From NCBI GenBank assembly GCA_025937235.1, contig JAICRU010000008.1, positions 1 to 59,232 of the forward strand: 59,232 nt of DNA. Direction: 5' to 3'. Positions 1 to 59,232 of the stretch are shown piece by piece. How positions within the stretch are numbered: position 1 is the stretch's first letter; each line of letters starts with the position of its first letter. Both the position numbers and the translations under genes were made by a program. A model generated the notes under the pieces. It was not told the origin of the DNA and ran no database searches. It worked only from the letters and a program-made list of their open reading frames with translations. Origin of the DNA: Acidimicrobiia bacterium. GTDB taxonomy: Bacteria > Actinomycetota > Acidimicrobiia > Spongiisociales > ZC4RG35.

Positions 1-723
1 GAGTGGGGAATCGACTTCGGTGAGGTGAGTGTCAGAGACGAGGGGAACTGGCCGGTGTCCGAGCTCGACATGCACCAGATGCCCGAGGTGGTGGAGGGCT
101 TGGCCGGCTCGCTGGCTCGCGGGCCGCTCACGATCTACCTGGGCGGGGACAACGCGATCACCAGGCCCCTGGCCCGTTCGCTGTCCCCCGACCGCAAGAA
201 GGTGGGCCTCATCACCTTCGATGCACATCACGATGTCCGGACCCTCGAGCTCGGGCCAACCAACGGAGCCCCGGTGCGCGGCCTCATCGAGGAGGATGGC
301 CTGCCGGGCGAGAACGTGGCACAGGTCGGGATTCACTCCTTCGCAAACTCTGCCGAGTACCGCGCCTATTGCGACGAGCAGGGAGTCACCGTGTTGACCG
401 TTGCCGATGTCGCCCAGCGCGGAATCGGGTCGGTGGTCGAGGATGCTCTCACAGTGGTCGCGGTCAAGACCGACGCCGTTCATGTCGACGTCGACATCGA
501 CGTCCTCGATAGGGCCTTCGCCCCCGCCTGTCCCGGCGCTCGACCAGGCGGGCTCGCCCTACGCGACCTCGCCGAAGCGGTTCGCATCTGCGCCCGAAAC
601 CCCAAGGTGGCCGCCATCGATCTCGTGGAGGTGGATCCGGCCTCCGACCGGGACGGCCTCACCCTCGATGTCATGGCCCACCTGGCCCTGTCCGCCGTGG
701 CCGGGTACGCAGAGCGACCGTAG
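1..723 (+). CDS. Ureohydrolase (arginase/agmatinase/formimidoylglutamase family), 5' truncated by window edge
   Basis: Open from base 1 in frame (EWGIDFGEVSVRDEGNW...); GGDNAITRPLA, TFDAHHDVR and DVDIDVLDRAFAPACPG metal-site motifs. Confidence 0.85.
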   Translation, partial: EWGIDFGEVSVRDEGNWPVSELDMHQMPEVVEGLAGSLARGPLTIYLGGDNAITRPLARSLSPDRKKVGLITFDAHHDVRTLELGPTNGAPVRGLIEEDGLPGENVAQVGIHSFANSAEYRAYCDEQGVTVLTVADVAQRGIGSVVEDALTVVAVKTDAVHVDVDIDVLDRAFAPACPGARPGGLALRDLAEAVRICARNPKVAAIDLVEVDPASDRDGLTLDVMAHLALSAVAGYAERP

Positions 724-769
724 CCAAACGCGGCACGCATCGCGCCACGCACTGCGCAACGAATGAACG

Positions 770-1882
770 TCAGCCTCCGCTGATGACCTGCTCCGCCTCG
801 AGCCGGAGGCGGTCGCCGTCCCGATGGTCGAGAAACCCGTGGGGGAGACGCACCGGACGTGGGCCTTGGGAATGGCCGCGGACCATGTAGTTGGCCTCTT
901 CGGGGAACGGGATGTCCTGGTCCCATACACCGAGGAGTGCCTCGAGTTGCTCGACCGACTCCACTCGCGCCAGGGCATCACGCATCTGGGGGCCTGCCGG
1001 GAACCCCTTCAGGTACCAGGAGGGATGCTTGCGGAACAGCGAGATCCCGAACCGCTCCCCGAATTGCTCGACGAGCAGTCGAGCGTGGCGAACCATGATC
1101 CGGGCTACTTCGCCCGAGGTGGGCGGTGTCCGGAGCGGGCGGCCGGACATGACATCGGCGAGGTCACGGAACAACCAGGGCCGTCCGAGGCACCCTCGTC
1201 CCGCCACCACCCCGTCACAGCCGGTCGCGGACATCATCCTGACCGCGTCGGCGGCGGTCCAGATGTCACCATTGCCCAGGACCGGGATCGCGGTGATCGT
1301 CTGTTTCAGGCGGGCGATGGCCTGCCAGTCGGCGTCACCCGAGTAGAGCTGGCGGGCGGTGCGGGCGTGGAGCGCCACCGCGGCGGCACCCTCCTCCTCC
1401 GCCGCCAGCCCCGACTCCAGATAGGTCAGATGGTCGTCATCGATGCCTTTCCGGAACTTGACCGTCACCGGGATCTCGCCGGCGTTGAAGACCGCAGCGC
1501 GCACGATGGCACGGAACAGATCGCGCTTCCAGGGGAGGGCGGCCCCGCCGCCATGTCTTGTCACCTTCCCCATGGGGCACCCAAAGTTCATGTCGATGTG
1601 ATCGACCTGCTCGACATCGACCAGATAGGCGACCGCCTCACCGAGAGATCCCGGGTCGGTCCCGTAGAGCTGGATCGAGCGCGGAGTCTCGTCGGACGCG
1701 AATCGGGCCATTGCCCTGGTCTTCTCGTCACCTTCGACGAGGCCCCGGGCACCGATCATCTCCGATACGAAGAGCCCTGCTCCGTATTCGCGACAGAGAC
1801 GACGGAAGGGGGCGTTGGTGATGCCCGCCATGGGGGCGAGCACCACCGGCGGGTCGACCGGGATTGGTCCGATGCGGAGCAT
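770..1882 (-). CDS. dus: tRNA-dihydrouridine synthase
   Basis: MLRIGPIPVDPPVVLAPMAGITNAPFRRLCREYGAGL...DHIDMNFGCPMGKVTRHGGGAALP; TACCCT box 9 nt upstream of the ATG at 1882 (ORF track start is 1891). Confidence 0.93.
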   Translation of the reverse strand: MLRIGPIPVDPPVVLAPMAGITNAPFRRLCREYGAGLFVSEMIGARGLVEGDEKTRAMARFASDETPRSIQLYGTDPGSLGEAVAYLVDVEQVDHIDMNFGCPMGKVTRHGGGAALPWKRDLFRAIVRAAVFNAGEIPVTVKFRKGIDDDHLTYLESGLAAEEEGAAAVALHARTARQLYSGDADWQAIARLKQTITAIPVLGNGDIWTAADAVRMMSATGCDGVVAGRGCLGRPWLFRDLADVMSGRPLRTPPTSGEVARIMVRHARLLVEQFGERFGISLFRKHPSWYLKGFPAGPQMRDALARVESVEQLEALLGVWDQDIPFPEEANYMVRGHSQGPRPVRLPHGFLDHRDGDRLRLEAEQVISGG

Positions 1883-1945
1883 GGGCGGCAAAGGGTAGGT
1901 CGAATCGCCTCTCCTACCGTCTGGGGCAGATACGGGGTAGGAGCC

Positions 1946-2365
1946 TCAGCTGCCTGTCTGGAACTGGGTAGAGGTGACGTTCTGCAGGCGGACCTGGCCG
2001 CGGGCCACGAGCTTGCCGTCGTCTTCGCGTGTGACCGCCACCTGCCACAGCTGCTGGGTGCGGCCGCGGTGGATGGGGGTGGCCGCGCCGATGAGGACCC
2101 CATCGGTCGTGGCTCTCAGGAAATCTGTCTGATTGGACACGCCGACACAGCCGGCCATCCCGTTCTCCATCGCCCACAAGGCCGCGCCGGTGGAAGCGAG
2201 TGTCTCGATCAGCGTGCAATAGACGCCGCCATGGACCACCCCATATGGCTGAAGATGGATGTCCTTCAGCACCAACCTCCCCTCACAGACATCGACGGAG
2301 GCGTCCGTTATCTCGATTCCGGTGTGCCCGACGTAGGTGGGCCGATCCAGGAACGGGTTCTCCAT
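1946..2365 (-). CDS. PaaI-like hotdog-fold thioesterase
   Basis: GVVHGGVYCTLIETLASTGAAL and IHRGRTQQLWQVAV hotdog motifs; TGATG overlap with upstream gene. Confidence 0.8.
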   Translation of the reverse strand: MENPFLDRPTYVGHTGIEITDASVDVCEGRLVLKDIHLQPYGVVHGGVYCTLIETLASTGAALWAMENGMAGCVGVSNQTDFLRATTDGVLIGAATPIHRGRTQQLWQVAVTREDDGKLVARGQVRLQNVTSTQFQTGS

Positions 2366-3357
2366 CAGGCGCCACACCCGGAGGCGATCCGCGTCCCCGG
2401 ACCCTCATCGGTCGACTCCCACACCTCGACTCCGATCCCCTCGTAGTAGGCGCCGCTGAGCACGATCTCCATGACCGCGTCTCCGTTCAGGTCGGCCAGG
2501 GCCCCGATGGAGTAGGCCATCACGAATGGCTCGGTGGCGGTCACGATCACCGATTCGCCGAGGATCGATGTCCGCACGTCACCCTGCACCGTCTGCCGCA
2601 TGAAAGCGATCGAGTAGTCGCCGTCCTGGGCGAACAGGCCCTCGCTCACGTCCTCGGTGACCACCAACACCTCGTTGACCCCATCGCCTTCGAGATCGAC
2701 CTGCATGATCTGCTTGAGGGTGGGGTCGGGCACGTCGAGCCCGCGTTCGGCGAGCAGCTCGCTGGCGAACGCGGAATAGGTGCCGTCGTCCTCCAGCTGC
2801 TCGACGAGATGGGGCGTGATGACCCACGGCGCGGAGATGGCCAGACCCAACGGGCCCGGGAAGTCACCGAGCAGCTCCTCGTCTTCGAGCACGACGCCGG
2901 GATTGTTGACCGGCTCGCAGAGGATGGTCGGGGCACCGCCAGCCACGATGGCCTCTTGCCCGATGAACGCGACCTGATAATCCTCGCCCCCGACCACCGG
3001 GAGCACGGTCGTCGGCTCGACCTGGACCCACCCGGTGCCGTCCCACCATCCGAGAGCGCCAAACGCGGCTACGACCAGCGGTGTGTCGCTCCAGTTCCCG
3101 GCCACGGCAGCCGAGGTCGTCGTCGTGAGGGGGATCGAGGTGGTGGTGACAGCGGCGGTGGTCGTCGTCGAAACGCCCGTGCTGGTGGTGGTGGCAGGGG
3201 CGACCGTGGTCGTGTCGGCGGGCTCGGTGGTGGTGGTCGAGGCCACACTGGAGGTAGTGCTCGAGTCGGCGGGCTCATCGTCGTTCGCCACGAGGAACAC
3301 GACGGTCCCGATCAGAACCACGGAGAGTCCGGACAGGATCCAGGCGGTGCGGTTCAT
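2365..3357 (-). CDS. Membrane-anchored secreted protein with Thr-rich linker and FG-GAP/EF-hand-like repeats
   Basis: N-terminal TM helix (WILSGLSVVLIGTVVFLV), long Thr/Ser linker, DLEGDGVNEVLVV and DLNGDAVMEIVLSG loops. Confidence 0.75.
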   Translation of the reverse strand: MNRTAWILSGLSVVLIGTVVFLVANDDEPADSSTTSSVASTTTTEPADTTTVAPATTTSTGVSTTTTAAVTTTSIPLTTTTSAAVAGNWSDTPLVVAAFGALGWWDGTGWVQVEPTTVLPVVGGEDYQVAFIGQEAIVAGGAPTILCEPVNNPGVVLEDEELLGDFPGPLGLAISAPWVITPHLVEQLEDDGTYSAFASELLAERGLDVPDPTLKQIMQVDLEGDGVNEVLVVTEDVSEGLFAQDGDYSIAFMRQTVQGDVRTSILGESVIVTATEPFVMAYSIGALADLNGDAVMEIVLSGAYYEGIGVEVWESTDEGPGTRIASGCGA

Positions 3358-3366
3358 GCGGGCAAG

Positions 3367-3960
3367 TTACCGCCCGACCTTCATTGTGAAGCGAGTCAGC
3401 TCGGAGCCCGAGGCGGCGACCAGACGGCCCAGCAGGTGGATCGGGAGCCCGACCACAGTGGAAGGGCTGCCCACGACCCCGCTTACGAACATCCCGCCCA
3501 GGCCTTGTAATGCGTAGGCGCCGGCCTTGTCCAACGGCTCACCGGTGCCCACGTACCAGGCGATCTCCTCTTCGGTCATCGGGAGCATCGTGACCCTGGT
3601 GACGTCTACCAGCGACTCGAGTCGACGCCCGCCGTCCAACCACCCCACGGCGAGGCCGGTGAGCACTTCGTGGGAGTCCCCCTGCAGTCGGCGCAACATG
3701 GAGCGCGCCTCCTCGGGGTGACCGGGCTTGCCCATGACTCGGCCCTCGTGGACCACTGCAGTGTCGGCAGCAACCACGACCATGCCCTCTTCTGCGACCG
3801 CTTCCGCCTTGGCCCGCGCCACCCGCTCCACATACGATGCGGGCTGTTCTTCGGGCAGTCTCGTCTCGTCGACGTGCGGTGCCCGCATCTCGAAGTCGAG
3901 CCCGAGACGATCGAGAAGCTCCTTACGTCGTGGGGAACCGGAGGCGAGCACCAGCCTCAT
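3367..3960 (-). CDS. maf: Maf family nucleotide pyrophosphatase
   Basis: MRLVLASGSPRRKELLDRLGLDFEM...VVAADTAVVHEGRVMGKPGHPEEA; ATGA overlap with amidohydrolase. Confidence 0.93.
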   Translation of the reverse strand: MRLVLASGSPRRKELLDRLGLDFEMRAPHVDETRLPEEQPASYVERVARAKAEAVAEEGMVVVAADTAVVHEGRVMGKPGHPEEARSMLRRLQGDSHEVLTGLAVGWLDGGRRLESLVDVTRVTMLPMTEEEIAWYVGTGEPLDKAGAYALQGLGGMFVSGVVGSPSTVVGLPIHLLGRLVAASGSELTRFTMKVGR

Positions 3961-5024
3961 GCCACCAGCCTGCCCATCCTGATGACCCGCGAGGGATGAG
4001 CGAGCACCCTCGGATCCAAGCTCGGGTCCTCGCCGAACAGGACCGCATTGGCGTGCTCCCCCACCTCGAAGGCCGCAGCCCGGCCGGTCGCCCGATAGCC
4101 CGACCACGAGACTGCATCGACCACCGCCGACGGCGCCATTCCCATCTCCCATAGCCGCACCGCTTCAAGCGCCACCTCATGGGTCCTGATGGCCAGGTCC
4201 GTGCCGGTCAGGACGTGGACACCCGCCTCGACCGCCAGTTCCAGGTTGGCGGCGACGTTGACGAGGCCCTCCGTGAGGAGACGCCCGCCGGACGACCGTT
4301 CGCCGAGCTGCTCGATCACCTTCTCTATCTGGATGACCGTCGGCACCCAGCTGCCACCGCGCTCCCCGAGGGCCACCAGGTCGCGATCTGAGAGGAAGAG
4401 ACCGTGCTCGATCGAGTCCGCACCCGCCTCGACCGCCATGGCGGGCACCTCCCGAGCCATGGTGTGCACCGCTAGCCGGGCCCCGTTCGCCCGGGCCACC
4501 GCAACGGCCTGCGTCAATTCCGCTTCGGAGAAGTTGACCACAGGGCCGATGCCCTTTCGGGGCCAGTCCCCGATCAGCTTCACCCACCCCCTGCCATCGC
4601 GTGCCGCTCGTGATACCTCCTCTGTGATGCGGCCGGCTCCGACATCCCTGCCCAGCCCTGGCCAGTACCCATCTTCGACGGCGAGGATCACGCCCGCCGC
4701 CTCGACGTCGGGCCGCTCGTCGGCCGGGACCTGCTCCATCATGCGCACGACGGTCAGGTCCAGCCACCCTTTGTCCAGGATCACCCCCACTCCGGCTTCC
4801 AGGGCCCGTTTGGCCCGAACGCCTGTCTCCACGACATCACCCGGCCCGAAGCCCGTGGTGGCCCGGGCGAGATGGGCGTGTGCGTCGATGAGGCCGGGCA
4901 GGGCCCAGGTGTCCACCGGAGTTGACTCGTCGGGCACCCCCCAGGGATCGGCCCAACGACCGTCCAGCGTGTCACGTGTCAAGGTGTCTCCGCCCGGGAT
5001 GCGAAGCACCACTCGCAAGTGCAT
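3957..5024 (-). CDS. Amidohydrolase family protein
   Basis: ALPGLIDAHAHLARA...ANGARLAVHTM...GADSIEHGLFLSD...LTGTDLAI; start MHLRVVL with TACCGT 8 nt upstream. Confidence 0.85.
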   Translation of the reverse strand: MHLRVVLRIPGGDTLTRDTLDGRWADPWGVPDESTPVDTWALPGLIDAHAHLARATTGFGPGDVVETGVRAKRALEAGVGVILDKGWLDLTVVRMMEQVPADERPDVEAAGVILAVEDGYWPGLGRDVGAGRITEEVSRAARDGRGWVKLIGDWPRKGIGPVVNFSEAELTQAVAVARANGARLAVHTMAREVPAMAVEAGADSIEHGLFLSDRDLVALGERGGSWVPTVIQIEKVIEQLGERSSGGRLLTEGLVNVAANLELAVEAGVHVLTGTDLAIRTHEVALEAVRLWEMGMAPSAVVDAVSWSGYRATGRAAAFEVGEHANAVLFGEDPSLDPRVLAHPSRVIRMGRLVA

Positions 5025-5065
5025 TTCGTGCGACGGTAATGGCCGGCGGTGCCGATAATGATCAC

Positions 5066-6493
5066 ATGCCCCAGCTGCGGGATCACTCGATGGCCGGACC
5101 AATCCGTCTCGGCGCGGTCAGCGCTGTCTTCGCTGCACTTACTGCGTGCACACCGGCCGCCGACACCGCCTCGACCGGCGAACCGCCCGCCCCGGTGACC
5201 ACCGACGCCGTGACCGCCGCGGGCTCGTCCACGATCCCCGACGTCCGTCAGCTCCAACTGGTCGGGTGTGACCCCGTCGATCCCGACGTCGAGATCGTGT
5301 GTGAGACGTATGACCTGGTGCGACGGCACTACGTCGACGAGGTATCCGACGATGAGCTGGCGCGTGCCGCGGCGCGAGGGTTGGCGCAGCTGGATGACGC
5401 GGTCTCCCGCTCGGAGTTGGTGTGTCCGGCTCCGGCCACTCATTTCATCGAGACCTGTGAGCTGGCACTCGAGAAGGCCGACATCAGCACGGAGGGAGCC
5501 GAGGCGATGGTGTTCGGGATGGCCACATACGGCCTCGACCCCCATTCGGTCTACTTCGACCCGGAGGCCCTGGAGCTGGTCGAAGAGGAGCAGGCCGGGG
5601 AGATCCAGGGCATCGGCGCCATGGTCACCGCCGAAGACCCGGCCACCGGCGATGTCTGCAACGTCATCTCGGAGGAATGCCGAATGTCGATCGTCTCGAC
5701 CATCGAAGACACCCCAGCCGACCTCGCCGGGCTCGAGCCAGATGACGTGGTGCTCGCCGTGGACGGTGACGACATCGATGGCTGGACCGTCGACGAGGTC
5801 ACCGCGGTGGTGCGCGGGCCCGCTGGGTCTGAGGTGGTCCTGACCGTGGATCGGGAAGGAGAGATCTTCGACATCGATATCACCAGGGCGGCGTTCATCG
5901 TGCCCGCGGTGGAGAGCGAGGTGGTGGGCAGCACCGGCTATCTCGCCCTCAACATGTTCACCGACAACGCCGACGAGCTGTTCCAGGAGGCCCTCATCGA
6001 CCTGCTCGCCCGAGATGTCGAGACGCTCGTCGTGGACATGCGAAACAACCCCGGAGGCCTCCTCGACACCGCTATAGAGGTGGCGTCGGCCTTCCTCCCC
6101 GACGGTGAGGTGGTCGTGACCGAGGGACCCGACTCCTCCACGTCTTATCCCGTGTCCGGTGAGACCCTCGTGCCCGACGACATGCGAGTCGTCGTGGTCG
6201 TGAACGGGGCCAGTGCCTCGGCGTCCGAAGTGGTGTCCGCCGTGCTGCAAGAGCGCGGACGGGCAACGATCGTGGGCGAGAACACCTTCGGCAAGAACAC
6301 CGTCCAGCAGCGGTTCGCCCTCTCCAACGGGGGTGCCCTGAAGCTGACCATCGCCCGCTGGCTCACCCCTGGGGGCCATGATTTCGGGTCCATGGGCGTC
6401 ACCCCCGACGTCCGCAATGAGATCGAGACCCAGCTCCCCGTCGAGAGCGTGGTCCAGGAGGCCCTGGCCGCCTCGGTGACCCTGGGTGGCTAA
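5066..6493 (+). CDS. S41 family C-terminal processing peptidase (PDZ domain), predicted lipoprotein or secreted
   Basis: Signal peptide with AALTAC; PDZ region; catalytic NGASASASEVVSAVLQ and GENTFGKNTVQQRF. Confidence 0.9.
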   Translation: MPQLRDHSMAGPIRLGAVSAVFAALTACTPAADTASTGEPPAPVTTDAVTAAGSSTIPDVRQLQLVGCDPVDPDVEIVCETYDLVRRHYVDEVSDDELARAAARGLAQLDDAVSRSELVCPAPATHFIETCELALEKADISTEGAEAMVFGMATYGLDPHSVYFDPEALELVEEEQAGEIQGIGAMVTAEDPATGDVCNVISEECRMSIVSTIEDTPADLAGLEPDDVVLAVDGDDIDGWTVDEVTAVVRGPAGSEVVLTVDREGEIFDIDITRAAFIVPAVESEVVGSTGYLALNMFTDNADELFQEALIDLLARDVETLVVDMRNNPGGLLDTAIEVASAFLPDGEVVVTEGPDSSTSYPVSGETLVPDDMRVVVVVNGASASASEVVSAVLQERGRATIVGENTFGKNTVQQRFALSNGGALKLTIARWLTPGGHDFGSMGVTPDVRNEIETQLPVESVVQEALAASVTLGG

Positions 6494-6508
6494 ACCGCCA
6501 CGATCGAA

Positions 6509-7144
6509 TCAGCCCAACGGATACGCGATGCCAGTGTTGGCATGGCAGTCGTATCCGTGTGGGTTCTTGCCGAGATACTGCTGGTGGTAGTCCTCGGCAT
6601 AATAGAAATCGCCCAGTGGTGCGATCTCGGTGGTGATGTCGCCGAATCCAAGCGGGGTCAGCTCTGCCTGATACTTGTCCCGGGAGCGTTTTGCCGTCTC
6701 CAGCTGCTCATCGGTGGTCGTGTATATCGCCGATCGGTACTGCGTGCCGACGTCATTGCCCTGCTGCATTCCCTGGGTGGGGTCGTGGGTCTCCCAGAAC
6801 ACCTTGAGCAGGTCCTCATAGGACACCTGATCGGGCGAGTAGACCACCAGCACCACCTCGGAGTGCCCGGTGCGACCGGTGCACACCTCTTCGTAGCTCG
6901 GGTTGGGGGTGTAGCCCCCGGCGTACCCGACCGCCGTGGTGTAGACCCCATCCATCTTCCAGAACCGCCGTTCCGCCCCCCAGAAGCAGCCCATGCCGAA
7001 TACGGCAGTCTCGGTGCCTTCGGGGAAGGGGCCGACCAGCGGCCTTCCATTCACGAAATGGGCGGCCGGGACCTGAACCGCCTCCGCCCGGCCAGGGAGG
7101 GCGGCTGTCGCCTCCGGCATCTCACTCTTATTGCGTCCGAACAT
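6509..7144 (-). CDS. msrA: Peptide-methionine (S)-S-oxide reductase
   Basis: [55 protein letters not shown]. Confidence 0.96.
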
Positions 7145-7581
7145 CGGTCACCTCCGCTGAGTATTGGCTGGGGGGGGGGCCCGCCCCCCCCCCGGCCGGA
7201 CGCCCCCGCGGGCGCAAGCAGACAAAACACCGACACCCCAGGCGGCGGCCGGCACCCCCCCACCACAACCATCGTGGAGGCCGGCCTGATTCCCGAGAAG
7301 ACCTCGTGATGCGCCTCGCCCACCGCCGCTGCATCCGAGGCGTCGACGAGATAAGTCCTGGTTCGAATCACATCGTCGGCTCTTCCGCCCGCCTCTCCGA
7401 GTGCCTGGAGCGCGATTTGGAGACATCGTGCCGCTTGGGACTTGGGGTCGGGATCGACCGAGCCGTCGGGCCAGATAGGGGCGGTTCCGGAGACCACCAC
7501 CCGATCCCCCAGGCGGACTGCCCGACTGAACCCTATCGCCGTCTCGAATGGGCTTCCGGACTGGACATTCACCCGTTCCAT
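7051..7581 (-). CDS. RidA/YjgF-like protein with anomalous C-terminus (see findings)
   Basis: [13 protein letters not shown]...[26 protein letters not shown]...[17 protein letters not shown], then a non-family GC-rich tail running into msrA. Confidence 0.7.
7170..7193. repeat. G10-CCCG-C10 perfect hairpin
   Basis: Direct read: ten G, loop cccg, ten C. Confidence 0.8.
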
Positions 7582-7656
7582 ATGTCCGGGAAGCTAGCCG
7601 GGCGAACGATCCCGCTTCTCGTGCCCACCCTGTTTCATTAACCTCCACGGGTTCCA

Positions 7657-8826
7657 ATGCGTGCGCTGCGCCCCCTTGTCGCCATTCCCCTGGTTCTGTT
7701 GGGGTTGACGGCGGCGGTCGGGCACCCCGTTCGGGCCGGAGCGCAGACCCTGGAGGAGAGCGAGGAAGAGGCCAGGGCGGCGGAGCGGCGAGCCGAGGCC
7801 GCTTCCGGGCTGGTCGACGGCGCAGTGGCTCGGAGAGCGGACATCGAGGCCAAACTCGCGACGAGCATCTCACGAATCAGTGACCTCTCGGCCGAGCTGT
7901 CCTCGGTGTCCTCGAGCCTCGACACACTGGCGTCGCAGATCGCCCACGGTGACGCCGAGCTCTCCGGAATCCAGGCCGACATCGAGGTCCATGCCGTCGA
8001 TGCCTACATGACGGCCCTGGCCGGCCCCGGCATGAACTTCGTAAACAGCGACAACGTAGAACAGGCCCTGGTCACCGGACAGGTCGTGGGTGACGTGGTG
8101 ACTTCCGGCGCGGCCCGGGTCAACGAGCTGGTGGCCCGACGCGAGGCCCTGGAGCGCCTCCGCGAGGACTTCGAGGTGCAAGAGCAGCGGGTTGCGGCCC
8201 TGAAGGCCGAGGTCGACGCCGAGGTCGAGCACCTTGCCGCGCTCTACGACGAAGCCGATGCGGCGGTGGGGCAGGCGGTCCGTGAGGCCAATGCCGCCGA
8301 CGCGGCCCACCGGGACGCGCTCAGCGCGGTCGACGCCGCCCAAGCCCGGGAGGCGGAGCGACGGCGTCAGGAGGAGCGAGGCACCACCACAACCAACCCG
8401 CCACCGCCCGCAGACGATGGCGGGGAAACCACCGCCACGACTGCCACGACGACCCCGCCGGCGCCGACCACGACCGTCGCTGACGGCGGCGGAGGTGGCA
8501 CGTCGGACTTCCCACCTGCGGTCGAACGTTGGCGTTCACTTGCCGCCGCCTATTTCCCCGGAGGCCGGGTGGATGAGGCCCTGGCCATCATCGACTGCGA
8601 GAGCCTCGGCGATCCGGACGCCTACAACCCCTACTCCGGCGCTTCAGGGCTGTTCCAATTCCTCCCCGCCACCTGGGCCTCGACCTCTCCCCAGGCCGGG
8701 TTCTCCGGTGCCAGCCCGTTCGATCCAGAGGCCAACGTCGGCACGGCGGCATGGCTGGCCAATCGTTATGCGGAGCTGGGACAGGGCTACTGGAGCCCCT
8801 GGTCATGTCGGAGGGTCCTGGGATGA
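7657..8826 (+). CDS. Secreted coiled-coil protein with C-terminal lysozyme/transglycosylase-like domain
   Basis: Signal peptide, coiled coil (EESEEEARAAERRAEAASG), Pro/Thr linker, IDCESLGDPDAYNPYSGASGLFQFLPATWAS. Confidence 0.85.
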   Translation: MRALRPLVAIPLVLLGLTAAVGHPVRAGAQTLEESEEEARAAERRAEAASGLVDGAVARRADIEAKLATSISRISDLSAELSSVSSSLDTLASQIAHGDAELSGIQADIEVHAVDAYMTALAGPGMNFVNSDNVEQALVTGQVVGDVVTSGAARVNELVARREALERLREDFEVQEQRVAALKAEVDAEVEHLAALYDEADAAVGQAVREANAADAAHRDALSAVDAAQAREAERRRQEERGTTTTNPPPPADDGGETTATTATTTPPAPTTTVADGGGGGTSDFPPAVERWRSLAAAYFPGGRVDEALAIIDCESLGDPDAYNPYSGASGLFQFLPATWASTSPQAGFSGASPFDPEANVGTAAWLANRYAELGQGYWSPWSCRRVLG

Positions 8827-9023
8827 GCTCGACTAGTGGCCGGGAGGCCGACGAACGGTGGTTCTACTGCCTCGATCACAAGTCCGTCGAGGCCTACGAG
8901 GGATGCCGGGCCGAGGTCCGCATCGGCCCGTTCCCTACCCGCGAGGAAGCGGCGGATGCCCTGGACACTGTGGCCCGACGCAACGAGGCGTGGGACACGG
9001 ATCCCGACTGGACGGACGACTGA
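8823..9023 (+). CDS. Small SPOR-like domain protein
   Basis: ATGA overlap with upstream gene; WFYCLDHKSVEAYEGCRAEVRIGPFPTREEAADALD. Confidence 0.65.
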   Translation: MSSTSGREADERWFYCLDHKSVEAYEGCRAEVRIGPFPTREEAADALDTVARRNEAWDTDPDWTDD

Positions 9024-9068
9024 GACGGGCCGACCATCCCCGGAATCGGCAATAGGCGGTCTATACCA

Positions 9069-9074
9069 TACAAT
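9069..9074 (+). promoter_or_regulatory. Putative -10 (TACAAT), 11 nt before the antiporter ATG
   Basis: Near-consensus hexamer in intergenic region. Confidence 0.35.
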
Positions 9075-9085
9075 CCCGCAGCCCG

Positions 9086-10405
9086 ATGGAGACGACAAAG
9101 CTAGATCCGCGACAGCAGATCCTCTTCATCTCGCTAGCGGTGCTGGCCACCCTGCCCGGGATGTATCTGCGGATCACGGGTATCCATCCGGATCCGATCA
9201 TCGGGGCTGTGACCTTCGGCCTGGCCATCGTCGGGTCTGCTTTCGTCCTCTCCTGGGCGGCGGAAGTGATCCAGCTCGACATCGCTGCCGGTCTCGCCCT
9301 CGCCCTCCTCGCCCTGATCGCCATCCTTCCAGAGTACGCGGTGGACTTCGTGCTCACTGCCCGGGCCGGACAGGAGTTCGCCGAGACCGGGCAGTCCTCT
9401 CAATTCGGTCCCCTCGCCCTGGCCAACATGACCGGAGGGAATCAGCTCCTCATCGGCCTCGGCTGGCCGATGGTGATCCTCATCGGCACATGGCGGGTGC
9501 GTAAGGCAGGGGTGAGTGCCGAATTGGCCGAAGGCACCACCCCTGAGGAGATACATCTCTCCCGCCCCCAGTCGGTCGACATTGCCTATCTCACCATCGC
9601 CACCCTCTACGGGTTGACCCTCTTTCTCAAGGAGACCCTCTCCCCCTTCGACGCCGTGGTGCTCGTCGGGATCTATGCCCTGTATCTGAGACGTCTCTCG
9701 GGTGCTCCGCCTGGAACCCCCCATCTGGTCGGGCCCTCCGCCTACATCGGCTCACTGCCCAAGAGGACGCGGCGCATCGTCAACTACGCGATGTTCGTCT
9801 TTGCGGCCGGAGTGATCCTGCTCTGCGCCGAGGCCTTTGCCGAGGCGATCATCGAGCTCGGCGAGGCGATCGGGGTCAGCGAGTTCCTTCTCATCAAATG
9901 GATCGCCCCCACCGCATCCGAGGCCCCCGAGCTCTTGGTGGCCACCTTGTTCGCCTGGAGGCTGGCCGCCCGGACCGGGTTGGGCGCCCTGGTCTCGTCC
10001 AAGGTCAACCAGTGGACCCTGCTGGTCGGGACCTTGCCCATCGTCTTCTCGATCTTCGCCGGGATGATCCACGGGCTGCCTCTCGACGCACAGCAGAGGA
10101 TCGAGCTGTTCGTGACTGCGGCACAGTCCGTCTTCGCGGTCGCGATCGTGGCCAGCCGCTCGGTGAGCCGCAACGAAGCCTGGGTCATGCTCGGCCTGTT
10201 CGTGGCCCAGCTGGCCGAGTCCGGGCTGGCCGAGCTGGGGCACCTCTCGGAGCAGCAATCACATCAAGCCAGGATCGGGGTGGGGATCGTCTTCCTGCTC
10301 GCCGCAGCCTGGGTGCTCCGACGTGACTTCCGTGCCTGCGTCACCAACGTCCAGGACGGTCTGCGCACCCCCTGGTCGGAACTGAGTGCCGAAGAGCACG
10401 TCTGA
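9086..10405 (+). CDS. Sodium/calcium exchanger (CaCA) family membrane protein
   Basis: Multiple TM segments with ALIAILPEYAVDFVLTARAGQ and SEFLLIKWIAPTASEAPELLVA repeats. Confidence 0.85.
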   Translation: METTKLDPRQQILFISLAVLATLPGMYLRITGIHPDPIIGAVTFGLAIVGSAFVLSWAAEVIQLDIAAGLALALLALIAILPEYAVDFVLTARAGQEFAETGQSSQFGPLALANMTGGNQLLIGLGWPMVILIGTWRVRKAGVSAELAEGTTPEEIHLSRPQSVDIAYLTIATLYGLTLFLKETLSPFDAVVLVGIYALYLRRLSGAPPGTPHLVGPSAYIGSLPKRTRRIVNYAMFVFAAGVILLCAEAFAEAIIELGEAIGVSEFLLIKWIAPTASEAPELLVATLFAWRLAARTGLGALVSSKVNQWTLLVGTLPIVFSIFAGMIHGLPLDAQQRIELFVTAAQSVFAVAIVASRSVSRNEAWVMLGLFVAQLAESGLAELGHLSEQQSHQARIGVGIVFLLAAAWVLRRDFRACVTNVQDGLRTPWSELSAEEHV

Positions 10406-10473
10406 GGGCAGACCCCTTCAAATTCGTCGGCCTCGAGACGTATGTTCAGGGTCTATCGCACCCGAGGATCGAA

Positions 10474-11169
10474 ATGGCCAAACGACACTTCACTCCCGCA
10501 CTCTTCGTCTTCCTCCGTGAGCTGGAGGCCAACAACGACAAGGCCTGGTGGGATGCCAACAAGGAGCGCTATCTGGCCCAGGTGCGCGACCCCGCGCTTG
10601 AATTCATAATCGATTTCGGGGCTCGCCTCGAGAAGATCTCACCCCATTTCGTCGCCGAGGCGAAGACGACGGGCGGGTCGTTGATGCGCCCCTATCGCGA
10701 CATACGGTTCTCGATGGACAAGACGCCTTACAAGACCAACGTCGGCATCCAGTTCAGGCATGAGGCCGGCAAGGACATCCACGCCCCCGGCTATTACGTT
10801 CATCTGGAGCCGGGGTCGTGTTTCGCCGGAGTAGGTCTGTGGCACCCCGAGTCGGCTGTGGCCCGCGCCCTTCGCCAGGCCATCAACGACGATGTCGACG
10901 GTTGGGCGTCTGCCACCAAGAGCGCCGCTTTCCAGGGCACTTGGTCGCTGGACCAGGACGACGACGAGATGCTCAAACGAGTCCCGTACGGCTTCGATCC
11001 GACCCACCCCCATGCCGACGACTTGCGTATGAAGTCGTTCATCGCGGGAGCCACGCTGAATCAGAAGCAGGTGACCGGCTCCGGCTTCGACGAGATGCTC
11101 GCCGGGATGTATGCCACGGCGACTGGATTCACCCGCTTCCTCTGCGACGCACTGGATCTCCCGTTCTAA
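10474..11169 (+). CDS. DUF2461 domain-containing protein
   Basis: FLRELEANNDKAWWDANKERY...GGSLMRPYRDIRFSMDKTPYKTNVGIQFRHE. Confidence 0.9.
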   Translation: MAKRHFTPALFVFLRELEANNDKAWWDANKERYLAQVRDPALEFIIDFGARLEKISPHFVAEAKTTGGSLMRPYRDIRFSMDKTPYKTNVGIQFRHEAGKDIHAPGYYVHLEPGSCFAGVGLWHPESAVARALRQAINDDVDGWASATKSAAFQGTWSLDQDDDEMLKRVPYGFDPTHPHADDLRMKSFIAGATLNQKQVTGSGFDEMLAGMYATATGFTRFLCDALDLPF

Positions 11170-11222
11170 TATCGGGCTTCGGGTGAAGCAGCAGACCGTG
11201 AGCGTGTCCGGGGGGACCAACG

Positions 11223-11603
11223 ATGACGACATATGCGGGCGTGGCCACCGTCGAGAACGACCACGTGCCAATCAGGGTGGATGTCGACGACGAGAAGATC
11301 ACCCTGGTATCGGGTGAGGTGTCGATTCGAGAATGGCTCGCCGGCGATTACCAGGTGATCGATCTCGGATCGGGTGAGTTCGTCATTGAGTCCGAGAAAG
11401 ACTCGATCCCATTCCTCCCCGACGACCCCGACCGATTCGCCGAGCGTCTCCAAGGCGACGCCACACCGGAGCGGGGACCCACCGGAGATGGCTGGGAGAT
11501 CCGGATCGGGCCACCACCCCGGCCGCTGACACTGGTCGGGTTTTGGGTCCTGGCCGCCATCACCGCAGCCCTCGGGGTTTGGGGCGCCCTCTCCCTGTTC
11601 TGA
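11223..11603 (+). CDS. Hypothetical protein with C-terminal TM segment
   Basis: MTTYAGVATVENDHVPIRVDVDDEK...LTLVGFWVLAAITAALGVWGALSLF. Confidence 0.6.
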   Translation: MTTYAGVATVENDHVPIRVDVDDEKITLVSGEVSIREWLAGDYQVIDLGSGEFVIESEKDSIPFLPDDPDRFAERLQGDATPERGPTGDGWEIRIGPPPRPLTLVGFWVLAAITAALGVWGALSLF

Positions 11604-11641
11604 CTACGCGCTGGTGGGTAGCCCATTCACTGGGCACACGT

Positions 11642-12208
11642 CTAGCTGGGAAGCTCCATCCAGCCGCCGACACGGTCGAGGATGTATTCGCTGACCTCGT
11701 GTGACCGATCGAGCACATCACATAGCTGATCCCTGCCCATGAGGACATCGACCAGGCTCACCGACGCCCTGCCGGTCAGGGTGAGGCGTCGCTCCGGGGC
11801 GTCGGTCACGGCCCCGTACGAATCGATCGCCGACACCTCCACCGGCAGGGTCAGGCCGGCCAGCCCGGCGAGGTCGGTGGCGAGGACCAGCAAGTCCGGG
11901 GGGCTGTGCAACGGCGGCACCGCCCAGTTGAAGAACAGATCGAGGTGGTAGACGTTCTCCGGCTCCTCGAAATCCGAGTCCATCTCGTCGAGCGCCTCGC
12001 GTAACGAGAGGATCACCTTCGGGTCCACGTCGAGCGCGACGTGCAGGTCGATCGGCCCTCCGCATCCCGCCTCCGGATGGAGGTCGACTTCCCAGGATTG
12101 CCGCAACGAGTAGGTCTCGACGAAATGCCGCTCGTCGTGGACGTGGAAACCGTGCTCGGTGGCATGTTCCTTGAAATCGGTGACGAACCCGGCGATGTCG
12201 ACTGACAT
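11642..12208 (-). CDS. Conserved hypothetical protein
   Basis: MSVDIAGFVTDFKEHATEHGFHVHDERHFVETYSLRQSWEVDLHPEAGCGG; TAACCT box 8 nt upstream. Confidence 0.7.
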   Translation of the reverse strand: MSVDIAGFVTDFKEHATEHGFHVHDERHFVETYSLRQSWEVDLHPEAGCGGPIDLHVALDVDPKVILSLREALDEMDSDFEEPENVYHLDLFFNWAVPPLHSPPDLLVLATDLAGLAGLTLPVEVSAIDSYGAVTDAPERRLTLTGRASVSLVDVLMGRDQLCDVLDRSHEVSEYILDRVGGWMELPS

Positions 12209-12250
12209 TGGCGTTGAGGTTATTGGAGAGTCGGATCAATTGACAGGCGG

Positions 12251-13252
12251 TCAGCGGCGGCTGCCCCGCCAACCGGCGATCAGGCCGGCGATGAAGGCGA
12301 GGAAGACGGCTCGTGGGATCCCGGTCGGCGGCTGGGCCACCACCACCTGAGGGTCTGTGTACAGCGGTTGGGGGACTGGCGCCTCTGCTCGCGCGGCGAG
12401 CCGGTCGGCATATGCCTTGGTGACCTCGGCCCCGTACAGGAACACCATGGAGAGGAAATAGGCGAGGAAGAGGATCACGACGAAAGAGGTGGTGAATCCC
12501 AGGGCCGTGGTGGGCCCGGCGATCGAGAAGTAGATGCCGATGCCATAGGCCGCCACGAGGAAGACCGCGGCGGTGAACACCCCTCCTACCCATACGGCCC
12601 GCCAGGGCAGCTTCCGCGCCGTCATCGTCTGGAAGATGAGAGCGAACACGACCGGGAGGAGGACTACCGAGACCAATGGCGTGATGAGGCTGACGACGTC
12701 GTTCACGGCGTCGAGGGAATCGGGGAGGAGCCCGGCCGCGAATCGCCAGACGGCGTTGATGGACCAGGTGGCGATGAGGAGAAATCCGAGCCCGAGGACC
12801 CACAGAAAGCCGATGCCACGTGTCCGTGCCATGGCCATCACCCCGGCGACCTCCTCGTGCGGCACCTCGAAGATGTCGTTGAGATCACGCTGCATCTCGA
12901 GGAACAGACTCGAGGCGGTCCAGAGGAGGAGCACCCCACCGATGAGGTATGCCGTCCCGCTGGAATCGAGGGCAGAGGCGAGGATCCCGTCGACCACCGT
13001 CGCCACCTGCTCGCCGGCGACCCCGGCGATGGCGTCGTAGATCTCCTGCCGGGCCTCGGTCTGGCTGCCCAAGAAAGTGCCGAGCACGGCGACGACGATT
13101 ATCAGGAGCGGCGCCAAGGCGAACACCGTTCGATAGGAGATGGCGGCAGCCATACGGGAACAGCGATGGGTGCCATATTCCATGGCTGCCTCGGCCAATA
13201 TCTCCGCCGGTCTCCTCGCCCAACCGGGGAGACGAGCGATGTACTTCTCCAT
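12251..13252 (-). CDS. YihY/BrkB family membrane protein
   Basis: AAAISYRTVFALAPLLIIVVAVLG...GTAYLIGGVLLLWTASSLFLEMQRDLNDIFEV; six TM segments. Confidence 0.9.
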   Translation of the reverse strand: MEKYIARLPGWARRPAEILAEAAMEYGTHRCSRMAAAISYRTVFALAPLLIIVVAVLGTFLGSQTEARQEIYDAIAGVAGEQVATVVDGILASALDSSGTAYLIGGVLLLWTASSLFLEMQRDLNDIFEVPHEEVAGVMAMARTRGIGFLWVLGLGFLLIATWSINAVWRFAAGLLPDSLDAVNDVVSLITPLVSVVLLPVVFALIFQTMTARKLPWRAVWVGGVFTAAVFLVAAYGIGIYFSIAGPTTALGFTTSFVVILFLAYFLSMVFLYGAEVTKAYADRLAARAEAPVPQPLYTDPQVVVAQPPTGIPRAVFLAFIAGLIAGWRGSRR

Positions 13253-13276
13253 ATCGGACCGAAGGCTATCGCTGCT

Positions 13277-13282
13277 TACACT
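13277..13282 (+). promoter_or_regulatory. Putative -10 (TACACT), leaderless GTG start 8 nt downstream
   Basis: TANNNT plus N8 spacing to GTG at 13291; one of about 20 similar sites. Confidence 0.5.
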
Positions 13283-13290
13283 CGCTCTCC

Positions 13291-14310
13291 GTGAGTCATC
13301 CCTTCCCGCCCCCCATCGAGACGATGGAGGCCAGGACTTCGGAGCGATGGCCCAGGGGGGACTACGTCTACGAACCGAAATGGGATGGTTTCAGGTCCGT
13401 CTCCTGGTCCCGGCCGGAGAGCCGAATCGACTCCCGCAACCAGCGACCCCTTCTTCGCTACTTCCCGGAGCTCGCCTCGGCCCTGGATCAGCTTCCCGAC
13501 GGGACGGTGCTGGATGGCGAGATCGTGGTCGTGGTCGATGGGGTGACCGACTTCGACTCGTTGCAGCAACGCATCCACCCGGCCGCCTCGCGGATAAACA
13601 TGCTCTCTGCGCAGACTCCCGCCGAGATGGTGGCATTCGACATCCTGGCCGATCGTGGTGAGGACCTTCGGGAGCGTCCATTCCGCGAGCGTCGGGAGCG
13701 TCTGGTCACGTTGTCCGAGTCCCTCGGCGACCCCTGGCACCTGACCCCGCAGACCGACGACGAGGAGGTGGCTCGGGAATGGTTCGACGATTTCGAATCC
13801 GCCGGTTGCGACGGAATCGTGGCCAAGGACGCCGGACTCGCCTATCAGCACGGCAGGAGGGCGATGATCAAGATCAAGCACCGTCGGACGGTGGACTGCG
13901 TGGTCGGCGGCTTCCGGGAGCACAAGGACGGTGGCAAGATCGGATCCCTCCTCCTCGGTCTCTACGACGACCGGGGTGAGCTCCATTTCATCGGCCATTG
14001 CTCGGGGTTCGGCGACGCCGACCGGGTGGAGATCTTCCAGCGCTTCAAGGAGCTGATCGCCCACGACAGCTTCGGTGGCCACGCACGCGCCCCCGGGGCC
14101 CAGAGCCGTTGGTCGGCCGGCAAGGAGCTCGACTGGACGCCGGTGGAGGCCGGCGTCGTGGTGGAGGTCAGCTACGACCAACTGGAGGGTGATCGCTTTC
14201 GCCACGCCACCCGTTTCCACCGCTGGCGCCCCGACAAGGAACCCCTCCAATGCACCATGGACCAGCTGGAGCGGCCCGAGGGACCAGGCTTCCACGAGGT
14301 CGTGGGGTGA
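13291..14310 (+). CDS. ATP-dependent DNA ligase (LigC/LigD ligase-domain type)
   Basis: Adenylation motif YEPKWDGFRS, VLDGEIVVVVDG, GCDGIVAKDAG, RAMIKIKHRRTVDCVVGG; GTG start with TACACT 8 nt upstream. Confidence 0.92.
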   Translation: MSHPFPPPIETMEARTSERWPRGDYVYEPKWDGFRSVSWSRPESRIDSRNQRPLLRYFPELASALDQLPDGTVLDGEIVVVVDGVTDFDSLQQRIHPAASRINMLSAQTPAEMVAFDILADRGEDLRERPFRERRERLVTLSESLGDPWHLTPQTDDEEVAREWFDDFESAGCDGIVAKDAGLAYQHGRRAMIKIKHRRTVDCVVGGFREHKDGGKIGSLLLGLYDDRGELHFIGHCSGFGDADRVEIFQRFKELIAHDSFGGHARAPGAQSRWSAGKELDWTPVEAGVVVEVSYDQLEGDRFRHATRFHRWRPDKEPLQCTMDQLERPEGPGFHEVVG

Positions 14311-14401
14311 AGGAGCGTGGGACCTCCCCTGGAGCGGCAGCCCGGCGTCTGTCTGCCCGAGGCGGCCGTCCCATCATCCGGTCGCAAGCTGCGGAGCAGT
14401 G

Positions 14402-15328
14402 ATGGTTGGCCTCGGGCAAAGTCGGCCGCCCATCTTGGAGGTCTCGGATCTCACCCACGACTACGGCGAGGTCGTTGCCCTCAGCGGCCTCAGTGTCGAG
14501 GTTCCTACCGGTGTCATCGGTCTGGTCGGTGCCAATGGCGCGGGCAAGACCACTCTCCTTCGTCTGATGCTGGGCCTGCTCCACCCGACATCCGGCTCGC
14601 TGCAAGTCCTCGGTCACGATCCACAGCAGGAGCCCCTGGTGGTTCGCTCCCGGATCGGGTACATGCCCGAAGGCGACTGCCTCCCCAAGGACCAGACCGC
14701 TGCCGATTTCGTGTCCTACGCCGCACAGTTGGCCGGCATACCCCCACGCGAGGCAAAGAGAAGGTCGTCGGAGACGCTCTTCCTGGTCGGGCTCGAAGAG
14801 GAGCGGTTCCGATTCCTGGGCGATTTCTCCACCGGGATGCAGCAGCGGGTGAAGCTCGCCCAGGCCATCGTCCACGATCCCGACCTCCTCCTCCTCGACG
14901 AGCCTGCTTCGGGGCTCGATCCCGAGGGACGGACTCAGATGCTCGACCTGATCAAGAGACTGTCGACCTTCGACATCAATGTCATCGTCTCCTCACATGT
15001 CCTCACCGACATCGAGCAGACCTGTGACTGGGTGATCATGCTGGACGCCGGCAACCTGCTCCGCAACGGGCCGCTGAAGGGCTTCGAGATGCTGGGCACG
15101 GTCCTGGTGGAGGTGCTGGAGCGCCCCGAGGAGGTTGCCGCCGCCATCCGGGCCGAAGGGGTTGATGTGGCGGTGGACGGAATGCGCATGGTGGTCGGTC
15201 CGGGGGACGAGACGATCGAGCCGTTGGTCTTGGCCGCTGCGGCCGCCAGCGGCTCCGGGCTGGTGAGGATGATCCGAGGCTCCTCGTCCCTCGAGGACCT
15301 TTTCCTGGAGCGGGAGACGGCGACGTGA
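14402..15328 (+). CDS. ABC transporter ATP-binding protein
   Basis: GLVGANGAGKTTLLRLMLGL, FSTGMQQRVKLAQAIVHDPDLLLLDEPASGLDP. Confidence 0.95.
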   Translation: MVGLGQSRPPILEVSDLTHDYGEVVALSGLSVEVPTGVIGLVGANGAGKTTLLRLMLGLLHPTSGSLQVLGHDPQQEPLVVRSRIGYMPEGDCLPKDQTAADFVSYAAQLAGIPPREAKRRSSETLFLVGLEEERFRFLGDFSTGMQQRVKLAQAIVHDPDLLLLDEPASGLDPEGRTQMLDLIKRLSTFDINVIVSSHVLTDIEQTCDWVIMLDAGNLLRNGPLKGFEMLGTVLVEVLERPEEVAAAIRAEGVDVAVDGMRMVVGPGDETIEPLVLAAAAASGSGLVRMIRGSSSLEDLFLERETAT

Positions 15329-16206
15329 CCGATCAGGTCCTCTACGACCGCGGCTACCGCACCTACGACGGCCCACGCCTCGGGACCGCCGGGGCGAGGA
15401 AGGCGGTCTACAAGGACGGCGTTCGGCGGGTGCTCGGGCTCGGTCGCAAGGCGCGACAGAAGATCTTCCCCTGGTCCCTGATCGTGATCGCCATCATCGC
15501 CGCGGCCGTCTTCATCGGCATCCACTGGGCGATCGGAAACATCGAGGAGAGCCTGCGTCAGCAGATACCCACATACGGCGGCCTGTTCGACTTCTACTCG
15601 GGGATCTCGCTGCTCTTCATCGCCCTCGCCGGGCCCCAACTCCTCATCCCTGACCGGACCAAGGGCGTCCTATCTGTTTACTTCTCGCGACCTCTCACCG
15701 TGGACGGGTATCTCGTCTCCAAGGTCGGAGCCTTCGCCACCGTCGTCGGCGCCATCTACATCGTGCCTCAGATCGTCCTCCACCTCGGCCTCGCCCTCAT
15801 CGCGGAGGAGGGGTTCCTCACCTACCTCGGTGACAACCTCGACATCCTCTGGAAGGTCCCGGTCACCACCATGGCCTTCATCGCAGTCCATGGCGCGGTG
15901 GTGTTCGCCTTGTCCGCGGTGATCGACCGGACCGGAATCGCCGCCGCCGCCTTTCTCGGCATCCTCTTCGCGGGGGCCGCCGTCGCCGGGCGGGTGGCCG
16001 AGGCCGGGTTCGCCGGTTCCAGGTACTTCGCGCTCCTCGCCGTGGACCATCACCCGAGGATCGTCAGGGACCACTTCTTCGGGGACACCGTGGCCTACGC
16101 CCCCGAACAGGCCGGGTTCGAGGTCTGGGTGTCGGTCGTCGCAATCGTCGCACTGGCGGTCGCATCGGCTCTGTTTGTCCGTTACCGCTATCGGAGGCTG
16201 GCGTGA
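15325..16206 (+). CDS. ABC-2 type transporter permease
   Basis: Multiple TM segments; GTGA overlap with ATPase; GPQLLIPDRTKGVLSVYFSRPLTVDGYL. Confidence 0.88.
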   Translation: MTDQVLYDRGYRTYDGPRLGTAGARKAVYKDGVRRVLGLGRKARQKIFPWSLIVIAIIAAAVFIGIHWAIGNIEESLRQQIPTYGGLFDFYSGISLLFIALAGPQLLIPDRTKGVLSVYFSRPLTVDGYLVSKVGAFATVVGAIYIVPQIVLHLGLALIAEEGFLTYLGDNLDILWKVPVTTMAFIAVHGAVVFALSAVIDRTGIAAAAFLGILFAGAAVAGRVAEAGFAGSRYFALLAVDHHPRIVRDHFFGDTVAYAPEQAGFEVWVSVVAIVALAVASALFVRYRYRRLA

Positions 16207-17120
16207 CCGACGCCGTCGTTGTCACCAACCTGTCGAAATGGTTCGGGCTGAAGGTGGCGGTGAGCGAACTGACCATCACCTTCCGACCCGGGGTCACGGG
16301 GCTCCTCGGGCCCAATGGCGCCGGCAAGACCACTCTGCTGCGTGTCATCGCCGGGCTGCAGCGCCCTTCACAGGGGGAAGTGCGCATCCTCGGCATCGAC
16401 CCCAGGAAGGACACCGACATATATCGCCGGATCTCTCTGGTGCCGGAGGACGAGTCGGTGTACGACCGGCTCACCGGGCGCGAGTTCGTCGAGCTCGCTG
16501 CCAAGCTGGCAAAGATCGATCATCCCATCGATCGGGCTCGCTCCGTGATCGAGACGGTGGCCCTGACCGAGGCGGCCGACCGGGCCCTCGGCGGTTTCTC
16601 CAAGGGCATGCGTCAGAGAGCCAAGGTGGCGGCCGCTCTGGTGTCCGATCCTGAGATCCTCCTCCTCGACGAGCCCTTGAACGGCGCCGACCCGGTGCAG
16701 CGGGCACACCTGATAACCCTCTTCAAGCGTCTCGGGACGGAGGGGAAGACACTGCTGGTCTCCTCCCACGTGCTCACCGAGGTGGAACGCGTTTCCGACC
16801 GGGTGGTGGCGATGGTCGACGGGCGTCTCGCCGCGGTCGGCGACGTGGCGACGATCCGGGCGGCGATGACCGACAAGCCCCGTCGTATCTATGTCGACAC
16901 CGGCAATCCGAGGAAGCTGGCCGCGGCGTTGATCGCCGGCCCGGACGTGCTCGGTGTCCAGGTGGACGGTGACACGGTTCATGTCGAGACGTCAGACGCC
17001 GCTGGTCTGGCCCGGCGCCTCCCCGCCATCTCGATCGAACAAGAGATCCCCATCACCAAAGTCGAGCCCGTCGACGAGTCGCTGGAGTCGGTGTTCCGTT
17101 ACCTGGTCGAGGGACGCTGA
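16203..17120 (+). CDS. ABC transporter ATP-binding protein
   Basis: GLLGPNGAGKTTLLRVIAGL, FSKGMRQRAKVAAALVSDPEILLLDEPLNGADP. Confidence 0.95.
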   Translation: MTDAVVVTNLSKWFGLKVAVSELTITFRPGVTGLLGPNGAGKTTLLRVIAGLQRPSQGEVRILGIDPRKDTDIYRRISLVPEDESVYDRLTGREFVELAAKLAKIDHPIDRARSVIETVALTEAADRALGGFSKGMRQRAKVAAALVSDPEILLLDEPLNGADPVQRAHLITLFKRLGTEGKTLLVSSHVLTEVERVSDRVVAMVDGRLAAVGDVATIRAAMTDKPRRIYVDTGNPRKLAAALIAGPDVLGVQVDGDTVHVETSDAAGLARRLPAISIEQEIPITKVEPVDESLESVFRYLVEGR

Positions 17121-17848
17121 TGACGTTGGCCATCCATCTCTACCGGCGGATCATGCGGCGGAGCCGGGTGATCGGCCTCCTCGCCCTCTCCGCGGTGCCC
17201 GGGCTGGTGTTCTGGCTCTCGGCCTTCGACGCCGACGAAGAAGACCTGACCGCCATCTACAGCGATGTCCTGGCCGGTGTCGGCTACACATTCGCCATCG
17301 CCGCACTGATCCTCACCACGGCGACCCTGCGCGACGAGCGTGACAGTGGGACGCTCCCCTACATCTACATGCGGCCACTGTCCAGGCTGTCGATGGCGAT
17401 CCAGTCGCTCGTCGCTGGCACGGCGGCGGCGCTTGTGATAGGGATCGGAGGCTGGGCCGCCTCGGCGATCGCCCTTCTCGCCGTGGGGGGCGACTTCGAC
17501 ACGGCGCTTCGGTCTCTATCGCTGTTCGTCGCCGCCGGCTTCGGTTATGCCGCCATCTTCGTGCCACTCGGGTACCTGGTTCCCCGTGCACTCCTCGTCG
17601 GCCTCGGCTACATCCTCGTGCTGGAGACGATCCTCGCCTTCGCGGTGGAGGGCCTGGCCCAGCTCTCGATCTGGCGGATCTCCCTGTCGATCTACGCCGG
17701 CCTGGAGGACGGGTTCGGGGAGTTTGCACAGGAAGCGATGAGTCCGGTCACCCCTGGCGTTGGCGGCGGTGTGGCCAAACTGGCCGGTGTCCTCGTCCTC
17801 GGCCTGGTCGTCCTCACCTGGGCCCTGCGCCGACGCGACGCGCTGTAG
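17120..17848 (+). CDS. ABC-2 type transporter permease
   Basis: Multiple TM segments; LRDERDSGTLPYIYMRPLSRLSMA; 1-nt overlap with ATPase. Confidence 0.87.
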   Translation: MTLAIHLYRRIMRRSRVIGLLALSAVPGLVFWLSAFDADEEDLTAIYSDVLAGVGYTFAIAALILTTATLRDERDSGTLPYIYMRPLSRLSMAIQSLVAGTAAALVIGIGGWAASAIALLAVGGDFDTALRSLSLFVAAGFGYAAIFVPLGYLVPRALLVGLGYILVLETILAFAVEGLAQLSIWRISLSIYAGLEDGFGEFAQEAMSPVTPGVGGGVAKLAGVLVLGLVVLTWALRRRDAL

Positions 17849-17859
17849 GCCGATGGGGG

Positions 17860-18861
17860 TCAGTAGTCCTCGGTGGGCCGTCGCTGCTTGGAGGGTTGGA
17901 CGCGGGGTGGCTCGTCGGGCATCTTGGGATAGTGAGGTGGCCAGGGGGCGTCCCCGAGGCCGTTCTCCTGGTCGCGGACGACCCACTCCATGAGGGTGTC
18001 GATCCGCCCCGCCGATTCGTCGATGCCGGCGGTCAGGTCGCCAACGGCCCGATACCGCTCGCCGAAGGCGCCAAGCGGGAAGTCCTCGATGGCCACGTCG
18101 GGCAACTCGTCCCACGTGATCGGGGCCGAGACGAACCCGGTGGGCCTCACGCCGTACGCGGAGCAGACCGACTTGTCCCGGGCGTTCTGGTTGTAGTCGA
18201 TGAACACACCGTTGCGCTCCTCCTTCCACCATTTCGTGGTGACCAGCCCATCCATCCGGCGCTCCAACTCACGCGCCGCGGCGAGGACGGCGCGGCGGGT
18301 CTGGAAGAAGTCCCACAATGGCTCGATCCTCACATAGACATGGACTCCACGGCTCCCCGAGGTCTTGGGCCACCCCGTCAGCCCCAGCTCCTCGAGAAGT
18401 GTGCGCATGCCCAGCGCAGCCTCCTTCACCCTCTCGAAGTCGAAGCCGGGTGTGGGGTCGAAATCGAAACGAAGCTCGTCGGGATGGTCGATGTCCTCGG
18501 CCCTGACCGGCCAGGGATGGAAGTCGAGACAGCCGAGTTGGACCAGCCGGACGATGTCCCCCTCGGTGCGAGGCACATTCATCATCCCCGGCCGTTGCGA
18601 GGGAAAGCGGATCTGCACCGTCTCGAAGGGTGTGTTCTTGGCGGCGCGCTTGTGGTAGATGGGGTCGTCGTCGACCGTGCCCATGTAACGCTTCAACATG
18701 GTGGGACGGCCGAACAAGCCACGGATGGCTCCTTCAGCGACGAGTGCGAAGTGATTGGCCACGTCGAGCTTGGTCCAGCCCTGGGCGGGGAAGATCACAC
18801 GGTCCGGGCTGGAGATGCGGATCGCCTCGGCGCCGACGTCGACCGTGGTCTCATCCCTCAT
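17860..18861 (-). CDS. LigD-type NHEJ DNA polymerase/primase domain protein, stand-alone
   Basis: ISSPDRVIFPAQGWTKLDVANHF...LRFDFDPTPGFDF...KTSGSRGVHVYVRIEP...DYNQNARDKSVCSAYGVRPTGFVSAPITWDEL. Confidence 0.93.
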   Translation of the reverse strand: MRDETTVDVGAEAIRISSPDRVIFPAQGWTKLDVANHFALVAEGAIRGLFGRPTMLKRYMGTVDDDPIYHKRAAKNTPFETVQIRFPSQRPGMMNVPRTEGDIVRLVQLGCLDFHPWPVRAEDIDHPDELRFDFDPTPGFDFERVKEAALGMRTLLEELGLTGWPKTSGSRGVHVYVRIEPLWDFFQTRRAVLAAARELERRMDGLVTTKWWKEERNGVFIDYNQNARDKSVCSAYGVRPTGFVSAPITWDELPDVAIEDFPLGAFGERYRAVGDLTAGIDESAGRIDTLMEWVVRDQENGLGDAPWPPHYPKMPDEPPRVQPSKQRRPTEDY

Positions 18862-18901
18862 CGTCTTCCTAGTCTTGTGGATCATCCTGCAAAGGCGAGC
18901 G

Positions 18902-20554
18902 ATGGAACTGGTGGAGACGGTGAGAGAGGCGGTGATCGGGAAGGACACCGCGGTGCACACCCCATTCGGCCTGCGCCGGGTGACCTACGCCGACTACACC
19001 GCTTCGGGCCGGTCATTGGCCATCATCGAGGACTTCATCCGGGAACAGGTGCTCCCCCTCTATGCCAACACTCACACCGAGACCTCGGGCACCGGTCTGC
19101 AGACCACCCGATTCCGGGAGGAGGCGAGGGAGATCATCCGCGCCGCCGTGGGAGCGAGCCGGGAGGAGCACGCCGTCATCTTCGCCGGGAGCGGCTCCAC
19201 CGGCGCCGTCGATCGATTGGTCGGTCTTCTCGGCATCCGAATCCCGAGAGGCCTGAACGAGGCATACCGCCTGGAAGAGTCGATCCCCGAAGCAGAGCGG
19301 CCGGTGGTCTTCGTCGGCCCCTACGAGCACCATTCCAACGAGCTTCCCTGGCGGGAGTCGATCGCCGACGTCATCGAGATCAGAGAGGATGCCGACGGCC
19401 ACATCGACCTCTCCGAGCTGGAGGCGAAGCTGGTCGAGCAGGCCGGGCGACCCCTGCTCATCGGGTCCTTCTCGGCTGCCTCGAACGTGACCGGGATCAT
19501 CTCTGACACCTCGGCCATCGCCCGTCTGCTCCACGAGCACGGCGCATTGTCATTCTGGGACTTCGCCGCGTCGGCCCCGTATCTGGAGATCGACGTGGGC
19601 TCCTCGTCGAGCGGCGAATACCTGGACGCCATCTTCCTCTCGCCCCACAAGCTCATCGGGGGGCCGGGCACGCCCGGTGTCTTGGTGATCCGGCGCGACC
19701 TCCTGCGCAACGAGGTCCCCGTCGTCCCGGGCGGGGGCACTGTCTCCTACGTCTCTCCCGATCATCATCTCTATGTCACCGATCCCGAGCACCGAGAAGA
19801 GGGCGGCACCCCGGCGATCATCGAATCGATCCGCGCCGGCCTCGCCTTTCGGTTGAAGGATGCCGTCGGAGTGGAGACCATCCGCCACCTGGAGCACGAA
19901 TTCATCCGCCGCGCCATCGAGTCGTGGTCACGCAACCCCAGCATCGAGATCCTGGGGAACCCCGAGGCGGAGCGTCTGTCCATAGTCAGCTTCGTCATCC
20001 GTCACGGCGACCGCACCCTCCATCACAACTTCGTGGTGGCGGTCCTGAACGACGTCTTCGGGATCCAGGCTCGGGGCGGGTGCTCGTGCGCCGGTCCCTA
20101 CGGCCACCGTCTTCTCGGCATCGACCTGGAGACGAGCGCGCGCATCGAAGAGCTCGTGGCCGACGGATGCGAGGTGATCAAACCGGGCTGGGTCAGGGTG
20201 AACTTCAACTACTTCATCGCCGAGGAGGAGTTCGCCTACATCCTGGAGGCGGTCCACCTCGTCGCCGATCAGGGATGGCGGCTTCTCCCCCAGTACGGAT
20301 ACGAGCCGGGGACGGCACTGTGGCGCCATCGCGACGGCCTGCCCAGACCACCCACCTCGCTGAGCGACCTCGACTTTGCCGGCAATGGAGCGGAACCACC
20401 GCTGACGGCACCCTTGGGCGATCTCGACTCCTATCTGGCAGCGGCGAAGCGAATCCTGGCGGAGGAGCCGGACACCGCCATTGCGACGCCCGACCTGGGA
20501 GCGGCGGCGGAGGGTCTCCGCTGGTTTCCCAACCCGGCGGAATCACAAATATGA
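18902..20554 (+). CDS. Class V aminotransferase-fold PLP-dependent enzyme (cysteine desulfurase-like)
   Basis: RRVTYADYTASGRSL...LYANTHTETSGTGLQTTRFREEAREIIRAAVGA...SFWDFAASAPYLEID...FLSPHKLIGGPGTPGVLV. Confidence 0.92.
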   Translation: MELVETVREAVIGKDTAVHTPFGLRRVTYADYTASGRSLAIIEDFIREQVLPLYANTHTETSGTGLQTTRFREEAREIIRAAVGASREEHAVIFAGSGSTGAVDRLVGLLGIRIPRGLNEAYRLEESIPEAERPVVFVGPYEHHSNELPWRESIADVIEIREDADGHIDLSELEAKLVEQAGRPLLIGSFSAASNVTGIISDTSAIARLLHEHGALSFWDFAASAPYLEIDVGSSSSGEYLDAIFLSPHKLIGGPGTPGVLVIRRDLLRNEVPVVPGGGTVSYVSPDHHLYVTDPEHREEGGTPAIIESIRAGLAFRLKDAVGVETIRHLEHEFIRRAIESWSRNPSIEILGNPEAERLSIVSFVIRHGDRTLHHNFVVAVLNDVFGIQARGGCSCAGPYGHRLLGIDLETSARIEELVADGCEVIKPGWVRVNFNYFIAEEEFAYILEAVHLVADQGWRLLPQYGYEPGTALWRHRDGLPRPPTSLSDLDFAGNGAEPPLTAPLGDLDSYLAAAKRILAEEPDTAIATPDLGAAAEGLRWFPNPAESQI

Positions 20555-21030
20555 CCGAGGCCATGGAAAATCCGGCAGATGCCGACCTGGCGATCTGGCA
20601 TCACACCTTCGCCCCTCGAGCCTTCAACGAGGCCTGGGCCCTGCTCGATCTCGCCGACCCCAACCGTGAGGACGAGGAGGCGATGCTGGCCGCCGCGTTC
20701 GCCCAGCGTTATCACTGGTACCAGGTCGGTACCCCCCGCAATCAGGCCATCGCCGACTGGCAAGTCTCCCGGGTGGCTGCAGTGCTCGGGTACGCCGATC
20801 TCGCCCTCCGCTTCGGGGAGCGATCGCTGGCGATCTGCCTCGACCACGACCTGGACGCTTTTGTCACCGGTTTCGCCCACGAGGCCATCGCCCGGGCCGC
20901 GGCCGAAGTCGACGACATCGAGATGTTCACCCAGCACCTCGAGGCAGCCAAGGAGAAGCTGACCGAGATCGAGGACCCCGGAGAGCGCGACACCCTGGAG
21001 GCCGATCTGGCCGAGATGTCGGAGAGATGA
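20551..21030 (+). CDS. Conserved hypothetical helical protein
   Basis: ATGA overlap with aminotransferase; MTEAMENPADADLAIWHHTFAPRAFNEAWALLDLADPNREDEEAMLAAAFAQRYHW. Confidence 0.78.
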   Translation: MTEAMENPADADLAIWHHTFAPRAFNEAWALLDLADPNREDEEAMLAAAFAQRYHWYQVGTPRNQAIADWQVSRVAAVLGYADLALRFGERSLAICLDHDLDAFVTGFAHEAIARAAAEVDDIEMFTQHLEAAKEKLTEIEDPGERDTLEADLAEMSER

Positions 21031-21057
21031 GATTCTCGCTCTCCGTCCTGCGTCGCG

Positions 21058-22623
21058 TCATTTGTACCAGGGCAGGCGCTTGAACACCCTGGTGAGCGTC
21101 TCGACCATCCGGGTGTAACGCTCCGGGGCGATCCCACCAAAAGGCGAATAGGCCGGGATGAGCCGTTGTATGGCGACGGTCTGTGGCTCGGTGAACTTGA
21201 GGATCCCGTCCAGCCCATGACGTCGCCCCAACCCTGAGGACTTCATCCCCCCCATCGGGGCGTCGTGTGAGCCCCAGCTCGCCACGAGGCCGTCGTTCAC
21301 GGTGACAGAGCCCGCCTCCAGTTCGACCGCTATGTCGACCGCCTTGCCGGTGTCGGAGGTCCACAGGCTGAAATGAAGCCCGAACTCCGAATCATTCGAT
21401 CTCTCGATCGCCTCGGAGAGCTCGGAATAGCCGTAGATGGCGATGACCGGGCCAAAGGTCTCCTCACGACACATCGCCATCTCCTCGGTGACCCCGGTGA
21501 GGATCGTCGGTGCGTAGAAGAGCGGTCCGACCTCGGGGCGGGGCTTGCCGCCGGTGAGGACGTTGGCACCCTTGGCCACGGCATCGTCGACGTGGGCCTG
21601 AACCCGGTCCAGGTGCTCCTGATCGATCAGGGAGCTGAGCTCGCTCGAGAAGTCGAATCCCGAAGTGATCGAAAGCCCGGCGACGTGTTCGGTCAGGTTT
21701 CGGGTGAGCTCCTCCGCGATCGAGTCATGGACGTAGACCCGCTCCATCGAGACACAGGTCTGTCCGCCATTGGCAAAGCTCCCTGCGGCCAGCTCTCGCA
21801 CGGTCCTCCCGATGTCGGCGTCGGGGAGGACGATGGCGGCGTTCTTCCCGCCCAGCTCCATGGAACAGCCGATGAGACGGCGCCCAGCCATTTCGCCGAT
21901 GAGCCGTCCCACTTCGGTGGAGCCGGTGAACATCACGTAGTCGACCGAATCGACGAACACCTCCCCGATCGGCTCCCCGGCGCCGGTGAGCACCTGGATC
22001 AGCCCTTCCGGCACCCCCGCTTCTTCGAGAAGTCGAGCGCCGAGCAAGGCCGAGAAGGGGGTGTTGCCGTCGGGCTTGATGAGCACCGCGTTGCCGGTGG
22101 CCAGAGCCGCGATGGCGTCGCTGATGGCCAGCATGAATGGGTAGTTCCAGGGGCTGATGAAGCCCACGACGCCCTTGGCGTGTCTGAACTCGAGCGTCTT
22201 GGTGAAGAGAGGCATGGCCCCCTGGCGACGGCGCCGCCTGGTGGCGCCGGGTGTCACATTGGCGATGTATCGGGTGACTCCGATGGTGTCGACGACCTCT
22301 TTCCAGGCATCCATTCGGGCCTTGCCCCCCTCCAGCTGGACGAGGTCGGTCACCTCGTCCACGTGGTCGAGGAGCAGGTCGTGGAAGCCCAGCAGGATCC
22401 GGGCACGCCTCTCGGCTCCCAGCGCCTCCCATGCCGACTGGGCCGCCCGAGCCTCGATGGCGGCCGCGCGGACATCGTCCTCGGTCGCCTGTGGGACCCG
22501 TCCGATCACATCCAGGGTGAACGGCGCCACGACCTCGATCGGTGTGCGCCCCTCGTGCCGGCACCGCGCCTCGAGCTCCCGCAGGAGGGGGGCCATCGTC
22601 GCGGCTTTCTCCTGCCTACCCAT
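21058..22623 (-). CDS. NAD(P)-dependent aldehyde dehydrogenase
   Basis: GVVGFISPWNYPFMLAISDAIAALATGNAVLIKPDGNTP, FTGSTEVGRLI, MELGGKNAAIVLPDAD, GQTCVSMERVYV. Confidence 0.95.
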   Translation of the reverse strand: MGRQEKAATMAPLLRELEARCRHEGRTPIEVVAPFTLDVIGRVPQATEDDVRAAAIEARAAQSAWEALGAERRARILLGFHDLLLDHVDEVTDLVQLEGGKARMDAWKEVVDTIGVTRYIANVTPGATRRRRRQGAMPLFTKTLEFRHAKGVVGFISPWNYPFMLAISDAIAALATGNAVLIKPDGNTPFSALLGARLLEEAGVPEGLIQVLTGAGEPIGEVFVDSVDYVMFTGSTEVGRLIGEMAGRRLIGCSMELGGKNAAIVLPDADIGRTVRELAAGSFANGGQTCVSMERVYVHDSIAEELTRNLTEHVAGLSITSGFDFSSELSSLIDQEHLDRVQAHVDDAVAKGANVLTGGKPRPEVGPLFYAPTILTGVTEEMAMCREETFGPVIAIYGYSELSEAIERSNDSEFGLHFSLWTSDTGKAVDIAVELEAGSVTVNDGLVASWGSHDAPMGGMKSSGLGRRHGLDGILKFTEPQTVAIQRLIPAYSPFGGIAPERYTRMVETLTRVFKRLPWYK

Positions 22624-22694
22624 GACCGAACCGTACCGGTGTGACACGATCACGTCGTAGCCTGGGACAGCCCAACCGGAGAGCGAGGAGCCAA

Positions 22695-23081
22695 ATGACC
22701 GACGTGAGTGCCTGGGTGGAGACGTATCGACAGGCGTGGGAGGAGAGCGACGCCGCCAAGGCGGCGGGCCTCTTCACCGAAGACGCCACATATCGCTCGA
22801 ACATCTTCGAGGAGCCTCATTCCGGTCACGAGGGGATCGTCGCCTATTGGACCTCGGTGACCTCGACGCAGAGCGACATCCAGGTGCGGATGGGTAGGCC
22901 CATAGTGGACGGCCAACGGGTGTCGGTCGAGTTCTGGACGACGATGAACAACGAGGGCGCCGACGTGACCCTGCCCGGGTGCCTGCTCCTCGACTTCGCC
23001 GACGACGGCCGGTGCCGCCGCCTCCACGAGTACTACGAATTCATGACCGGGAGGCTCGACCCGCCCGAGGAATGGGGCTGA
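22695..23081 (+). CDS. SnoaL/NTF2-like fold protein
   Basis: WVETYRQAWEESDAAKAAGLFTEDATYRSNIFEEPHSGHEGIVAYW. Confidence 0.82.
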   Translation: MTDVSAWVETYRQAWEESDAAKAAGLFTEDATYRSNIFEEPHSGHEGIVAYWTSVTSTQSDIQVRMGRPIVDGQRVSVEFWTTMNNEGADVTLPGCLLLDFADDGRCRRLHEYYEFMTGRLDPPEEWG

Positions 23082-23103
23082 CACTCACCTAGGCTCGACC
23101 GGG

Positions 23104-24915
23104 ATGAGCAGGCCCATCGAGGACTACGCCATCATCGGCGACACCGAGACCGCGGCCTTGGTCAGCCGGGACGGCTCGATCGACTGGCTCTGCCTGCCCC
23201 GCTTCGACTCCGGTGCCTGCCTCGCCTCCCTCCTCGGTGACGAGGGCAACGGGCGCTGGCGGATCGCCCCGGCCGGAGCCCTGAAGCGTGTCAGAAGGCA
23301 GTACCGACCCGGCACGCTGGTCTTGGAGACGGAGATGGCAGCCGATGGCGGCACGGTCCGCGTCGTCGACCTCATGCCGATCCGCGGCCGCGGGGACCGC
23401 AACAACGCCGATGTCGTTCGAGTCGTCGAGGGCATCAGTGGAACGGTGCAGATGCGGATGGACCTCACCATCCGCTTCGACTACGGCCACCTGGTCCCTT
23501 GGGCGACGCGGCTGGACGGGAGACTCCAGGCGGTGGGTGGCCCGGACGCCCTCACCCTCGAAACACCGATGGAGCACCATGGAGAGGACCTGAGCACCGT
23601 GGCCGAATTCAAGGTGAGCAAGGGCGACCGGGTCCCGTTCGTGCTCACCTGGCACCCCTCGCATCGGCCCCCGCCCGACCATGTCGAGGTCGAACAGGCT
23701 GTGGAGGACACCGAGAAGTGGTGGCGTGAGTGGACCGATGCCAACACATACCGCGGCGACTGGGAGGAGGCCGTGGACCGCTCCCTGATCACCCTGAAGG
23801 CCCTCACGTATGCGCCCACAGGAGGCATCGTCGCCGCGCCCACCACCTCCCTGCCAGAAGTCATCGGCGGCGAACGTAACTGGGACTATCGATACGTGTG
23901 GCTTCGTGACGCCACCTTCACCCTCGATACTTTCATGACGGCGGGGCACAGGCAGGAGGCCCTGGCCTGGCGTGACTGGCTACTCCGGGCCGTGGCAGGG
24001 GACCCGGAGGATCTCCAGATCATGTACGGGGTGGCCGGGGAGCGCCGCCTCCCCGAGATGGAGCTGGATTGGCTGGCAGGCTACGAGGGCTCCCGGCCGG
24101 TCCGCATCGGGAATGCCGCCCATTCCCAACTTCAGGTGGACGTCTATGGCGAGCTCATGGATGCCATCTACGTCGCCCGGCGGATGGGGATGGACCACGA
24201 GGCCACCATCTGGGACCTGCAGAAGCTCCTCCTCGAGAATCTCGAGGGGAAATGGGCCCGTCCCGATCATGGCCTCTGGGAGATCCGGGGCGAGTCCCAG
24301 GACTTCACCCATTCCCGGCTGATGAGCTGGGTTGCCTACGACCGGGCGGTGAAATGCGCCGAGCAATGGGACTTCGACGGGCCGATCGACCACTGGAGGG
24401 GCCTACGCCAACGTATCCGGGACGAGATCGAAGAAAAGGGCTACGAATCGGAGCGCAACACCTTCACCCAATCCTTCGGGTCGAAGGCGCTCGATGCAGC
24501 GTTGTTGCTGATCCCCCAGGTCGGGTTCCTCCCGCCCGACGATAAACGCGTCGTCGGCACCATCGAAGCCATCGAGCGTGAGCTGTCTATCGACGACTGC
24601 CTCATCCGTCGCTACGACACCGAAGAGACCGACGACGGGCTTCGAGGTGAAGAGGGGGCCTTCCTTCTCTGCTCGTTCTGGATGGTTGACGCCCTCAGCC
24701 TGATCGGTCGAGCCGACGACGCTCGGCGGCGATTCGAGGGCTTACTCTCATTGCGCAACGATGTGGGCCTGCTCGCCGAGGAGTACGACGTCACTGCGAA
24801 GCGAATGGTGGGCAACTTCCCGCAGGCATTCAGCCACCTCGGCCTCATCGACTCCGCCTACAACCTCGCCTCCGAGGCCGACGGACCTGCCCGGCACCGG
24901 GCAGCGAATTCGTGA
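23104..24915 (+). CDS. Glycoside hydrolase family 15 protein (glucoamylase/trehalase-like)
   Basis: MSRPIEDYAIIGDTETAALVSRDGSIDWLCLPRFDSGACLASLLG; GGERNWDYRYVWLRDATFTLDTFM; LLAEEYD. Confidence 0.95.
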   Translation: MSRPIEDYAIIGDTETAALVSRDGSIDWLCLPRFDSGACLASLLGDEGNGRWRIAPAGALKRVRRQYRPGTLVLETEMAADGGTVRVVDLMPIRGRGDRNNADVVRVVEGISGTVQMRMDLTIRFDYGHLVPWATRLDGRLQAVGGPDALTLETPMEHHGEDLSTVAEFKVSKGDRVPFVLTWHPSHRPPPDHVEVEQAVEDTEKWWREWTDANTYRGDWEEAVDRSLITLKALTYAPTGGIVAAPTTSLPEVIGGERNWDYRYVWLRDATFTLDTFMTAGHRQEALAWRDWLLRAVAGDPEDLQIMYGVAGERRLPEMELDWLAGYEGSRPVRIGNAAHSQLQVDVYGELMDAIYVARRMGMDHEATIWDLQKLLLENLEGKWARPDHGLWEIRGESQDFTHSRLMSWVAYDRAVKCAEQWDFDGPIDHWRGLRQRIRDEIEEKGYESERNTFTQSFGSKALDAALLLIPQVGFLPPDDKRVVGTIEAIERELSIDDCLIRRYDTEETDDGLRGEEGAFLLCSFWMVDALSLIGRADDARRRFEGLLSLRNDVGLLAEEYDVTAKRMVGNFPQAFSHLGLIDSAYNLASEADGPARHRAANS

Positions 24916-25973
24916 TAGCAGTCTGCATCGAGCCGGGATCCTCCGACTCGCTACGCCTGGAGGACCGGACCGAGCCTGCGCCCGGCCCGGGTGACTTGCT
25001 GGTCGAAGTGCTGGCGGTCGGCATCTGCGGCACGGACCACGAGATCATCGAGGGTGACTTCGGCCACCCGCCTCCTGGGCGGGACCGTCTCGTCCTCGGT
25101 CACGAGGCAGTGGCCCGTGTCCTAGGCACACCGGAGGGAAGCCGATTCGAGGTCGGCGACTTGGTGGCGCCCATCGTCCGCCGGCCAGATCCACTTCCGT
25201 GCCCGCCCTGCGCGGTCGGAGAGTGGGACATGTGCCAGAACGGCCGATTCGCTGAAGCGGGGATACGCGGGCTCGACGGCTACGCAACAGAACGGCTGGC
25301 CCTGCCCGAGGAGTTCGCCGTGCCGGTCGTGGCCGCCACCGGGGCTCTCGGGGTATTGGTCGAGCCGGCCAGCGTCGTGGCCAAGGCATGGGAGCACATC
25401 CTCCACATCGGTGCCAGAGCCGTCTGGGAGCCCAAGACGGCCCTGGTGACCGGGGCGGGGCCGATCGGGCTCCTCGCCGCCCTGTTCGCCCTCGACCACT
25501 GCGAACAGGTCTACGTCCTCGACCGGGTGGCCGACGGGACCAAGCCGGCATTGGTCGGCGACCTGGGCGCCATCTACCAGCATGAGGGGCTGACCGCCAT
25601 CGACCAGCGGTTCGACGTGGTCATCGAGTGCACCGGTGACACCGGTTTGATGCTGGAGGCCCCGGAGAAGACCCGGCCCAACGGAATCGTCTGCCTGGCC
25701 GGGGTAGCCGGGGAGGGCAGCTCCGGAGCGGCCGGCTTCGCCCGCGACATGGTCTTGGAGAATCGGACCATGTTCGGGACGGTGAACGCCAACCGGCGGC
25801 ACTACGAGCAGGCCGCCCGTGTCCTGGCTGCCGCCGATCACTCATGGCTGGAGCGGATGATCGACCGGCGTGTGCCGATCGACGATTGGCGGGACGCTTT
25901 TCGGCGCGAGCCCGATGCCGTGAAGACAGTGATCGAGTTCCTCCCACCGGGCTCTCCGAGTGCCGCGTCGTAA
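24912..25973 (+). CDS. Glucose 1-dehydrogenase-like zinc-dependent MDR dehydrogenase
   Basis: GTGA overlap with GH15; VGICGTDHEIIEGDFG, RLVLGHEAVARVLG, VTGAGPIGLLAALFALD. Confidence 0.88.
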   Translation: MIAVCIEPGSSDSLRLEDRTEPAPGPGDLLVEVLAVGICGTDHEIIEGDFGHPPPGRDRLVLGHEAVARVLGTPEGSRFEVGDLVAPIVRRPDPLPCPPCAVGEWDMCQNGRFAEAGIRGLDGYATERLALPEEFAVPVVAATGALGVLVEPASVVAKAWEHILHIGARAVWEPKTALVTGAGPIGLLAALFALDHCEQVYVLDRVADGTKPALVGDLGAIYQHEGLTAIDQRFDVVIECTGDTGLMLEAPEKTRPNGIVCLAGVAGEGSSGAAGFARDMVLENRTMFGTVNANRRHYEQAARVLAAADHSWLERMIDRRVPIDDWRDAFRREPDAVKTVIEFLPPGSPSAAS

Positions 25974-26595
25974 CCGGGTCGACCCATTGGGTGACCTCCA
26001 CGCCGTCCCTCATCGGGGTCTGTTCACCGGCAACCGGGGCTGTCTAGTCGACGACCACGGTCAGATAGCCCGTCATCATCGCGGTGACCTCTGGATCACA
26101 TGTGTCACCGAATATCGAGGCTGGCAACATCCGGTGGATGCCCCGGGGACATGGACCCCGCTCTTCTTCCTCGACGATGCGGTCGCGTTGGCGGCCGGTC
26201 ATCGTCCTTGTGGGTTGTGCCGGCGCTCCGATTACGCCCGATATCGGGAGGCGGTCTCCCGAGCACGAGCCGAGCCTCCTCCGGGCGCTGCCCGGTTGAA
26301 CCGGCTCCTGGCAACGGAACGGCTCCGGCCCGGTCGTGGCCTGGAGCGCGCTGCCGACCGCATCACCTGGACAGCCTCACCTGGGCTACTCCCACCGGGA
26401 ACGATCATCGTTGACTCCGGTCGCAACCCCTCGTTGGTGATCGACGATCGCCTGATGTCGTTCGACTTCTCGGGCTGGGCCGATCCCAGACCCATGCCCC
26501 ACGGCGAAACCGTGGAGGTGCTCACCCCACCCACCTCCGTCGCTGCCATGCAATATGGCTTCGAGCCGGTCTTGCACCCATCGGCCACGATGTAA
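25960..26595 (+). CDS. Conserved hypothetical with Ada-like Cys-rich motif
   Basis: RVDPLGDLHAVPHRGLFTGNRGCLVDD...WITCVTEYRGW...FFLDDAVALAAGHRPCGLCRRSDYARYREAV; 14-nt overlap with upstream gene. Confidence 0.78.
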   Translation: MPRRNRVDPLGDLHAVPHRGLFTGNRGCLVDDHGQIARHHRGDLWITCVTEYRGWQHPVDAPGTWTPLFFLDDAVALAAGHRPCGLCRRSDYARYREAVSRARAEPPPGAARLNRLLATERLRPGRGLERAADRITWTASPGLLPPGTIIVDSGRNPSLVIDDRLMSFDFSGWADPRPMPHGETVEVLTPPTSVAAMQYGFEPVLHPSATM

Positions 26596-26641
26596 TTCCA
26601 CGAGCCGAAGCTGCCCTTCGGGATACCGTCTGGCCCAGCCC

Positions 26642-28384
26642 ATGACTGCCCAGGCCCCGTCCTACCGCGCCACACTCACCACCTACCTCCGCCCGCTGCG
26701 GGGCCGGGTGGCCGTGCTGGGCGTGCTGCTGCTCGGCTCGATTGGGCTGCAACTGGTGATACCGCTCATCCTGGCCGACTTCATCGACACCGCGATCAGC
26801 GGGTCAGCCGTAGCCGGGCTCACCACCGCCGGGATCGCCTATCTGGTTGCAGGGATCCTCAACCAATTTCTCGACGCCGGTGCCTCCTATCTGGGCACGG
26901 ACATCGGCTGGAGCGCGACGAACCGTCTCCGTGAGGAGCTGACCGAACATCTCTTCACTCTCGACATGGGGTTCCACAACGACACGACTCCCGGCGAGAT
27001 GATCGAACGGGTCGACGGCGACGTCACCGCCCTCTCCGAGTTCATCTCCAGGTTCCTGGTCAGGCTGATCGCAGCCGCCATCCTGCTCACCGGTGTGATC
27101 GTGGTCTGCTGGCTGGAGACGCCTGCGATGGGGCTGACGATCACCATTTACGTGATCGGGGTCGTCCTCTTCCTCGTCCGTCTCCGGTCGATCGCGGTCG
27201 CGGCTGCCGAAGAGGAGCGGGAGACGTCGGCCCGGCTCTACGGCTTCATCGAGGAGCGGCTCGCCGGGGTCGATGACATACGCTCGCTCGGCGCCGGTCG
27301 ATTCACCATGAATCGGTTCGTGCCGGTGATGCGGGACTTTTACACCCGGACCACCCACGCCTGGCGCAAGAGGATCCTGGTCTGGGTCTCGGCCAACACC
27401 GCGTTCTGGGCGGGCGATGCCCTCGCCCTGATCGTCGGTGTGTGGCTCACCCTGAACGGCACCATCTCAGTGGGCACGGCCTTCCTGATCCTCCAGTACG
27501 TCCAGTTGGTGCGTCGGCCGATCGAGCAAGTCACACAGGAGCTCCAGGAGCTGCAGAAGGCAGCAGGCGGAATCGTTCGCATCGATCATCTCCGGCGTCT
27601 CCGGACCTCGATCTCCGACGGCGACGAAGTGCTCCCCCCCGGTGCACTCGCCATCGAGTTCGATCGTGTCTCCTTCGCCTATGAGGACCGCGGAGTGCTC
27701 GACGATGTCAGCTTCACCCTGGCGCCCGGCCGCTCGCTCGGGCTGTTGGGTCGGACCGGGGGTGGCAAGACAACCATCACCCGTCTCATCGCCCGGCTCT
27801 ACGACCCGGACCATGGCGTGGTCCGCCTCGGGGGGCACGATCTGCGGAGTGTCCACTCTGCGTCGTTGCGGGAGTCGGTCGGCGTCGTCACCCAGGACGT
27901 GCAGTTGTTCGAGGCCACGATCAAGGACAATTTGACCTTCTTCGAGGAGCAAGCGGATGCCGAGATCTACGACGTGCTCGAAGCCGTCGGGCTGGGGGAT
28001 TGGATCCGGAGAATCGGGCTCGATAGTCAGCTCGGGCCTGGTGGCCAGGGTCTGTCCGCAGGAGAGCAACAGCTGCTCGCTTTTGCCCGCGTCTTCCTCC
28101 AGGACCCGGGCGTGGTGATACTCGACGAGCCGTCATCACGTCTCGACCCAGTGACCGAGGCTCTACTCGCCACGGCCACGGAGCGCCTTTACGCCGGCCG
28201 TACCGTGGTGATCATCGCCCACCGATTGGAGACGGTCCGTCTCGCCGACGAGATCATGGTGGTGGATGCCGGTCGAATCGTCGAGCATGGGCCCCGCCAT
28301 GAGCTGGCAGCCGATCCCGGCACGCGTTATTCAGCGCTGCTGGCCGCGGGCAGGGGCGACATCCTGGGAGACACCCGGCCATGA
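26642..28384 (+). CDS. ABC exporter half-transporter (TMD-NBD)
   Basis: Six TM segments; GRTGGGKTTITR, GLSAGEQQLLAFAR, VVILDEPSSRLDP. Confidence 0.95.
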   Translation: MTAQAPSYRATLTTYLRPLRGRVAVLGVLLLGSIGLQLVIPLILADFIDTAISGSAVAGLTTAGIAYLVAGILNQFLDAGASYLGTDIGWSATNRLREELTEHLFTLDMGFHNDTTPGEMIERVDGDVTALSEFISRFLVRLIAAAILLTGVIVVCWLETPAMGLTITIYVIGVVLFLVRLRSIAVAAAEEERETSARLYGFIEERLAGVDDIRSLGAGRFTMNRFVPVMRDFYTRTTHAWRKRILVWVSANTAFWAGDALALIVGVWLTLNGTISVGTAFLILQYVQLVRRPIEQVTQELQELQKAAGGIVRIDHLRRLRTSISDGDEVLPPGALAIEFDRVSFAYEDRGVLDDVSFTLAPGRSLGLLGRTGGGKTTITRLIARLYDPDHGVVRLGGHDLRSVHSASLRESVGVVTQDVQLFEATIKDNLTFFEEQADAEIYDVLEAVGLGDWIRRIGLDSQLGPGGQGLSAGEQQLLAFARVFLQDPGVVILDEPSSRLDPVTEALLATATERLYAGRTVVIIAHRLETVRLADEIMVVDAGRIVEHGPRHELAADPGTRYSALLAAGRGDILGDTRP

Positions 28385-30138
28385 GCACACTGGGTCTGGT
28401 CTGGGAGGTGATCAGGTATCGCCCCGGGCGATTCCTCTACTGCTTCGCCATGTGGACCATCGTCCACGGCCTACCGCTCGCCTTCGGCATCCTGATCGCA
28501 CAGGTCTTCGACCGGCTCGCCCAGGGCAGTCCCGTCGATGAGACCGCGTGGGCGCCCGCCATCATCTTCGCCGTCCTCGCAATCGGTCGGAACCTGGTCA
28601 TATGGCTCGGCGACATCCACTGGATCAACCATTGGCTCGAGCAGTCCCTCCAGCTGAGGCGCAACCTGCTCCGTTGGCTGATGGAGGCCCCGGGCTCACG
28701 AGTGGTGCCCTTGGCCCCAGGGCAGGCGGTCAGCACCTTCCGCGACGACGTTGACGACGTCCTCGAGTACATGGAGAACTGGGTGGACATGGGTGGCCTG
28801 CTCTTCTTCGGGATAGGGGCGATCGTGGTGATGGCGTCCATCGACGCCGGCCTCACCACGATCCTCTTGGTGCCGTTGGTACTGACGATGATCCTCACTC
28901 AGGCCCTCAGCCCGCAGATCCGAAAGCGTCGTCGGGCGATGCGGGAGTCGACCGATCGGGTGACCGGGTTCATCGGGGAGACATTCGCCGGAGTGCAGTC
29001 GATCAAGCTGGCTGCGGCCGAGGATCAGATGCTGGGCCGTCTCCACCGGCTCAACCAGACCCGACACAAAGCAGCTCTGTCCGACACCTTCCTCACCGAG
29101 GTGCTTCGTGGCGTGAACCGGAACATGTCGACCATCACCGTCGCCATTGTGCTGCTGTCCGCGGCCGGCTCCGTGAGCGAAGGAACCTTCAGCATCTTCG
29201 AATTCACCCTCTTCCTCACCTATCTGCCCCGGCTGACCGACTACATGGCCTTTGTCGGTGACATCGTCGCCCAGCATCGGAGGACCGGCGTCGCCTTCGA
29301 GCGGATCCGCTCCCTCGCAGTCGACGCCCCCGACGAGGAGCTGCTCGATCGGACCAGGGTGCCGCTGGTGGGTGACATCCCCGACATCGACCTGCCCGCC
29401 ATCGGTATCGATCCTCTGCGAAAGCTCGAGGTGCGCGGGCTGAACCACTGGTTCCCGGACGGGGGGGAGGGACTGGAGGGAGTCGATTTCGAGGTCGAGC
29501 GCGGCTCGTTCACCGTGGTCACCGGCAAGATCGGATCGGGGAAGAGCACCCTGGTCCGCGCCCTCCTCGGGCTGGTCCCTTCGGACGGGGAGGTTCGCTG
29601 GAACGGCAAGCTGGTCGAAGACCTCGCCTCGTTCTTCGTTCCGCCCCGCTCGGCCTACACGGCCCAGGTTCCCCGATTGTTCTCTGAGTCGCTCGCCGAC
29701 AACATCGCCCTCGGCCAACGGGTGGCCCGAGAGCGGCTGCGGGAGGCGGTGCAGTTGGCCGTCTTGGAGCCCGACCTGGAGCGTCTCGAGATGGGTGAGC
29801 AGACCATGGTCGGGGCCAGGGGGGTCAAGCTGTCCGGTGGCCAGGTACAGCGCTCGGCCGCAGCCCGGATGCTGGCCACCGACGCTGAGCTGTTGGTCTT
29901 CGACGACCTTTCCTCGGCCCTGGACGTGCACACCGAGACCGAGCTGTGGCGCCGGCTCCTCAGTCAGCGCGATGTGACGTGCCTGGTCGTGTCCCACCGA
30001 CGCGCCGCCCTCGCCAGGGCGGACCAGATCCTGGTCATGGACCAGGGACGAGTCATCGACCGCGGAACGCTGCCCGATCTCCTGGAGCGCTCCGAGCTGA
30101 TGCGATCGCTCTGGGCGGAGGAAGGGGACGCGGCCTAA
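28381..30138 (+). CDS. ABC exporter half-transporter (TMD-NBD) with Walker B Asp-Asp
   Basis: ATGA overlap; GKIGSGKSTLVR, KLSGGQVQRSAAARM, LLVFDDLSSALD. Confidence 0.95.
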   Translation: MSTLGLVWEVIRYRPGRFLYCFAMWTIVHGLPLAFGILIAQVFDRLAQGSPVDETAWAPAIIFAVLAIGRNLVIWLGDIHWINHWLEQSLQLRRNLLRWLMEAPGSRVVPLAPGQAVSTFRDDVDDVLEYMENWVDMGGLLFFGIGAIVVMASIDAGLTTILLVPLVLTMILTQALSPQIRKRRRAMRESTDRVTGFIGETFAGVQSIKLAAAEDQMLGRLHRLNQTRHKAALSDTFLTEVLRGVNRNMSTITVAIVLLSAAGSVSEGTFSIFEFTLFLTYLPRLTDYMAFVGDIVAQHRRTGVAFERIRSLAVDAPDEELLDRTRVPLVGDIPDIDLPAIGIDPLRKLEVRGLNHWFPDGGEGLEGVDFEVERGSFTVVTGKIGSGKSTLVRALLGLVPSDGEVRWNGKLVEDLASFFVPPRSAYTAQVPRLFSESLADNIALGQRVARERLREAVQLAVLEPDLERLEMGEQTMVGARGVKLSGGQVQRSAAARMLATDAELLVFDDLSSALDVHTETELWRRLLSQRDVTCLVVSHRRAALARADQILVMDQGRVIDRGTLPDLLERSELMRSLWAEEGDAA

Positions 30139-30983
30139 CCGGCGAAGTCCCGGACCGGGAGCCCGGCTACACCGGGCATCGTGGTGAACAGCGAGCCGGC
30201 CAAGGGGTCGTCATCGGGCTCGAGTCGCTCACGCGAGGTGGTTATGAACAGCCGATCCAGGTTGGGCCCCCCGAAACAGCAAGCCGTCACCTGGCGCGCC
30301 TCCACCTCGACCACCTCGTCCAGCTTTCCCCGATCGGTGTAACGATGCACCGCACTCCCCCCGAACAGGGCAACCCAGATCCCTCCCTCCTCGTCGACGG
30401 CGAGACCGTCCGGGCCACCGTTGTCTGCGGGGATCTCGACGAACGTGCGCCGGCCGCGCAAGCCCCGATCGGAGTCGTAGTCGAACACGGAGACCTCGTG
30501 GGTCGGGGTGTCGATGTAATAGGCCAGCGAATCGTCGGGGCTCCAGTCGAGACCGTTGGAGATGGTCACCTGCTCGAGCACCACCTCAACCTCGCCCGCG
30601 GCGTCCAGCCGATAAAGCGATCCCGCTCCGGGGTGCTGGTCGTAAGCCATCGACCCGCAGTAGAAGCGACCGTCGGGATCACAACCACCTTCGTTCATGC
30701 GGACGTCGTCATCGTCCCAGAGATCGCCGAGTCGGCGGATCGAGCCATCGGGCTCCTCGAATGCGAAGCCACGCTCGATCCCGAGCACTGCCCCGCCTCC
30801 ACGGCGGGGCCTGACGATGGCGGCGATGTCGGCCACATGACGGCGGTCGATCGAACCGTCCGGGCCCAGAGAGAGGATATCGCCATCGAGCATGTCGACC
30901 CAGCGAAGACCACCCCAGGCATCGGACCACACCGGCCCTTCACCGTGGTACACCACAGGATCGGTCAGTTGCTCGGCTTTCAC
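30135..30983 (-). CDS. SMP-30/gluconolactonase/LRE family protein
   Basis: GEGPVWSDAWGGLRWVDMLDGDI, ISNGLDWSPDDSLAYYIDT, GGPDGLAVDEEGGIWVAL metal-ligand motifs; GTG start. Confidence 0.92.
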   Translation of the reverse strand: MKAEQLTDPVVYHGEGPVWSDAWGGLRWVDMLDGDILSLGPDGSIDRRHVADIAAIVRPRRGGGAVLGIERGFAFEEPDGSIRRLGDLWDDDDVRMNEGGCDPDGRFYCGSMAYDQHPGAGSLYRLDAAGEVEVVLEQVTISNGLDWSPDDSLAYYIDTPTHEVSVFDYDSDRGLRGRRTFVEIPADNGGPDGLAVDEEGGIWVALFGGSAVHRYTDRGKLDEVVEVEARQVTACCFGGPNLDRLFITTSRERLEPDDDPLAGSLFTTMPGVAGLPVRDFAG

Positions 30984-30996
30984 TGGTGGCGAACAG

Positions 30997-31551
30997 TCAG
31001 GCCGGAGCGGGTGGCGGCACCGCGCCACTGCCGAACCGGCCAAAGGCCGCCACCAGGCGCATGACCCCGACCATGATCATCCACACGCCGGCAACGACGG
31101 CGATGACGAACAAGGTGATCTCCGGCCAGACCATGGCCACGATCCCGGCGCCGATCGAGACCAGACCCGAACCGAGCTCCCATCCCCATCCCGGGCCTCG
31201 GTCCACGATCGACTCGATGGTCTCGATCAGGCCTCCGACCACCCAGAAGACGGAGAGCACGATGACCACCGCTCCGAGGTTGCGTACCGGTCGGAGGAAC
31301 AGCGACGTCCCGGCGATGAGAGCGAGCACGCCGAAGATGACAGCGAGGACGCGCCCTTCCCCGATCTGAAAGGCGTTGACCACGAGAAGGACGCAACAGA
31401 CCAGGATCTGGATGCCGAGGAGGATCACCAGGGCCAGGATGGTCACACCTGGCCAAACCAGGGCAAGCACGCCGGCGATGATCGAAAGGATGCCAAAGGT
31501 GATCAGGGCCCACCTCGGCCATCCCAGGGAATAGGTATCGGCCTGCATCAT
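30997..31551 (-). CDS. HdeD/DUF308 family membrane protein
   Basis: Six TM segments; ALITFGILSIIAGVLALVWPGVTILALVILLGIQIL. Confidence 0.85.
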   Translation of the reverse strand: MMQADTYSLGWPRWALITFGILSIIAGVLALVWPGVTILALVILLGIQILVCCVLLVVNAFQIGEGRVLAVIFGVLALIAGTSLFLRPVRNLGAVVIVLSVFWVVGGLIETIESIVDRGPGWGWELGSGLVSIGAGIVAMVWPEITLFVIAVVAGVWMIMVGVMRLVAAFGRFGSGAVPPPAPA

Positions 31552-31659
31552 CGGACATGCTCCTCGGTTGGCTGGCGGCCGAAGCTAGCCATGACGACGA
31601 AGCCGGGCGCGCCGAACGGCGCGGTCAGGCTCGGTGAGTCCCGGCTAGCCCGTCGGCGT

Positions 31660-32301
31660 CTATCCCTCCCGACGCAGATGCTCCTCGAGAAAGCCGAGCG
31701 TCCGTGTCCAAGCCCGATCCCGGGCCTCGGGGTCGAAGGTGGCGCCATCGGGCTCGGCGAACCCGTGTCTGGTCCCGGGGATCCTCTCCACTTCGACATC
31801 GAGGTCCTCCAGACGCATCGTCGCCTCCATGAAGGCGGCCTCGTCGTCCGAGACGTATTCATCCTCCTCGGCGAGGTGGATCAGGTAGGAGGCCCTGGAG
31901 CCGGCGAAATCGATCTGCTGGCTGCCATAGAAGGACACGGCCGCATCGACCAGATCGGCGAGACGAACCGAGGCCCACAGCGCCAGAGAGCCGCCCATCC
32001 CGAAGCCGACGATCCCGATCGGGCCTTCTGTCGACTTCTCGTGGAGCAGCTTCGCCGACGACAGGACCAAGGAGGCGAGCCGGTTGGGATCGGCCTTGCC
32101 CAGGTGGTCCAGAGCCTCCTGCTCGGAGGAAGGGTGCTCGCCGAAGTTGATGTCGGGAGCCAGAACCGTGAACCCGTGATCGGCCAGATCGTCACACAGA
32201 CTCTTCACCGACTGGGTCAGTCCCCAGAAGGAATGCAGGACCAGAACGCCCGGGCCCGGCCCCGCGTCACCGGAGACGAAGTAGGCGAGATCGCGAACCA
32301 C
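31660..32301 (-). CDS. Dienelactone hydrolase-family protein lacking nucleophile Cys
   Basis: GVLVLHSFWGLT...IGIVGFGMGGSLALWAS...HLAEEDEYVSDDEAAF...PGTRHGFAEPD. Confidence 0.88.
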   Translation of the reverse strand: MVRDLAYFVSGDAGPGPGVLVLHSFWGLTQSVKSLCDDLADHGFTVLAPDINFGEHPSSEQEALDHLGKADPNRLASLVLSSAKLLHEKSTEGPIGIVGFGMGGSLALWASVRLADLVDAAVSFYGSQQIDFAGSRASYLIHLAEEDEYVSDDEAAFMEATMRLEDLDVEVERIPGTRHGFAEPDGATFDPEARDRAWTRTLGFLEEHLRREG

Positions 32302-32334
32302 GACGAGAAAATACCGGGCCTACCCTGGTACCCG

Positions 32335-33990
32335 ATGACCTCGGCGGTCGCCCCTCTTCGATACGGCTCTTTCCGCACGCTCTGGGTGGCATCGATGCTG
32401 TCCGCGTTCGGGACGTTCATCCAGAGCCTGTCGTCGGCCCAACTGATGCTGGATCTCACCGGGTCCAACACCTGGGTGGGGATGATGGTCGCCTCGACCT
32501 CGCTGCCCCTACTCTTCTTCGGCCTTGCCGCCGGGGCCCTGGCCGACATGTTCGACCGGGCCAAGCTCATGCTCCTGGCACAGGGGATCATGGGCGGGTC
32601 GGCCCTGGCGATGGCCATCCTCACCTGGACCGATGTCATCACACCGCCCTTGCTCCTCGGGCTGGGGTTCGTGCTCGGGACGGGGGTGGCCTTGAACCTA
32701 CCCACCTGGCAGGCGCTGCTCCCCGACATGGTCCCCCGGGGCCTGATCGCATCGGCAGTTGCCCTACAGTCGGCGGCGTTCAACGTCGCCCGCGCCGTGG
32801 GCCCCGCCCTGGGCGGGCTGATCTACGCGGTGTTCGGTGCTGCCGTGGGCTTTGGGGTGAATGCCCTCACCTACGGGTTCGTCATCGCCGGGCTGCTCAT
32901 GGTGATGAGCACCTTCGAACGTCGGGAGAGGGATCCCGCCCCCTTGGGCACGGCGATCCTGCTCGGCATCCGCTATGCCAGGTTCACGAGGGCATTTCGC
33001 AATCTGCTCCTCCTGGTGTCCCTATTCGCCATCACCTCATCGGTGGTGCAGTCGGTGCTACCCGGACACAACCTGGCCATCGGGGGCACACCGGGGAGTC
33101 TCGGCATCCTTCTCGGTGCCATGGGCGCCGGTGCCTTGGTAGCGACCGCGATGAGGCAACGGTTCATCGATCGCTTCCAGAATTGGGCCCCGGTGCTGAC
33201 GATCTGCTCGTTCGGCCTGGTCGGAATCGGGCTCGGGCTGTCCTCCACCATCGAGGCAGCTGTCATCTTCATGTTCTTCTCGGGTGCCTTCTGGGTGCTC
33301 ACCCTCACCAACCTCAACGCCACGGCTCAGCTCATGGCACCCGAGTGGATCCGGGGCAGGGCAATGTCGCTCTACAGCTTCTCCTTCGTCGGGATCATGC
33401 CGATCGGTTCGATCATCTCCGGGATCCTGGCCGACGCGGTCGGGACCGGCCCCGCCATCACCATCCTCTGCTCGGCCTCCGTCGTCCTCGGTGCGCTGGT
33501 GCCGCTGTTCCGGATCCCCAGCCTCGATGAGATCGAGTCCCCGGAGTTCACATCCGACCGCTCGGTCCCCTCCCATGACGAGGCGGTGGAGGGCGGGCCC
33601 GTCCTGATCCTCAACACCTGGAAGATCGACCATGAGGACTTCGACGAGTTCACCGCCGTGATGAACCTGGTCCGCCTGGTGAGGCTCCGCACCGGCGCCT
33701 ACCGATGGCGTCTCCTACGCAACGTGAGCGAGCCGACAAGGCTGACCGAGCTCTTCGCCACCGGCTCATGGGAGGAGCATCTCGCCCAACACCGAAGGAT
33801 CGACGACGCCTCGGCCGACATCATCGCCCGGGCCCGCTCCTTCGATCGCGCCGGGGGCCCGGTGACCCGTCACCTGATCTCGGTCGACGTCGAAGACCCG
33901 CCCAACTTCGACGAGCTGGTGATAACCCACGAGGCGATGCATCAGACCGACGGGTCGATTCCGACCATGGCCGATCAAGACGCAGACTGA
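32335..33990 (+). CDS. MFS transporter (MFS_3/DUF894-like) with C-terminal ABM-like extension
   Basis: 12 TM-like segments from MTSAVAPLRYGSFRTLWVASMLS; C-terminal WKIDHEDFDEFTAVMNLVRLVRLRTGAYRWRLLRNVSEPTRLTELFATGSWEEHLAQHRR. Confidence 0.92.
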   Translation: MTSAVAPLRYGSFRTLWVASMLSAFGTFIQSLSSAQLMLDLTGSNTWVGMMVASTSLPLLFFGLAAGALADMFDRAKLMLLAQGIMGGSALAMAILTWTDVITPPLLLGLGFVLGTGVALNLPTWQALLPDMVPRGLIASAVALQSAAFNVARAVGPALGGLIYAVFGAAVGFGVNALTYGFVIAGLLMVMSTFERRERDPAPLGTAILLGIRYARFTRAFRNLLLLVSLFAITSSVVQSVLPGHNLAIGGTPGSLGILLGAMGAGALVATAMRQRFIDRFQNWAPVLTICSFGLVGIGLGLSSTIEAAVIFMFFSGAFWVLTLTNLNATAQLMAPEWIRGRAMSLYSFSFVGIMPIGSIISGILADAVGTGPAITILCSASVVLGALVPLFRIPSLDEIESPEFTSDRSVPSHDEAVEGGPVLILNTWKIDHEDFDEFTAVMNLVRLVRLRTGAYRWRLLRNVSEPTRLTELFATGSWEEHLAQHRRIDDASADIIARARSFDRAGGPVTRHLISVDVEDPPNFDELVITHEAMHQTDGSIPTMADQDAD

Positions 33991-34026
33991 GCAGGGGATC
34001 CCCTCCCCGCCACGACGGCCCTCTCC

Positions 34027-34704
34027 CTACGAGGGGAGAAACCTCATCTCGCGGCGGAACTTCTTCCAGTCCGAGGACTTGGTAGACCAGAGGATGTCGA
34101 TAGCGATCATGCCCAAGCCGATGACCACGAGTGCCCAGGGCACCCAGGCCGGCACACCGGCGGCGATGGCGGCGCCGATGAAGGCGAATGGCATCACCTT
34201 GGTGACGATGGCGCCGGAAGCGTGCATCCAGGCTCGGGAGGATGCCGGTGCCCGCAAGTAGGTGGCGTAGTCGAGCTTCACACCGGGCTGTGGCTGGAGA
34301 AGGGCGCCGACGAACCAGTGGGTGAAACGCATCCCCATGAAAGTCCCAGCAGTCAGGTGGGCCAATCCGTGGGTGGTGACCAGGACGATCCCGAACCCGA
34401 AGAGGAAGGCGATCGCCGCTCCGATCCCGCCCAGGTAGTACGACCAGCCGACAAGGGCCAGTCCGACGAGAGTCGCGCCGATGGCAAGCACGTTGCCCAG
34501 CCAGATGGGGACGACGAGCAATGCCCACGTCTTGAAGGCTGCCCGATCGATGCGGGCGATCCGATCGGCATGCTCGTCGATCAGGGCCGGATCCCCCTTC
34601 ACCAGGGCAACAGCCTTCCAGAACCCGGTTGGGCCCAGCGGCTTGCCCGCGGAGGCGGCCCGTTCCGCGTCGTCCAGTATCGCCCCGACCCGCGACCGGT
34701 CCAT
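34027..34704 (-). CDS. Conserved polytopic membrane protein with HGLAH motif (M50-like, inferred)
   Basis: ILVTTHGLAHLTAGTFMGMRFTHWFVGALLQPQPGVKLDYATYLRAPASSRAWMHASGAIVTKVMP-type sequence. Confidence 0.75.
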   Translation of the reverse strand: MDRSRVGAILDDAERAASAGKPLGPTGFWKAVALVKGDPALIDEHADRIARIDRAAFKTWALLVVPIWLGNVLAIGATLVGLALVGWSYYLGGIGAAIAFLFGFGIVLVTTHGLAHLTAGTFMGMRFTHWFVGALLQPQPGVKLDYATYLRAPASSRAWMHASGAIVTKVMPFAFIGAAIAAGVPAWVPWALVVIGLGMIAIDILWSTKSSDWKKFRREMRFLPS

Positions 34705-34769
34705 AGAGGCACATCTAAGTACGGTGCTCTGGTGCAACCGGTGCATCTCTTCCGGGGTTCTTCCTCGAG

Positions 34770-35285
34770 ATGGATGAGCTGACCGCTGAGCTGGCCCGCG
34801 ACCTGGATTCCTCCTTCCCTCATCTGGTGAAGAGGGCGGGCCCCGGTCTGTACTGGGGTTTGCGACGGCTATGCGGCGATCACCAGGAGGCCGAGGACCT
34901 CACCCAAGAGACCTTCATTCGGGCCTATCGGTCGCTCAGCGAGTTCGACCGGGCCCGCTTCGCGGACCTCCGGCTCTCGCCCTGGCTGTGGACCATCGCC
35001 CTCAATCTGGGCCGCAACCACCTGCGCAACAGGTCACGACGCCCGGTCTTTGTGGAGATGACCGACCATGGGGACCATGATCCCGAGCCTCCCGATACCG
35101 CAGCATGGGATGCGCGTCTGTCAGCCCTCACGATCAACCAGCGCCGCGCGGTCGTGCTGCGCCACGTCGTGGGTCTTGGCATCGGCGAGATCGCGGAGGC
35201 AACCGGGCGACCCGAAGGGACGGTAAAGGCAGACATCCATCGTGGACTGGAACACTTGAGACGAGTGATGGAGCAAGAACGATGA
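34770..35285 (+). CDS. ECF RNA polymerase sigma factor
   Basis: LCGDHQEAEDLTQETFIRAYRSLSEFD (region 2); NQRRAVVLRHVVGLGIGEIAEATGRPEGTVKADIHRGLEHLRR (region 4). Confidence 0.94.
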   Translation: MDELTAELARDLDSSFPHLVKRAGPGLYWGLRRLCGDHQEAEDLTQETFIRAYRSLSEFDRARFADLRLSPWLWTIALNLGRNHLRNRSRRPVFVEMTDHGDHDPEPPDTAAWDARLSALTINQRRAVVLRHVVGLGIGEIAEATGRPEGTVKADIHRGLEHLRRVMEQER

Positions 35286-36037
35286 GCATCGAACAACGAC
35301 TCTCAGGGCTGGCAGGCGCACTGCCCGAGGGGATTGCCGAAGGGGTGGCCCTGGGCACCGGACTGGCCGACGGCTACGACATCTACGCCTCCCCTGTGGG
35401 CGAGGTCGTGATCACCTTCAACATCGAAGGAGTCTCGTCGGTTGATCTCGCCACGACCGGCTTCGAGGGCCGCTTCGCCTCCCGATACGGGCGACCGCTG
35501 CTTCGGGCCGAGCCCCCGCGCCAGTGGGCCAAGCACATCCCGGAGGCGATGGAGGCAGGCACGCCCGGCCGCCTCCCTGTCGATCTGAGGTCCCGCACGC
35601 CGTTCGAGGTGAAGGTGCTGCGGATCGCCGCATCCATCCCCCGAGGCGAGGTCAGGCCCTACGGATGGCTGGCTCGGGAGGCCGAGCGCCCGGACGCCGC
35701 CCGTGCCGTGGGCTCGACCATGGCCCGCAATCCCATCCCACTCATCATCCCCTGTCACCGGGTGGTGCGCTCCGACGGGCACCTCGGGGAGTACTCCCTG
35801 GGCGGCACACACAACAAGTGGGATTTGCTGCGGCGTGAGGGTGTGGATCTGGGGCATCTGGTCGAGTTGGCCGAGCACCACGTCCGGGTCCAGGCAGACC
35901 CGTCAACCGGCGTGTACTGCCACCCGACCTGTCACGTCATCCGAGCTTCGGGGCAATGGAACGTCGTCGACTTCAAGACAACCGTTGCAGCGCGGGCTGC
36001 CGGGTTCGAGCCCTGCCCGGAGTGCCGTCCCGGGTAG
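35282..36037 (+). CDS. Methylated-DNA-protein cysteine methyltransferase with C-terminal Ada-type zinc domain
   Basis: MGMT active site IPLIIPCHRVVRSDGHLGEYSLGG; C-terminal TGVYCHPTCHVIRASGQWNVVDFKTTVAARAAGFEPCPECRPG; ATGA overlap with sigma gene. Confidence 0.93.
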   Translation: MSIEQRLSGLAGALPEGIAEGVALGTGLADGYDIYASPVGEVVITFNIEGVSSVDLATTGFEGRFASRYGRPLLRAEPPRQWAKHIPEAMEAGTPGRLPVDLRSRTPFEVKVLRIAASIPRGEVRPYGWLAREAERPDAARAVGSTMARNPIPLIIPCHRVVRSDGHLGEYSLGGTHNKWDLLRREGVDLGHLVELAEHHVRVQADPSTGVYCHPTCHVIRASGQWNVVDFKTTVAARAAGFEPCPECRPG

Positions 36038-36046
36038 GGATGGTTG

Positions 36047-36065
36047 ACCCGGGCCTGGCCCGGGT
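36047..36065. promoter_or_regulatory. 8-bp perfect inverted repeat ACCCGGGC-CTG-GCCCGGGT upstream of tkt
   Basis: Lies between TTGACC (36044-36049) and TACCCT (36065-36070). Confidence 0.55.
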
Positions 36066-36078
36066 ACCCTCGCCGACC

Positions 36079-38028
36079 ATGAGGAACGGAATGGAGCGGC
36101 TGGCGGTCAACACCGTCAAGGCCCTCGCCATGGACGCGGTGCAGAAGGCCAACAGCGGCCACCCCGGGATGCCCATGGGAATGGCCGAGATAGCGGTCAC
36201 CCTGTGGGGCCGGTTCCTGAAGGTGGATCCGGACGTCCCCGACTGGCCCGACCGGGATCGGTTCGTCCTCTCCAACGGCCATGGCTCGATGCTCCTCTAC
36301 TCGATGCTCCATCTCTGTGGCTTCCCCATGGCCATGGACGACCTGAAGAACTTCAGACAGTGGGGCAGTCCCACCGCGGGACACCCGGAGATCCATCAGA
36401 AGCTTGGGATCGAGATGACCACGGGCCCTCTGGGCCAGGGCTTCGGCACCGGGGTGGGGATGGCCATGGCCGAGACCCATCTTCGGGCCCGCCTGGGCGA
36501 GGACCTGGTCGACCATCGGACGTTCGGGTTCGTCAGCGACGGCGATTTGATGGAGGGGGTCAGCGCCGAGGCGGGCTCCCTGGCCGGGCGATTCGGGCTC
36601 GGCAAGCTGATCTATCTGTACGACGACAATGACATCTCGATCGACGGGTCGACCGATATCACGTTCTCCGAGGACGTAGGGAAGCGCTTCCGGGCCCAGG
36701 GGTGGCACACCCAGGAGATCGACGGCCACGACCTGGACGCCATCGACGAGGCGCTCGAGGCTGCGATCAACCTCGAGGACCGGCCCTCGCTGGTGATCTG
36801 TCACACCCACATCGCCCACGGGGCTCCCAACGCCCAGGACACTGCCGCCTCCCACGGGTCGCCCCTGGGCGAAGAGGAGATAGCTCTGGCCAAGGAGGCA
36901 ATGGGTTACCCGGTCGATCGAAGATTCGAAGTCGATGCGGAGGTCTACGAGTTCTTCGAGGGGGCGATGGCTTGGGGCAGAGAGGAGCGTGCCAAGTGGG
37001 AGAAGAGACTGGAGAGCGCCGACGAGGAGCGCCGGGCCCTCTGGGAAGATCTCCACTCCTCCGACCCGGTCTCGTTGGATGGGCCCGAGTTCACCGTCGG
37101 CGAGAAGATGGCCACCAGGTCGGCCTCGGGCAAGGTGTTCCCCGAGATCGCGGAGAAGGTGCCCGGCTTCCTCGGTGGATCGGCCGATCTCGTCGCCTCC
37201 ACCAAGACCGTGCTCGACACCTCCCGGCGCTACTCGGCTGCCGACCCGAGCTCCCGGGACATCCCCTATGGGGTGCGGGAGCACGCCATGGGATGCATCA
37301 CCAACGGGATGGCTGTGCACGGTGGGCTCAAGCCCTACGCCGCCACCTTCTTCGTGTTCAGCGACTACATGCGCCCGGCTGTGCGGCTGTCGGCCCTGAT
37401 GTCGGCCCCCTCGGTCTGGGTTTGGACCCACGACTCGGTGTTCCTGGGTGAGGATGGCCCCACACACCAGCCCATCGAGCACCTCGCCTCACTGCGGGCC
37501 ATGCCCAACTTGTGGATGATCCGCCCCGCCGACGCCAACGAGACGGTCGCAGCCTGGGAGATCGCACTCAACCGCCACGACGGCCCTGTTGGGCTGCTTC
37601 TCACCCGCCAGGACCTGCCCATCCTCCAGACCGATCGGGCCGGGGTCGCACGAGGTGGCTACGTCCTCCGGGACGGCGGGGATGTCACCATCATCGCCAC
37701 CGGGTCCGAGGTCCATGTCGCCCTGGACGCCGCGGCCGAGCTGGAGGGCGATGATATCGCGGCCCGCGTGGTCAGCCTGCCTTGCTGGGAGGTGTTCGCG
37801 GAGCAGGACGAGGTATATCGGTCGAGTGTCCTCGGCGAGGCCCCACGAGTGGCAGTGGAAGCTGCAGCCAGTTTCGGGTGGGAGCGCATCATCGGCACCG
37901 ACGGGCTGATGCTGGGCATCGATCATTTCGGTGAATCGGCCCCAGACACCGTCATCGCCGAGAAGCTCGGCTATACCGGCCCGGCCGTGGCGGCAAAGGT
38001 CCGGGAGCATCTCTCGACCTCGAGTTGA
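36079..38028 (+). CDS. tkt: Transketolase
   Basis: MDAVQKANSGHPGMPMGMAEIAVTLW, LSNGHGSMLLYSMLHL, GPLGQGFGTGVGMAMAE, DGPTHQPIEHLASLRAMP. Confidence 0.97.
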   Translation: MRNGMERLAVNTVKALAMDAVQKANSGHPGMPMGMAEIAVTLWGRFLKVDPDVPDWPDRDRFVLSNGHGSMLLYSMLHLCGFPMAMDDLKNFRQWGSPTAGHPEIHQKLGIEMTTGPLGQGFGTGVGMAMAETHLRARLGEDLVDHRTFGFVSDGDLMEGVSAEAGSLAGRFGLGKLIYLYDDNDISIDGSTDITFSEDVGKRFRAQGWHTQEIDGHDLDAIDEALEAAINLEDRPSLVICHTHIAHGAPNAQDTAASHGSPLGEEEIALAKEAMGYPVDRRFEVDAEVYEFFEGAMAWGREERAKWEKRLESADEERRALWEDLHSSDPVSLDGPEFTVGEKMATRSASGKVFPEIAEKVPGFLGGSADLVASTKTVLDTSRRYSAADPSSRDIPYGVREHAMGCITNGMAVHGGLKPYAATFFVFSDYMRPAVRLSALMSAPSVWVWTHDSVFLGEDGPTHQPIEHLASLRAMPNLWMIRPADANETVAAWEIALNRHDGPVGLLLTRQDLPILQTDRAGVARGGYVLRDGGDVTIIATGSEVHVALDAAAELEGDDIAARVVSLPCWEVFAEQDEVYRSSVLGEAPRVAVEAAASFGWERIIGTDGLMLGIDHFGESAPDTVIAEKLGYTGPAVAAKVREHLSTSS

Positions 38029-39377
38029 GCCGGACCGTCGACGTAGTCGTGATCGGAGCGGGGATCGCCGGGGTCTCCGTGGCGTACGACTTGGCGGTGC
38101 GGCACGAGGTGGGGAGTGTCGTGATGGTCGATCCACGTCCGCCGTTGACGCTGACCTCGGACAAGTCGACGGAGTGTTACCGGAACTGGTGGCCCAACAG
38201 ACCGATGGTCGACTTGATGAGCAGATCGATCGACCTCCTGGAGAAGATGGCGACCGAGTCAGGAAACGTATTTGGCCTCAATCGCAGGGGATACCTGTTC
38301 GTGACCGCCGACGAGGAGCGCTTTCGCCGGATGGTCGAAGACGCTCACCACACCTCCACCCTCGGGGCAGGCCCGGTCCGTTTCCACCCCGGGCCGCTCC
38401 CCTACCGGCCATCACCCCGCGAAGGATTCGCCGGTGCTCCGGAAGGGGTGGACCTCCTGGTCGGAGGCGACATGGTCGTCGAGCATTTCCCCTATATCAC
38501 CCCTGCGGCGGTGGGCGCTTTGCACGTGCGCAGGGCCGGCTGGTTCAGTGCCCAACAGCTCGGGGCGTGGATGCTGGACCAGGCCCGGTCACACGGGTTG
38601 GAGCTCGTCGTCGACGAGGTGGTCGGCATCGAGTCGGGTGGTGGAAGCGTCCGCCAGGTGAATCTGGCCGGAGACGGGCCGATCGAGACACCGGTCGTCG
38701 TGAATGCCGCGGGGCCGATGGCCGGCCCGGTGGCGGCGATGGCCGGTCTCGACCTGCCTCTCTACTCCGAGCTACATCTCAAGGTCGCCTGCAGGGACCA
38801 TCTCCGCGTTGTCCCAAGGGAGGCCCCGATGATCATCTGGAGCGATCCGCAGCAGCTCGACTGGGCCGACGAAGAGCGGGAGGCCCTATCGGCGGAGGGG
38901 CGTGATGACCTGCTCGGGGAGCTCCCCGTGTTCTGTCACGGCCGACCCGAGGGTGGAAGTGACTCGCCCTACCTGCTCGGGCTGTGGGAGTACCACGGCA
39001 TCGTCGAGGAACCGGTCTGGCCTCTGCCGGCAGACCCCCTCTACCCGGAGGTGGTGTTGCGAGGGCTGACCACGATGGTCCCGGGTCTGTCCGCCTATCG
39101 AGAGCGTCTCCCACAAGCCACGGTGGACGGGGGCTACTACACCAAGACCCGGGAGAATCGCCCCCTCATCGGGCCTGCCGGCCCCAGCGGCTTTCATCTC
39201 CTGGTCGGATTCTCCGGGTTCGGAGTGATGGTGGCGGCCGGAGCGGCCGACTTGCTGGCCCGGCACGTCGTGGGCTCCGAGCTACCGGACTACGCCGAGG
39301 CATTCCTTCTCACCCGGTATGACGACCCGGAATACCTGTCGGCCATCTCCGGGCCCGTCAGCTCGGGACAACTCTGA
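38025..39377 (+). CDS. FAD-dependent oxidoreductase (DAO family)
   Basis: TTG start in TTGA overlap; VDVVVIGAGIAGVSVAYDLA; GFSGFGVMVAAGAADLLA. Confidence 0.9.
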   Translation: MSRTVDVVVIGAGIAGVSVAYDLAVRHEVGSVVMVDPRPPLTLTSDKSTECYRNWWPNRPMVDLMSRSIDLLEKMATESGNVFGLNRRGYLFVTADEERFRRMVEDAHHTSTLGAGPVRFHPGPLPYRPSPREGFAGAPEGVDLLVGGDMVVEHFPYITPAAVGALHVRRAGWFSAQQLGAWMLDQARSHGLELVVDEVVGIESGGGSVRQVNLAGDGPIETPVVVNAAGPMAGPVAAMAGLDLPLYSELHLKVACRDHLRVVPREAPMIIWSDPQQLDWADEEREALSAEGRDDLLGELPVFCHGRPEGGSDSPYLLGLWEYHGIVEEPVWPLPADPLYPEVVLRGLTTMVPGLSAYRERLPQATVDGGYYTKTRENRPLIGPAGPSGFHLLVGFSGFGVMVAAGAADLLARHVVGSELPDYAEAFLLTRYDDPEYLSAISGPVSSGQL

Positions 39378-39380
39378 GAG

Positions 39381-39752
39381 TCAGTCCTCGAGGATCGACA
39401 GGATGTTGCCGGCGGGGTCCTCGAACCAGGCAATGGGCGGGCCGCCCTCACCGCGCCAAATCCCCTTCTCATCCTGGTCGAACTGCTCGTACCTGATCAG
39501 ACTCACACCACGCTCGGCCAGCTCGTCGGCCGCGAGGTCGATGTCCTCCACCGGGAAGTTCAAGATGGTGAAGGTGGCCGGCTCATGATCGTCCTTGGGG
39601 TAGATCATGATGTGCCCGCCATCGGGTATCCGCAGGGCGAGCATCCCGTCCTCTTCGGTCACTTCGAGGCCGAGGATTCCTCCATAGAAGTCCTTGGCTC
39701 GCTGGATATCGTCGACCGAGAACCCGCTGAAAGCCCTGGTATCGGTGAACAT
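39381..39752 (-). CDS. VOC/glyoxalase family protein
   Basis: FSGFSVDDIQRAKDFYGGILGLEVTEEDGMLALRIPDGGHIMIYP; AWFEDPAGNILSILED. Confidence 0.92.
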   Translation of the reverse strand: MFTDTRAFSGFSVDDIQRAKDFYGGILGLEVTEEDGMLALRIPDGGHIMIYPKDDHEPATFTILNFPVEDIDLAADELAERGVSLIRYEQFDQDEKGIWRGEGGPPIAWFEDPAGNILSILED

Positions 39753-39812
39753 GAGTGCCTCCTCTGGGGCGGTTCCGATGAGTTTCCCCCTCGTCGGCAG
39801 TCTCTAACCACG

Positions 39813-40097
39813 TTGCCTGCAGATGACCCTTCCAGCCGTGCAGTCGTCACTTGCGACATGGGAGCGGTCTCCTCGCCCGATCTCGGGACCGTCGATGCCG
39901 TGTGTCGTCTCCGCATGTCGGTGGTTCAGATGGGATACGTCCTTCGTCTCCGAGATGCCACACCCGAGCTCGAGGAGTTGCTCACCCTGTGCGGGCTGGG
40001 CGACAGCTCATTTCTCGTAGCTGAGCGGCAGGCCGAAGAGGGGGAAGAGCCGTTCGGTGTCGAGGAAGAAGTTGAGCCCGGTGATCGAACCACCTGA
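39813..40097 (+). CDS. Small STAS-like protein (inferred), antisense-overlapping the sigma gene
   Basis: TTG start; [82 protein letters not shown]. Confidence 0.6.
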
Positions 40098-40997
40098 CAT
40101 CTCCAGCACCTGGAGCGCCCAGGGGGCATGGCCACCTCCCGGGTCGGGTTTGTACTGGCCGAATGCGGGCAGACCGTTGGCCGGGCCCGCCGGGACAACC
40201 ACCGAGCCGCGGCACCCGATACCAGTGCCGAGGAAGAACCGCGTCACTTGCTCCGGGCCGCGGAGCCACATCCCGTAAGGCGGCATCGACTGGACCACGT
40301 CTTCGTGGAGCAGCTCGACCAGGGCGTCCAGGTCGTAGCGCTCGAAGGCGTCGACGTATCGGTGGAGGAAGGCCCTCTGGTCATCATCGAGTGGGCGGTG
40401 GGGGTCGGATTCTCCAGGGCTGTGCTCCGCCAGGGTCGCCCTGGCCCTCTGCAAAGCGCTGTTGACCGAAGCCACGGTGGTGTCGAGCAACTCGGCCACC
40501 TCGTTGGCCTGCCACCTCAGCACGTCACGCAGGATCAGGACCGCGCGTTGCCGCGATGGCAGGTGTTGGAGGGCGGCGACGAATGCGAGCCTCACCGAGT
40601 CACGGGACACGGCGACGTCGGCTGGATCGGGACCAGCAGGCAGCAGGATGCCGTCGGGCGCCGGCTCCAGCCAGGTGATCTCGGGGAGTGGAGCCGGCAG
40701 CATCGTGTCCGCACTCGACGCGGGCCCCAGGTCCATCGGCCTGGCCCGGCGGTCCCGTCCCTTCAGCATGTCGAAGCAGACGTTGGTCGTGATCCGGTAG
40801 AGCCAGGTTCGCAAGGCGGAGCGGCCCTCGAAGCGATCCAGCGCCCTCCAGGCCCGGACCATGCTCTCCTGTACAGCATCCTCGGCCTCGAACGGCGAGC
40901 CCAGGAGCCGGTATGCATACCCGGTCAGCTCCGAGCGGTATGGCTCCAGGTCCTCGAAGGAGGGGGCTTGTCGCCCGGTTGTGATGGATTCGGCCAT
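40008..40997 (-). CDS. ECF sigma factor with C-terminal SnoaL-like domain (SigG/TIGR02960-like)
   Basis: [96 protein letters not shown]-terminal NTF2-like region. Confidence 0.93.
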
Positions 40998-41110
40998 GCC
41001 CGCTCCGATCGCTCGTTCTACGTCTCCAGTCGGAGGGGGAATGAGCCCCCTGCCCGATGACCCGACATCAGCATCGATCGATTCTGGTCCTGATTGCGCT
41101 CTATGTACGT

Positions 41111-41133
41111 GGGGTAACCCGGAAGGGGTAACC
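41111..41133. promoter_or_regulatory. Tandem GGGGTAACC direct repeats in sigma/oxidoreductase divergent region
   Basis: GGGGTAACC at 41111-41119 and 41125-41133, 14-bp period. Confidence 0.5.
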
Positions 41134-41175
41134 GAAAGCCGGGCGGTAAGGATCCCGAATTCGAAGGAGATTGTC

Positions 41176-42567
41176 ATGCAGCAGTCGTCCCAGACGCCGA
41201 AGACACCGTCCGTCGCTCAGCTAGGTCAGGTCCTCACCGGCGAGGTGATCGGGCCCGAGGACTCTGGGTATGACGAAGCACGGGCGGTTTTCTACGGCAT
41301 AGATCGCAAGCCGGCAGCGATCGTCCGGCCTACGGACGCCGACGAAGTCGCATACGTCGTGTCGATCGCACGGGACACGGGGATCGAGCTGGCCGTTCGC
41401 AGCGGTGGTCATAGCATCGCCGGGCACTCGGTGACCGATGGTGGGCTCGTCCTCGATCTGTCGGCGATGAAAGAGATGCGCATCGATGACGAGAAGAGGA
41501 CAGTGTGGGCACAGACCGGTCTCACAGCAGGAGAGCTGACCGGTGCTCTCGGTCGGCATGGGCTGGCGGTCGGGTTCGGCGACACGGGCTCGGTGGGGAT
41601 CGGTGGCCTGACGCTGGGAGGTGGAGCCGGCTTCCTGTCCCGCAAATTCGGTCTGACCATCGACTCGCTCCTCGCCGCCGAGTTGGTGACCGCCGACGGG
41701 AAGGTGACTGAGGTCGACTCGGAGAACCATCCCGACCTCTTCTGGGCAATCAGGGGAGGAGGCGGGAACTTCGGCGTGGCGACCAGGTTCTTGTTCCGCC
41801 TCCAGGAGGTGGACGAAATCTTGGGCGGGATGCTGATCCTCCCCGCGACGGCGGACAACATCTCCTCGTTCGTCGAGCTCGCCGCGTCGGCTCCGGAGGA
41901 GCTGACGACGATCGCCAACGTCATGAAGGCGCCACCAATGCCTTTCCTCCCCGAGGATCTGGTCGGCCGGCCTGTGCTCTTCTCGATCCTCGTCTACGCA
42001 GGTGAGGTCGAGACCGGAGCGGAAGTCGTGGCCCCCTTCCGCGGCCTGGACACGCCCATCGTCGACATGGTGGAGCCGGGCATCTACGCCGGGATCTACG
42101 AGGCAGGGGAAGAGGAACAGGCGCCACCGTTCACCTTCGCAGTCCGGAACCTGTTCGCCGACGACATCGACAAGTCCGACGGCGATGCGATCCTCGAAGC
42201 TCTGGAGACGTCGACCGCCCCGATGGCCGTCACCCAGATCAGGGTGATGGGTGGCGCGGTGGCGCGGATGCCCGACGACGCAACCGCGTATGGGCACCGC
42301 AGTCGGCCGATCATGATCAACGTGGCTTCCGCCTATGCGGACCCAACCGAGAGGACGACTCACGAAGCCTGGGTAGACACCTTGGCCAAGACCCTGGGCA
42401 GGGGTGGCGAAGAGGCCTATGTCAACTTCCTCGGCGATGTCGCCGAGGCCAGGGTGAGGCAGGCCTATCCAGGTGGGACCTGGGACCGGCTCCGAGAAGT
42501 CAAGCGGCGCTACGACCCGGGGAACCTGTTCCGTCTCAACCAGAACATCCCTCCGGCCGGCGCCTAA
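41176..42567 (+). CDS. FAD-binding (BBE/VAO-type) oxidoreductase
   Basis: [81 protein letters not shown] Shine-Dalgarno. Confidence 0.95.
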
Positions 42568-42573
42568 AAGCGC

Positions 42574-43012
42574 TCACGCCCTCTGGCAGCCCACCTCGTA
42601 GGAACGGCACAGCCAACGTTGGATCTCCTCATCGTCATCCAGGGAGGTGAGGCGCAGGTAGTAGACCCAGTCACGCCCGTCATAGTGGGCCACCTTCCGG
42701 AACCGGGGCCTCTCGATCTGTTCCTTCAGCCAGAAGGACATGCTCACCCCGCGCTCGGAGACGGCATCCATCCCTGCGAATCGCACCCGCACCATGAACT
42801 CGAGACCTGTCTTGTTGGCAACGATGGTGTACGGGCCACATCGACCCACCATCTCCTGGAGACGGGCCCCGAATGCCCAAGCTTCTCTCCCCCTTGCCCG
42901 CCATGAGCTGCTCGACAGTGTGATCCCCGCAGGAGTGCGACATGTTCCTGGTGACGAAGCGCTTGTTGCAACGAGGACAGGTCCAGAGGTCGGAGAGTCC
43001 CTGTTCCATCAT
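42574..43012 (-). pseudogene. DUF5655-like protein split by a +1 frameshift at a homopolymer, or sequencing error
   Basis: 5' part MMEQGLSDLWTCPRCNKRFVTRNMSHSCGDHTVEQLMAGKG (frame of ORF 42680..43012) continues as AFGARLQEMVGRCGPYTIVANKTGLEFMVRVRFAGMDAVSERG in another frame. Confidence 0.8.
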
Positions 43013-45634
43013 TCAGCGTGTCAGGGCCAGTTCGTGATGAGGCTGAAGGGCATAGACGATTGCATCCCGGGGCTTCATCTCGGCCCCGGCGCTCCGAGCC
43101 TCGGCCAGCTCGGGCTGCTCTGTCTCCGCCGCCACCCCGGCCGCGTCGAGGAGCCCGGCGAGCAGGGCCCAGCGGGTCAAGCCGACCTTCGACCTCGCCT
43201 CGTTGGCTGCGCCCAGGGCAGTCATGGCGCGTACCGGATCGTTCTCGGCGAAGGCCAGCCACGCCACTGCATCGAGGAAGATCGCCAGAGCTTCCTGACT
43301 CCGCATGCGGTCGAGTAGCTCCACCCCGTCTTCGAGCTTCTTCCTCGCCCGCACGACGTCCCCTGCAGTCAAATAGGTCATCGCCGCCTGGCTGTAGGTC
43401 TGAGACATCAGCGAGACGATGTCGAGGGCCTTGGCGATCTCGAGCACCTCCTCGTGATACGCCAACCCCGCTGCCAGGTCCCCCTCGAGGGTCGCCCTCC
43501 CCGCCTGGAAGCTGAGGGCGTAACCGAGGAGGAAGGGGTCGTCGAGAGAGCGGGCCAGATGGACAGCCTCCTCGATCTGACTGCGAGCCTCCACGTCGAG
43601 TGGATCGGAGAACTGCAGAGAGCCCGCCAGCATCAGACGCCCCCACGCCTCGGTTTGGCGGTCTTCCACGGTCAAGGCCAGTTCAATGGCGGTGCGGGCC
43701 AGGCCCATTGCCTTCGACCAGTCGCCTATCTCCATCCGATATCCGGAGGCGATGAAATAGATGAACGCCCTCAGATGAGGGTCGAGACGGTCACTGTCTG
43801 CGATGAGACGTTCCGTGTACGACTCCATGCCCAGCCAATGGTCGCCCTGCCAGAGGAGGATCCAGGAGTTGGCGTAAAGGGTGGCCGCCAACTCGATCCG
43901 ATCGGCCTCGAGGGCCCATTCGCCGGCGGCTGAGAAGTTGGGCCAGTCGCGAGAGAGCTCGATGACCGTCTCCCGCTGGCGCGGGCCCCGCATCAACGGG
44001 TCGGCGCGGAGCAGGACGGAGGTGAAATGCTCGGCGTGACGGAGCCGGGTCTGTTCCTCGTCATCGTCTTCGGCCAGGCGCTCCACGGCGAACTCTCGCA
44101 TGGCGCTGGCCATGCTCATCCTGCCATCGCCGTCCACCGAGACCATGCTCTGGGCCGCCAGGTTCTCCAATCCCAGGAAAACATCGGGCGCGTCATCCCC
44201 AACCACTGCCTCGGCCGCGTCCAGCGTCCACCCGTCGACGAAGACACCAAGCCGGCGAAACAGAGTCCGATCCGCGGTGGACAGGAGCCCGTGACTCCAC
44301 TCGATGGTCGCCCGAAGGCTCTGCTGGCGCCGGGGCAGTGCCGGAGATGTGGTCGCGAGATCGAGCATCCCGCGCAGGCTCTCCAGGATGCCCTCCGGCG
44401 GGAGCAGCCGGGCTCGGGCTGCCGCCAGCTCGATCGACAGTGGACTGCCCTCCAGCCGGGCAACCAGATCCCGGACCACACCCGAGTTCTCAGGGGTCAG
44501 CATGAAATCCGACCGGACGGCTCGGGCCCGGGCGACGAAGAGCCGAACGGCGGGGGAGGCGGCAATCTCGTCGTGCGGGGCGCCATCACCAGGCCACCCC
44601 AGCGGTTCCACCCGGAACTCGCGCTCGGCTCCAATGCGTAACGCCCCTCTGCTGGTCACGAGGATGGTGAGGTGGGGGCACCGCGCCAGGAGGTCGGCTA
44701 CACCCACGGCCGCGTCGGAAACCCTTTCGAAGCCGTCGAGGACCAGCAGCGATTCCATGGGGGCGAGATGATCGGAGAGGGAATCGAACCCCGGGTGGGT
44801 CGGATCGGTAGGGAGACCGAGCTGCTCCTCGATCGCATTGGCGACGCGGGTAGCATCGGCGTAGTTGGAGAGGTCGACATACCCGATCCCATCAGCGAAT
44901 CGCGAGCCGAGCCGGCTCGCAGCCGCGATCGCCAGACGACTCTTGCCCACGCCGCCGGGCCCGGTGAGGGTCACCAGTCGGGTGCCGGCTCGGAGAAGTT
45001 CCATGACCGCCTCGATCTGCTTCTCACGCCCGATGAGCTCTGTTAGATCCTTGGGGAGATGAGCCTCCTGCGGGCGGGCCCTGACCGGAGGGAACCCAGA
45101 CGGCAGATCGGTTGCCTCGAGCTGATAGAGCCGCTCGGATCGGCTCAATCCCTTCATGGAAAAGAGGCCGAGCTCGCGGCTTTCCACGCCTAGGTCGGAG
45201 ATCAGCGAGTGGGTTGCCTCCGAGAGGAGGACCTGGCCCCCCCAGGCCGCGGCCATGATCCGGGCTGTCCGATGGACGTCGATCCCGGTGTAGTCATCGC
45301 CGATCAACGTCGGGGCCCCGGTATGGATGCCCATGCGGACCTTGACCTTCACGGCCCCCGGCCAGGCCGTCTCCTCGAAGCCTCTTTGGGCGTCGATCGC
45401 AGAGGAAACCGCTGCGCCGGCCTCGGCGAAGGCGGCGAACAAACCATCCCCCTCTGCACCGAACACGGTCCCGTTGTGGGAGCGGACGATCTCCTCGGTC
45501 AGATTCCTGTATTCGCCGAGGAGCCCGGGATAGGCGTCTTCCAGCTGTTCGAGGAGAACGGTCGAGCCCTCGATGTCCATGAACAGAAAGGTGACCGTCC
45601 CTGCGGGAAGCGGGCTGCCGGGAGGCTGGATCAT
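43013..45634 (-). CDS. Class III adenylate/guanylate cyclase domain fused to NB-ARC-like ATPase and TPR-like region
   Basis: TVTFLFMDIEGSTVLLEQL, AEGDGLFAAFAEA, DYTGIDVHRTARIMAAAWGGQVLLSEAT; TGPGGVGKSRLAIAAA; ESLLVLDGFE; VTSRGALRI. Confidence 0.95.
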   Translation of the reverse strand: MIQPPGSPLPAGTVTFLFMDIEGSTVLLEQLEDAYPGLLGEYRNLTEEIVRSHNGTVFGAEGDGLFAAFAEAGAAVSSAIDAQRGFEETAWPGAVKVKVRMGIHTGAPTLIGDDYTGIDVHRTARIMAAAWGGQVLLSEATHSLISDLGVESRELGLFSMKGLSRSERLYQLEATDLPSGFPPVRARPQEAHLPKDLTELIGREKQIEAVMELLRAGTRLVTLTGPGGVGKSRLAIAAASRLGSRFADGIGYVDLSNYADATRVANAIEEQLGLPTDPTHPGFDSLSDHLAPMESLLVLDGFERVSDAAVGVADLLARCPHLTILVTSRGALRIGAEREFRVEPLGWPGDGAPHDEIAASPAVRLFVARARAVRSDFMLTPENSGVVRDLVARLEGSPLSIELAAARARLLPPEGILESLRGMLDLATTSPALPRRQQSLRATIEWSHGLLSTADRTLFRRLGVFVDGWTLDAAEAVVGDDAPDVFLGLENLAAQSMVSVDGDGRMSMASAMREFAVERLAEDDDEEQTRLRHAEHFTSVLLRADPLMRGPRQRETVIELSRDWPNFSAAGEWALEADRIELAATLYANSWILLWQGDHWLGMESYTERLIADSDRLDPHLRAFIYFIASGYRMEIGDWSKAMGLARTAIELALTVEDRQTEAWGRLMLAGSLQFSDPLDVEARSQIEEAVHLARSLDDPFLLGYALSFQAGRATLEGDLAAGLAYHEEVLEIAKALDIVSLMSQTYSQAAMTYLTAGDVVRARKKLEDGVELLDRMRSQEALAIFLDAVAWLAFAENDPVRAMTALGAANEARSKVGLTRWALLAGLLDAAGVAAETEQPELAEARSAGAEMKPRDAIVYALQPHHELALTR

Positions 45635-45658
45635 CTCGCTCGATGTTACGAACCCGAG

Positions 45659-46405
45659 TCAGCCGTGCTGTTCGATGAACTCCAAGACTCGGTCCCATGC
45701 GTCCGCCGACTCGCGGGTGAAACTCTCCTGTTGTCGGTCGAAGAAGGAATGCGGCGCATCGGAGTACACCACCACTTCGTGCTCGACGTCGGCCCGGTCC
45801 AATGCCTCCCGAAACTCGTCGACCACCTCGCCAGGGATACCGGGATCGTTTCCCGCCATGAGCGCAAGGATGGGGCAAGCGAACCGGTCCACGAACTCGA
45901 TCGGCCCGGCCGGAGGCCGGCGAGGGTTACCATAGAAGCCGATCGCCCCGGCCAGCCCATGACCGGCCGCAGCTTGATGCCAGGAGTTGGAGCCGCCGAA
46001 GCAGAAGCCAATCGTGAACACCGGACGTGTCGGGTCCTGGTCCCTCAAATGGGCGACGGCGGCCGACGTGTCGGCAGTGACGCCTTCCAGGGAAGTGAGG
46101 GGGACATGCTCCCTGTAGGGGAACTCGTCGTCCCTCTTGGCGACTCCGGCCGATCGACCGAAATAGTCGAGGGCCACCGCGTCATACCCGTGCTCGGCGA
46201 AGCGGAGCGCCAGCTCCTCATAGAAATGATGAAGCCCGCGGACATCGGGGAGGATGACGATGCCGGGGCCCTTGCTCTTGGTGCTGGATGCTGCGAATGC
46301 GGCCAACCTGTTGCCGTCCGATGCCGTCAGAACCAGGTCCTCCTGACCGGAGGAGCCGCCGTCGATCGAGTCGATTGGCGGCGTCGAGTCTCCGTCGTAA
46401 CACAT
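45659..46405 (-). CDS. Dienelactone hydrolase family protein, catalytic Cys intact
   Basis: GIVILPDVRGLHHFYEELALRFAEHGYDAVALDYFGR; FTIGFCFGGSNSW; MAGNDPGIP; YSDAPHSFFDRQ. Confidence 0.92.
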   Translation of the reverse strand: MCYDGDSTPPIDSIDGGSSGQEDLVLTASDGNRLAAFAASSTKSKGPGIVILPDVRGLHHFYEELALRFAEHGYDAVALDYFGRSAGVAKRDDEFPYREHVPLTSLEGVTADTSAAVAHLRDQDPTRPVFTIGFCFGGSNSWHQAAAGHGLAGAIGFYGNPRRPPAGPIEFVDRFACPILALMAGNDPGIPGEVVDEFREALDRADVEHEVVVYSDAPHSFFDRQQESFTRESADAWDRVLEFIEQHG

Positions 46406-46619
46406 GGCCACGAAACTACCCCGGAATGGCGATGCGCAACCCGGGCGGGCGTCGCATCGGCCCCAGGGCCAGGTGAGTCCTGATTCCCGGGATGGACGAT
46501 CACCGACCGGGACGCAGACACATCCTGAATTGCCCCTGCAGGCGTGCGAATCTGATTCAGAAATACCGCCGCACCGTCATCGGTTGACACCTATCGTGCC
46601 AACACCCCCTGTCGGTGAT

Positions 46620-46640
46620 TGCGGACCGAAACTGTCCGCA
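46620..46640. promoter_or_regulatory. 7-bp inverted repeat TGCGGAC-CGAAACT-GTCCGCA upstream of drrA-like gene
   Basis: Perfect arms, 7-nt spacer, in a ~380-bp intergenic region. Confidence 0.45.
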
Positions 46641-46788
46641 TTAGCCGATACTTTGTTAGTCAGATCACCAGCGGCGCGAGTGCTTCGATCGTCCCCGAGA
46701 CGGACCGCTTCTCGTCCCCAGGACCGATGAGTTCTGGACCCGTCAGAGGTCTGATGTAGTGAGGACCCCCAAACCAAGAGGAGAACAA

Positions 46789-47799
46789 ATGACCAACGTC
46801 ATCGAGGCGTCGGGTCTGGTCAAGCGGTACAAGGATGTGACCGCGCTGGCCGGCCTCGATCTCGAAGTGCCGGAGGGCACCGTCCTGGGCTTGCTCGGCC
46901 CCAACGGGGCGGGCAAGACGACCGCCGTGTCGATTCTCTCCACCCTGCTCGAGCCCGACGAGGGCCAGGCCATCGTCGCCGGGAAGGACGTGCGCAAGGA
47001 CCCCAAGGGCGTGCGTCGCCTCATCGGCTTGTCCGGTCAGTACGCCGCTGTAGACGAGCATCTGACCGGGTTCGAGAACCTGGACATGATCGGCCGGCTC
47101 TATCACCTCGGTAAGACCCGTTCCCGGGAGCGGGCCCGTGAGCTCCTGGAGATCTTCGACCTGACCGAAGCCGGCGACCGCCCTGTGAAGACCTACTCCG
47201 GGGGGATGCGCCGCCGGCTCGACCTGGCCGGCGCCATCGTGGCCGAGCCTCCGGTTCTGTTCCTGGACGAGCCCTCCTCCGGTCTCGACCCCCGAAGCCG
47301 GGTGGACCTCTGGGAAGTGATCCGCGACCTGGTCACCGAGGGTGCCACGCTTCTCCTCACCACCCAGTACCTGGAGGAGGCGGACCAACTCGCCGACGAC
47401 ATCGTCGTGATAGACCACGGGCATGAGATCGCGCATGGCAGCTCCGACCAGCTCAAGACCCAGGTGGGTGGAGAGCGAATCGAGGTGACCGTCTCCGAGC
47501 TGAACCACGTCGACACCGCACACGAGATCCTGACCACCTTCGCGGTGGGCGAGATCCGCATCGACCACCACAGCCGTGGTCTCACCGCTCCCATCGCCGG
47601 TGGCGCGAGCACCCTGACCCAGGCGTTGCGTGACCTCGACGCAAGAGGAGTCGTCGTCCAGGACGTCGGCCTGCGCCGTCCCACCCTCGACGATGTGTTC
47701 CTGAGTCTCACCGGGCACGTTGCCGAGGAGGAAGCAGCCGCCGGGAACGGCGGCAGACGCGCCAATCGGCCCGAAGAGTTGGAGGAGGCGAGTCGATGA
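46789..47799 (+). CDS. DrrA-like ABC transporter ATP-binding protein
   Basis: GLLGPNGAGKTTAVSILSTLLEPDEGQ; TYSGGMRRRLDLAGAIVAEPPVLFLDEPSSGLDPRSR; Shine-Dalgarno AGGAGA. Confidence 0.96.
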   Translation: MTNVIEASGLVKRYKDVTALAGLDLEVPEGTVLGLLGPNGAGKTTAVSILSTLLEPDEGQAIVAGKDVRKDPKGVRRLIGLSGQYAAVDEHLTGFENLDMIGRLYHLGKTRSRERARELLEIFDLTEAGDRPVKTYSGGMRRRLDLAGAIVAEPPVLFLDEPSSGLDPRSRVDLWEVIRDLVTEGATLLLTTQYLEEADQLADDIVVIDHGHEIAHGSSDQLKTQVGGERIEVTVSELNHVDTAHEILTTFAVGEIRIDHHSRGLTAPIAGGASTLTQALRDLDARGVVVQDVGLRRPTLDDVFLSLTGHVAEEEAAAGNGGRRANRPEELEEASR

Positions 47800-48599
47800 G
47801 CCAGTTGATGACCGCGCTGGGCGATGGGGCAGTCGTCGCCAAGCGGAATGTGATCAAGATCAAGCGGGTCCCCGAGATCCTGGTCTTCGTCCTGCTCTCC
47901 CCGATCATGTTCGTCCTCCTCTTCGCCTTCGTGTTCGGAGGGGCGATCGACGTGGCTGGAGGGTCCTACCGGGAGTTCCTCATCGCAGGGATCCTGGCCC
48001 AGACCGTGGTCTTCGGTGCCACCTTCACCGGGGCCGGGCTGGCCGACGACATGCAGAAGGGGATCATCGACCGGTTCCGGTCGCTCCCCATGTCGAGGTC
48101 GGCGGTGCTGGTCGGGCGAACCTCGAGCGACATCATCTACAACGCCCTCTCCATCACCATCATGTCCCTCACCGGGCTCCTGGTCGGATGGGCGATCAGG
48201 ACCTCGTTCTGGGAGGCGGCGGCCGGGTTCGGGCTGCTCCTGCTGTTCGCCTACTCGATCTCTTGGATCATGGCCTACATCGGGCTGCTGGTCCCGAGCG
48301 TCGAGGTGATCAACAACGCCTCGTTCATGGTGATCTTCCCGCTCACCTTTGTGGCGAACACCTTCGTGCCCCTCGAGACGATGCCGTCTGCCCTGCAGAC
48401 ATTCGCAGAGTGGAACCCGGTGTCGGCGGTGACCCAGGCGGCGAGGGAGTTGTTCGGCAACATCCCACCCGGGACACCCGAGCCGACCGTGTGGTCCCTG
48501 CAGAACCCGATCCTGTACACCCTGATCTGGGTGGTGATCTTCATCGCCATCTTCGCACCGCTATCGATTCGCCAATACAAGCGAGCCGCTCGCCGCTGA
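47796..48599 (+). CDS. DrrB-like ABC-2 permease
   Basis: ATGA overlap; ILAQTVVFGATFTGAGLADDMQKGIIDRFRSLPMSRSAVLVGRT. Confidence 0.95.
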   Translation: MSQLMTALGDGAVVAKRNVIKIKRVPEILVFVLLSPIMFVLLFAFVFGGAIDVAGGSYREFLIAGILAQTVVFGATFTGAGLADDMQKGIIDRFRSLPMSRSAVLVGRTSSDIIYNALSITIMSLTGLLVGWAIRTSFWEAAAGFGLLLLFAYSISWIMAYIGLLVPSVEVINNASFMVIFPLTFVANTFVPLETMPSALQTFAEWNPVSAVTQAARELFGNIPPGTPEPTVWSLQNPILYTLIWVVIFIAIFAPLSIRQYKRAARR

Positions 48600-48693
48600 G
48601 CCGGAACCCACCTGGGTCGCCATGGTCCCTCCGGAGTCGACACCCGGTCTCCCGCCGGGTGTTGACTCTGTTGCGAACGACCGAGGAGGCGCC

Positions 48694-49164
48694 ATGGCGA
48701 GGAGTGAAGGGCTCACCGAGCGGTTCGAGGGGTTCTCACAGCGGGTGACGCATGCGGTGGGGCGGCCGTGGGCTTTTCTCATCGCCCTGGTAGTGATCGT
48801 CGTATGGGCGGTGACCGGCCCCATCTTCGGGTTTGGCGACACATGGCAGCTGGTGATCAACACCGGGACGACCATCATCACGTTCCTGATGGTGTTCCTG
48901 ATCCAGCAGACCCAGAACAAGGACAGCAAGGCCATGGAGCTGAAGCTCAACGAGCTGGTTGCAGCCACCAAGGGGGCGAGTAACCGGCTCATCGACGTCG
49001 AAGCCCTGACCGAGGACGACCTCGACGTCCTCCATGGGTACTACCGCCAGCTGGTCGAGCTCGCCCGGCGTGACCAGGACCTCACCGAGTCACACTCGCT
49101 CGAAGAGGCGGAGAGGGCACACTCCGGAAAGACGGCAGGCAGGCCCGAGCCAGGGCCCCGGTAG
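48694..49164 (+). CDS. Low-affinity iron permease family protein
   Basis: VTGPIFGFGDTWQLVINTGTTIITFLMVFLIQQTQNKDSKAMELKLNELV. Confidence 0.93.
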   Translation: MARSEGLTERFEGFSQRVTHAVGRPWAFLIALVVIVVWAVTGPIFGFGDTWQLVINTGTTIITFLMVFLIQQTQNKDSKAMELKLNELVAATKGASNRLIDVEALTEDDLDVLHGYYRQLVELARRDQDLTESHSLEEAERAHSGKTAGRPEPGPR

Positions 49165-49173
49165 CCTTCGAAA

Positions 49174-50304
49174 GTGGACACGTCGCAGAGCACGGCGGAG
49201 GTGATCCTGGCCGCGATCACCGAGGCGGTGGCCTCGGGAAGATCTCTCAAAGACGTGCTGACCAGGTTGGCGCAGGCCGCCAAAGACATCTCTGGAGCCT
49301 CCTACGCGGCCATCGGGATACCCGAGCCGGAGGGTGACGCCTTCGCCGCATTCATCCATGTCGGCATGAGCGACGAGCTGGTCGCGGAGATGGGACCACT
49401 CCCCCGGACCCACGGGATGCTCGATGCCATGCTGCACGACCCCGAGCCCGTGCGTCTCCCCGACATCAAGAAGGACCGGCGGTTTCGGGGGTGGTGGCCT
49501 CGGGCCCACCCCCCGATGAGCTCGTTTCTGGGGGTCCCGATCGTCAGCGAAGGAGAAGTGGTCGGTGCCTTCTACCTGACCGACAAGATGGGGGCGGCCG
49601 AGTTCACCGACGAGGATCAGGCCGGGATCGCCCTCCTCGCCTCGCACGCGGCCGCCGCCATCGAAGCGGCCGGGATGTTCGAGGACTCTCGATCCCTCGC
49701 CATGTCCGAGGAGCGGGAACGGTTGGCGCGGGAACTGCATGACGCCCTCAACCAATCCCTCTTCAGCCTCAGCCTGACCGCGAGGGCCGCGGCGCGCCAT
49801 ATCGACACCGACCCGGGCCGGGCCGCCGAGGAGCTGAACGAGATCGCACTTCTCTCCCGGCAGGCGATGACGGAGCTGAGGGCGGTGGTGGATGGCCTGA
49901 GGACACCCGATGTGGAGCGAGACGGCCTGGTGCCGGCGATCCGGAGCCTGGCCGACCTGCTCAGCCGTGTGCATCACATCGAGATCGAGGTGCTCGCCGA
50001 TGGAGAGCCGGGTCTGGAGGGCCGGGCAGAGCACGAAGTGTTCCGCATCGTGCAAGAGGCCCTCACCAACGCAGTGCGCCACTCCCAGGCGGACAACGTG
50101 ACGGTCTCCGTGGCCGACGGCGATGGTCTCGCCGTCACCATCAGCGACGATGGGCAAGGGTTCGAGCCGCAGGCCCGGAACTTCAGGGGGAAACGGCTCG
50201 GCCTCACCTCGATGCGAGACCGCGCCTCGGGTCTGGGGGGCCGCCTGACCATCGACTCCGCCCCGGGCCGTGGTGCGACGGTTCGTCTCGAGGTTCCGGC
50301 GTGA
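49174..50304 (+). CDS. GAF-domain sensor histidine kinase (NarL/LiaS-type HisKA_3)
   Basis: GAF-like region; ERERLARELHDALNQSLFSLSLTARAA; EALTNAVRHSQADNVTVSV; GQGFEP; GLTSMRDRASGLGG. Confidence 0.95.
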   Translation: MDTSQSTAEVILAAITEAVASGRSLKDVLTRLAQAAKDISGASYAAIGIPEPEGDAFAAFIHVGMSDELVAEMGPLPRTHGMLDAMLHDPEPVRLPDIKKDRRFRGWWPRAHPPMSSFLGVPIVSEGEVVGAFYLTDKMGAAEFTDEDQAGIALLASHAAAAIEAAGMFEDSRSLAMSEERERLARELHDALNQSLFSLSLTARAAARHIDTDPGRAAEELNEIALLSRQAMTELRAVVDGLRTPDVERDGLVPAIRSLADLLSRVHHIEIEVLADGEPGLEGRAEHEVFRIVQEALTNAVRHSQADNVTVSVADGDGLAVTISDDGQGFEPQARNFRGKRLGLTSMRDRASGLGGRLTIDSAPGRGATVRLEVPA

Positions 50305-50945
50305 GCCAGGCCATCAGAGTCATGATCGTCGACGACCACCCCGTCGTACGCAAGGGCCTGCGCGCCTTCCTCGAGACCCAGCCCGGCATGGAGGTGGTCG
50401 GCGAGGCAGGCGACGGTCGCGAGGCTATGCGGGAGCTGGCCACGGGCGAGCCGGACCTCGTGCTGCTCGACCTCCATCTTCCCGACGCCGCCGGGGCCGA
50501 CCTCATCCCGGAGATGCGCAAATGGAGCCCTTCGGTGAAGGTCCTCGTCCTCACCGGCTTCGCCGATCGACGCGAGGTGGTGCCCGCGATCAGGGCCGGC
50601 GCCGACGGTTATCTGCTGAAGGACACCGACCCCGACCAGCTCGCCGAGGCCATCAGGGAGTTGGCCGATGGGAGGACCGTGTATGCCCAAGAGGCGGCCG
50701 CCGCGTTGTCCGCCTTCGTCTCCGGGGGTGACCCCCACGAGGCCCTGGCCGGTCTCACCGCCCGGGAGCGTGAGGTTCTGGCCGGGCTGGGCCAGGGCTG
50801 GTCGAATGCCCGTCTCGCCGAAGAGCTGTTCGTGTCGGAGAAGACGGTGAAGACCCACGTGTCGGCGGTATTGCGCAAGCTGGGCCTCGACGACCGGACG
50901 CAGGCCGCCCTGTTCGCCGTCAAGAGCGGGCTGGTCGACCACTGA
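50301..50945 (+). CDS. LuxR/NarL family response regulator
   Basis: IRVMIVDDHPVVRKGLRAFLE; LVLLDLHLPD; LTAREREVLAGLGQGWSNARLAEELFVSEKTVKTHVSAVLRKLGLDDRTQAALFAV. Confidence 0.96.
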   Translation: MSQAIRVMIVDDHPVVRKGLRAFLETQPGMEVVGEAGDGREAMRELATGEPDLVLLDLHLPDAAGADLIPEMRKWSPSVKVLVLTGFADRREVVPAIRAGADGYLLKDTDPDQLAEAIRELADGRTVYAQEAAAALSAFVSGGDPHEALAGLTAREREVLAGLGQGWSNARLAEELFVSEKTVKTHVSAVLRKLGLDDRTQAALFAVKSGLVDH

Positions 50946-50988
50946 CCATTGTCGCCCGGCGTTGACGGTCTGACGATCAATTGGGCTC

Positions 50989-51006
50989 CTAGGTCCGCAG
51001 ACCTAG
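50989..51006. terminator. Hairpin CTAGGTC-CGCA-GACCTAG after the response regulator gene
   Basis: Perfect 7-bp stem, followed by GCCCG-AAT-CGGGC hairpin; no U-tract. Confidence 0.4.
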
Positions 51007-51062
51007 CCCGAATCGGGCCGGGGACCGATGACCCCGACGAGGCCGTGTCATACCTTGGGATC

Positions 51063-51770
51063 ATGAGCACAGCCATCGTCACCGGGGCATCGCGCGGCTT
51101 CGGGCTCGCCCTGGCCCTGGAGCTGGCCGGAGCGGGATGGGACCTCGTAGTCGATGGGCGGCACGGGGAGGACCTTGGACGGGCGGCGTCCCGGATCGAC
51201 GCGGCCGGGAGGGGCAGGGTCATCCCCCTCGACGGTGACGTGACCGATCACGGTCATCTACGCAGCCTGGTCGAAGCGGCTACATCGGTGGGTGGCTTCT
51301 CCCTCCTGGTCAACAACGCCAGCCTGCTGGGCCCCAGCCCACAGCCATTGCTGGCGGAATATCCGGTCGAGGTCCTGGAAAGGGTCCTCGCCACGAATCT
51401 GATCGCACCCCTCCGGCTGATCCAGCTCGCGCTGCCCTACCTCCGGCAGACCCGAGGCACCGTGATCAACGTCACATCCGACGCCGCTGTCGAGGGCTAC
51501 GAGGGGTGGGGCGGGTATGGCGCCTCCAAGGCCGCCTTGGAGCAGCTATCCAACGTCCTTGCCGCCGAAGAGACCGGCATCACCATCTATTGGCTCGACC
51601 CCGGGGACATGAACACGAGGATGCACCAGGAGGCATTCCCGGGAGAGGACATCTCAGATCGTCCCCTCCCCGCCACCAGGGTGCCCGCGGTGATGCGGCT
51701 TCTGGATGGGAATCACCCGAGTGGCCGCTACCGGGCCGCCGACCTCCTGGCCGAGGAGGTGGGGGCGTGA
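51063..51770 (+). CDS. SDR family oxidoreductase
   Basis: TAIVTGASRGFGLALALELAGAGWD; LLVNNASLLGP; INVTSDAAVEGYEGWGGYGASKAALEQ. Confidence 0.93.
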   Translation: MSTAIVTGASRGFGLALALELAGAGWDLVVDGRHGEDLGRAASRIDAAGRGRVIPLDGDVTDHGHLRSLVEAATSVGGFSLLVNNASLLGPSPQPLLAEYPVEVLERVLATNLIAPLRLIQLALPYLRQTRGTVINVTSDAAVEGYEGWGGYGASKAALEQLSNVLAAEETGITIYWLDPGDMNTRMHQEAFPGEDISDRPLPATRVPAVMRLLDGNHPSGRYRAADLLAEEVGA

Positions 51771-52828
51771 GCCCCGCCCCTGCGGCTTTGCGGAGGGCCG
51801 ATCTGCTCGACGGGTTCACCATCCCCACCGACTTGGAGGCGACCAGGCCGCCAGAGACGAGGGGGATCAGACGTGACCGGGTGCGTCTGATGACCACCGG
51901 TCCGGAGGGGATCGGCCACCACGTCTTCTCCGACCTGCCCGTTCTGCTGACGACCGGGGACCTCGTCGTCGTCAACGACTCCGCGACCTTGCCCGCCGCG
52001 GTGATGGTCGACCGGAGCCTGGTCATCCACTTCTCGACCCGGCTCCCCGGTGGATTGCACGTGGTGGAGCCGCGTCGTCCGTCTGGCGCCGCCTCGCTCC
52101 CCTACGAGGGCATCGGGCCGGGGCGTCTGAGTCTGCCCGGCGGCGCCGTGCTCGAGTTGCTGGCTCCCTACCCCCACGGCGCCGGGGAACCTCACCGGCT
52201 CTGGGTGGCCCGCACGGAGCTTCCCGGGCCGACGACGGAGTATCTGACGACCTGGGGCCGGCCGATCCGCTATCGGCACACCGATGGGCCGTACAAGATC
52301 GAGGCTTACCAGACCATTTTCGCCCGCATACCCGGGTCAGCCGAGATGCCGAGCGCCGGTCGGCCGTTCACCGAGCACCTGGTCACCGAGCTGACCCTGT
52401 CCGGTGTCGCCATTGCCACCCTGACCCTGCACACCGGCGTGTCGTCACTGGAGGCGGGTGAGGACCCGTACCCGGAGTGGTTCGAGATCCCGGAGCCGAC
52501 CGCCGCCCTGGTCAACCACACCAGCTCCAGTGGGGGCCGGGTGATCGCGGTGGGTACCACCGTGGTTCGTGCCCTGGAGACCACCGCCGATTCCAGGGGT
52601 GTATCCCACCCGGGCCGATCCTGGACCGACCTGGTGATCGGTCCGCATCACGAGCCCGGGGTCGTAGACGGGTTGGTGACCGGCTGGCATGAGCCGGAGT
52701 CGACCCATCTCGACCTGCTCGAGGCCTTCGCCGGCCGATCAGCCCTGGCCAACAGCTACCGGGCCGCCCTCGAGTGCGGGTACCTATGGCATGAGTTCGG
52801 GGACAGCCATCTGATCCTGCCCAGGTGA
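51767..52828 (+). CDS. queA-like: QueA-like S-adenosylmethionine:tRNA ribosyltransferase-isomerase family protein
   Basis: GTGA overlap; GDLVVVNDSATLPAAV; YHTDGPYKIEAYQTIFA-like segment; LTLHTGVSSLEAGEDPYPEWFEI; VIAVGTTVVRALETTA; LANSYRAALECGYLWHEFGDSHLIL. Confidence 0.9.
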   Translation: MSPAPAALRRADLLDGFTIPTDLEATRPPETRGIRRDRVRLMTTGPEGIGHHVFSDLPVLLTTGDLVVVNDSATLPAAVMVDRSLVIHFSTRLPGGLHVVEPRRPSGAASLPYEGIGPGRLSLPGGAVLELLAPYPHGAGEPHRLWVARTELPGPTTEYLTTWGRPIRYRHTDGPYKIEAYQTIFARIPGSAEMPSAGRPFTEHLVTELTLSGVAIATLTLHTGVSSLEAGEDPYPEWFEIPEPTAALVNHTSSSGGRVIAVGTTVVRALETTADSRGVSHPGRSWTDLVIGPHHEPGVVDGLVTGWHEPESTHLDLLEAFAGRSALANSYRAALECGYLWHEFGDSHLILPR

Positions 52829-52935
52829 GCAGAACCTGAGCCGAAATTGGGACCGAGAGGTGCGCAATGGGTAGCTCTGTGTCCGAATTTGGCCGGATCA
52901 CCGCAGCTACGACCTGAGCCGACCGGGGCACCGGG

Positions 52936-53679
52936 TCAACCGAACTTGGTCTTCGGTCGATCCTGTAGGACCTCGTCCAGGTAGATGTCGGCTCTCTCGT
53001 TGTAGAAGCAAACCATCCCGGCTATCCGCTGCGACTCGGGCAACGGATCCTCATAGCCCCAGACCAGGTCCGGGTAGGTGGCGTCGTCGGTGGTCACCGA
53101 CCAATACCGAGCAGTCCCCTTGTAAGGACATTCCGTGACCTTCTCGGTGGGGGTGAGCAGGTCCATGCGGACGTCGTCCTTGGGGAGGTAGTAACGGGCA
53201 GGGAGACCGGTCTCGAAAAGGAATCGCCCCTTGTTGCTGTCGGCGATCGTGATCCCGTCGACCTCGACCCGCACCCGCCGGCTGGAGGCGAGGATGTCGA
53301 CCCGGGTGTGTGGGTCCCGGGCATGCACGAAGACCTCGTCGTCCTCCTCGTACCAGTGGTCCATCGTGTCCCACACCAGCACGTAGCGGTCGCCCAGTTC
53401 GGGCATGTTGGGGTCGTGGTAGGAGTACGCCGCCCCTTGTGCGTCCCCCGACTTCACGATGTACTGGGTAGCCTCACCGCGGCTCGGGGACCGCCTCGAC
53501 TCGCCCGTCGCGGTCAGCAACTCCGTGCGCACATCCGATGATGGGAAGTAGTAGGTGGGGTAATAGGGCACCTCCCACACCAGCAGGGTGGAGGAGGAGT
53601 CGGCCACGACCTCGTCACCCAACACCGCCCGAACCCGCTTGGTGCAAGGTTCGACTCGAACGCGACCCATGTCGGCCAT
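52936..53679 (-). CDS. Duplicated DUF427 domain protein
   Basis: Two repeats of VRVE...DxxVADSxxxLLxWExxxPxxYYFPxxDVRxxLL...; ECPYKGTARYWSV and YNERADIYLD. Confidence 0.93.
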   Translation of the reverse strand: MADMGRVRVEPCTKRVRAVLGDEVVADSSSTLLVWEVPYYPTYYFPSSDVRTELLTATGESRRSPSRGEATQYIVKSGDAQGAAYSYHDPNMPELGDRYVLVWDTMDHWYEEDDEVFVHARDPHTRVDILASSRRVRVEVDGITIADSNKGRFLFETGLPARYYLPKDDVRMDLLTPTEKVTECPYKGTARYWSVTTDDATYPDLVWGYEDPLPESQRIAGMVCFYNERADIYLDEVLQDRPKTKFG

Positions 53680-53713
53680 GAGCAGACATTACCGGCCCGG
53701 ACGACCTGTCGAC

Positions 53714-54736
53714 CTAGGCCGGTATCGAGGCCAGGGTGGTGACGCGAGCCAGCTCCATCGACTCCCAGTAGGCGCCAAGTCGGGCTGCGAATACATCAGG
53801 CTTCTCGGCATAGATGCGCCGGCCGAGGATTCGGGCAGCAGTCTGAAGGTCGGAGCGCCGTTGCTCGGCCAGCGCGCTCATCAGCGATCGTTCCAGGGGG
53901 TTGGGACAGATGTCGGGACGTCCGGCCAGGGTGTCGAGTAGCTCGGCGAGGTCGCGATCCTGCCCGAGGATCTCGGCGATCCGGTCGAGGGTGAGGGCCA
54001 TGCCGATCATGACCTCGGGCCAGAGCGGGGTGAGGATCTCCATCTGGTGTTTGAGATATTTGGCTCGTTTCCTCCACATGTGGAATGCCTGGGGGCTCCG
54101 CTTCTGGTAGGCGACCACCATCTCGGCACGGCCCCTGGAATGGGTCCTCCTCAATCCCGGGCCGATGGCGCGATAGTCGTTGCGGATGCCGACGCCATAC
54201 ACGCGGCGGGCATCCGCGTCCGACGGCCAGGATTCATAGCGCTGGCGGGCCCGCTCCAGATTCGACACCACGCGGGGCACCACCTCGGGATCCTCCATCG
54301 CTCTCTGCTCCATGCGGTCCCGTTGACTGGTCAGCCTCTCCACCACTTCCTCGAAGGTGCCCGGGGCGAGGATCGGGGCGTAGATGTCACGGATGTCCTC
54401 TGCCCCATTGACCAAGACCGCCGAAGTGCGGACCTCGGAGAGCAGTCTCGATGTGTCTCGAATCGAGACGTTCTCGAACCGATATACCTGGTCTCCCAGC
54501 TCGGAGCGGACCAGTCGGAGCAAGGCTCTTATTCGCTTCGTCGCCTTGCGTGAGGTGTGGACCGCCTCCCGGAACACGTCCTCACCGTCGTAGAAGACCG
54601 CGATCGCATCGTCGATTGCCTCCAAGCTGAGCCTCTTCAACCCTGCCCCCAACGGCTCATCCCGGTGGAGGCGGAACGAGGGCAGAGCCATCATCACGCC
54701 ATCGGCGAGGCGATCCCTGCCCTGGATCACAGTCAC
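53714..54736 (-). CDS. CHAD domain protein
   Basis: EAVHTSRKATKRIRALLRLVRSELGDQVYRFENVSIRDTSRLLSEVRT; FHMWRKRAKYLKHQMEILTPLWP. Confidence 0.93.
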   Translation of the reverse strand: MTVIQGRDRLADGVMMALPSFRLHRDEPLGAGLKRLSLEAIDDAIAVFYDGEDVFREAVHTSRKATKRIRALLRLVRSELGDQVYRFENVSIRDTSRLLSEVRTSAVLVNGAEDIRDIYAPILAPGTFEEVVERLTSQRDRMEQRAMEDPEVVPRVVSNLERARQRYESWPSDADARRVYGVGIRNDYRAIGPGLRRTHSRGRAEMVVAYQKRSPQAFHMWRKRAKYLKHQMEILTPLWPEVMIGMALTLDRIAEILGQDRDLAELLDTLAGRPDICPNPLERSLMSALAEQRRSDLQTAARILGRRIYAEKPDVFAARLGAYWESMELARVTTLASIPA

Positions 54737-54742
54737 CGCGCC

Positions 54743-54752
54743 AGCGTAACCT
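54743..54752. promoter_or_regulatory. Overlapping divergent -10 elements of CHAD (TACGCT) and NUDIX (TAACCT) genes
   Basis: agcgtaacct reads TAACCT on + and TACGCT on -, each 5-8 nt from a start codon. Confidence 0.45.
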
Positions 54753-54757
54753 CGGCC

Positions 54758-55213
54758 TTGTTGAGATCCGCGGGTCTTCTCCCCTACCGATCAGACAGTG
54801 AGATCCAGGTCATGATCGCCCATCCAGGCGGGCCCTATTTCGCCCGCCGGGACGACGGGTGGTGGTCGATCGTCAAGGGCATCGTGGAGCCGGAGGAGTC
54901 TGATCTGGAGGCGGCGTTGCGAGAGTTCGAGGAAGAGACTGGCTGGCCGGCACCGGCCCGACCCTGGATCGAGTTGGGCGAGACCACCCTCAAGTCGCGC
55001 AAGGTCGTGGTGGCTTACGGGGTCGAGGCCGACTTCGACCCCGCCACCCTGGTGCCTGGTCTGTGCCTCATCAATGGCGTCAGCCACCCCGAGATCGACC
55101 AGGTCCGCTGGGTCGGCGCGGCGGAGGCGAAGGCGAAGCTCAATCCCGCGCTCGGCGTCTTCATCGACCGTCTCGTCGATCATCTCGCGGCACCCGGGAA
55201 CAATCTCGCTTAG
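54758..55213 (+). CDS. NUDIX hydrolase
   Basis: Nudix box GIVEPEESDLEAALREFEEETGW; probable TTG start at 54758 or 54761. Confidence 0.88.
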   Translation: MLRSAGLLPYRSDSEIQVMIAHPGGPYFARRDDGWWSIVKGIVEPEESDLEAALREFEEETGWPAPARPWIELGETTLKSRKVVVAYGVEADFDPATLVPGLCLINGVSHPEIDQVRWVGAAEAKAKLNPALGVFIDRLVDHLAAPGNNLA

Positions 55214-55231
55214 AGGTGGATTGACACTGAC

Positions 55232-55648
55232 ATGAGCGATCAGAGAGACAGGGCGGCCGACATCCCCCGCACCGATGCCGAATGGCGGGAGAAGCTCTCC
55301 CCGGAGCAGTATCAGGTTCTGCGTCAGGCGGGAACCGAGCGCGCCTTCACCGGGAAATACTGGGACACCAAGGCCGAGGGCACCTATCGCTGTGCCGGAT
55401 GTGGCGAGGAGTTGTTCGCCAGCGACACCAAGTACGAGTCACACTCCGGCTGGCCCAGCTTCTATCAGGCGTTGGACCCCGACCGGGTCGAGGAGTCGAG
55501 AGACATCTCGCATGGGATGGTGAGAACCGAGGTCAAGTGCGCCAGATGCGGTGGGCACCTGGGACACCTGTTCGACGACGGGCCGAACCCGACCGGGCTC
55601 CGGTACTGCATCAACTCGGCCGCGCTCGACCTCGATCGCGCCGAGTAA
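55232..55648 (+). CDS. msrB: Peptide-methionine (R)-S-oxide reductase
   Basis: [63 protein letters not shown]. Confidence 0.96.
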
Positions 55649-55649
55649 G

Positions 55650-56231
55650 TCAGACGGGTCCGGCCATGCGCTGCCGGTCGCGATCGAGCAACTCCACGAA
55701 CTCGGCCTCCCGGGCGCCCCTCGGTATGTCGGCCACTCCGATACGGCCGGTGAGCATCCCGTCGCCATCCTCGACGACCTCGATCCCGGCCAGCATGTGA
55801 AGGACGGGCCTGTTCCACGGCTCGACGACGAAATGGAACGTCTCGATGCCGGCCGCTCGTCCCGTGGCCGCGAGCGCCTCGAAGATGGCCCGTCCCAGAC
55901 CGCGCCGCTGGAATCGATCGACCACGGTGATCGCGATCTCGGCATCGGCACCATCGACGATGTAGCGACCTATGCCGGCTGGGTCGTCGTCGATGGTCGC
56001 TCCCCAGGCCACGTGGCTCACCTGGTTCACATCCGTCAGGTAACGGAGCTCCGAGGCGCTGAGAGCGGAGATGCCCGAACCGAAACGAGCCCGCCTGCTC
56101 TGGGGTGACATCTGGCTCAGACCTTCCACGAGTAGTTCCTTGTCACCGGGATTCACCGGTCTCATCTCGGCCACCGACCCGTCACGAAGGGGTACCTGGA
56201 TTACTTCGTCGTCTTGGTTCTGGATGGTCAT
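55650..56231 (-). CDS. GNAT family N-acetyltransferase
   Basis: EIAITVVDRFQRRGLGRAIFEALAATGRAAGIETFHFVVEPWNRPVLHML. Confidence 0.9.
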   Translation of the reverse strand: MTIQNQDDEVIQVPLRDGSVAEMRPVNPGDKELLVEGLSQMSPQSRRARFGSGISALSASELRYLTDVNQVSHVAWGATIDDDPAGIGRYIVDGADAEIAITVVDRFQRRGLGRAIFEALAATGRAAGIETFHFVVEPWNRPVLHMLAGIEVVEDGDGMLTGRIGVADIPRGAREAEFVELLDRDRQRMAGPV

Positions 56232-56238
56232 GAGCGGG

Positions 56239-56256
56239 TGCTTGCAATTGCAAGCA
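56239..56256. promoter_or_regulatory. 18-bp perfect palindrome TGCTTGCAATTGCAAGCA
   Basis: Equals its own reverse complement; in GNAT/methyltransferase divergent region, overlapping putative GNAT -10 TATGCT (56253-56258, minus strand). Confidence 0.65.
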
Positions 56257-56315
56257 TAGTTGGCGCATCGGGGTATGCCGAGGTCTCCCGAGGGGTGGCG
56301 GGTAACTTCCCGCTC

Positions 56316-57236
56316 ATGGCGAGGCGGCGGACGGCTACGGCCACAACCCATTTCGGATCCGGTAAACGGGAGTCACACGACTCCTCTTCGTTCTACGACC
56401 GCTTCAGCCCGCCGAACGTCTCCCGCGACGAGAGGGTGGCGGAGCCAGTCGCCATCGACGTGATCTGGAACGCCGACGCACGTGAGATCACCGACGAGAT
56501 GGTGGCCGACCGCTCCGTGGCCCTAATCGTCACCTCCCCCCCATATTTCGCCGGCAAGGAGTATGAGACAGACCTGGCCGCCGGCCACGTGCCGTCGTCA
56601 TATGTCGAGTACCTCGAGATGCTGACCGACGCTCTCGCCGTCTGTCTGCGAAAGCTGGAGCCGGGGGGCCGGATGGCGATCAACGTGGCCAACCTCGGCC
56701 GCAAGCCCTATCGATCCCTCTCTGCCGACATCATCTCGATCCTCCAGGACGACCTCGGCATGCTGATGCGGGGCGAGGTCATCTGGCAGAAGGCGAAGGG
56801 GGCTGGAGGGAGTTGCGCGTGGGGCTCGTTTCGTTCCCCGCAGAACCCGGTGCTCCGTGACGTCACCGAGAGGGTGGTGATCGCATCGAAGGGAAGATTC
56901 GATCGGGCTTTGAGTCGGGCCCGTCGTGAAGAGGAAGGCCGTCCCCACCTGCCGACGATCCCGACCGACGAGTTCCTCGAGGCGACCCTCGACGTCTGGG
57001 AGATCCCGTCGGAGAGCGCTCGGCGCATCGGCCATCCGGCTCCCTTCCCGGTCGCGCTGCCCCGCCGTCTGATCGAGCTCTACACATACCAAGGGGACCT
57101 GGTGCTCGACCCATTCATCGGCTCTGGCACCACCGCGGTGGCGGCGACCAGGGCAGGGCGCCGTTACGTGGGCATCGAGACCGATCCCGGCTACGTCGAG
57201 CTGGCCCGGGCCCGGCTCGCCGAAGAGGCGACGTGA
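56316..57236 (+). CDS. Site-specific DNA methyltransferase (N4-C/N6-A type, beta-like motif order)
   Basis: LIVTSPPYFAGKEYE; later LVLDPFIGSGTTAVAATRAGRRYVGIETDPGYVELARARL; TAACTT 7 nt upstream of ATG. Confidence 0.93.
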   Translation: MARRRTATATTHFGSGKRESHDSSSFYDRFSPPNVSRDERVAEPVAIDVIWNADAREITDEMVADRSVALIVTSPPYFAGKEYETDLAAGHVPSSYVEYLEMLTDALAVCLRKLEPGGRMAINVANLGRKPYRSLSADIISILQDDLGMLMRGEVIWQKAKGAGGSCAWGSFRSPQNPVLRDVTERVVIASKGRFDRALSRARREEEGRPHLPTIPTDEFLEATLDVWEIPSESARRIGHPAPFPVALPRRLIELYTYQGDLVLDPFIGSGTTAVAATRAGRRYVGIETDPGYVELARARLAEEAT

Positions 57237-57721
57237 GGATCCTCGCGGTGTGTGCCGGCAACATCTGCCGGTCCCCGGCGGCGGAGGCCGCGATCAGGGA
57301 GGCGGCTGCCGAGGCCGACATCGAGATCACAACCGACTCGGCGGGGACGGGATCGTGGCACATCGGGCAGCCACCACATCCGGAGAGTGTCGCCGCCGGG
57401 GCGCGGGCGGGGCTGCGCATCGACGGCCGGGCTCGCATGGTGACCCCTTCCGATTTCGACCGGTTCGACATCATCCTGGCCATGGACAGGGCCAACCTGC
57501 GTGTTCTGCACGACCTCGCGCCCACCCGGGAAGCGAGGGCGAGGGCCCGACTCTTCCGAACCTACGACGACTCCGCCGAAAGCGACGAGGTGCCCGACCC
57601 GTGGGGTGGGCCCGAGGCCGGCTACGACGAGACGGTCCGCATCGTCAGGGCTGCTGCCCGCGGCCTGGTCGCCGAGCTATTCGGCCATCCGGCAGATCAT
57701 CGCCTGCACAGCCGGCAATGA
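57233..57721 (+). CDS. Low-molecular-weight protein tyrosine phosphatase family
   Basis: GTGA overlap; ILAVCAGNICRSPAAEAAIREA; TYDDSAESDEVPDPWGGPEAGYDET. Confidence 0.93.
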   Translation: MRILAVCAGNICRSPAAEAAIREAAAEADIEITTDSAGTGSWHIGQPPHPESVAAGARAGLRIDGRARMVTPSDFDRFDIILAMDRANLRVLHDLAPTREARARARLFRTYDDSAESDEVPDPWGGPEAGYDETVRIVRAAARGLVAELFGHPADHRLHSRQ

Positions 57722-57725
57722 GCTT

Positions 57726-58442
57726 TCAGCGTTGCAGGAGCCGGTAACCCTCGGTGAGGAACTCGAGGGCGACCCGCTCCTGGTCTTCGGCCTCGAGCAA
57801 CGTGACGTAGGGGAGACTGGCCCCGTTGAAGTATCGATCGTTCCAAAAGGGCTCATCCCGGTCGATCTCGCCCCAAGCCGACACATACAGGTAGGGCTCG
57901 AGATGGCCCCGATCCCCGGGTGACGCTCCATAGCTGGCCCGCCGCCCCTCGGTCTCGCTGCCCATCTCGATGGCGGGGTCGAAGTGCTCGGGCCACAGTT
58001 GGACCTCCGAAACATCATCGGCGGCGTTCGCCTCATCTCGCAACGTCTCGAGGATCTGGGAGCCGAAAGCGAACCAATCTGCCAGGGCGAGCGCAGGCTC
58101 CTCCTCGACGCGCAACGGGCGGTCGGGCTCCATGGCCGGAAGCGGGTCCTTGAACTCGGTGAACCAGTCGACGTCGTATGCCACGCCGAAGAACTCCGCC
58201 GCGGCCCGGATCGTGGTGATGACCTGAGTCGCCACCTCTCCGGCGGTTTCCTGCACCAGGAGATTGCCCTCGATCCGCGACACCTTGCCGTCGTACTCGG
58301 GGGTCCCGAAACCTCCGGGCGTCGACCGCAAACCCATCCGCTCCTCGATCGCATACCTGGCCGGGGCCAGTGCGAAGAATGCGAGCTGATGCAGTTGATC
58401 GCGGGTGAACTGAAAGTCGTCGGGCAGGGGGCCGACCCTCAA
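57726..58442 (-). CDS. Conserved hypothetical protein (partly DUF5996-like C-terminal motif)
   Basis: TTG start in TTGA overlap with DoxX gene; QLWPEHFDPAIEMGSETEGRRASYGASPGDRGHLEPYLYVSAW. Confidence 0.72.
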   Translation of the reverse strand: MRVGPLPDDFQFTRDQLHQLAFFALAPARYAIEERMGLRSTPGGFGTPEYDGKVSRIEGNLLVQETAGEVATQVITTIRAAAEFFGVAYDVDWFTEFKDPLPAMEPDRPLRVEEEPALALADWFAFGSQILETLRDEANAADDVSEVQLWPEHFDPAIEMGSETEGRRASYGASPGDRGHLEPYLYVSAWGEIDRDEPFWNDRYFNGASLPYVTLLEAEDQERVALEFLTEGYRLLQR

Positions 58443-58951
58443 GATGCGCTCCCGACGTTCGTCGGCTTGCGCCAGAAGGTGGCCAGCTGCCCCGCCGCCA
58501 CGAGGAGGCCGCCGGCGATGATGGCGAGGCCGACCCACTCGTCCAGGTTGCCTGCGATTCCTATTGCCTCGTCGACCGAGTACCGGCCCGGCCCGGCGAT
58601 GGCCAATGCCACGCCGATCACCGACAAGGTCGCCACGTATTCCCAGCCCTCGTCGGGGCGGTGGAAGTTGAAGAAGCCGGCAAAACGATGGATCGTCCAG
58701 AAGGCGACAAACATCGTCGCCACCAGCGCGGCCGCCGCCACCGATGTGAGGAAGCCGGCGATGAGGGCGAGCCCGATGGCTATCTCGTTCAGTGCCGAGA
58801 TGCGGGCGTTCAGCTCGGGTGACCGGAAGCCCTTGGAGGCGAACCATTTCGCCGTACCCTCCTGGGTCCTCCCGTGGTTCACGCCGTGGGCGATGATCAC
58901 GATCGCGGCCCACAACCGCAACAGCAGCAGGGCTACGTCGATGGCCGTCAT
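58439..58951 (-). CDS. DoxX-like membrane protein
   Basis: MTAIDVALLLLRLWAAIVIIAHGVNHGRTQEGTAKWFASKGFRSPELNARISALNEIAIGLALIAGF. Confidence 0.87.
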   Translation of the reverse strand: MTAIDVALLLLRLWAAIVIIAHGVNHGRTQEGTAKWFASKGFRSPELNARISALNEIAIGLALIAGFLTSVAAAALVATMFVAFWTIHRFAGFFNFHRPDEGWEYVATLSVIGVALAIAGPGRYSVDEAIGIAGNLDEWVGLAIIAGGLLVAAGQLATFWRKPTNVGSAS

Positions 58952-59065
58952 CTCTCCTCCTCCCGGCACCGTTCCGGTGCTTCTCGGGTCATGCCGGCAC
59001 CACTGCCGACGCCATACCAGGCGTAACCATAGGATTGCCCGCTCCATGGGTACGGTTGCCGGTGC

Positions 59066-59232
59066 ATGAACAACTGGGCGGAAGGTCTGGTGGCGCTGGG
59101 GGTGACGCTCGTCATCGGGCTGGGCATGTGGCTGTTCAGCGGCCGGCCCATGGGAGGAGCGGCGGATGGAGACGATGGCGCCCCGGTCTCCTACGACACT
59201 GCGGCGGCGGCACGGGGCGAGGCGCTGGCGGC
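59066..59232 (+). CDS. N-terminus of membrane-anchored protein, possibly a c-type cytochrome (3' truncated)
   Basis: MNNWAEGLVALGVTLVIGLGMWLFSGRPMGGAADGDDGAPVSYDTAAAARGEALA; open to window end. Confidence 0.5.
   Translation, partial: MNNWAEGLVALGVTLVIGLGMWLFSGRPMGGAADGDDGAPVSYDTAAAARGEALA

Follow-up and report, generated by a model that had tools for sequence, protein, structure and literature searches.

An ECF sigma factor operon with a two-acceptor MGMT and Ada-type zinc protein: a probable alkylation-response module

Introduction

In the textbook model, the adaptive response to alkylation is built on the AraC-type regulator Ada. The window analysed here (the whole stretch of DNA, 59,232 nucleotides in length, from an Acidimicrobiia bacterium) contained at positions 34770-36037 on the forward strand an ECF sigma factor gene followed by a gene for a protein with a 6-O-methylguanine DNA methyltransferase (MGMT) domain and an Ada-type zinc module (AdaZn). 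An earlier note made from the sequence had proposed that the sigma factor supplies the transcription output which the AraC domain supplies in Ada. The question was therefore whether the two genes form an alkylation-response module, and what the partner protein does to the sigma factor.

Operon layout and domain composition

The features of the locus were as follows:

34733..34738, + strand: -35-like element TGCAAC, conserved in relatives with a 15-base spacer and a perfect match in the window
34754..34761, + strand: -10-like element GGGGTTCT, 8 bases before the sigma ATG (upstream alignment, motif scan)
34770..35285, + strand: gene for an ECF sigma factor of 171 aa with regions 2 and 4 (Pfam Sigma70_r2 and Sigma70_r4_2; NCBIfam sigma70-ECF above cut-off)
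35282..35285, + strand: ATGA overlap of the sigma stop and the partner start, translational coupling (sequence)
35282..36037, + strand: partner protein, 251 aa, with N-terminal extension, MGMT and C-terminal Ada-type zinc module (Pfam, structure model)
35282..35365, + strand: two-helix N-terminal extension (aa 1-28) with consensus L..L...AP......V, which may bind the sigma factor (conservation in sigma-linked members)
35600..35845, + strand: MGMT DNA-binding/catalytic domain, aa 107-188 (PF01035; nearest PDB sequence match 1sfe, the C-terminal domain of Ada)
35753..35755, + strand: Cys158 (PCHRVV), predicted O6-methylguanine methyl acceptor (invariant in 61/61)
35900..36031, + strand: Ada-type zinc module and predicted methylphosphotriester acceptor, aa 207-250, with Cys213, Cys217, Cys245 and Cys248 (PF02805, N-Ada match)

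The coordinates, reading frames and ATGA overlap were as the earlier note had given them, while the promoter (34733-34761) and the conserved extension of some 28 aa at the partner's N-terminus had been overlooked in it. Pfam placed Sigma70_r2 at aa 19-91 (57.6 bits) and Sigma70_r4_2 at aa 113-163 (48.6 bits) of the sigma factor, which has regions 2 and 4 and lacks region 3, as is characteristic of an ECF protein. The operon was flanked by a divergent gene for a predicted membrane protein upstream and a transketolase gene downstream. The claim that no anti-sigma gene lies adjacent held for a separate gene, as none was found among the genes adjoining the pair, but the most plausible anti-sigma candidate is the repair protein itself. 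Further along the window (40008-41177, - strand), a second sigma factor had a long C-terminal SnoaL-like extension and by eye resembled the ECF41/SigJ type; its gene and an FAD-linked oxidase gene (about 40861-42567) point away from each other.

The partner matched MGMT (PF01035) with 97 bits (Pfam cut-off 27) and Ada_Zn_binding (PF02805) with 40.8 bits (cut-off 23), and no further domain, including an HTH, was recognised by Pfam. The complete MGMT, the C-terminal C4 module and their inverted order without an HTH had all been read correctly from the sequence. A sequence comparison of the C-terminal segment with the PDB gave 1adn residues 31-74 (E 1.2e-5) and no credible match beyond N-Ada, the next matches being antibody chains at E >= 0.15. 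The AlphaFold model of the partner was compact (pLDDT 95.5, pTM 0.89), with a body resembling MGMT structures (1sfe, TM 0.81 on target) and a C-terminus that superposed on the methylated, DNA-bound N-Ada 1u8b with an rmsd of 1.8 over 51 columns (probability 1.00).

Seven MGMT residues (Y127, R141, N150, C158, H159, R160 and E186) were unvarying across a 61-member alignment, and the four zinc cysteines were retained in 55-56 of the 56 members having the zinc module. The domain reading is not a product of chance because these residues are conserved. With its catalytic residues intact, the MGMT of the window protein is probably a working repair enzyme. Cys213 is the counterpart of Ada Cys38. Ada Arg45 may match Arg221, which is near-invariant in relatives, with the alignment shifted by one residue.

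The partner thus shares with E. coli Ada the two methyl-acceptor modules, MGMT (1sfe) and the N-Ada C4 zinc module (1adn, 1u8b). Unlike in E. coli Ada, their order is reversed with the zinc module at the C-terminus, there is no AraC HTH, the A-box contact Arg71 appears not to be kept (E247 in the window protein, mostly V/H/L in relatives), and transcription output apparently comes from a separate ECF sigma factor. A search of the window's own genome (assembly 96.7% complete) found no second Ada-zinc domain, so that no AraC-type Ada is evident in it.

Conservation of the gene pair

A sigma gene lay directly upstream of 86/88 distinct proteins with MGMT followed by AdaZn, counted where at least 400 bases of upstream sequence were present. 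The two unpaired cases were a second copy in locus L200 and locus L204, whose protein starts almost at the MGMT fold. Homologues were found in 59/60 relatives, a part of these matches being other MGMT proteins, and also in other classes of Actinomycetota. Named genomes with homologues included Acidimicrobiia, Nonomuraea, Streptosporangium, Actinokineospora, Chloroflexota, Dormibacterota and others, and plasmid homologues occurred in Rubrobacter radiotolerans, Nonomuraea and Streptomyces. The pair itself was present in Actinomycetota and in Chloroflexota/Dormibacterota-type genomes. Classical Ada proteins of one family (L049, L050), and L216, were put aside as belonging to a different system.

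Two genera (g10 and g15) and locus L047 had lost the zinc module and retained the sigma factor together with the N-terminal extension, and the extension was missing in the sigma-less copies L046 and L204. The extension thus appears to track the sigma factor and not the zinc module, and is a candidate sigma-binding segment.

In three loci (L198, L230 and L200, the last a Ktedonobacteria MAG), MGMT-AdaZn proteins stood beside other, weakly matching sigma types; L200 had two consecutive MGMT-AdaZn genes.

Promoter and candidate targets

Alignment of the DNA ahead of the sigma gene gave the consensus TGCAAC-N15-[AG]G[GT]GTTC (TGCAAC-N15-RGKGTTC), with the sigma start codon usually about 8-9 bases past the motif; in the window, the promoter spans 34733-34761 and the ATG is at 34770. 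From this short distance, the operon transcript is probably leaderless or nearly so. Class variants included, the motif was found in 85/102 loci against 0.0008 per shuffled sequence, the 102 loci not being independent, since some come from close relatives and a few genomes contributed overlapping stretches. Several of the loci without a match deviated by one base. The variants were TGAAAC...GTGTT in Rubrobacter-type loci and TGCAAC...GGTGTTGTA in Nonomuraea, and the motif was common to loci with and without the zinc module. A strict Rubrobacter pattern recovered its own operon in only 2/10 genomes because it was too narrow. An ECF sigma factor typically drives a distinct promoter, most often that of its own gene. 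Here the conserved motif precedes the sigma gene, and the sigma factor may recognise it and regulate its own transcription.

In whole-genome scans, a genome had about 1-3 exact copies of the motif, many more than with the reversed pattern as control. The window's genome had two perfect sites. One belongs to this operon; the other stands 7 bp ahead of an EamA exporter gene, which is a target in many relatives as well. Thirty sites outside the main operons were read. EamA/DMT genes followed 15 of them, at +6 to +33, and PQ-loop membrane protein genes followed three; a further site stood before a sigma gene of the family described here and another, in genome G013, before a gene for an S26-peptidase/HhH-GPD glycosylase fusion. 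In each of six Nonomuraea genomes of 10-14 Mb there was a single site, which where checked was the one before the sigma gene.

About ten of the 30 sites, perfect matches in relatives, had no sensible gene downstream and were taken as chance, and the one-mismatch sites in the window's genome (L107-L109) were rejected as targets for lack of a convincing common logic. The PQ-loop genes were SWEET-like and came from three related genomes of one genus (g11: L142, L143 and L144). The fusion in G013 (contig C5, L147) joins a signal-peptidase-like S26 domain to an HhH-GPD DNA glycosylase, an unusual combination, and its gene starts 44 bases past a perfect sigma promoter motif.

Fusions and variants linking the partner to sigma control

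Genes fused in one organism usually cooperate in others. A natural fusion of sigma factor and partner was absent from the genome loci and was found once, on a Streptomyces plasmid (NBC_00212): protein WP_331721395.1 combined sigma region 4 with MGMT and Ada_Zn in a single chain of 448 residues, with sigma region 2 not recognised by Pfam. The existence of this one-chain protein links the partner to sigma control. The fusion and three further Streptomyces partners (L104, L261 and L263) had an MGMT without the base-flipping residues, the conserved Tyr (Y127) and the Arg finger (R141), and retained the acceptor Cys158 and all zinc cysteines. An intact, separate MGMT gene followed the degenerate partner in L104, L261 and L263, which indicates that regulation and repair have been separated in Streptomyces.

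A second variant was found in five Eremiobacterota loci (L211, L213, L214, L218 and L225), where the gene for a protein with an N-terminal H-x3-C-x2-C zinc finger, of the kind found in ZAS anti-sigma factors, fused to MGMT overlapped an ECF sigma gene; a locus of Chloroflexia (L207) had a like layout. The H-x3-C-x2-C motif was invariant across the five proteins, and Pfam zf-HC2 was just below its cut-off in 3/5 members (best 22.0 against 22.2 bits). Apparently, the Eremiobacterota protein combines an anti-sigma factor and a DNA-repair domain. By eye only, the segment after its finger (LPxPxPSCDLxxKVxxHI) resembles the window extension L..L...AP......V.

The association was also modelled by AlphaFold with a sigma-MGMT read-through chain from locus L183, a modelling device and not a natural protein. 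The alignment for this was assembled in blocks, with in-frame read-through loci as anchors. The model reached a pTM of 0.70, with a pLDDT of about 45 for the first N-terminal helix, and contained no confident docking of sigma factor and partner. Its sigma half resembled SigW in the RsiW complex (TM 0.81-0.83), a likeness given little weight because AlphaFold may favour the closed form regardless. Structure prediction thus speaks neither for nor against a complex.

Four Streptomyces plasmid operons (L104, L261, L262 and L263) lay among SARP regulators and variously metF/metH, P450 and PLP-decarboxylase genes, and may serve for self-protection within gene clusters that produce an alkylating compound.

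Proposed mechanism and alternatives

The operon is a real, conserved and probably functional alkylation-response module, and its partner protein is probably a cytoplasmic regulator of the sigma factor, most likely a methylation-released anti-sigma factor. Comparative evidence gives good support to the proposal that the output of Ada's AraC domain is here taken over by the sigma factor: the pairing, the promoter, the small regulon, the fusion and the sole Ada-zinc domain of the genome all speak for it. The best explanation, with a probability of about 0.6, is a self-contained switch in which the partner is both repair enzyme and methylation-released sigma inhibitor. The sigma factor would recognise TGCAAC-N15-RGKGTTC before its own gene and, in this bacterial order, before the EamA exporter gene. 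In the cytoplasm, the N-terminal extension and MGMT body would hold it inactive in an anti-sigma-like manner. Methyl groups would pass irreversibly to Cys158 from O6-methylguanine and to Cys213 from methylphosphotriesters or straight from the alkylating agent. Methylation of either or both cysteines would open the complex and free the sigma factor to bind RNA polymerase, whereupon more sensor and exporter would be produced, and new unmethylated sensor would shut the response off once the damage was gone.

The analysis established the anatomy of the locus, the pairing, the promoter, the candidate targets, the fusions and the variants with degenerate MGMT. We infer that the partner binds the sigma factor, that the sign of its action is inhibition released by methylation, and that alkylation induces the system. 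The narrower proposal that a two-acceptor suicidal repair protein acts as a one-shot anti-sigma factor, each repair event directly freeing an ECF sigma factor, is tentative and falls a little short of even odds; it would be, to our knowledge, the first anti-sigma factor with the repair reaction itself as signal. Against the switch stand the missing confident docking in the L183 chain model, the zf-HC2 scores under the Pfam cut-off, and a tiny regulon in which the HhH-GPD repair glycosylase is a candidate target in one genome only. Conservation and autoregulation, moreover, equally fit a partner that activates the sigma factor.

Such an activator is the main rival to the anti-sigma reading. The methylated MGMT-AdaZn protein would bind the sigma factor or RNA polymerase and aid it at the target promoter, as in E. 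coli, where the C-terminal MGMT domain of Ada contacts RNA polymerase and Ada-driven transcription requires the sigma subunit (PMC4437013). The one-chain fusion fits activation as well as inhibition, and the near-invariant Arg221 of the zinc module is also in its favour. However, the anti-sigma-like zinc-finger-MGMT fusions occupy the same operon slot, the position equivalent to A-box Arg71 is mostly V/H/L, there is no HTH, and the sigma pairing survives loss of the zinc module, so that positive co-regulation is unlikely, at somewhat better than one chance in five.

Slightly less probable, at about one chance in five, is a compound-specific defence, in which an alkylating natural product or endogenous methyl donor is exported by EamA and DNA repair is secondary. 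EamA as the main extra target and the Streptomyces plasmid versions near SARP regulators, P450, PLP-decarboxylase or metF/metH genes agree with it, but in Nonomuraea the specific motif finds the sensor operon only. This defence can be compatible with the methylation-released switch. The least probable alternative is a plain operon whose sigma factor is controlled otherwise (for example through its own transcription) and drives a repair enzyme that makes no contact with it, as the putatively autoregulatory promoter with its probably nearly leaderless transcript, the intact MGMT catalytic residues and the listing of ECF122 among groups without known mechanism (PMC8999054) would allow, but the fusion, the degenerate Streptomyces MGMT beside an intact one, the zinc-finger-MGMT forms and the sigma-linked extension are hard to explain by it.

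The methylation-released switch is a well-founded hypothesis from sequence comparison, and the module would be a variant of both ECF signalling and the adaptive response. If true, it would give the bacterial adaptive response a second architecture, spread across several phyla and replacing AraC-type Ada; bacteria without AraC-type Ada may have built equal logic on an ECF sigma factor. It offers a concrete mechanism for MGMT-linked ECF groups, names a promoter and first targets, and indicates an exporter as part of alkylation defence.

Relation to known systems

Several ECF groups (ECF41, ECF42 and ECF56) have C-terminal regulatory extensions. The Streptomyces NBC_00212 fusion is alike in carrying its sensor as a C-terminal sigma extension and unlike in that this extension is MGMT-AdaZn. 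Pairs of sigma factor and zinc-containing anti-sigma factor (ZAS, SigW-RsiW) share with the window the two-gene sigma-regulator operon with overlapping genes, and in the Eremiobacterota relatives the H-x3-C-x2-C motif is joined to MGMT, whereas the window protein is without this zinc finger and without a recognised membrane anchor. According to the available portion of a Caulobacter Ada study, Cada2/AdaA-type activators show methylation-dependent activation of a small repair regulon and bind DNA themselves, unlike the window system; that portion describes varied domain orders of Ada-type proteins and mentions no sigma partner (PMC10957082).

The three points on which the earlier reading could have failed came out in its favour where they could be searched: the C-terminal segment matches the zinc profile, the pairing is conserved, and no prior account of this order with an unrelated function was found. 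In the literature that could be searched, no paper was found to describe MGMT-AdaZn in this order together with a sigma factor, nor the AdaZn module, promoter, targets, fusion or zinc-finger-MGMT forms for sigma-MGMT systems. The sigma-MGMT association itself is already listed for ECF122. In the 2022 review (PMC8999054), which cites the 2021 reclassification by Casas-Pastor et al., ECF122 has a Cellulomonas representative, a conserved 6-O-methylguanine DNA methyltransferase neighbour, no anti-sigma factor and an unknown mechanism. The window sigma factor is alike in neighbourhood, with its MGMT neighbour and the lack of an anti-sigma gene.

Two different sigma-MGMT types exist, the window type and a type with plain MGMT (L048 and L101, two loci without the TGCAAC-GGKGTT promoter). 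In L048, L101 and L228, a different ECF-type sigma gene stood immediately upstream of a plain Ogt-like MGMT gene, and sigma factors of this type may be the true ECF122.
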